NCBI GenBank assembly: GCA_903873705.1
Contig: CAIQPK010000014.1
Location: 1-33,161, forward strand
From: an uncultured Acidobacteriota bacterium
GTDB lineage: Bacteria; Acidobacteriota; Terriglobia; Terriglobales; Acidobacteriaceae
Length of the DNA: 33,161 nucleotides
Direction of reading: 5' to 3'
In this document: in pieces, positions 1 through 33,161 of the stretch
Position numbering within the stretch: the first letter of the stretch is position 1
Layout: every line of letters begins with the position of its first letter
The notes under the pieces: model-generated
Told to the model about the DNA's origin: nothing
What the model saw: only the letters and a program-made list of their open reading frames with translations
Database searches by the model: none
Made by a program: the position numbers and the translations under genes

Positions 1-2
1 AG

Positions 3-155
3 GGCGACAACGGAACCGGCCTCGGCCTCTGGATCTCCCGCGGCATCATCGACAAGCACCACGGCCACCTCGACGTAGCCAGCTGCGATCGCCCTCCCCG
101 TGCCGGCACCGTTTTCAGCCTCTTCCTCCCCCGCGGTATCCCCCCATCCGAATAA
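3..155 (+). CDS. Sensor histidine kinase, C-terminal fragment (partial)
   Basis: This is the last 50 codons of a histidine kinase whose start lies left of the window. The readable protein opens with GDNGTGLGLWISRGIID, the G2 box of the HATPase_c ATP-binding domain. It ends with the usual final strand of that domain (AGTVFSLFLPRG) and a stop TAA at 153-155. The sensor and dimerisation parts are outside the window, so signal and partner are unknown. A second complete kinase follows 195 bases downstream on the same strand; the gap between them shows no recognisable feature. Confidence 0.85.
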   Translation, partial: GDNGTGLGLWISRGIIDKHHGHLDVASCDRPPRAGTVFSLFLPRGIPPSE

Positions 156-350
156 GGAGCCTTGGCAGGATGCAGGGCTTTTGCTGCTCGTTCTCTTATT
201 CCCTGAGGCGAATCTGCTGGCTGTGCCCCCCCGTCTTCTCCACCTTTCGCGTACCTCCCTGTACAACCATCGTCCCCTCGCTACCCCTCCTACAATCATC
301 CCGTTCCCCTATCATGGAGCCGTAACGTAAGGTGATCGACCCAAAGCCCT

Positions 351-1487
351 ATGTCTGACATCGTCTACCTCCCGACGCACGCCACCTGCTGGGCAGCAGC
401 GCCGCACCTTATTTGGACGATGGTGATCACCAACACCATCACCTTCCTCAGCTACGTCAGTATCTGCATTACCCTGCTCTTCCTGGTCCGCCGCACCCGC
501 CGCGTCATCGCACGCGACTGGGCATGGTTCGCGGTTGGTTTCGCGCTCTTCATCGTCGCCTGCGGATCCACCCATCTGATGGACGTGGTCACCACCTGGA
601 TCCCCGCTTTCTGGATCGACGCCTGGACCAGCATCATCACCGCCGGACTCTCCGCCATCGTCGCCGTCATGCTCATCCGCCGCGCCGCGGTCATCGCCTT
701 CAGCATCAACGACTACGCCGGCCGTCTCGCCAACACCGAAGGCGAAAAGCAACAGCTCCGAGAAAGCCTCCTTGCCGCCCGCAAGCTCGAAGACTGGTCC
801 CGCATGTCCGCCTCGGTCGCTCACGAAATCAACCAGCCGCTGGAAGGCATCCAGAACCTGCTCTACCTGATTCGCACCACCGAAGGCGTCTCGTCTGAGG
901 TTGTCGACCTCGCCCGGAAGGCGTCCGAGGAAGCCGACCGCGTCGTCACCATCTCGCGCTCCACCCTCGCCTTCTTCCGTCAGACCAACGAACCCGAACC
1001 CGTCGACCTTGCTGTCGCCGCTGAGTCCGTCAGCTTCCTGCTCGATGCGCTCCTGAACAAGAAGCAGATTGCGCTCAACGTCCGCACCCAGGGCGACCTC
1101 ACCGTCAACGCCTTCCCCGGCGAAACCCGCCAGGTCCTGCTCAACCTCGTCCGCAACGCCTGCGACGCCACCAACACGCCCGGCACCACCATCAGCCTCC
1201 AGCTCACCGGCAGCCCCAACGCCGTCGACGTCGTCGTCGCCGACCAGGGACAGGGCATCCCCCCGGAAATTCTCCGCAATCTCTTCCAGTTCGGCAGCAC
1301 CACCAAGGGAGAGCAGGGCAACGGCATGGGTCTATGGACGGTCAAACACATCCTTACCAAGCACGGCGGCGATATCCGGGTCGAGTCGGAAGTAGGGCAG
1401 GGCACTCGTTTCATCCTGCACTGGCCCCGCAGGTACACCCCACCCCAACCGACCCGAAGCACATCCGAAAAGGTCGGCCTTAATTAG
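351..1487 (+). CDS. Membrane sensor histidine kinase with ethylene-receptor-like N-terminal domain
   Basis: A 378-residue kinase. Residues about 18-117 form three membrane helices that align with the ethylene-binding domain of plant ETR1 and its bacterial homologues. CGSTH at 71-75 matches CGATH (ETR1 Cys65/His69, the copper ligands), and SYVSI at 34-38 matches AYFSI (Tyr32). The position of ETR1 Asp25 is Asn28 here, and the following Pro is Cys39. After a coiled linker (about 126-148) come the H box SVAHEINQP (His158), N box LLNLVRNACDAT (Asn269), G1 box DQGQGIP (Asp298) and G2 box GNGMGLW (about 323-329). It should autophosphorylate on His158. No response regulator is adjacent. No good ribosome site precedes the ATG; the start was chosen because it leaves the whole first helix intact. 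The kinase call is secure. Whether it binds ethylene or copper is open. Confidence 0.9.
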   Translation: MSDIVYLPTHATCWAAAPHLIWTMVITNTITFLSYVSICITLLFLVRRTRRVIARDWAWFAVGFALFIVACGSTHLMDVVTTWIPAFWIDAWTSIITAGLSAIVAVMLIRRAAVIAFSINDYAGRLANTEGEKQQLRESLLAARKLEDWSRMSASVAHEINQPLEGIQNLLYLIRTTEGVSSEVVDLARKASEEADRVVTISRSTLAFFRQTNEPEPVDLAVAAESVSFLLDALLNKKQIALNVRTQGDLTVNAFPGETRQVLLNLVRNACDATNTPGTTISLQLTGSPNAVDVVVADQGQGIPPEILRNLFQFGSTTKGEQGNGMGLWTVKHILTKHGGDIRVESEVGQGTRFILHWPRRYTPPQPTRSTSEKVGLN

Positions 1488-1521
1488 AGGTTAGGTATGA
1501 GGTATCAGTGATCAGGGGTGC

Positions 1522-1548
1522 CCCATGTCCGGATTCTCCGGACATGGG
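1522..1548. repeat. Perfect 12-bp inverted repeat (hairpin), dispersed element copy 1
   Basis: CCCATGTCCGGA (1522-1533), loop TTC, then TCCGGACATGGG (1537-1548). The core recurs in degenerate form at 4037-4058. It lies 35 bases after the kinase stop, so it could end transcription, but no T-run follows it. Confidence 0.75.
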
Positions 1549-1654
1549 AACAGCCCCGACAGTCCAACCCACCCACCAGGCATCGGGCATCCCTTAACGC
1601 CAAACGGCGGAGACCCAATAACGGACCCCCACCGCCGGCTTTCTAATCCCTGTT

Positions 1655-2428
1655 TTAGCTTCCGTTGTTATCGAACATCGACCCAACGATCCCGCCAACA
1701 ATTCCAGCCGCGCCCAGGTCGCGCACTCGGCTGCCGCCACGCTCATTGCCCATGTACCGCTGCAGCTGGTGCGCCAGGTTAGCTAGCGGCAGCGTCTGCA
1801 GCCAGATCCGTCCGGGCCCGGTCAGCGCCGCCATAAAGATGCCGTCACCGCCGAAGATCATGTTCTTGATCCCGGGGATCGTCGTGATCTGGAAACTCAC
1901 CGAAGCCTGGAACGCACCCACATGCCCCGGATGCACGCGCAGCGTCTCTCCCGGCGCCAGATCGCGCACCACCACTTCGCCGCTCAGCTCCAGCCAGCAC
2001 GTCCCGTAGCCATTGATTTTCTGCAGCAGGAACCCATCGCCGCCAAAAATGCCCGCACCCAGCGACTGCTGAAACCCCACGCTCAGCTGCACCTGCGGCG
2101 TCGCGCACAGAAACCCATGCCGATGAATCAGGTACTCATGTCCCGGCCCAATCTCCACCGGCATAATGTGTCCCGGCACCTTGGTCGCAAAGGCGACTTC
2201 GCCAGGCGCGCCATAGGCGGTGTACTCGGTCATGAACAGCGTTCCACCGCCGGCCACCCGCTTCAGCGCACCAAAGAAGCCGCCACCGCCCGCCATCTGC
2301 GTGTGCGTGGTCATGTTGATGGACTGTGTCATCCAGCTCAGCTCGCCGGCTTCTGAAATCAGTGCCTCGCCCGGCTGCAGCATCACTTCCAGCACCGGCA
2401 TCGTCGTTCCCACAATCCTCGATTGCAT
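1655..2428 (-). CDS. AIM24 family protein (former DUF124)
   Basis: A 257-residue protein of the AIM24 / TIGR00266 family, a glycine-rich beta-sandwich fold widespread in bacteria and related to yeast mitochondrial Aim24; its molecular role is unsettled. Typical features are the opening VLEVMLQPGEALISEAGELSW, the Gly-rich MAGGGGFFGALKR stretch, the central GAGIFGGDGFLLQKI and the repeat-like NMIFGGDGIFMAALTGPG. The frame stays open to 2494, but the start at 2428 (MQSRIVG) fits the family and has GAGGG about 8 bases upstream on the minus strand. No signal peptide or membrane helix is evident. It stands alone between the kinase and a small membrane protein on the same strand. Confidence 0.88.
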   Translation of the reverse strand: MQSRIVGTTMPVLEVMLQPGEALISEAGELSWMTQSINMTTHTQMAGGGGFFGALKRVAGGGTLFMTEYTAYGAPGEVAFATKVPGHIMPVEIGPGHEYLIHRHGFLCATPQVQLSVGFQQSLGAGIFGGDGFLLQKINGYGTCWLELSGEVVVRDLAPGETLRVHPGHVGAFQASVSFQITTIPGIKNMIFGGDGIFMAALTGPGRIWLQTLPLANLAHQLQRYMGNERGGSRVRDLGAAGIVGGIVGSMFDNNGS

Positions 2429-2541
2429 CGCACACCCTCGCAGAAAACAAACCTTCGCCAACAGACTACGCCAAACCCTCGCCGAAAGTTCCACCGCGCC
2501 CAGCGTTTACCACTCGGCGAGGCGCGGCGATACGTTATAAG

Positions 2542-2565
2542 TTGTCATTCCGCAGCGCAGCGAAG
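2542..2565. repeat. Dispersed 24-bp intergenic repeat, family A, copy 1
   Basis: A 24-base unit containing TCATTCCGCAGCGCAGCGAA is identical to 7322-7345. Both copies are intergenic. It shares the core GCGCAGCG with repeat family B (3968 and 8468). Confidence 0.8.
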
Positions 2566-2593
2566 GCTGGCGCCGACAAAGTACCGTGTGCCT

Positions 2594-3052
2594 CTAGGCC
2601 GCCACTTTCCAGCTCTCCGCCAACCGCTTTAGCTGCTCATACTCCGGCAGCGCCCGCGAGATCAGAACCCCGCCCCACAGGTAAGCCCCCACCTTGCCCC
2701 GGCTCGACACGATCAGCCCGTGGTTTTCCTCCATCAGCGTCCGGATTTGACCGCGATGGATTGACCGGTCCATACAGGTACTGGTCACCCGCAGCTCATT
2801 CTCGTCCACCCGGAGCTCATACTGCCGCAGCTGCAACCGCGCATAGCCCACCGTCAGTGCCGTGCTCACCACCGCCCACCCCAGCGCCGGCCCCAGCAGG
2901 TGTTCCAGATTTTCCGTGCCTTCGTCCGAAGGCAGAAAGAAATCCGCCGCCAGCCGAAACGTGAAGTACACCACCGCGACCATCACCACATGGGCGATAT
3001 CGTTGGGGCCTTTCACGCTCATATTCTCCAAATCCGGGCGGTAGGTTTGCAT
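2594..3052 (-). CDS. Small membrane protein of unknown function
   Basis: A 152-residue protein I cannot assign to a family. Two hydrophobic segments (about 19-38 and 51-70) are joined by a short acidic loop. A C-terminal soluble part of about 80 residues follows, with alternating hydrophobic and polar residues (QYELRVDENELRVTS, GLIVSSRGK). This layout resembles small bacterial PH-like-domain membrane proteins, in which a beta domain sits on two membrane helices. That comparison is by architecture only. Two starts are possible: 3052, with GGAG almost touching the ATG, and 3022 (MSVKGP), with GGAG three bases upstream. Neither spacing is ideal. Confidence 0.65.
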   Translation of the reverse strand: MQTYRPDLENMSVKGPNDIAHVVMVAVVYFTFRLAADFFLPSDEGTENLEHLLGPALGWAVVSTALTVGYARLQLRQYELRVDENELRVTSTCMDRSIHRGQIRTLMEENHGLIVSSRGKVGAYLWGGVLISRALPEYEQLKRLAESWKVAA

Positions 3053-3207
3053 ACTCCTAAATTACCGGTAACCGCACCCGAGTTGCCCGCGCAAGTGTTG
3101 CCGGGGTATGACTTTTGGCATCCCCCGCAATCGTTTTCCCATCGCGGGTTCGGTTCCACCTTTCCACACCGCCGCCTGCACCTTTGGGCCTGTACACTCA
3201 ATCTCGT

Positions 3208-3915
3208 ATGAAGTACAAGCGTGTCCTCCTCAAGCTTTCCGGAGAAGCCCTGGCCGCCGGCCGTGGTTTCGGTGTCGACGCCGTCTTCGTCAACAAGATC
3301 GCCAACGAGATCGCCGAGGTAGCCAAGGCCGGCTGCGAAATCGCCATCGTCGTCGGCGGCGGCAACTTCTTCCGCGGCGTAGCCGAGCAGGCCATCCACA
3401 TGGACCGCGTCGCCGCCGACCACATGGGCATGCTCTCCACCGTCATCAACGCCATCGCCCTGCAGGACGCCATCGAAAAAACCGGGCTATTTTGCCGGGT
3501 GATGAGCGCGATTCAAATGCACCAGGTAGCTGAGCCCTACATCCGCCGCCGCGCCATCCGCCACCTCGAAAAAGGCCGCATCGTCATCTTCGCCGCCGGC
3601 ACTGGCAACCCCTTCTTCTCCACCGACACCGCCGCCAGCCTCCGCGCCATGGAAATCGGCGCCGACGTCCTGCTCAAGGCCACCAGCGTCGACGGCATCT
3701 ACACCTCCGACCCCAAGAAGGACGCCGACGCCACCAAGTTCGAAGAGATCACCTATATGGAGATCATCAAGCTCGGCCTCAAGGTCATGGACACCACGGC
3801 CGTTTCGCTCTGCAAAGACAACAACCTGCCCATGATCATCTTCAGCATGAGAGAAGCCGGCAATATCACCCGCGTCGTACAGGGCGAAAAGCTCGGCTCG
3901 CTCGTCACCGCCTAG
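3208..3915 (+). CDS. pyrH: UMP kinase
   Basis: Uridylate kinase of the amino-acid-kinase fold. It phosphorylates UMP to UDP with ATP in de novo pyrimidine synthesis and is normally a cytoplasmic hexamer. The 235-residue length is standard. Visible signatures are the N-terminal phosphate-binding KLSGEAL (9-15), the GGGNFFRG loop (50-57), the DHMGML UMP-binding region (71-76), [16 protein letters not shown] in the middle and the C-terminal [18 protein letters not shown]. The frame is open upstream to 3115, but family homology begins at [10 protein letters not shown]. No clear Shine-Dalgarno precedes it. The usual neighbour frr (and tsf/rpsB upstream) is absent, so it looks monocistronic. The CTP synthase gene of the same pathway is 7 kb away on the other strand. 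Confidence 0.97.
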
Positions 3916-3967
3916 CAAACCAGCCACGCCGCTCAATATCACCACAAATCAGTATCACCACTGATCT

Positions 3968-4001
3968 GTCATCTCGACCGGAGCGCAGCGCAGTGGAGAG
4001 A
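3968..4001. repeat. Dispersed intergenic repeat, family B, copy 1
   Basis: A 34-base unit beginning GTCATCTCGACCGGAGCGCA and ending GTGGAGAGA. It matches 8468-8502 with one internal A/C difference and small end differences, and both copies are followed by CCTGCA. The ends (ATCTC and GAGA) can pair, so a weak hairpin is possible. Confidence 0.8.
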
Positions 4002-4036
4002 CCTGCAGCTTAAGATCGCCACCGATCACGGTGGCC

Positions 4037-4058
4037 TGTCCGGATTCTCGGACATGGG
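4037..4058. repeat. Degenerate copy of the CCCATGTCCGGA hairpin repeat
   Basis: TGTCCG (4037-4042) and CGGACA (4049-4054) pair around ATTCT, followed by TGGGAAC as in the copy at 1522-1548. It has lost a base in the right arm and the outer pairs of the left arm. It lies 36 bases after a family B repeat, so the two elements sit together in one pyrH-downstream spacer. Confidence 0.65.
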
Positions 4059-4082
4059 AACCAGGGGTCAAAGCACCTGCAC

Positions 4083-4514
4083 TCATCTACCCGACGAGAT
4101 CTCCACGATCAGCGGCGTCTTGCCGTCCAGCGTCACGTTGATCATCACCGCGCGCGCGCCCTGGCCGCTCTCCATGTCACGCCGAATCCTGCCCTCGGCT
4201 GCACCGGTAATCTCAAGGTGCATATGTCCGCCACCCATCTGCATGCTCGACTTGCCCTCGGCATGTCCCCCGCCGAGCCCCTCTGCCGGGTCTTCGCCAT
4301 TGATCGGCGGCTCGAACGTCAGCACGTAATTGCCACTCGGCACAATCCCGAACGTCACATTCCCCGACGCATCCGTCCGCCGCACCGCCACCACGCCCCC
4401 GGGATTTTTGGCCAGCCGAACCTCGACGCCATCTTTCGGCATCCACGCCAGCGCCACCCCGCAACTCATCACGCAAACAACCGCAACAGCCATCATCCAA
4501 CGCTTCAAGCGCAT
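4083..4514 (-). CDS. Small secreted protein with carboxypeptidase-regulatory-like beta fold
   Basis: A 143-residue protein with a Sec-type signal peptide (MRLKRWMMAVAVV..., cleavage likely after VALA near residue 23). After it comes a stretch typical of prealbumin-like / carboxypeptidase-regulatory beta domains: VRRTDASGNVTFGIVPSGNYVLTFE. The middle is rich in Gly, His and Met (GGGHAEGKSSMQMGGGHMH), which could bind a metal, but that is speculation. The ATG at 4514 has a strong GAGGGGG site about 5 bases upstream on the minus strand and gives a complete signal peptide; an open frame to 4583 upstream of it was rejected. It is divergent from the acyltransferase gene. No specific function can be given. 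Confidence 0.75.
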   Translation of the reverse strand: MRLKRWMMAVAVVCVMSCGVALAWMPKDGVEVRLAKNPGGVVAVRRTDASGNVTFGIVPSGNYVLTFEPPINGEDPAEGLGGGHAEGKSSMQMGGGHMHLEITGAAEGRIRRDMESGQGARAVMINVTLDGKTPLIVEISSGR

Positions 4515-4724
4515 AGCATCCCCCTCAACGGCACCGCTTTTCCCATCATCGCGGGCCCACCAAAGTCTACGCCTGCCCCACACCTACAGGCATCATCTTT
4601 TACAATCGAACCAGTTCGTTCCACCCGCTCGCTCCCGCCTCGTCGTTCCCCCTCCCACCCCATCCGCTCTCAGCACCGAAATATTTCCCGGGCCCCGCTT
4701 CGCCCCAGCATCCAACTAAAAGAC

Positions 4725-5987
4725 ATGCACGACGCCCCCACCTCCACTGGCGAACCCTCCGCCCAGCTTCAGCCGCCTGCCGCTTACGTCCGCAAGCCCG
4801 CGCTCCCGGCGCTCACCGGCCTGCGCACCATTCTTGCTTTCTTCATTGTCCTGTTCCACTTCACGCCCGCCGGCCTCGGCCCGCTTTATCCCATCATCGA
4901 TAACGGCTACGTCTTCGTCAGCTTCTTCTTCCTGATCTCCGGCTACATCCTGGCGTACAACTACCTCGACCGCCCCGACCGCCTCAACATTCGCGACTTC
5001 TGGGTAGCGCGCCTCTCGCGCCTTTACCCGGTCTATATCTTCGCGCTCGTCCTCTTCTGGGAAATGCTCAAGGTCGAGCACCAGGTCCGCAACCACACCG
5101 ACTTCGTCGAAGGCACCGTCTTCTCGCTCATCCTCATGCAGGGCTGGTTCCCCAACCTCGCCACCTTCTGGAACACCGTCGCCTGGACGCTCTCCTGCGA
5201 GATGACGCTCTACGCCATCTTCCCCGTGCTCATGCGCGTTCCCTGGCCGGAGAAGCCCACCCGCCTTATCGCGCTCATCCTCGGCTTATGGGCCGTCGGA
5301 ATGATTCCGCATATCACTTACCTTCTGCGCAACCCGGACAACCTCGCCACCTTCGAACCCCACGCGCTCGGCACCGCCTGGGCTCACGGCACCGGCCTGC
5401 TCGACGCCCACCTGCACCTGGTCGCCACTGACCGCTACAGCGGCGGCTTCTGGATCCAGTGGCTCAAGTACACGCCGGTCCCCTACCTGTGCACCTTCCT
5501 CGCCGGTATCGCCCTCGGCAAATTGCAGAGCGTCCTCCGCGTCTCCTCGATGCAGCGTATGGCCATCGCCGTGGCCGGATTCGCCTGGGCCTGGTGCACC
5601 TTCTACCTCTTCATCAAGCACCTGCCGTACATCATGATCCACGGTGGCCTGCTCACCCCCATCTTCGCCACCATCATCATCGGACTCAGCGGCCCGCACC
5701 CGCTCTCCACCGCGCTCTCCTGGCGCCCGCTGGTGGAAATCGGCTCAGCCAGCTACTGCCTCTACCTGCTCCACTTCAACACCTTCATCCTCATCCACAC
5801 CCACCACCTCCCGGAGCGCCTGCACTTCGCTCGCTGGGACCCCTGGGTCTCCTACCTCATCGTGATCGTCTTCGCGCTCGCCGCCCGCCGCTTCATCGAG
5901 CACCCCTGCCAGGTTGCCATCGGCAACTGGTGGAAACGCCACCAGGCTGCCAAGAGCGCTAGGCCCGAAGCCGTCCCCGTCGGCTGA
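4725..5987 (+). CDS. Acyltransferase 3 (OafA/YrhL-type) membrane protein
   Basis: A 420-residue polytopic membrane protein of the acyltransferase-3 family, which moves acyl groups onto surface polysaccharides, lipids or macrolides across the inner membrane. The N-terminus carries the family start PALTGLRTILAFFIVLFHF; its LFHF holds the conserved catalytic His of helix 1. Then come VFVSFFFLISGYILAY (helix 2) and FWVARLSRLYPVY, the conserved R-x-x-R-x-x-P motif. About ten hydrophobic helices follow, ending near residue 400 with HYLYLLH-like SYCLYLLHFNTF. The frame is open back to 4218, but that part is Arg/His/Pro-rich and overlaps the divergent gene, so the start at 4725 was chosen. The acceptor is unknown; no glycan genes are adjacent. 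Confidence 0.92.
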   Translation: MHDAPTSTGEPSAQLQPPAAYVRKPALPALTGLRTILAFFIVLFHFTPAGLGPLYPIIDNGYVFVSFFFLISGYILAYNYLDRPDRLNIRDFWVARLSRLYPVYIFALVLFWEMLKVEHQVRNHTDFVEGTVFSLILMQGWFPNLATFWNTVAWTLSCEMTLYAIFPVLMRVPWPEKPTRLIALILGLWAVGMIPHITYLLRNPDNLATFEPHALGTAWAHGTGLLDAHLHLVATDRYSGGFWIQWLKYTPVPYLCTFLAGIALGKLQSVLRVSSMQRMAIAVAGFAWAWCTFYLFIKHLPYIMIHGGLLTPIFATIIIGLSGPHPLSTALSWRPLVEIGSASYCLYLLHFNTFILIHTHHLPERLHFARWDPWVSYLIVIVFALAARRFIEHPCQVAIGNWWKRHQAAKSARPEAVPVG

Positions 5988-5998
5988 TCTTCTTCTGG

Positions 5999-6535
5999 TC
6001 AACCCCGCGGAAACCCCACATCCCCCATCACCTGCTCCATCTGCGCGGCATGGCGAGACCCATGCTGCCCCAGCACCACCATCCACTGGTAGCAATCCAG
6101 ATCCCCCAGCGCCACGTGCGCAAAAAAATGCGCCCGCAGATCGCCGTCAATCTCGCTGGCAAACACCATCGTCACCGCCCGCGTCTTCCTGAACTCTCTC
6201 ACCAACTCATCAACGCGCCACCGCCCCGCCGGTCTCACCACCTCACGCGCAGTGAACGTCGTATCCCGTCCCGTCGCAATCCCAAACACCAGCGGGTCTT
6301 TCTCCGCCACGCTTTTCCCCGGCGAAGCTTCACCCGCCATCGTCTTCGCAATCACCTCCCGCAGAAAGACCTCGAAGGCGATCACATGCTCCAGGTTCTC
6401 GGCAATCGACCACCGCTCCGCAGACTCCCGATACCCCCACTGCTCCGCCGTTAAACCCTCCACCAACCCCAGCAGCCGAGCCTCACTCGCCCGCAACTCG
6501 CCCAGCACCACATCCCGCTCTCGCTCGGTCATCAC
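5999..6535 (-). CDS. DinB-fold family protein
   Basis: A 178-residue four-helix-bundle protein of the DinB/DfsA (DinB_2) superfamily. Some members of that superfamily are metal-dependent thiol transferases, and most are uncharacterised. The three expected metal-ligand histidines are present: His50 in WSIAENLEHV, and His158 and His162 in GQHGSRHAAQM. The HxxxH pair near the C-terminus is the family hallmark. It is cytoplasmic, with no signal or membrane segment. Two adjacent Met codons start the protein. Its end is 12 bases from the convergent end of the acyltransferase gene, and no terminator hairpin is obvious between them. The true substrate cannot be inferred. Confidence 0.85.
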   Translation of the reverse strand: MMTERERDVVLGELRASEARLLGLVEGLTAEQWGYRESAERWSIAENLEHVIAFEVFLREVIAKTMAGEASPGKSVAEKDPLVFGIATGRDTTFTAREVVRPAGRWRVDELVREFRKTRAVTMVFASEIDGDLRAHFFAHVALGDLDCYQWMVVLGQHGSRHAAQMEQVMGDVGFPRG

Positions 6536-6582
6536 TCACCGCTTTTCATTACCCAATATGCTTTACCCGCCACCCACTGCCT

Positions 6583-7239
6583 CTATCGCACTTCCACCTT
6601 GTCGAACCCCAACCCTTCCAGCATCGCCGTCACCGTAGCCCGCGCGTTCTTGCTCGCGGCATCCAGAATGCCGTCCTCCAACGCCGCTTTCTGCAACTCC
6701 TGCTGGGCCTTGGTCCGCGTCTCGCTCTCCAGGTTCACATCCTGCTGCACCAGCAACCCCGTAGACCGCGCATACACCCGCGTCTTCTGGTTATCGATCG
6801 TCGTTACAAACACCTGCGATGGCGGCAGCACAATCCGTATCGTCCGCCCGGTGGAGGCTTCCGAAATCTGCACATCATCCGGCTTCATCTGGCTCATATC
6901 CACGCCCGCAATCGTCTGCCCGTGCACGATCATCAGCAGCCGGTCGCCCGTCAGCAGGTCAGGCAGCACCGGGTTCGACCGCGCACCCTCCACCACCGTA
7001 TCCAGCGAATACACTACCGTCTCCAGCCGGTTCAGCCGCTGAATCTTGTTCACCACCGTCGGCGCCGAAACATCGATCGTCGTATCTCGCCCGGTAATCA
7101 ACGAGGCAATCCTGCCCAGCGCTCCACCCTGCGCCTGCCGCACAAAAACGGCCAGTGCCACCGCGCCCAGCACCAGCGCCAGCAGAAACGCATAAAAGGT
7201 TCCAGAGCCGCGCTTGTTGTAGTTGTACTGTGTCGTCAT
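6583..7239 (-). CDS. DUF4230 domain-containing membrane-anchored protein
   Basis: A 218-residue protein with a short cytoplasmic start (MTTQYNYNKRGSG), one membrane helix (about 12-33) and an extracytoplasmic DUF4230 domain: TVVNKIQRLNRLETVVYSLDTVVEG, then TGDRLLMIVHGQTIAGVDM, and IRIVLPPSQVFVTTIDNQKTRVY. It ends with a helical stretch rich in Glu/Ala (ETRTKAQQELQKAALEDGILDAASKNARATVTAML) like that of prohibitin/SPFH-type proteins. Function is unknown for the family. Start choice is uncertain: ATG at 7248 adds three residues (MGC); neither has a clear ribosome site. It lies 47 bases upstream of the DinB-fold gene on the same strand, so the two may be co-transcribed. Confidence 0.85.
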   Translation of the reverse strand: MTTQYNYNKRGSGTFYAFLLALVLGAVALAVFVRQAQGGALGRIASLITGRDTTIDVSAPTVVNKIQRLNRLETVVYSLDTVVEGARSNPVLPDLLTGDRLLMIVHGQTIAGVDMSQMKPDDVQISEASTGRTIRIVLPPSQVFVTTIDNQKTRVYARSTGLLVQQDVNLESETRTKAQQELQKAALEDGILDAASKNARATVTAMLEGLGFDKVEVR

Positions 7240-7321
7240 ACAACCCATTCAAAGCGCAACGCCCCAACTTAGCAAGCCCCGTACCTCGCTGCCCTTCAAG
7301 GGCGCCACTGCTTCAACAGGA

Positions 7322-7345
7322 TTGTCATTCCGCAGCGCAGCGAAG
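7322..7345. repeat. Dispersed 24-bp intergenic repeat, family A, copy 2
   Basis: Identical over 24 bases to 2542-2565. It lies in the 230-base spacer between the DUF4230 gene and the aldo/keto reductase gene. The following bases AAATCTGC extend a pattern often seen after such elements; the first copy lacks this extension. Confidence 0.8.
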
Positions 7346-7470
7346 AAATCTGCTCCGGTCGCTGCACGTGCACCTTGCGCGTAAGCCCAAACGCACTGCA
7401 ACCGCAGCACCGCGCACTCCCATCCAACCCCGCAGCCCTCCCACCACTCCAACCTGCTAACGTGCTAACT

Positions 7471-8454
7471 ATGCCCTATATCGCCCTCCCCGGCGCCCCT
7501 GCATCTTCTGAATCCCGTCTGTCAGTACTCGGCTTCGGCTGCGCCGCCCTCCTCGGCCGCGCCTCGCGCTCAGAGTCCCTCAAAGCCCTCGCCACGGCAT
7601 ACGACTCCGGCATCACCTTCTACGACAACGCCCGCTCCTACGGCTACGGCGCTTCCGAGGGCCTGCTCGGCCGCTTTCTCGAAGGCCGCCGCGACAAGGT
7701 CATTCTCTGCACCAAGTTCGGCATTTTCCCCGTTGCCCGCAATTGGAAGCAGATGGTCAAGCCCGTAGCCCGCGCCGCTATTCGACTCGTCCCCAGCCTC
7801 CGCCAGGCCGCCCAACGCCAGGCCGCAGGACAGTTCAACGCCAACCAGTTCTCCGTCACCACCCTGCAAACCAGCTTCGAAACCAGCCTTCGCCAGCTCC
7901 GAACCGACTACGTCGACATCCTTCTCCTCCACGAACCCGCAGCCTCAGTCCTTCAGCAGCAGGATCTCCTCGAAGCCCTCTCCCGCCTCGTCGAACAAGG
8001 CAAAGTCCGCGCCGCCGGCCTCTCCGCTTCACTCGACGTCACCGCAGAAGTCTTCAGGCAGCTCCCCGCGCCACTCTCCATTGCGCAGTTCCCACTCAAC
8101 CTTTCGAGCATGGCTTTCACCCAACAAACTTCCATCATCGGCTCACAGGTAAACCCGCCCTTCCTCGTCGCCAATCACCCTTTTGGCGGCCCGGACGGCG
8201 TAGCCTCCACCCGCGAGCGCATCGCCAAACTCGCCGCCAACAAGAAACTCTCCGCCGGCCTCCGCGACAAACTCGCCAGCGACGACCCCCAACTTCTACC
8301 AGAGCTCGTCCTCAACACCATCCTCAACGGCACCTGTATCTCGGCCGTGATTCCTGCGATGATCAACCCCACGCACATCAAGGCCAACATCCAGGCCATC
8401 GAATCCTGCCGCTTCACTTCCACTGAACTGGCAGAAATCCGCGCCGCACTCTAG
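7471..8454 (+). CDS. Aldo/keto reductase family oxidoreductase
   Basis: A 327-residue NAD(P)H-dependent (beta/alpha)8-barrel protein that reduces or oxidises carbonyl substrates. The AKR tetrad is recognisable: Asp and Tyr in FYDNARSYGYGASEGLLGRF (about 48-67), Lys in KVILCTKFG (about 74-82) and His in VDILLLHEP (about 148-156). The central insertion is rather short and the C-terminus ends with the usual helices (ELAEIRAAL). The start MPYIALPG was chosen because the family begins there; an upstream open stretch to 7375 is low-complexity and unrelated. No partner gene suggests a substrate. A family B repeat follows the stop. Confidence 0.9.
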   Translation: MPYIALPGAPASSESRLSVLGFGCAALLGRASRSESLKALATAYDSGITFYDNARSYGYGASEGLLGRFLEGRRDKVILCTKFGIFPVARNWKQMVKPVARAAIRLVPSLRQAAQRQAAGQFNANQFSVTTLQTSFETSLRQLRTDYVDILLLHEPAASVLQQQDLLEALSRLVEQGKVRAAGLSASLDVTAEVFRQLPAPLSIAQFPLNLSSMAFTQQTSIIGSQVNPPFLVANHPFGGPDGVASTRERIAKLAANKKLSAGLRDKLASDDPQLLPELVLNTILNGTCISAVIPAMINPTHIKANIQAIESCRFTSTELAEIRAAL

Positions 8455-8467
8455 TCACACCACAACC

Positions 8468-8502
8468 GTCATCTCGACCGGAGCGCAGCGAAGTGGAGAG
8501 AT
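8468..8502. repeat. Dispersed intergenic repeat, family B, copy 2
   Basis: Matches 3968-4001, with A in place of C in the GCG(A/C)AGTGG part. ATCTC at 8471-8475 can pair with GAGAT at 8498-8502. It lies between the convergent aldo/keto reductase and GMC oxidoreductase genes, where it could also act as a weak bidirectional stop, though no T-run is present. Confidence 0.8.
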
Positions 8503-8529
8503 CCCTGCATTACCTAAAGCCGCACAACG

Positions 8530-10050
8530 CTAACGCGCCAACCGCTCCGCCAACCGCATCGCCAGCCCCATCATCGTGAACGTAGGATTCGAACTCCCGC
8601 CCCCTGGGAAAACGGCACAGCTGGCCACGTACAAATTCTCCACACCGTGCACGCGCAACTCGCTGTCCACCACACTCCCGCGAGCGTCGTTCCCCATGCG
8701 CAGACCACCCATCGCATGAAACGTGTCCACAAGAACGGGCTCATCGCTCCACCGCACCGCCCCCATCCCCACCTTCTCCAACTCCGCGCGAACCACCACC
8801 GCATACCGCCGCGCTGCCTCGCGCTCCGCCTCCCCCACACGCCAGCTCACCACCGCACGCCGCATCCCCAGCGCGTCCCGCTCGTCACTCAACTCCACCG
8901 CTCGCTCGAAGCGAGCCGGCTGCTCCACATCCACATGCAGCCACACCCGCGCCCGCGCACTCACCCCGCGCCGCTGCTTGAACCGCGCATAAAACACCAG
9001 CCGAGCCACATCGCCCAGCCCGCGCAGCATCGGCCCCAGGTCCCGTCGCAGCGCCTCGCCAACCTTGCCATGCTGGACGGACGTCAGCAGGTTCCGCACC
9101 GCCGCCACGCCCGAATCCTCCGGCTCCTCAATCACCACGTGCGCCATCACCGCCAGCAGCTTTTCCCGTTCACGCAGCGCAGTCGACGCCTCCAGCTTGC
9201 ACGTATGCAGCGTCCCCTCCACAACAAACGGCCCCAGCGCCGCCAGCATCCGCTCCCGCTCTGCCCCTGCAAACTCCGCCGCCCGCCACGACACGTGGTC
9301 ATGAAAGTACCGTCCCACCTGCTCATGCTCATTCGGCACATCAGGCGAGCACAACAGCAGCCGCGCGCTCTCAATCGTCCCCATCGCCACCACGAACGAC
9401 TCGGCCTCGCAGCGAAACGCGCGCCCCGCATAATCCACAATCCGCGCCGCCGAAACCTTCCCCACGCCCTCCAGCTCCACAACGTTCGCATGGGTCACCA
9501 CCGTGATCTTCGGATGCTCCAGCGCCACCTTACCCAGTGTCCGCGCCAGGTTCCGCTTTGCAAACGGAATCCACTTCGAAAACCGAAGCCGCACATCGTC
9601 CGAAAACCCAACCCCCGACCTCCCCAGCGCTCCCAGCAACCCCGCATCGAACGGCAACTGATCGACGCCCAGCATCCGCTGCAGCTCCACATAGAACGGC
9701 TTCACCTTGTCCTCGGAAATCGGCCACCCCACCGACTCCACGCCAACCGGCGGGGCAAACACATCTTCGGTGTAAGGCAGCAGCTGCCCACCCCACCGCG
9801 TCGAGGTCCCGCCAAACGTCCGAAACCGCCCCTCGGTGGTACCGCTATGCCGTTCACCGCCCATTCCGGCGTCATACAGGTTCTGGCTCCGTTCCTCCAA
9901 CTCCAGCCCACCCGCCTCAAGCAGCACCACATACTGCCCGCGCTCAGCCAGCCGAGTAGCCACCAGCAACCCGGCAATCCCCGCCCCCACCACGCAAACC
10001 CGCGCCCCAAACCCGCGCCCACTCTCCGCCTGATCGAGATCGATATGCAT
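8530..10050 (-). CDS. GMC-family FAD-dependent oxidoreductase
   Basis: A 506-residue flavoprotein of the glucose-methanol-choline family. The Rossmann motif ARVCVVGAGIAGLLVATRLAERG (about 17-39) is followed by LLEAGG, and then GTSTRWGGQLLPY, the region that holds FAD. The C-terminal domain shows the catalytic pair: His in FHAMGGLRMGNDARGSVVD and Asn in GGGSSNPTFTMMGLAMRLAE. Substrate class (alcohol, sugar or sterol-like) cannot be told. It has no signal peptide, so it is cytoplasmic or peripheral. Start at 10050 (MHIDLDQ) preserves the normal distance to the FAD motif; an in-frame extension to 10101 was rejected. It is divergent from the VapBC pair. A second, unrelated GMC protein with an altered active site lies at 22.4-24.6 kb. 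Confidence 0.92.
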   Translation of the reverse strand: MHIDLDQAESGRGFGARVCVVGAGIAGLLVATRLAERGQYVVLLEAGGLELEERSQNLYDAGMGGERHSGTTEGRFRTFGGTSTRWGGQLLPYTEDVFAPPVGVESVGWPISEDKVKPFYVELQRMLGVDQLPFDAGLLGALGRSGVGFSDDVRLRFSKWIPFAKRNLARTLGKVALEHPKITVVTHANVVELEGVGKVSAARIVDYAGRAFRCEAESFVVAMGTIESARLLLCSPDVPNEHEQVGRYFHDHVSWRAAEFAGAERERMLAALGPFVVEGTLHTCKLEASTALREREKLLAVMAHVVIEEPEDSGVAAVRNLLTSVQHGKVGEALRRDLGPMLRGLGDVARLVFYARFKQRRGVSARARVWLHVDVEQPARFERAVELSDERDALGMRRAVVSWRVGEAEREAARRYAVVVRAELEKVGMGAVRWSDEPVLVDTFHAMGGLRMGNDARGSVVDSELRVHGVENLYVASCAVFPGGGSSNPTFTMMGLAMRLAERLAR

Positions 10051-10317
10051 CAGATCTAACCTAGCACTGCCGTCCCGTCGCTGATGTGACGACCGTCGCA
10101 TTCTCCGCTCTCTTGGGGTAGCATCAACCCATGCAGGTCACCATCGACATCCCGGAGCCGCTTTACAGCGAGGTGGAAAGCGTAGCCCAGGCTGCGCACA
10201 AGTCCGTTGCCGAACTGGCATTGGATCAGTTGAGCAGGGTCGCAAGTCTGCGCGGACGTTACCCACTCATTAAGTCGCAACATCCTGGCTCGATGAAGTT
10301 GGGCGGCATAGACTGCG

Positions 10318-13185
<2,868 letters not shown>

Positions 13186-13189
<4 letters not shown>

Positions 13190-13641
13190 CCCTGGCCACC
13201 TCCTCTCTCCAGCAGCGCACACTGGAACTCCTCCAGCGCCTCGCCCCGCCCTCCACGCTTCCAGCGCATCTCCAGACCGGCCTCGCCGGTGAGCAGGCCG
13301 CCCTCTTCCACCTTCGCTCGCTCGGCTTCACCATCGTCGCCCAGCGCTGGACCACCCCCACCGTCCGCGGCGACCTCGACCTCGTCGCCTGGGACGGCCC
13401 CACCCTCGTCATCTTCGAAATCAAGACCCGCACCGCCCGCGACTTCGCCGCTCCCGAGTCCGCCGTCGACGCGCCCAAGCAGCGCCAGCTCCGCCTCCTC
13501 TCCCGCGCCTACCTTCGCCAGCTTCCGCGCGAGCACCGCGACCGCGTCCCCATCCGCTTCGATCTCCTCAGCGTCTACCTCCTCCCCACCGGCCCCGAGT
13601 TCGACCATTTTCCCGACGCCGTCGCCCGCACATCCGATTAA
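13186..13641 (+). CDS. UPF0102 / YraN-family endonuclease-fold protein
   Basis: A 151-residue protein of the YraN family, which has a restriction-endonuclease-like fold but no proven activity. The family core is clear: TGLAGEQAALFHLRSLGFTIVAQRW, then GDLDLVAWDGPTLVIFEIKTRTARDF, with Asp-(x)n-Glu-x-Lys as the predicted catalytic set. AVDAPKQRQLRLLSRAYL and IRFDLLSVYL follow. The start ATG 13186 overlaps the stop of the preceding gene (ATGA). An in-frame extension to 13138 inside that gene was rejected because homology begins after residue 20 anyway. It is cytoplasmic. In many bacteria it sits near rnhB or lepB, but not here. Confidence 0.9.
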
Positions 13642-13680
13642 CCTGTTTCCGGTGTCTAATACCCCTGAGGTCTCGCCCAC

Positions 13681-14178
13681 ATGTCGTCGTTGATCAACGC
13701 CCCTGAATACGACCCCCGCCGCGACAACCTGGTCCGCTACACCATCTTCGGAGGCATCGGCCTCGTACTTTTCGCGGCGGTCCTCGGCGTCGCCGGCCTC
13801 TTCACCGGCCACGGCCTCTTCTTCGTCAACATCCCCGCCGAGCACAAGGTCTCCAACTTCCTCACCGCGCTCGAAGTGAAGGACTACGCCAAGGCCTACG
13901 GCATCTACTGGAACGACCCCGACTGGCAGCAGCATCCCAAGGCCCACAGCGACTACCCGCTAAGCCGCTTCACCGAGGACTGGACCGTCGACTCCCCCGT
14001 AAAGGGCCCCATCACTTCCCACCACGTCGACGTCTCCAAGAAAGACGGCAGCGGCATGTTCGGTGGCAGCATCATCGTCGGCGTCACGGTCAACGGAGGC
14101 CAGCGCATCTTCGTCAACGTCATCCGCACCGACGGCACGCTAAGCTGCTGCTCCGTCACCCACGAAATCGAGTACTAA
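13681..14178 (+). CDS. Single-pass membrane protein of unknown function
   Basis: A 165-residue protein I do not recognise. A polar N-terminus (MSSLINAPEYDPRRD) leads into one membrane helix (about 21-45, TIFGGIGLVLFAAVLGVAGLFTG). After that comes an extracytoplasmic part with KVSNFLTALEVKDYAKAYGIYW, the helical opening typical of NTF2-like/DUF4878-type domains, followed by beta strands (SIIVGVTVNGGQRIFVNVI). A CC pair lies near the end (TLSCCSVTHEIEY). It begins 39 bases after the YraN-family gene on the same strand and may belong to that transcript. GAGG lies about 10 bases upstream of the ATG. Confidence 0.75.
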   Translation: MSSLINAPEYDPRRDNLVRYTIFGGIGLVLFAAVLGVAGLFTGHGLFFVNIPAEHKVSNFLTALEVKDYAKAYGIYWNDPDWQQHPKAHSDYPLSRFTEDWTVDSPVKGPITSHHVDVSKKDGSGMFGGSIIVGVTVNGGQRIFVNVIRTDGTLSCCSVTHEIEY

Positions 14179-14292
14179 GAATTTGAACCCCTGATAGTGA
14201 CGCTCCAGGCAACCCCGCAGCGGTCAAAAAACTCATGGCGTGAACCACTCCACCTCCCCTGCCTGCCATCCAACCACGCAGGAGATTTTGCC

Positions 14293-14547
14293 ATGAACCT
14301 CAAGCACCTCACCGCTACTCTCGCTCTCTCCGCCGCACTCACCGGGCCCGTCTTCGCGCAATCCAACCAGCAGGCCGTAGAAGACGCCAAGGCCCAGGCC
14401 AAGCAGGACCACAAGGTCGACAAGTCCCAGGCCAAAGCCGACAAGGCCGAAGCCAAGGCCATGAACGATCACAAAGTAAAGAAGGCCGCTAAGAAACAAG
14501 ACAAGGCTGACCACGAAGCCGAAAAGGCGCTCGAGTCGCCCAAGTAG
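14293..14547 (+). CDS. Small Lys/Ala-rich secreted protein
   Basis: An 84-residue exported protein. The signal peptide is MNLKHLTATLALSAALTGPVFA with an AxA-type cleavage site (VFA-Q). The mature 62 residues are almost entirely Ala, Lys, Asp, Glu, Gln and His in short repeats such as DAKAQAKQDHKVDK, SQAKADKAEAKA and NDHKVKKAAKKQDK. It should form a charged single alpha-helix or be disordered. No domain is recognised. The start is secured by AGGAGA nine bases upstream. The surrounding genes give no clue; a stress-related or cell-envelope role would be a guess. Confidence 0.8.
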   Translation: MNLKHLTATLALSAALTGPVFAQSNQQAVEDAKAQAKQDHKVDKSQAKADKAEAKAMNDHKVKKAAKKQDKADHEAEKALESPK

Positions 14548-14565
14548 CTCCGCTGGCCGCGGAGC
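14547..14565 (+). terminator. GC-rich hairpin after the Lys/Ala-rich gene
   Basis: GCTCCGC (14547-14553), loop TGGCC, GCGGAGC (14559-14565) starts at the last base of the stop codon. No T-run follows, so intrinsic termination is uncertain. It also marks the left border of the catabolic locus. Confidence 0.4.
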
Positions 14566-14668
14566 GCCCCGAAGGCAGAGACATCAATCGTTCGCCTTCT
14601 GTAACCATGAAGCGCGGCTCTGCGCACCTCAAGAATCGATCCGGATCATTTCCGGTCAAACTCAGCTC

Positions 14669-15529
14669 TCAACCCAGCAAATCGCTTATAGCTTTGTCGT
14701 AGCTGTCGCTGCGTGTCAATCGCTTTACGAGCTCCTCCGATGGAAGCCCCTTCAGATCTTTGGGACGGGTTCCATTTTTGAGGGCGGTGAGCGTTTCATA
14801 CACCGCCTGCATGGCCGCCATGACAGGTGCGTGGCCCTGTAGGCAAATCTTCACTCCCAATGGAGCAAGATATTCGAGGTCGACCACCTCTGCCCCTGGA
14901 TTGCCCAGGATGATCGGCAGGTTTATCTGGGAGGCTATTTCTTCAAGCTGCGAGCGGGTCTTTATTCCGGAAAAGAAAAGCGCATCCACACCGGCCGCCT
15001 CATATGCCTTACCCCGCGCGATGGCATCGGCGTTGCCGGTAACGGCCGGCGCACTGGTCCTACCAACAATCACGAGCCGAGGATCCTGGCGGGCGGCAAC
15101 GGCGGACCGCATCTTGCCCACGCCTTCCTCAAGCGAGATCAGCGTCGTCTTCCCGTTCGCGCCAAACGACATCGGCAGCGCCGTGTCTTCGATAGTCAGA
15201 CCGGCAACGCCTGCTGTCTCCAGTTCCTCTACCGTGCGCGCCACGTTGAGGGCGTTGCCGTATCCGTGGTCCGCGTCAACCAGGATGGGCAGCGTGCAGG
15301 CGCGGCAGATTCGGTAGGTCTGTTCCACGAACTCCGTCAGCGTCAGCAGCACGATATCCGGGGCGCCGAGAACGGTCAGCGACGCTGTGGAACCGGCAAA
15401 CATGCCGAATTCATAGCCGACCTCTTCCGCAATCCGCGCCGAGATCGGATCAAAAACGGAGCCTGGGTAGTAGCACTTGTCCGTAGCAAGGATGCTGCGA
15501 AAACGTTCACGTTGCTGGCTGAAGTTCAT
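14669..15529 (-). CDS. Oxaloacetate-decarboxylase-like protein (PEP mutase / isocitrate lyase superfamily)
   Basis: A 286-residue cytoplasmic Mg2+-dependent barrel enzyme. It follows the pattern of the Pseudomonas PA4872 oxaloacetate decarboxylase closely: CYYPGSVFDPISARIAEEVG, GSTASLTVLGAPDIVLLTLTEFVEQ, the metal site PILVDADHGYGNALNV (Asp85/Asp87), GLTIEDT (Glu114) and VIVGRTSA (Arg157). His233 in CLQGHAPVMAAM aligns with the His that goes with decarboxylation in that enzyme. The expected product from oxaloacetate would be pyruvate and CO2; a related 2-keto or malate-type acid is equally possible. It is the last gene of a leftward set (hydrolase, MFS, this gene) and has an inverted repeat just upstream. 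Confidence 0.85.
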   Translation of the reverse strand: MNFSQQRERFRSILATDKCYYPGSVFDPISARIAEEVGYEFGMFAGSTASLTVLGAPDIVLLTLTEFVEQTYRICRACTLPILVDADHGYGNALNVARTVEELETAGVAGLTIEDTALPMSFGANGKTTLISLEEGVGKMRSAVAARQDPRLVIVGRTSAPAVTGNADAIARGKAYEAAGVDALFFSGIKTRSQLEEIASQINLPIILGNPGAEVVDLEYLAPLGVKICLQGHAPVMAAMQAVYETLTALKNGTRPKDLKGLPSEELVKRLTRSDSYDKAISDLLG

Positions 15530-15541
15530 ATGGACTCATTC

Positions 15542-15566
15542 TTATCAGAATTGTAGATTTTGATAA
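15542..15566. promoter_or_regulatory. Inverted repeat upstream of the decarboxylase-like gene
   Basis: TTATCAGAA (15542-15550) and TTTTGATAA (15558-15566) pair at eight of nine positions. The element ends 13 bases upstream of the start codon, in the 101-base gap after the MFS gene. It differs from the 19-bp palindromes of the locus and may be a separate operator or an mRNA structure. Confidence 0.4.
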
Positions 15567-15630
15567 TCGTAGCTTGCGGCTATGCCTGGCGTGCAGCGGT
15601 AGCAGAGCGCTGATCTTCATGGGGCCTGAA

Positions 15631-16944
15631 TCACGTTCCCTGTCCCGGTGAACCCGCGGGGGATTCCTGCGACATCCCTTGGGCGGTGTTGAGGCTGTTT
15701 TCAGAATCGTGAGCAACAGACGTGAGCTGAAGGCCGCGCGTTTCCGGCAGCAGCAGGGTAGCTGCGATGGCAATCACGTAGGCGCAAAGCGCGTACGCTG
15801 CGATAGCCTTGTTCAATGGCATCTTTCGCGCCAGTGCGCCGACTCCCGCCACGCAGAATGCGCCAATCCCCTTACCGAAGTTATAGGAAAAAGATTGACC
15901 GGCTGCGCGAATAGCCGTTGGAAAGAGCTCAGTAAAGTATGGCCCGAGAGAGGCGTATGAACCCTGGGTGAAGAATCCGAAGGGCAGGCTCAGCAAAAGC
16001 AATCCCGTTCGCCCTAAGGGCAGATACATGTAGACCAGCGTTGTTACCCAGGCCATGCCCGAAAAGAACAGGAAGTTGTAGCGGCGGCCGACGCGGTCGG
16101 TGAGGTAGGCGCTGCCGATGAAGCCCAGAAATGCGCCCGTCGTGATGAACATCATGAAAGTTCCAACACCCGTGATCGACAGATGACGGACCGTTTTGAG
16201 GAACGTCGGCAGCCACGGAATCATGGAACTTCCCGCGCCGATGATGCCGAGTGCCAGAAGTGAAGACAGGATCGTGGTGCGCAGAATCGCCGGATGGAAG
16301 ATGGCGAATACTCCCGGTTGGCCTTCACGCTGCTTTTTCTTCATCTCCAGAAATACAGGCGGCTCCTGCACGTTGCGCTGAATGAAGATGACCAGCACCG
16401 CGGGCAGCGCGCCTATCCAGAGAAGCACTCGCCACGCGTAGGCAGGGGGAAGGAAATGAAAGCCGGCGGTAGAGACCAGGGTTGCCAGCATCCACCCGAT
16501 GCCGTAGCCGCTCTGAACGCAGCCAACGGCTTTTCCGCGATGCGCGGGACGGATGATCTCTCCCATGAGCACAGCGCCTGCACCCCACTCGCCGCCGAAG
16601 CCAATGCCCTGCAACATGCGGACGCAGAGCATTTGGTTATAAGAGTGAACGAAGCCGGCAACCAGCGTGAAGAATGCAAACCAGATGATCGCGGCCTGCA
16701 TGATGCGGACACGGCCATAACGGTCTGCCAGAATGCCACTGACCCATCCGCCGAACGCGGTAGCGAGCAAAGCTGCCGTGCCAAGGAAGCCAGCCTGTGC
16801 ACTGTTTACGCTCCACAGCAGCATCAGCGTTGGAATAAGGAAACTGAAAATCTGGGCGTCCATGGCGTCCATGGTCCAGCCGGTGAAGCATGCCCAGAAC
16901 GTCCTTCGTTCCGTACCAGAGAGTTCCTTGTACCAGGCAAACAC
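15631..16944 (-). CDS. MFS transporter, organic/aromatic-acid symporter type
   Basis: A 437-residue twelve-helix major-facilitator protein of the inner membrane. Features of the AAHS/SHS carboxylate:H+ symporter group are RRTFWACFTGWTMDAMDAQIFSFLIPTL in helix 1 (with acidic D-x-x-D), the loop 2-3 signature GGWVSGILADRYGRVRIM, RMLQGIGFGGEWGAGAVLMGE in helices 4-5 and a second loop motif LTDRVGRRYNF. ELFPTAIRAAGQSFSYNFGKGIG is also typical. The start was set at GTG 16944 because GGAG lies seven bases upstream and the family begins near WYKEL; a TTG at 16977 lacks a ribosome site. It follows the NodB-fold hydrolase gene by under 90 bases in the same direction. It probably imports the organic acid used by the locus. 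Confidence 0.9.
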   Translation of the reverse strand: MFAWYKELSGTERRTFWACFTGWTMDAMDAQIFSFLIPTLMLLWSVNSAQAGFLGTAALLATAFGGWVSGILADRYGRVRIMQAAIIWFAFFTLVAGFVHSYNQMLCVRMLQGIGFGGEWGAGAVLMGEIIRPAHRGKAVGCVQSGYGIGWMLATLVSTAGFHFLPPAYAWRVLLWIGALPAVLVIFIQRNVQEPPVFLEMKKKQREGQPGVFAIFHPAILRTTILSSLLALGIIGAGSSMIPWLPTFLKTVRHLSITGVGTFMMFITTGAFLGFIGSAYLTDRVGRRYNFLFFSGMAWVTTLVYMYLPLGRTGLLLLSLPFGFFTQGSYASLGPYFTELFPTAIRAAGQSFSYNFGKGIGAFCVAGVGALARKMPLNKAIAAYALCAYVIAIAATLLLPETRGLQLTSVAHDSENSLNTAQGMSQESPAGSPGQGT

Positions 16945-17028
16945 GGTGCCACTCCAGAAGTACGGCTGTATCGTCAAGAAAAAGAAGCCTGCAAGTAGAG
17001 GGGGCTGAGACTCGCAGGCCCCAAAAAT

Positions 17029-17886
17029 TTAGAGGTTGAGAATCCGCCTGTTGTAGGCCAATTCGCCGTGCCCCTGTTGCCGGGCCCACGCACCGAGTTC
17101 CTCGTGACGTGCGAACCAGACGTCAGGGAAGGTTTTGAAGTACGTCAGGAGCTCGTCATACGCCGCCGTCATCATGGAGCGACCGCCGAAATGGGCGTGC
17201 ATGCTGATGACCACCAGGCCGCCCGGCTCGTTGTTGTACAGGAAGTCGAAGGTGCCCTTGTAAACGTCGAAAAAGTCTCGCGGGCTCGCGCGAAGGACGC
17301 GGTTGTCGGTGAAATCGCTGGCCATGACGGCCGCAATAGGGCCGTGTTCGGTCTGCTGCAGATAAGGCATATCGGTGTAGGTGACATCCGCGTGCCAGTC
17401 GAGTCCGGCTTCAGCGAGAAGTCCGGGGGTTTCAGGCGTGAAAGCCAGGACGGGGCTGAGCCATCCCGTGGGGCGTTTGCCGGCGACGCTCTCCAGCTGG
17501 TCAAGCGACTTCTTGATGACGGCCCGCTGCTCGTCGACGGTCATGTAAGTGAGCAGGCCGTCCTGGGTGTAAGCGTGGCCCGCGAGGTCATGGCCGGAGT
17601 GCACGATGTGCTGCATCGCTTCGGGAAACTCTTCAACACAACGGGAGTTCGCCATGACGGAGGCTTTCACCCCGTGGCGGTTCAGGGTATTGACGATGCG
17701 CCAAATGCCGGTGCGTCCGCCGAAGCTCGACCAGGCAATACCTGCATGATCGATGGTGCCGGGCTTGAGCGGCGTGGTCTGCACGGAGTACTTGGGTGCT
17801 ACCCCCGGCATGTAAGTTTCGAACATGATGGTTGTCGCTACGGCAATGCGGGCGCCGTTGGGCCAGAGAGTGGGGGATGAAGACAT
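17029..17886 (-). CDS. Polysaccharide-deacetylase-fold (NodB/PuuE-like) hydrolase
   Basis: A 285-residue protein of the NodB-homology superfamily, whose members hydrolyse C-N bonds of N-acyl sugars, imides or ureides. It lacks a signal peptide and resembles the cytoplasmic PuuE/HpPgdA-like branch. Opening IAVATTIMFETY has Glu23 where classical deacetylases have the first Asp. GRTGIWRIVNTLNRHGVKASVMAN is followed by the metal motif SGHDLAGHAYTQD (His99/His104), GWLSPVLAFTPET and WHADVTYTDMPY, and the late VVISMHAHFGGR His. The ATG 17886 has AAAGGA upstream. It is the first gene of the leftward operon and faces the ThDP-enzyme gene across two operator palindromes. In this context an N-acyl or cyclic-imide/amide acid substrate is plausible; no purine genes support allantoin. 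Confidence 0.85.
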   Translation of the reverse strand: MSSSPTLWPNGARIAVATTIMFETYMPGVAPKYSVQTTPLKPGTIDHAGIAWSSFGGRTGIWRIVNTLNRHGVKASVMANSRCVEEFPEAMQHIVHSGHDLAGHAYTQDGLLTYMTVDEQRAVIKKSLDQLESVAGKRPTGWLSPVLAFTPETPGLLAEAGLDWHADVTYTDMPYLQQTEHGPIAAVMASDFTDNRVLRASPRDFFDVYKGTFDFLYNNEPGGLVVISMHAHFGGRSMMTAAYDELLTYFKTFPDVWFARHEELGAWARQQGHGELAYNRRILNL

Positions 17887-17980
17887 GAAAATTTATCCTT
17901 TCGTGCATTCTGCACGTCCTAGAGACAACCGAGTCTAAGCAACGGCGGAGAGATTTGACAAGACATTCCAGATAGAAATT

Positions 17981-17999
17981 ATCATAGATCGTGCACGAT
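17981..17999 (-). promoter_or_regulatory. Putative GntR operator, copy 1
   Basis: Read on the minus strand: ATCGTGCACGATCTATGAT. The first 12 bases are a perfect palindrome. It matches the four-copy consensus ATCRTGYATSATRCAYGAT at 16 of 19 positions. It is 94 bases upstream of the NodB-fold hydrolase start, in the divergent gap with the ThDP gene. Confidence 0.7.
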
Positions 18000-18057
18000 G
18001 TGACGGTTGGATGCGTGCAGCGCGTACGGGGAGAGGTCCTTCTAAACATTTTCTTAT

Positions 18058-18076
18058 ATCGTGCATGATGTATGAT
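18058..18076 (+). promoter_or_regulatory. Putative GntR operator, copy 2
   Basis: ATCGTGCATGATGTATGAT matches the consensus at 18 of 19 positions. It lies 38 bases before the ThDP-enzyme start; TATGAT at its right end (18071-18076) could be the -10 element, so bound repressor would cover the promoter. Confidence 0.75.
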
Positions 18077-18114
18077 TCTTGCCGTGTGTGCTGTGATTTT
18101 AAGGAGCTTGATTC

Positions 18115-19833
18115 ATGTCCAACGTGTCTTCTTCCCCCGTTCTCCGGCCTCGTACCGGCGGCGAAATTCTTGTTGATGCCCTGGTCAGCCAAGGTGCGAA
18201 GACGACGTACTGCGTCCCCGGGGAGAGTTATCTGGCGGTGTTGGACGCGTTGTACGATGCGCATGGCATTCGCAACATCGTATGCCGGCATGAAGGCGCC
18301 GCGGCGAACATGGCTGATGCCTATGGGAAGCTCACGGGGGAGCCGGGGATCTGCTTCGTGACGCGCGGACCTGGCGCGACTCACGCCAGCGTGGGCGTGC
18401 ATACGGCGTTTCAGGATTCGACACCGATGGTGTTGTTCGTGGGACAGGTGGCGCGAAGCGCGGTGGAGCGGGAAGGGTTCCAGGAGATCGACTACCGGCG
18501 CATGTTTGGACCGATGGCGAAGTGGGTTGCGGAGATTGAGTCGGCGGACCGCATACCCGAGTTTGTGGTGCGCGCCTTCAGCACGGCGACATCCGGCCGT
18601 CCTGGACCGGTGGTGCTGGCGCTTCCTGAAGATATGCTGCGCGAAGTGGCGACGGTGGCCGATGCACCGCATTACAAGGCCTCTCAAGGCGCACCGTTGG
18701 CTGAACAGATGACGGAACTCGGCGAACGCCTGGAGCGGTCTGAGAAGCCGTTGCTGATTCTTGGGGGAACGACGTGGACCGAAGAGGCGCGCGAAGAGCT
18801 GCGCGCGTTTGCTGAGGGCAATGATCTTCCGGTGGCGGCGGCATTTCGTTTTCAGAGCACGATCGATCACACCAGTGCGAACTATATCGGTGACGTCGGG
18901 CTCGGGATCAATCCGAAGCTGGCCGCACGCATTCGTGAGGCAGATGTGGTTGTTGCGGTTGGTCCGCGCCTGGGTGAATCGACCACTGGCGGCTACTCGC
19001 TTTTCGCGATACCCAAGCCAAAGCAGTCGCTGATTCATGTTCATACGTCGGCTGAAGAACTTGGGCGAGTTTACCAGGCCGACCTGGCGATCAATTCTGG
19101 CATGCCGCAGTTCACGGGCGGACTGAAATCGATCCGGCTGACGAAGAGCCTTGCGCGTGCGGCCTGGCTGCATCAAGGACGTGAAGATTACATCAAGCAC
19201 ACCACGCCCGGTCGCATCCGTGGCAATGGTGTCGACATGGCCCACGTTGTGCACCACTTGAGTGAAACGCTTCCCCCGGACTCCATCATTTCGAACGGCG
19301 CGGGCAACTACACCGTGTGGATCCACCGGTACTTTCGGCATCGTGGTTTTCGCACGCAACTGGCTCCGACGAGCGGCGCCATGGGATATGGCATTCCTGC
19401 TGGCATCGCGGCCAAGCTCGAGCACCCGGATAGAACCGTGGTGGCTTTTGGCGGTGATGGGTGTTTCATGATGTATCCGCAGGAACTGGCTACTGCGGTG
19501 CAATTCGGCGCGAATGTCATCATCATCGTGGTCAACAACGGCATGCTGGGGACGATCCGCTTTCACCAGGAGAACAACTATCCCGGCCGCGTTTCAGGGA
19601 CGGCACTCATGAACCCGGACTTCGTGGCGCTGGCGAAGTCGTTTGGAATATTCGGAGAACTCGTAGAGCGTACGGAAGACTTTGCGGCTGCGTTCGATCG
19701 CGCGGTGAAGGCCGGCGGACCGGCGCTGCTGGAACTCCGCACAGACCCCAACGTCATCAGCCCATCGACCACGCTGACCGAGCTGGCGGCCAAGCATGCT
19801 GCGGCGAAGCAACCTGCCGCAACGACGAGCTAG
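18115..19833 (+). CDS. Thiamine-diphosphate-dependent enzyme (acetolactate-synthase/decarboxylase-like)
   Basis: A 572-residue cytoplasmic enzyme with the three ThDP domains in order. The pyrimidine domain (about 13-180) has the catalytic Glu60 in CRHEGAAANMADAYGKLTG and then FVTRGPGATHASVGVHTAFQDSTPM. The central domain (about 205-340) comes next, and the pyrophosphate domain has GGDGCFMMYPQEL (about 445) and VVNNGMLG (about 474), the GDG...NN motif. The family covers acetolactate synthase, glyoxylate carboligase, oxalyl-CoA and 2-keto-acid decarboxylases; the sequence alone does not choose. No small regulatory subunit gene is adjacent, so biosynthetic acetolactate synthase is unlikely. AAGGAG lies eight bases before the ATG. 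Its stop shares the four bases CTAG with the convergent regulator gene. Confidence 0.92.
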   Translation: MSNVSSSPVLRPRTGGEILVDALVSQGAKTTYCVPGESYLAVLDALYDAHGIRNIVCRHEGAAANMADAYGKLTGEPGICFVTRGPGATHASVGVHTAFQDSTPMVLFVGQVARSAVEREGFQEIDYRRMFGPMAKWVAEIESADRIPEFVVRAFSTATSGRPGPVVLALPEDMLREVATVADAPHYKASQGAPLAEQMTELGERLERSEKPLLILGGTTWTEEAREELRAFAEGNDLPVAAAFRFQSTIDHTSANYIGDVGLGINPKLAARIREADVVVAVGPRLGESTTGGYSLFAIPKPKQSLIHVHTSAEELGRVYQADLAINSGMPQFTGGLKSIRLTKSLARAAWLHQGREDYIKHTTPGRIRGNGVDMAHVVHHLSETLPPDSIISNGAGNYTVWIHRYFRHRGFRTQLAPTSGAMGYGIPAGIAAKLEHPDRTVVAFGGDGCFMMYPQELATAVQFGANVIIIVVNNGMLGTIRFHQENNYPGRVSGTALMNPDFVALAKSFGIFGELVERTEDFAAAFDRAVKAGGPALLELRTDPNVISPSTTLTELAAKHAAAKQPAATTS

Positions 19834-20645
19834 GTGGTCGCGGCTATCGCGTCGACGGGATGTTTACGAGGACGGCCTCGCCGGATGATGGGTTGTTCGC
19901 TTACCAGCTTCTTCTGCTCTTCTTCCGCCTCGGCAAGCGCCTGCATAACGCGTTTGCGTCCATTTTCGAGGTGTTCCTGCAAGGCCCGCTCCGCGGCACG
20001 GCCGTCGCCTTTTTGAAAGGCCTCGACGATGGCACGGTGTTCGTTGAGGACGTTGTCGGAGGACGTGGCGCTGTGCGTGCGATTCAGGTAGAGACGCGAT
20101 TGCAGCAAGATGGCGTGCATGCCTGCGATGGCGTGCATCTTGGAGTAAATTTCGGTGAAGACTTCATTGCGCGCGCTGTTGACGATGATCATGTGGAACT
20201 GCGCGTCGGCGTGCACAAACTTGCGGTACTGCTGATAGCGCGCCCCCAGCTTATGGGTCTTCGACATGACCGAGAACACTCTCTTCAGCTCTTCGATGAC
20301 TTCCGGATCCTTCTGCGCGGCGCCGATCCGGGCGCAAGCACCTTCGAGCAGGATGCGAAAGTCGAGAACCTGATTGAGGTAGGAAGGAGCTGGCGTCGGC
20401 GCAACGGAGTAGCCGCTATACAACTCCGAGATGATGAGGCGCTCCGCTTCAAGCCGGGCCAGCGCTTCACGGATTGGCGAAGAGCTGACCGAGAGGTTCT
20501 TGGACAACGCGTCGATATTGAGGCGCGTTCCTGGCTCAAGGGCGCCATCGAGAATCTGTTCCTTCAGAACTTCATACACCTGCTCGGCCAAGGTGCTCTT
20601 GGTGAGCAGCCGTCGTGCCCCTGTTGGATTCGTCCGCGGCTTCAT
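19830..20645 (-). CDS. GntR-family (FCD) transcriptional regulator with AT-hook-like tail
   Basis: A 271-residue regulator. The winged helix-turn-helix (about 15-82) reads LAEQVYEVLKEQILDGALEPGTRLN, then LSVSSSPIREALARLEAERLI. The all-helical FCD effector domain (about 92-235) keeps its metal ligands Asp147 and His151 (HADAQFH), His203 (NEHRAIV) and His225 (QEHLENG); such domains usually sense small carboxylic acids. The tail after about 245 is unusual: RRGRPRKHP (255-263) is an AT-hook-like DNA-minor-groove motif. It probably represses the divergent hydrolase/ThDP, its own/FAH and GMC/TonB promoters through the 19-bp palindromes. TACAAT, seven bases before its ATG on the minus strand, could be a -10, implying a very short leader. 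Confidence 0.93.
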   Translation of the reverse strand: MKPRTNPTGARRLLTKSTLAEQVYEVLKEQILDGALEPGTRLNIDALSKNLSVSSSPIREALARLEAERLIISELYSGYSVAPTPAPSYLNQVLDFRILLEGACARIGAAQKDPEVIEELKRVFSVMSKTHKLGARYQQYRKFVHADAQFHMIIVNSARNEVFTEIYSKMHAIAGMHAILLQSRLYLNRTHSATSSDNVLNEHRAIVEAFQKGDGRAAERALQEHLENGRKRVMQALAEAEEEQKKLVSEQPIIRRGRPRKHPVDAIAATT

Positions 20646-20718
20646 CGCTGAGATTGTACCGGATTCGCCTTCGTGGTCTTACAGGCAACGTAAATGGTGT
20701 CATAAAAATAACCCGCAT

Positions 20719-20737
20719 ATCGTGTATGATGCACAAT
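20719..20737 (+). promoter_or_regulatory. Putative GntR operator, copy 3
   Basis: ATCGTGTATGATGCACAAT matches the consensus at 18 of 19 positions, with seven of nine arm pairs complementary. It lies in the 141-base gap between the regulator gene and the FAH-family gene, so it could serve both autoregulation and the FAH promoter. Confidence 0.75.
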
Positions 20738-20786
20738 GTTTTACGAGTTACTATGAGTGTGCGGCTTGCAGAAAGGGACAGATCGA

Positions 20787-21629
20787 ATGAAACTCCTCCG
20801 CTACGGCGCGCCCGGGGAAGAAAAGCCGGGTCTACTGGATTCCGAAGGCGTGATAAGGAGTCTCGTCGGCGTTATTCCGGACATCACCGGTAAAACGCTT
20901 TCCGCCGAGCAACTGAAAGAGCTGGCCAGCGTCGATCCGCACACGCTTCCTTGCATCGCTTCGACAGAGCGGCTGGGGCCATGCGTTGGTGGTGTATCGA
21001 AGGTGGTCGGTGTGGCCCAAAACTATTCCTGCTTTCTTGCTCAGGCAGGATTGCCGGATCCCAAGCATCCGATCCTCTTCATCAAGCCGCCTTCGTCGAT
21101 CAGCGGACCCGATGACGATGTTGTTCTGGCCTCCGACTCCGATAAAGCTGACTGGGAAGTTGAACTGGGGGTCGTGATTTCCAAGGTGGCGCAAAGCGTG
21201 TCGCCAGAGGTAGCCATGGATTACGTGGCGGGCTATTGCTTGCTAAACGACATTACTGAACGTGGCCGGGTGGCCAGGAGTGGGCAGTTTGTCGATGGCA
21301 AGAGCGCGGACACATTTACACCCATTGGGCCATGGCTGGTGACGAAGGATGAGATCCCGGACCATCGCAATCTTGGCATCTATTTCGACCTTAACGATCA
21401 TCGGTATCAGAGCGGCAACACGTCGGCGATGATCTTCGGCATAGAGTTCCTGATCAGCTACATCAGCAAGCTGATGACGCTGATGCCAGGCGACATCCTT
21501 GCTACGGGGACGCCGATGGGCGTGGGAGCGCGCTCAACGCCGCCTCGGTTCCTGCGCGCCGGCGACCGGATTGTGGCCAGCGTCGACCACCTGGGTACGC
21601 AAAAGGCGACCGTGGTGACGGCGCACTAA
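20787..21629 (+). CDS. Fumarylacetoacetate hydrolase (FAH) family protein
   Basis: A 280-residue cytoplasmic metal-dependent enzyme of the FAH superfamily. Members hydrolyse C-C bonds of 1,3-diketo acids, hydrate or isomerise 2-oxo acids, or decarboxylate oxaloacetate. The core is complete: VVGVAQNYSCFLAQAG, HPILFIKPPSSISGPDDDV, the metal-binding ADWEVELGVVI, GYCLLNDITERG, KSADTFTPIGPWLV and PGDILATGTPMGVG. The usual first family motif N-Y-x-x-H has Cys-Phe in place of the expected x-H, since NYSCFLAQAG lacks the His. The ATG 20787 is preceded by AAAGGGA. It is convergent with the cytochrome gene. Its role is probably a late step on a 2-keto or beta-diketo acid. Confidence 0.9.
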   Translation: MKLLRYGAPGEEKPGLLDSEGVIRSLVGVIPDITGKTLSAEQLKELASVDPHTLPCIASTERLGPCVGGVSKVVGVAQNYSCFLAQAGLPDPKHPILFIKPPSSISGPDDDVVLASDSDKADWEVELGVVISKVAQSVSPEVAMDYVAGYCLLNDITERGRVARSGQFVDGKSADTFTPIGPWLVTKDEIPDHRNLGIYFDLNDHRYQSGNTSAMIFGIEFLISYISKLMTLMPGDILATGTPMGVGARSTPPRFLRAGDRIVASVDHLGTQKATVVTAH

Positions 21630-21655
21630 GCAGACCGCGTAGAGAGCATGAAGCC

Positions 21656-21701
21656 AGAAGATGCCCGGGACGATATCCCGGGCTCGCTCTTGCCTTCTGA
21701 G
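21656..21701. terminator. Probable bidirectional terminator between FAH and cytochrome genes
   Basis: GCCCGGGA (21663-21670), loop CGATA, TCCCGGGC (21676-21683) gives a perfect 8-bp GC stem in the convergent gap. AGAAG before it and CTTCT after it can extend the structure. No strong T-run is present on either side. Confidence 0.5.
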
Positions 21702-21707
21702 GAGCGC

Positions 21708-22325
21708 TTACTCGAAGGAGAGAACGCCCTTGTACTTATCGACGGACTTATCTCCCGCGATGGCCTGCAGTGTGGCGAAGTCTTTGATTTTTCCCTTGGC
21801 TCTTGCATCGAGGATTTTCTGCAATGCCTCCGGAGGCAGAAGACCAAGGAACCTCAGCTGATCGTTGGAAGCAGCGTTGATCGGGATGGGAAGCGCGAGT
21901 GGCGGTGCGGTCGGACTCAGAACGTCACCCAGGTACTTCGTAATGATGGTTGCATCCTCTGGCTGGATTGGGGCGCTGCGCATATCGATCATGCGACGGA
22001 CGATCTGCCCCCAGCCGTCTGCGTCAGACTGCCGTGTGACCACAACCTGTGCCGAGTGACAGGAGTTGCAATAGACTGCCGCCTGAAACTGGCCCTCCCC
22101 CGCAGGAAAGAAAATGCTCCAATCGAGATTCGGAGGCAGGCCGGCTTGACTCTTCGCATTGGGCGGCGCGGCCGCTTGTCCTGCGGCTGCCGGCAAGAGC
22201 GGAGAAGAGTGCGTAGCGGCGTGCACCGCGGCTGCAGGAGAGTGGAGTGATGCTGAAAATAACGTGCCGCTCACAAGACCAACGGCAACAGCGATGCGGC
22301 AATGGACAGAACCCATACTTCTCAA
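21708..22325 (-). CDS. Exported monohaem cytochrome c with C-terminal helix-hairpin-helix
   Basis: A protein of about 205 residues. The signal sequence (about 7-37) is followed by an Ala/Pro-rich linker. A haem-c site CNSCH (Cys86, Cys89, His90) sits in GQFQAAVYCNSCHSAQVVVTRQ, and RRMIDM supplies possible distal Met ligands. The C-terminal 60 residues (PINAASNDQL ... LPPEALQKILDARAKGKIKDFATLQAI) read as a ComEA-like helix-hairpin-helix, odd for a cytochrome. It lies 82 bases downstream of the FAD dehydrogenase gene in the same direction, so it is the likely electron acceptor in the periplasm. Start: TTG 22325 has GGAG eight bases upstream; ATG 22316 is the alternative but is too far from that site. 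Confidence 0.82.
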   Translation of the reverse strand: MRSMGSVHCRIAVAVGLVSGTLFSASLHSPAAAVHAATHSSPLLPAAAGQAAAPPNAKSQAGLPPNLDWSIFFPAGEGQFQAAVYCNSCHSAQVVVTRQSDADGWGQIVRRMIDMRSAPIQPEDATIITKYLGDVLSPTAPPLALPIPINAASNDQLRFLGLLPPEALQKILDARAKGKIKDFATLQAIAGDKSVDKYKGVLSFE

Positions 22326-22407
22326 AGCGTGTACTCCTTCAGCCGTCGGCAAGAGGCACGGCTTTAATTCCCAGGCTATTGCTTACGTTCCAACCAAGAC
22401 AAGCCGA

Positions 22408-24648
22408 TCAAGCAAAGCCCTTGGTCGAACACCCCCGGGAGAAGTGGTTCTCGATCATGCGGCGATACGCATACGCTGCGGAAGCTGCAGTTGGGCCGGC
22501 GGCCCAGAGGAAAGTCTTCGGCACGGTCGAGCCGCCGATGAACATGAGATTGTCGATGTCGTGGCAGTCAAAATCAGACGAGCAGACGGAGACCTTGGCG
22601 TTCTCACCGGCGCGCGTGGTGCCCGTCATATGTTGTGGCCTGATGGAGTCCATTGGCCGGGCGAAGGTGCGCATATTTTTACGCACGACTTTCACCGGCA
22701 GCTTGTCATGCCAGGCGTGGACCCATTCCTCACCCTGTTTGATCGCGGCCTGGAACGCGGGCTTGTCGATGGAGGTGCGCTCGGCAAAGCCGTCGGGACG
22801 AATGCGCCAATCCCACGACACGGCGCAGAAGTGGCAGCGCCACGACATGACCCGGCTGATGCCGGAGCCGTTGCGCATGAACTCCTTGTGCTCCCAGCCA
22901 AAGGCCGGAGATAGCGGGTCAACCGCAACGTTGGCCGGAATCGTGCGTGGATTGCCCGAGTGAAAGCGAATGTGATTCGCTTTCCACGGCCGGGGCGCGG
23001 TGGAAGCCCACACCGTTTCGTTGGGGATGTCGGCATCCCGCATGGCGAAGTTCACCTGCTCTGCCAGCAATGCTGTGGAAACGAAGTCGCAGTCGGCGGA
23101 GAGGTTGCGGCCGACGTTGCTGTTTTCCACGACCAGCTTGTCTCCAAGCAGCTCCTTGGGGCCGTAGCCCGAGCGATAGCAGAGCAGGGGAGCCCACACC
23201 GTGCCCGCGGCCACGATGACGCGAGCGGCGCGCACCTCGTGCATCGCTCCTGCCTTGTCCTTGTAAACGGCCCCGGTCGCAACCGGCTTGCCGCCGGCGG
23301 ATTTGTCGATGACGATCTTCTGTACGTCAGCGTTGGCGATCACTTTCAGGCCGTGGTTCAAGCCGATGTAGGCCCAGGGAAGGGTGTTGCCCTTGGTGTC
23401 GTAACGATTGCTTTCACCGCAGCCCGGAAAGGCATTGCGATACGCGCGCTGATTCGGACGCACGTCAAAGCCCAGTGAGCGTGCGCCATCGGCCCACATG
23501 TGATCGCCCTTGGACCACCACTCATCCGGCGTCGCTTCGAGATACATCATGTCCGAGACTTCCTGGATGGAGGTGCCGAAGCGTGCTGCATCCCAGTTCA
23601 CACCTGATGTTTCCTGGTAGAAGCGAAAATCGTCTTCGCCCGGCATCCAGAGCGTGCCGCCGTAGTGCAGGACGCAGCCGCCCAGCAGGCGAATGTTGGC
23701 ATCGCCTTCTACCATCGGGTAGTCCCACAGCGGGTCAGGAAGCGCGCTCATCAGGCGGCGGGTTGGGGCGCCATAACCCGGGTTGAGGCTGGAATCGCGA
23801 ATGGTCCAGTCGTCGCCAGCTTCGATCAGGGCTACACGGAGTTTGTCGCCTGTTTTAGGATTCATCCCGCGCTCAGCCAGTCGGCCGGCGACCAGGCAGC
23901 CCGCTGTTCCGCCGCCGAGCACGATGACGTCGTAATAGTCATGCCCGTCCCCGGTTTTGTGCGGTATGGCGGGTGCCGGGCGCGCGGAATTCAGCGTGGC
24001 GGTCGGCTGGTCATACCAGTGCATGGAAACTTTCTTCGCCTTGTTGCGTTCCTTCTCTTCCTCGGGCCAACCCATCTGGCCGCCGTAGCCGGCAACGTCC
24101 CACCCGGTCACCAGCTTCTTGTCCTTCCAGACGTTAGGGCTTGTCACCTGGTGCGTGTCGCCGGCCTGCACTTTGGGCAAGCCATTGGTTCCGAGAGTGT
24201 ACTCGTCGAGAGGAAAATTCTTGTAGTACACAGTAAGGATCTGGGTACGGGCGCCCCGGTAAAACGCCTGCAAGCGCAGCTTTTGCCGAGGGTCGGTCAG
24301 CTTCGTTCCCTCATCGATAATGCCGAGGTACTCTTCCCGCTGCTTCTCGTCCAGGTCAATAAAGGCCTTTCCACCGAAAAAGGCCTTCGCCGCTTCGTTG
24401 AAAGAGGCCAGGGCGTCGGCGGGAAGCTTTTCCATAACGACATCGGAGATGCCATGCGCTTCCAACTCGGCGTAACCGGGGTCGCCGGGGCGAGAGGGGA
24501 TAAAGACGGACCCCAGGGCCGCCACGATTGCCTTGTTTGGATTGGCAACCACCTGCCCTACCGCCGCAAGGGTGCCGCCGCCGGTAAGCATCGCCGCCCC
24601 TGCGGCCGCCTGCATCACAAAGTCTCTTCTGCTGATTTCGTCTGCCAT
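22408..24648 (-). CDS. Tat-exported fusion: gluconate-2-dehydrogenase subunit-3-like domain plus GMC FAD dehydrogenase
   Basis: A 746-residue protein. The N-terminus ISRRDFVMQAAAGAAML is a twin-arginine signal. Residues about 38-190 resemble the small subunit 3 of membrane gluconate 2-dehydrogenase: NKAIVAALGSVFIPSRPGDPGYAELEAHG, KLRLQAFYRGARTQ, TGWDVAGYGGQMGWP. The rest is the FAD subunit: VIVLGGGTAGCLVAGRLAERG (about 240-260), GGCVLHYGGTLWMPGEDDF, and the C-terminal QHMTGTTRAGENAKVSVCSSDFDCHDIDNLMFIGGSTVP. The catalytic His (QHMTGT) is kept, but the usual Asn-Pro-Thr is AAGPTAAS, so the second catalytic residue appears to be Gly. AGAGG lies upstream of the ATG. It should oxidise an alcohol or hydroxy-acid group in the periplasm and pass electrons to the cytochrome c encoded next. 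Confidence 0.88.
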   Translation of the reverse strand: MADEISRRDFVMQAAAGAAMLTGGGTLAAVGQVVANPNKAIVAALGSVFIPSRPGDPGYAELEAHGISDVVMEKLPADALASFNEAAKAFFGGKAFIDLDEKQREEYLGIIDEGTKLTDPRQKLRLQAFYRGARTQILTVYYKNFPLDEYTLGTNGLPKVQAGDTHQVTSPNVWKDKKLVTGWDVAGYGGQMGWPEEEKERNKAKKVSMHWYDQPTATLNSARPAPAIPHKTGDGHDYYDVIVLGGGTAGCLVAGRLAERGMNPKTGDKLRVALIEAGDDWTIRDSSLNPGYGAPTRRLMSALPDPLWDYPMVEGDANIRLLGGCVLHYGGTLWMPGEDDFRFYQETSGVNWDAARFGTSIQEVSDMMYLEATPDEWWSKGDHMWADGARSLGFDVRPNQRAYRNAFPGCGESNRYDTKGNTLPWAYIGLNHGLKVIANADVQKIVIDKSAGGKPVATGAVYKDKAGAMHEVRAARVIVAAGTVWAPLLCYRSGYGPKELLGDKLVVENSNVGRNLSADCDFVSTALLAEQVNFAMRDADIPNETVWASTAPRPWKANHIRFHSGNPRTIPANVAVDPLSPAFGWEHKEFMRNGSGISRVMSWRCHFCAVSWDWRIRPDGFAERTSIDKPAFQAAIKQGEEWVHAWHDKLPVKVVRKNMRTFARPMDSIRPQHMTGTTRAGENAKVSVCSSDFDCHDIDNLMFIGGSTVPKTFLWAAGPTAASAAYAYRRMIENHFSRGCSTKGFA

Positions 24649-24836
24649 TATGCCTCTTCAAGGGGAGTATTGCGTGCTGCCGCCGGATAAATACTTTCTC
24701 GTTTAAAACAATTTCATGTTGCCAACAACTCTCTGCTTCACCGCCGCCGGAGACGCGTATGTCCGCGGCCCAGCTATGTTCCGTGGCAATTCTACGCTTG
24801 CCGCCGAAGTAATGTCGCGCGCTTCCCACATGTCAT

Positions 24837-24855
24837 ATCGTGCATGATACATGAT
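24837..24855 (+). promoter_or_regulatory. Putative GntR operator, copy 4 (best match)
   Basis: ATCGTGCATGATACATGAT defines the consensus (19 of 19). It sits in the 306-base gap between the FAD dehydrogenase and TonB receptor genes, seven bases before the receptor's -35 element. Apart from this site and the receptor promoter, I see nothing else in that gap. Confidence 0.78.
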
Positions 24856-24862
24856 TTTTTTA

Positions 24863-24892
24863 TTGACAAACGTTATCCGAGTGCGGGATAAC
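24863..24892 (+). promoter_or_regulatory. Promoter of the TonB receptor gene, overlapped by an inverted repeat
   Basis: TTGACA (24863-24868), 18-base spacer, GATAAC (24887-24892). A perfect inverted repeat GTTATCC (24872-24878) and GGATAAC (24886-24892) with a 7-base spacer covers the spacer and -10. It could be a second operator distinct from the 19-bp palindrome. Transcription would begin about 24899, which excludes the ATG at 24901 as the main start. Confidence 0.6.
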
Positions 24893-24954
24893 AGCACCCG
24901 ATGAAATCGTGCCTACGTTCGATCTCTTCAAATTATCGCGATGAGGATGGACTC

Positions 24955-27900
24955 ATGATCTTTCGGAGTGCCACGAAGTTGATTCTGGCTGTATTTCTTT
25001 GCCTGTGCGGACTCACTGCGTACGCGCAGCTGCCGACGGCCACCCTGCTAGGTACGGTGAAAGACCCGTCCGGCGCATTCGTGCCTAACGCCACAGTGGC
25101 GGCACGCAACACGGAAACCGGCGAAACCCATACGACCAAAGTGGGGAACGATGGCGGCTTCCGCTTGAGCGCACTGCCGGTGGGACCCTACACGATCCGT
25201 GTCGAGGGCACCGGTTTCAAGGCCGTCGTTGGCAACAACGTGGTGCTGACCGTTGGCCAGGAGCAGGTCGTTGACTTCACGCTGCAGATCGGTACGACCA
25301 ACGAGGTGGTCGACGTTACCGAAGACCTGCCTGTGATGAATACGACCAGCAGTTCACTCGGCGGCACCATCGATGAAAAGAAGATGGCGGAGCTTCCTCT
25401 GAACGGTCGCGATTACATTCAGCTCGCGCTCTTGCAAACCGGTATTAACGAAGCAAAGTCGAGAACCCCGAGCTCGAACGCCCTCGCTGGGGCAGGGCAG
25501 TGGTTCAGCACCAACGGCGCGCCGGTGCGCTCGAACGCATACCTGCTTGATGGAACGAGTCTTTCGACTTACGGCGGGAGCAGCAGTTCGACCATCTCCG
25601 GCAACACGCTCGGGCTGGATGGCATTCGTGAGTTCAAAATCATCACGAGCTCCGCGGACGCGCAGTACGGCGGTGTAATGGGCGCCCAGATGACGATGGT
25701 CAGCCGTTCCGGAACCAACAAATATCACGGCAGCATTTTCGACTACCTGCGTAACAGCGCCCTGGATGCCAAGAACTTTTTTGATAATCCACAAGGATCG
25801 GGCCTGACCGTTGCGGGAGACCAACGGCGCCTTCCCCCGTTTCGCCGTAACAACTTCGGCGCCTCGCTGGGCGGGTTCATTCAGAAAGACAAAACCTTCT
25901 TCCACGTCACCTACGAAGGCCTTCGCCAGGTTCAAGGGCTGACGTTCCTGAACAATACTCTTCCCGCAGGCTGCCACGGTGCAGCCGGAGCAGTGATCAC
26001 TCCCGCTCAGTGCAGCTCGGTGTCTGCTAACACGACCATCGATGCGCGCACCGCTCCGTGGGTAGCCCTGTTTCCGCTTCCGAATAACGGAACGAACGGC
26101 TTGTCGTGGAGCTTCCAGCAGCCTGTTCATGACGACTTTGGACAAGCGCGGGTCGACCATACCTTCTCGCAGAAAGACAACGCCTTCATCCGCTATACGG
26201 TCAATCGCAGCGATCTGTCGATCCCCGGAACCTATCCCGGATATGACTATCTCTCGAACGGCAAGAACCAGTACATTACCGCGGCCGAGAACCATACGTT
26301 CACCACGAACGTGCTGAATTCCTTCCGCTTTGGATTCAGCCGCGCACCGCAGACCATTGGATTGAAGCCGTACGTCACCGGCCCGGGATATTCGTTCGAG
26401 ACCGGTTTCCCGATGGGTACGCTCGCGGTAGGCGGTACCACGCAGGCGCTCTTTGGCGGCAACCCCACGTCGCAGGCATTCCAGGACGTTCTCAGCTTCA
26501 GCGATGACGTGTTCATCAATAAAAACCGCCATTCGATCAAGGTCGGCGTTCTGATCAATCACTACAACATCAACGTCGCTAACGGTACCAATCTCTTTGG
26601 CCGCATCAACTTTTCCAACATCAGCAATTTCCTGAAAGCCATACCGACGACCTACCAGGCCGTTGCGCCGGGTGGCACCAACCAGAAAGAAGTGTCTTAC
26701 TATACGCTCGCCGAATACGTCCAGGACGACTGGAAGGTCTTCCCGCGACTGACGCTGAACCTGGGTCTGCGCTACGAAATCAACACCGATATTCACGCAG
26801 TGGGCGACACGGCAAGCTTCAACGGGGCCCTCATCAACCCGCTAACCGACACGGACTTTACTCACACCAACCTGCTCACCCGCAATCCCTCCTACAAGAA
26901 CTTCGGTCCTCGCGTCGGTTTTGCCTATGACCTCTTCGGCAACGGAAAAACGGCCATCCGAGGTGGTTTCGGCGAGCTGTACCAGATTGCCGCATGGCTC
27001 TCGTTCCTGCACGGGGCGACACGCGGGCCGTTCGGCCAGAACCAGTTCTCCGGCAGTTCTGCGGCGTTCACGGTGCCCTTCGCGGTCCCAAGCACGAATT
27101 CACTGGCGGACCTGCAGGCACGTACTCCGACTCTCTACGAGTACGACATCAAGCAGCCGAAAATGTTGCAGTACAACATGGCGGTTCAGCAACAGTTGCC
27201 GTGGCAGATGGCATTGACCGTGGCCTATAGCGGTTCGCGGGGATATAACCTGCAAGTGCTGACCGATGGCAATCCGACCGTTCCCAATGGCGTTCCTGTA
27301 GCGGTCAACGGTGTCTATGTCTGCCGCCCCGGTTCAACGCCGCCGATCGCCTCGCAAAACCTGGTGTACGGTGCCGCGGCAAATGCCTGCGTTGCCCCGA
27401 TTATTACCGCGGCGCAGATTACAGCCTCTCCATCGTTGGCAACGTACTACCCGACGGCCCAGACCACCGTAGCCTCGCGTCAGAACAACAACTGGGGCGC
27501 CTTCAACCAGATCTCGGACGCGCGTGACAGCTGGTACAACTCCCTGCAGGTCGATCTGGTGAAGAACCTCACTCATGGTCTGCAGTTCCAGACAAATTTC
27601 ACCTACTCCAAGCTGCTGGATGACACCCAGGGCGCTTCATCTGGCACCACCGAAGTGGTGGGCAGCGCGACCTACGCCTCCAACCCCTACAACCCACTGC
27701 TGGACAAAGGACCCTCGGCTTTCAACGTTCCTTTCAGCTCCAAAACGAACGTGACTTATCACTTCCCAAGGTTCAACACGAATCGCTTTGCGTCAGGCCT
27801 GATCAACGGGTGGTGGACGACGGCGATCGTGCAGGCGCAATCCGGCCTTCCCTTTACCCCAACGTTTAGCGGAAGCCGTTCGCTGCTGAACGTCAACAAC

Positions 27901-28359
27901 AACAACGTTGCCGTAGTGGACCGTCCGCTGGTTATTGCCGGTCGTACCCCTTACAACATCACTCACGGCACCAGTGCCGGATGCACTGGCGTCGCAGCCG
28001 GAACGCCGATTGGGAACAGCACGCTGTACTTCGATCCGTGTGCCTTTACGATTCAGTCATCCGGGTTCCTGGGCACGGAGGAGAGGAACTACCTGTCGGG
28101 TCCCCACTTCCGGCAAGTTGACTTCTCGCTGGTGAAAGATACCCATCTTCCGAAGCTGGGCGAAGCGGGTTCACTGCAATTCCGGGCAGAGATCTTCAAT
28201 CTCTTCAACCACACGAACTACGCCAACCCCAACAGCAGCGTGTTCGCGGGCAACGGCGCCACCGTCAACGATGTTGAAAACCCGGTCCAGGGCGTGGGCC
28301 AGATTCTGTCCGCTTTTCCGTCGAGACAGGTGCAACTGAGTCTGAAGGTGCAGTTCTAA
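24955..28359 (+). CDS. TonB-dependent outer-membrane receptor, Oar-like
   Basis: A 1134-residue outer-membrane protein. The signal peptide ends at TAYAQ (about residue 24). The carboxypeptidase-regulatory-like domain (about 25-110) has LLGTVKDPSGAFVPNATVAARN and GGFRLSALPVGPYTIRVEGTGFK. A plug follows (about 118-240: VMNTTSSSLGGTIDEKKMAELPLNGRDYIQLA, AYLLDGTSLSTYGG, DGIREFKIITSSADAQYGG), and the long beta-barrel ends ALRF-like with QVQLSLKVQF, an aromatic last residue. This architecture is characteristic of acidobacterial receptors that import oligosaccharides or other large or rare nutrients using TonB. Start 24955 has GAGGA seven bases upstream; ATG 24901 sits at the predicted transcription start. 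The substrate is unknown, but co-location suggests it is what the locus degrades. Confidence 0.95.
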   Translation: MIFRSATKLILAVFLCLCGLTAYAQLPTATLLGTVKDPSGAFVPNATVAARNTETGETHTTKVGNDGGFRLSALPVGPYTIRVEGTGFKAVVGNNVVLTVGQEQVVDFTLQIGTTNEVVDVTEDLPVMNTTSSSLGGTIDEKKMAELPLNGRDYIQLALLQTGINEAKSRTPSSNALAGAGQWFSTNGAPVRSNAYLLDGTSLSTYGGSSSSTISGNTLGLDGIREFKIITSSADAQYGGVMGAQMTMVSRSGTNKYHGSIFDYLRNSALDAKNFFDNPQGSGLTVAGDQRRLPPFRRNNFGASLGGFIQKDKTFFHVTYEGLRQVQGLTFLNNTLPAGCHGAAGAVITPAQCSSVSANTTIDARTAPWVALFPLPNNGTNGLSWSFQQPVHDDFGQARVDHTFSQKDNAFIRYTVNRSDLSIPGTYPGYDYLSNGKNQYITAAENHTFTTNVLNSFRFGFSRAPQTIGLKPYVTGPGYSFETGFPMGTLAVGGTTQALFGGNPTSQAFQDVLSFSDDVFINKNRHSIKVGVLINHYNINVANGTNLFGRINFSNISNFLKAIPTTYQAVAPGGTNQKEVSYYTLAEYVQDDWKVFPRLTLNLGLRYEINTDIHAVGDTASFNGALINPLTDTDFTHTNLLTRNPSYKNFGPRVGFAYDLFGNGKTAIRGGFGELYQIAAWLSFLHGATRGPFGQNQFSGSSAAFTVPFAVPSTNSLADLQARTPTLYEYDIKQPKMLQYNMAVQQQLPWQMALTVAYSGSRGYNLQVLTDGNPTVPNGVPVAVNGVYVCRPGSTPPIASQNLVYGAAANACVAPIITAAQITASPSLATYYPTAQTTVASRQNNNWGAFNQISDARDSWYNSLQVDLVKNLTHGLQFQTNFTYSKLLDDTQGASSGTTEVVGSATYASNPYNPLLDKGPSAFNVPFSSKTNVTYHFPRFNTNRFASGLINGWWTTAIVQAQSGLPFTPTFSGSRSLLNVNNNNVAVVDRPLVIAGRTPYNITHGTSAGCTGVAAGTPIGNSTLYFDPCAFTIQSSGFLGTEERNYLSGPHFRQVDFSLVKDTHLPKLGEAGSLQFRAEIFNLFNHTNYANPNSSVFAGNGATVNDVENPVQGVGQILSAFPSRQVQLSLKVQF

Positions 28360-28362
28360 CCT

Positions 28363-28439
28363 GCTTCCGTCAGCTGCACGCGTGACGGAAGCCGCAAGTC
28401 AGCGGAAGGGGCGAGCAGCGGAGTATTTCTGCTGCTCGC
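28363..28439 (+). terminator. Tandem hairpins after the TonB receptor gene
   Basis: Stem 1: GCTTCCGTCA (28363-28372) with TGACGGAAGC (28383-28392). Stem 2: GCGAGCAGC (28411-28419) with GCTGCTCGC (28431-28439), followed by CGGTCGCTTTTC. Both arms are perfect. Together they probably end most receptor transcripts, or they stabilise the 3' end while letting some reading through to the genes downstream. Confidence 0.7.
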
Positions 28440-28529
28440 CGGTCGCTTTTCGTGAAAGCACTGAACCTCCGCGAAGTGTCAAAATGCCAGTGAGACCATT
28501 GCCGAGCGTGCATGTCAGGGAGGGTTGCA

Positions 28530-29858
28530 ATGAAGTGGACTGAGCGGCGACGGGGGGCGGCACTCATCTCTGCAGCGCTTCTGATCTCCGTAGCAACGGG
28601 ACCTGTGCGCAGTCAGACAAGGGTTTCTGCGAATACTGCCGCGGTCATTCCACAATTCGCCGTGGATACAGGCTTCTTCAAGTTGCCGAATGCGTGGAAA
28701 TTTGCGCAGGTGAGCTCAGTCGCGTGCGATTCGCACGACAACGTCTGGGTGTTGCAGCGTCCGTTGACAGCTTATTCAGACCAGCCTTCTGGGCCGGCAT
28801 TGATGGAGTTCGACGCGAAGGGCAACTATCTGCGCGGTTGGGGAGGCAAGGATTTCGGTAAGGGTAAAGGCTTCGATTGGCCCGAGGAAGAGCACGGTAT
28901 CTCCATCGACAACCAGGATCATGTGTGGGTTACCGGAAACTGGAATGACGATCAGATTTACGAGTTCACTACTGACGGCACATTGATCAAACAGTTTGGA
29001 AATAGCGCCGGAGGCTACAAGAAGACGAATGCCGATACGGCCAACTTCTGGATGCCGGCCGCCGCTGTGGTCTATCCCGATACGCACGAGCTGTTCGTAG
29101 CGGACGGCTATGGCAATAACCGGGTCATCGTAGTCGACGCAGCAACAGGCGCATTCAAGCGCATGTGGGGTGCGTTTGGTAATGCTCCGGTCGATATTCC
29201 TCCGCGCAAGGAGGACATTCGCAGGGCCCAGCAAACGACGGCGCAACGCTTTGGCGGCGCCGAGCAGTTTCGCACCGAGTACTTCCTCAACGGCGGCAAA
29301 GAGCGTCCCAATGAGACGACCGCCGGGCAGCCAGCTTATCCGGCTTCGCCGAAGGTCGCCGCAGACGACCCCGGACCACCTCAATTCAACCTGGTCCACG
29401 ACCTCAAGATTTCGCATGATGGTCTTGTGTATGTCGCCGACCGGCGCAACATGCGCATCCAGGTTTTTACCGTGGCCGGCAAGTTCTTGAAGTCGACCTT
29501 CGTAGATCGCTGGTGCGCAACGAGCTGCACGGGGACTAACACCCAGACTTCCGGGAGTATTGGTTTTTCCGGCGATGCCGAGCAACGCTTTCTGTATATC
29601 GGCAGCCGCACCCCAGCCCAGATCTGGGTCTATGACCGCAAGAGCATGTCGCCGTTATATGCCTTTGGGCGCGCGGGAATCGGGCCTGGAGAGTTCCTGT
29701 CGTTTCACGAACTGGCCACAGACTCCAGGGGCAATCTTTATACCGCCGATCTTGAAGGCCATCGCGCAGAGAAGTTCACCTTTACCGGTCTTGCTTCAAG
29801 CCAGGTAGATCAGAAGGGTCACTTAGTCGACACCAGGGGAATGGTAAAGGTGAGATAG
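28530..29858 (+). CDS. Exported NHL-repeat beta-propeller protein
   Basis: A 442-residue protein with a signal sequence (RRRGAALISAALLISVATGPVRS, about 6-28). Propeller blades include FAQVSSVACDSHDNVWVLQRP, HGISIDNQDHVWVTGNWNDDQIYEF, ELFVADGYGNNRVIVVDAATGAFKRMWG and HDLKISHDGLVYVADRRNMRIQVF. FLSFHELATDSRGNLYTADLEGHRAEKF closes it. The family includes peptidyl-alpha-hydroxyglycine amidating lyase-like proteins, but catalytic identity is not supported here; a binding or lactonase-like role is possible. A region of about 80 residues without blades (about 216-285) interrupts the propeller. GGGAGG lies six bases before ATG 28530. It precedes the exported PrpD-family gene by 94 bases. Confidence 0.88.
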   Translation: MKWTERRRGAALISAALLISVATGPVRSQTRVSANTAAVIPQFAVDTGFFKLPNAWKFAQVSSVACDSHDNVWVLQRPLTAYSDQPSGPALMEFDAKGNYLRGWGGKDFGKGKGFDWPEEEHGISIDNQDHVWVTGNWNDDQIYEFTTDGTLIKQFGNSAGGYKKTNADTANFWMPAAAVVYPDTHELFVADGYGNNRVIVVDAATGAFKRMWGAFGNAPVDIPPRKEDIRRAQQTTAQRFGGAEQFRTEYFLNGGKERPNETTAGQPAYPASPKVAADDPGPPQFNLVHDLKISHDGLVYVADRRNMRIQVFTVAGKFLKSTFVDRWCATSCTGTNTQTSGSIGFSGDAEQRFLYIGSRTPAQIWVYDRKSMSPLYAFGRAGIGPGEFLSFHELATDSRGNLYTADLEGHRAEKFTFTGLASSQVDQKGHLVDTRGMVKVR

Positions 29859-29952
29859 CTTCAGCGCCCCTATATTTCGAAGTTCACGCACTCATCAATG
29901 CTCGGTTCCAGCTTTTTCCTCCGGCGTTGAAAGGGTTGATACAGGAGAAGAG

Positions 29953-31701
29953 ATGAAGAAGGATTTGACGATGAATGAAACTTCCAGTCATGCCGTAACA
30001 GGGCGCCGCAATGTGTTGAAGATGGGAGTGGGTATTGGAGTGGCGGCGGCGGCCGACATACTGCACCCCGCGCGCACGCTGGCGCAGGAAAAGGCTGGTC
30101 AGGAGAAGGCGCCCAACGCCACGGCACAGGATTCGCCGGAAGAAGCGGCCCGGCTCGCCAGCGTGCGGGACGGAGCGTCGCGTCCTGTCCCGGGCGGGCC
30201 GCCCTACCTGACACCGCATGGTGCGCAGCATCGCGTGGCCAGGTATGGCGATTTCCTGAATAAATCCGGACGCCTTTATGGCAACGGTCCCATGGACGAA
30301 ACCAGCCGCCGCATCGTGTCTTATGCCAACTCCTTCAAGGTTGATATGTCGAAGGAGCTGATTCGCGATGTGGGATACATGCTGGAAGATACGATCGGCT
30401 GCGCCATCTCGGGGATGGAGACGGACTCGATCCGCTCGGGCGTCCGGCTGGCGAAGATGTATCCGGCAGGCGAACTCAAGAGCACGGTGTGGGGCTATGG
30501 CATCACCACTACGCCGGAGATGGCCGCGTTTGTAAACGCCTGTGCCGTTCGCCACTTCGACAACAACAGCGCCGGAATGCACGAAACCGATATGGTGCCG
30601 GGCATCCTGGCTGTGGCGGAAGCGTTGCACGCCAGCGGGCCCAAGGTGATCGAAGCTCTCACGCTTTTCTGGGACGTGTTTTCCGCACTGCTTTCCGCAA
30701 AATATGTGGCTGGGGCACCTGGCGACCGCGGCGTGATGAGCACCGTGGACAACCACACCCACTCAGCTGCCTGTGCCGTTGCCGTGGGATGGCTCATGGG
30801 ACTCGATGAAGACCGCCTGGCTAACGCGTTGTCACTGTCGTTTGTCGACAACATTCCCCTGGGAATCGATCACTGGGAAGGCCCTCTTTCCATGTCGAAG
30901 AGCAACCACGATGCCGCGCTTTGCAAGACGGCCATCTTCGCGGCAATGCAGGCGCGTGCCGGCATTACTGGGCCAGCCGAACCTTTTGAAGGCGCCAAGG
31001 GCCTGATGGATGTGATCACGGGCCGATTCGATCTGCAGATTCCCGCCAACGTCATCAACGATTCCGGCGGTTACCCAACGATGCCGCTACAGCCTGGCGA
31101 CAATCGCAAGTGCATCCAGACGATTGTGTACAAGCGCTGGCCGGTGAACGGAGCTGGGTCAAATCTGTTCCTGCTTGTTCCCGACGTCCTCGAATTCTGC
31201 AAACCGGAGGAGATTGCCTCGATCGATATGGAAGTCGATCGCTGGGGCGACGGCAATGGCCCCGGAAAAATGGATCCTCTCAATTCAGAGACGGCCGACC
31301 ACAGCACACCATACTGCTTCGCGCGCTTTCTACTTGACGGGACCATCTCCCCAGCTTCGTACGAGAAGGACAAATTGAGCGATCCCAAGGTGCGCGCGCT
31401 GATGGCTACCATGACGCAGCGTGAAGAAAAGGGCAATCGCGTCACGGTTCGCACCAAGTCGGGCAAGGAGAAAACATTTATAGCCGGGACCAAGACAGAA
31501 GGACGTCCCGAGTGGCAATTGACTTCAACCACCCTTGAGGAGATGCACAAGAAATTTGACGCTAACTGCGCCTATCGCGGCGTTTCCGATACACAGCGCG
31601 ACCGCATCCGTCACACCTGGGCTGACCTCGGCAACGTGAAAGACATTGCGGAACCGATCCGGGAGACGCTTGCCGTTTACGGAAAGAAAGCCAATCTCTA
31701 A
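29953..31701 (+). CDS. Tat-exported MmgE/PrpD-family protein
   Basis: A 582-residue protein. The N-terminus carries a twin-arginine signal (TGRRNVLKMGVGIGVAAAADI, about 16-36, cleavage near TLAQ). The mature protein is an MmgE/PrpD fold: SKELIRDVGYMLEDTIGCAISG, AFVNACAVRHFDNNSAGMHETDMVPGILAVAEALHASG, HTHSAACAVAVGWLMGLDEDRLANAL and a C-terminal lid (about 400-520) with GDGNGPGKMDPL. PrpD-family enzymes (2-methylcitrate dehydratase, cis-aconitate decarboxylase, iminodisuccinate epimerase) are normally cytoplasmic and lack a signal, and this one is longer by the leader plus about 80 residues. AGGAG lies five bases upstream of the ATG. It sits between two exported NHL propellers, so a periplasmic complex or pathway is likely. 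The reaction is unknown. Confidence 0.9.
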   Translation: MKKDLTMNETSSHAVTGRRNVLKMGVGIGVAAAADILHPARTLAQEKAGQEKAPNATAQDSPEEAARLASVRDGASRPVPGGPPYLTPHGAQHRVARYGDFLNKSGRLYGNGPMDETSRRIVSYANSFKVDMSKELIRDVGYMLEDTIGCAISGMETDSIRSGVRLAKMYPAGELKSTVWGYGITTTPEMAAFVNACAVRHFDNNSAGMHETDMVPGILAVAEALHASGPKVIEALTLFWDVFSALLSAKYVAGAPGDRGVMSTVDNHTHSAACAVAVGWLMGLDEDRLANALSLSFVDNIPLGIDHWEGPLSMSKSNHDAALCKTAIFAAMQARAGITGPAEPFEGAKGLMDVITGRFDLQIPANVINDSGGYPTMPLQPGDNRKCIQTIVYKRWPVNGAGSNLFLLVPDVLEFCKPEEIASIDMEVDRWGDGNGPGKMDPLNSETADHSTPYCFARFLLDGTISPASYEKDKLSDPKVRALMATMTQREEKGNRVTVRTKSGKEKTFIAGTKTEGRPEWQLTSTTLEEMHKKFDANCAYRGVSDTQRDRIRHTWADLGNVKDIAEPIRETLAVYGKKANL

Positions 31702-31735
31702 CAACCCAGAATCTGCCCAGTAAAAGGCTACGCAA

Positions 31736-32665
31736 ATGTCTCTCAAGGTTAAAAAGTTCCGCGTGATTTCAGGCGTGTTGGCGACTCTTCTCTTTGTGTC
31801 CGCCCATCACTGTCTTGCTCAGGAAAAGAGCACGTATCAGCTCGTTTCCGATTGGGCAAAGATACCCGGCAATTCGGGCTGGGGAACGATGGCGGCGGTG
31901 GCCACTGACGCCAAGGGCAATGTCTACGCATTCCAGCGAGCCGCCCCGGCGAAGGTGATGCTCTTTGATCCTCATGGAAACTTCGTTCGCGAATGGGGTA
32001 TGGACGAGTTCGAGTTTCCGCATGGCATCACGGTGAGCCGCGATGGGTCAGTGTGGGCCTCAGATAAGAAGCGCGAGCAGATACTGAAGTTTTCGCCCGA
32101 AGGTACGCTGATAGCCACCTTTGGCCAGCGCGATGTTGCGGGGGACGCTACTTCCGAGAGCGCCTTCAACGGTCTCGCGAATGTGGCTATTGCCAGAAAC
32201 GGCGATATCGTTGTTGCTGACGGCGAAAATTCCGCGCCAGGTGTAGCGCCCTACAACAACCGGGTCGTCAAGCTTTCCAAGGACGGCAAGTTCCTAAAAA
32301 TGTGGGGCAGTAAAGGCACGGCACCAGGCGAATTGAGTGTGCCCCACGCGATTGCGATCGACTCCAAGGGCCATATATGGGTTGGTGATCGGGGCAACAG
32401 TCGAATGCAGGTATTCGATGAAGACGGAAAATTTCTCGTTGAATACAAACAGTTCGGTGCACCCGCTTCCATCTACATCACAAAAGAAGATGTCGTGTAT
32501 GTTGGGGCAAAAGAAAGCATTGTTATCGGCAGGTTGGATGGCAGCATCATTCACACGATTGAAAATGTTCCGGATCCGCACGGACTGGCGGTCGACGAAA
32601 CTTCTGGTGCCATTTACGTCGCCCAGGTCGGCCCCAAGGCAATTCTTAAGTTCATCAAGAAGTGA
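31736..32665 (+). CDS. Exported NHL-repeat protein (peptidyl-amidating-lyase-like propeller)
   Basis: A 309-residue protein with a signal peptide (KKFRVISGVLATLLFVSAHHCLAQ, about 6-29). About six NHL blades follow: MAAVATDAKGNVYAFQRAAPAKVMLFD, PHGITVSRDGSVWASDKKREQILKFSPEG, NVAIARNGDIVVADGENS, PHAIAIDSKGHIWVGDRGNSRMQVFDEDGKF and DPHGLAVDETSGAIYVAQ. This size is typical of small secreted NHL proteins. The start follows AAAGG with 8-base spacing, 34 bases after the PrpD-family stop, so the two genes are co-transcribed. It shares blade motifs with the larger propeller upstream but the two are not simple duplicates. Function is unproven. Confidence 0.88.
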   Translation: MSLKVKKFRVISGVLATLLFVSAHHCLAQEKSTYQLVSDWAKIPGNSGWGTMAAVATDAKGNVYAFQRAAPAKVMLFDPHGNFVREWGMDEFEFPHGITVSRDGSVWASDKKREQILKFSPEGTLIATFGQRDVAGDATSESAFNGLANVAIARNGDIVVADGENSAPGVAPYNNRVVKLSKDGKFLKMWGSKGTAPGELSVPHAIAIDSKGHIWVGDRGNSRMQVFDEDGKFLVEYKQFGAPASIYITKEDVVYVGAKESIVIGRLDGSIIHTIENVPDPHGLAVDETSGAIYVAQVGPKAILKFIKK

Positions 32666-32686
32666 CGCCCACACGGGAGAAATGTG

Positions 32687-32716
32687 ACCAGATCGTGTGA
32701 TTCTGGTTTTGATTTT
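32687..32716 (+). terminator. Intrinsic terminator ending the catabolic locus
   Basis: ACCAGA (32687-32692), loop of nine bases, TCTGGT (32702-32707) followed by TTTGATTTT. It begins 22 bases after the last NHL stop. Confidence 0.7.
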
Positions 32717-32804
32717 CCTCGTCCGTTCACCTTGGGGGACACTCGGTCGGCACCAAATTCATGATGATGTCCTTGCTGTCGTCAGGAACGCAGGAGCGCG
32801 TGCT

Positions 32805-33039
32805 CTATCGCCCCAGTGCGATCACGCCCCACGGCCCCGTTCCCGCCTTCACCCGGTGCGTAACCGTGTTGGTAGCGAGATCCACCACAGCGACGTCGTT
32901 CGACGGCCCGTTGGCAGAGTAGAGCGTTTTGCCATCGCGCGACAGGGCTATCCCCCACGGGCGCTTGCCCACTTCAACCGAACTCAGGACTTTGTTGCTG
33001 AGGGTGTCGATGGTAAACACTGCAGTGCCCGGTCTTTTA
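32805..33039 (-). pseudogene. YVTN-type beta-propeller protein, 3' fragment cut by an insertion sequence
   Basis: On the minus strand the last 70 or so codons of a YVTN/surface-layer-like propeller gene are intact: VFTIDTLSNKVLSSVEVG, RPWGIALSRDGKTLYSANG and NDVAVVDLATNTVTHRVKAGTGPWGVIALGR, then TAG. Each blade has the ID-x-(6)-(V-x-V)-G pattern of this family. Upstream the frame runs into sequence belonging to an IS3-like element starting near 33040, so signal peptide and most blades are missing from this side. The remainder may lie beyond the element outside the window. It is convergent with the NHL operon. Confidence 0.75.
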
Positions 33040-33161
33040 TGTACCAGTTTTAGTGAGAGAAACTGGTCTTAAAGGAGCTGAAGATGGCGCGAGGGAAGAA
33101 GCATACGGCTGAGCAGATTGTGAGCTTGCTGCGGCAGATCGAGGTCGCGGTTGCTAATGGC
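33040..33161 (+). mobile_element. Left end of an IS3-family-like insertion sequence (partial)
   Basis: The element probably begins at TGTACCAG (33040), with the TG dinucleotide usual for IS3-family ends. An inverted repeat ACCAGTTT (33043-33050) with AAACTGGT (33060-33067) lies just inside the end. The transposase OrfA gene follows at once. The exact junction is not fixed, because no direct repeat can be checked without the right end. Confidence 0.65.
33084..33161 (+). CDS. IS3-family transposase OrfA, N-terminal part
   Basis: Twenty-six codons to the window edge, starting MARGKKHTAEQIVSLLRQIE and continuing VAVANG. This is the opening of the helix-turn-helix OrfA of IS3-type elements, where K-x-T-x-E-Q-I-V-x-x-L-R is the common start. 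AAAGGAG lies six bases before the ATG. The OrfB part with the DDE catalytic residues would be outside the window. Confidence 0.8.
   Translation, partial: MARGKKHTAEQIVSLLRQIEVAVANG

Follow-up and report, generated by a model that had tools for sequence, protein, structure and literature searches.

Which protein reads the short motif that recurs in the divergent promoter regions of this catabolic locus, and how would it act there? The original prediction held that four copies of a 19-bp palindrome mark every divergent gap of the locus and that the FCD-type GntR regulator encoded among the catabolic genes is the binder. We examined the motif, the regulator, and the surrounding genes in the window (the whole 33,161-base stretch of DNA, a complete contig) and in the genome to which it belongs (4,181,895 bases in 94 contigs; the window is contig C14), as well as in the genomes of relatives and of other bacteria that carry related regulators.

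Results

Four motif copies lie in the divergent gaps of the locus

Scanning the window with the 19-mer at ≤3 mismatches gave four matches, with 3, 1, 1, and 0 mismatches (Table 1), and zero further matches in the remainder of the 33,161 bases. Shuffled windows contained a mean of 0.03 matches, and none of 100 shuffles gave four. The four sites that had been proposed, at 16, 18, 18, and 19 of 19 positions, were thereby confirmed, as was the statement that the first 14 kb hold none. The gene layout also bears out their claimed placement in the three divergent gaps of the locus: two sites lie between the NodB-type and ThDP enzyme genes, one lies between the regulator and FAH-family genes, and one lies between the FAD dehydrogenase and TonB-type receptor genes. 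Operator 1 is separated by 94 bp from the start of the NodB-type gene, and operator 2 is 38 bp upstream of the ThDP enzyme ATG. Operator 4 lies 45 bp before the listed start of the receptor gene and 188 bp before that of the dehydrogenase gene. The true start of the FAH-family gene may be the ATG at 20788.

Table 1. Genes and putative operators of the catabolic locus (positions in the window)
Feature	Position	Strand	Remarks
PEP-mutase/isocitrate-lyase superfamily enzyme	14669..15529	minus	best-scoring solved structure, PA4872 oxaloacetate decarboxylase
MFS transporter, aromatic acid/H+ symporter-like	15631..16977	minus	below curated NCBIfam cut-off
NodB-fold hydrolase (polysaccharide deacetylase/PuuE-allantoinase-like)	17029..17886	minus	
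Operator 1	17981..17999	minus	ATCGTGC ACGATCT ATGAT; 3 mismatches to 19-mer
Operator 2	18058..18076	plus	ATCGTGC ATGATGT ATGAT; 1 mismatch
ThDP enzyme, acetolactate-synthase-like	18115..19833	plus	NCBIfam PRK08199 above cut-off
FCD-type GntR regulator, 271 aa	19830..20645	minus	Pfam domains, recognition segment, metal positions
Operator 3	20719..20737	plus	ATCGTGT ATGATGC ACAAT; 1 mismatch; regulator/FAH gap
FAH-family hydrolase	20757..21629	plus	best-scoring solved structure, L-2,4-diketo-3-deoxyrhamnonate hydrolase
Cytochrome-c-like protein	21708..22352	minus	CNSCH haem motif; listed start TTG
GMC-type FAD dehydrogenase, fused gluconate-2-dehydrogenase subunit 3 domain	22408..24648	minus	
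Operator 4	24837..24855	plus	ATCGTGC ATGATAC ATGAT; 0 mismatches; FAD dehydrogenase/TonB-type receptor gap
TonB-dependent-receptor-like outer-membrane protein	24901..28359	plus	carboxypeptidase-regulatory domain + OMP_b-brl_4

Many unrelated matches across the genome had been named beforehand as grounds for giving up the prediction. The genome-wide scan at ≤3 mismatches yielded a single extra match, on a 3.3-kb contig (C63), where it overlaps two open reading frames, and the prediction withstood this check. A reversed-pattern control gave 0 matches in the whole genome, and all three exact occurrences of the core ATCGTGCAYGAT in the genome fall within the catabolic locus. In a comparison with 100 relatives at ≤2 mismatches, nine genomes had one match each, every one with exactly 2 mismatches; the control pattern gave one match, in one genome, and the bacterium's own genome gave three matches with 0 to 1 mismatches. 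Short degenerate palindromes may occur by chance, and sites of this kind could formally be a compositional artifact or a repeat family with no regulatory role. We give this reading practically no credence: it is at odds with the shuffle expectation and the empty reversed control, with the restriction of the sites to divergent gaps, and with the recurrence of the motif in two other bacteria, described below.

The element can be read as a 12-bp palindrome followed by a third half-site

The four sites can be read in a 7-bp register as ATCGTGC-AYGATNY-AYGAT, in which boxes 1 and 2 form a 12-bp palindrome that is followed by a third box. The original description as a 19-bp palindrome is thereby refined to 12 palindromic bp and an extra half-site. 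Operator 1 contains the perfect 12-bp palindrome ATCGTGCACGAT at 17988-17999 plus the third half-site. This sequence fits the form GT-N2-AC, and operators 2 to 4 differ from it by one base in one half.

We aligned nine sites, comprising the four in the window, four from an alphaproteobacterium (Co_bin.305; G793), and one from a plasmid of the betaproteobacterium Diaphorobacter. Among those from G793, L016:8108 and 18114 are weak sites that we included because of their location in the same upstream regions. Information was high at positions 1 to 19 and mostly low in the flanks, with a maximum there of 1.01 bits at position -8. The third box carried 0.8 to 1.5 bits per position, compared to 0.65 to 2.0 in the palindrome, a conservation that is partly circular since most of the nine sites came from a search with the 19-bp pattern. 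At the three genomic places of the 12-bp core, which were found without using box 3, ATGAT was present at +14 in every case (3/3). The Diaphorobacter site has two further boxes in the same 7-bp register. The element thus has more than two half-sites in a fixed register, as a NanR-like phased array does.

We also considered whether the 7-bp architecture is general among distant homologues, and this was rejected. Within 300 bp upstream of 19 homologues with 27 to 36% identity (L018-L036), the 19-mer was never found with fewer than 5 mismatches (0/19). An AT-N8-AT palindrome, scored at ≥4 of 6 pairs within the same 300 bp, was present at 10 of these loci and absent at 9, and the bare 7-mer ATCGTGC or its complement was found at one (L036).

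The regulator is an FCD-type GntR protein restricted to its own genome among sampled relatives

The regulator matched PF00392 at 60.9 bits (cut-off, 27) and PF07729 at 79.5 bits (cut-off, 24.3), which places it in the FadR/FCD subfamily. Its recognition segment is VSSSPIREAL. Residues D147, H151, H203, and H225, which we take to be the Asp/His metal-ligand positions expected of an FCD domain, are all present and are invariant or ≥90% conserved in an 11-row alignment of regulators, one row of which (L019) is meaningless because it was taken from the wrong strand. The best NCBIfam model was TIGR03338 (Burkholderia-type PhnR), at 92.6 bits against a cut-off of 271.5, and membership in the PhnR group was rejected; in contrast with PhnR, no phosphonate genes were recognized among the proteins scanned at this locus.

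Orthologues of the regulator were found only in its own genome, both at E ≤ 1e-30 (1 of 101 relatives and 1 of 396 genomes of the phylum) and at E ≤ 1e-35 (1 of 399 genomes of the class and 1 of 220 of the family); these genome sets overlap, and all are samples. The absence of orthologues in the sampled relatives ruled out footprinting among close relatives. A wider search found 257 homologues, of which the best 120 were compared; those that are 71 to 85% identical are proteins with no genomic context.

The set of enzymes listed in Table 1 suggests a pathway that runs via 2-oxo or diketo acids to pyruvate. Homologues of the ThDP enzyme or of the NodB-type protein occur at four plasmid loci, whose settings differ from one another and do not point to one substrate. 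The FAH-family hydrolase scored 322.9 bits against an NCBIfam equivalog with a cut-off of 500, and a Pfam search with the cytochrome-c-like protein gave no match. Like the regulator, the ThDP enzyme (E ≤ 1e-150) was found in 1 of 101 relatives, its own genome only. There is, in addition, a shift in GC content and skew at about 14.2 kb. This shift, together with the absence of regulator and ThDP enzyme alike from the sampled relatives, is consistent with horizontal gain of the 14.6- to 33-kb part.

In two other bacteria, the motif is found near regulators related to that of the window

Co-location by itself does not single out a binder, and a regulator encoded elsewhere in the genome could read the sites, with the nearby GntR gene merely one of its targets. 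We therefore turn to the comparative evidence. A scan of the genome collection confirmed two relatives of the regulator, one 53% identical in G793 and one 27% identical in Pigmentiphaga. In the sampled class of G793, the regulator (E ≤ 1e-45) was found in 1 of 385 genomes, that of G793 itself, where its gene stands last in a series that includes TRAP-transporter, EamA, DHDPS-family, and FMN-dehydrogenase genes. Three matches at ≤3 mismatches are present in the G793 genome (about 5.6 Mb). The 65-kb contig that encodes the regulator carries two of the three: one is upstream of the TRAP transporter genes dctP-dctQ, and the other lies between the gene for EamA and that for the DHDPS-family protein and touches the first start codon listed there. 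On the Diaphorobacter plasmid, which encodes a regulator 38.6% identical to that of the window, the sole match in 761,384 bases (3 mismatches) lies in the gap upstream of the regulator gene; the site is absent from the next divergent gap.

A matrix made from the four window sites alone scored highest at these same places. In 19 kb of G793, the top score was 23.1 (99% level of 300 Markov-resampled sequences, 18.0), and in 20.7 kb of Diaphorobacter, it was 22.3 (99% level of 300 such sequences, 17.6); the largest of the 300 Diaphorobacter null maxima, 22.06, is close to the observed value. Pigmentiphaga and two relatives with 33 to 34% identity showed no comparably high score, one of the latter reaching 17.3 at its own gap (L011:7914), and the Pigmentiphaga locus (L007) had 0 matches even at ≤5 mismatches.

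All three motif-sharing proteins have VSSSP(I/L)REAL in common. Comparing recognition segments with upstream sequences (the segment was not found by our script at 6 of the 19 distant loci), we saw VSSSP or ISSSP together with ATCGTGC at three of four loci; the exception, L034 (ISSSPLREAL, 30% identity), has no site. VSQTP or ISQTP occurred with 12-mers of the form ATC-N6-GAT but of other sequence at five of six loci (L010, L011, L018, L021, and L056), and the match at the sixth, L019, is approximate. This second association appears loose because two homologues with ISAIP (L054 and L057) also have ATC-N6-GAT 12-mers; a third, L055, has none. At the protein level, the SS pair is present in 95 of the 120 homologues compared (the best 120 of 257). 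These pairings amount to a tentative sequence code, with VSSSP going with ATCGTGCAYGAT and VSQTP going with ATCCTATAGGAT, ATCCGATCGGAT, or ATCATATACGAT.

Taken together, these comparisons provide good comparative evidence for the resident FCD-type GntR regulator as the putative binder of the four sites, in keeping with the original proposal: regulator and motif occur together in two other bacteria, where the target genes differ. The same observation counts against a binder encoded elsewhere, as does the GT-N2-AC form of the 12-mer core, which is published for the FadR subfamily (PMC4494728), and we regard that alternative as very improbable.

A C-terminal tail resembles an AT-hook

Near its C terminus, the regulator has the sequence RRGRPRK, which we take to be an AT-hook core of the textbook type. 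Of the 12 closest sequences, counting the window's own, 11 have GRPRK, compared with 0 of the 108 others (among the best 120 of 257), some of which have different basic RGR stretches at an end. The longer RGRPRK was present in 10 of the 12 closest sequences; in the other two, P0008 has LGRPRK and P0009 lacks a hook. Across these 12 sequences, the linker has a mean identity of 44% to the window's protein, whereas the hook has 89%, and such a conserved hook beside a variable linker suggests selection. Pfam AT_hook was listed for two of six hook-bearing proteins scanned, at 11.3 and 10.6 bits (cut-off, 17.4), and was not listed for the window's regulator or for the hookless protein P0013.

An A/T run of at least 6 lies within 12 bp of all four operators; the probability of this in the same gaps is about 0.10 by chance, so that the runs do not exceed chance and thus do not demonstrate use of an AT-hook. 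Our literature search found no work joining AT-hooks and GntR regulators. We tentatively raise the idea, which we hold to be possible but on balance doubtful, that a small clade of FCD GntR regulators gained a flexible AT-hook tail (RGRPRK) and that the hook grips the minor groove of an A/T tract beside the three-box operator read by the winged helix. If so, the tail would be a third DNA contact with no GntR precedent in the literature searched.

Proposed mechanism

FCD regulators bind DNA as dimers, act mostly as repressors, and release the DNA when a small acid occupies the metal site. Against this background, we think it likely that the resident FCD GntR protein uses the four sites as its operators and that it is an autoregulated local repressor of the catabolic locus which is freed by an acid of the pathway. 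In each operator, a 12-bp palindrome of the GntR type, either ATCGTGCAYGAT or a close variant of it, would be followed by a third half-site in 7-bp register. One dimer, or two tightly packed dimers, would span the 19 bp, with the third box permitting tighter or cooperative binding. The regulator would repress its own gene, as operator 3 in its own gap suggests, along with the surrounding divergent catabolic and uptake operons, and it would let go when a pathway carboxylate, probably a 2-oxo or diketo acid, fills the FCD metal site. The operon that each site would serve is assigned from its position, and we infer repression, binding, and the class of effector.

A scan for sigma-70-like promoters found 5 sites compared to 5.3 in shuffles; being at chance level, it lends no support to promoter occlusion. 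Alternatively, the same protein might activate transcription, or both activate and repress, at some of its sites; operator 4, for example, could promote expression of the receptor gene. The TTGACA hexamer that lies just downstream of operator 4, at 24863-24868, would suit activation, but it has no good second hexamer and was not listed by the promoter scan. In the NodB-type/ThDP enzyme gap, a plus-strand TTGACA-16-AATTAT at 17955-17982 has its second hexamer touching operator 1, an arrangement that suits repression, with the reservation that the scan overall was at chance. Since, moreover, FCD regulators of known mechanism are mostly repressors, we consider activation or dual control unlikely and favor local repression.

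Discussion

The putative operators resemble those described for the FadR subfamily in several respects. In the available part of a 2015 survey (PMC4494728), the subfamily's sites mostly have a spacing of three bases from GT to AC, and in several groups a spacing of two; extra half-sites, in the form of weaker boxes 7 to 12 nt from the center, are given for 13 groups; and divergons are described that have one site or two. In the window, the spacing of GT and AC in the 12-bp palindrome (two bases), the distance of the extra half-site from the center of that palindrome (about 10 nt), and the placement of the regulator gene and a site at a divergent gap all fit this picture. The core ATCGTGCAYGAT, in contrast, differs from the TKGT/ACMA boxes given there, and the third box, unlike the weaker boxes of that survey, is well conserved, which is due in part to the 19-bp search pattern.

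A second point of comparison is Escherichia coli NanR, three dimers of which bind a (GGTATA)3 operator (PMC8012715). Judging from the available part of that report, NanR and the window's regulator are both FCD-type GntR proteins, and the putative operators here, like that of NanR, are short phased arrays of half-sites. The NanR operator consists of direct GGTATA repeats, and NanR uses an N-terminal extension for cooperativity (PMC8012715). In the window, by contrast, successive boxes are set 7 bp apart and form overlapping palindromes, and the extension of the regulator is C-terminal and AT-hook-like. Our literature searches found no work joining FCD GntR regulators and overlapping palindromes and none linking ATCGTGCACGAT to a GntR/FCD regulator.

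The regulator very probably controls the neighboring degradation genes through four motif copies that are nearly confined to the locus. Support for this local control circuit is good, but the circuit is of an ordinary kind: it has its own operator sequence and falls within the known GntR framework, and the locus leaves the understanding of such regulator systems unchanged. What it offers is that a motif first seen by eye becomes a testable regulator-operator pair for a GntR group for which we found no assigned function, and it raises the open prospect of an AT-hook tail that may assist a GntR repressor.

Regulator and its operator-like sequences

Upstream of related GntR genes whose products carry VSQTP recognition segments, we found ATC-N6-GAT 12-mers that differ from those of the window, and a third box in the 7-bp register likely also accompanies the 12-mers of loci L010 and L011. 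The C-terminal tail of the window's GntR regulator contains an AT-hook-like RRGRPRK motif (residues about 252 to 262). Among the best 120 of 257 homologues, 11 of the 12 most similar to the regulator (the regulator itself included) contain GRPRK, versus 0 of the next 108.

Features discussed in the text (loci L010, L011, L018 and L021 contain related GntR genes)
Feature	Location	Strand
12-mer, L010	start 7890	
12-mer, L011	start 7926	
12-mer, L018	start 1392	
12-mer, L021	start 1390	
GntR regulator	19830-20645	-
ORF, 200 aa	21648-22250	+
FAD dehydrogenase	22408-24648	

Neighboring genes and base composition

The FAD dehydrogenase is GMC-type and carries an N-terminal fusion, a gluconate-2-dehydrogenase subunit 3 domain. 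The 200-aa ORF, which overlies a cytochrome-c-like gene of the opposite strand and had no match in a family search, is probably not a real gene. At about position 14200, GC skew changes from between -0.2 and -0.36 to between -0.12 and +0.12 and GC content falls from 62% to 58%. This suggests that an island ends here or that the assembly was joined at this point.
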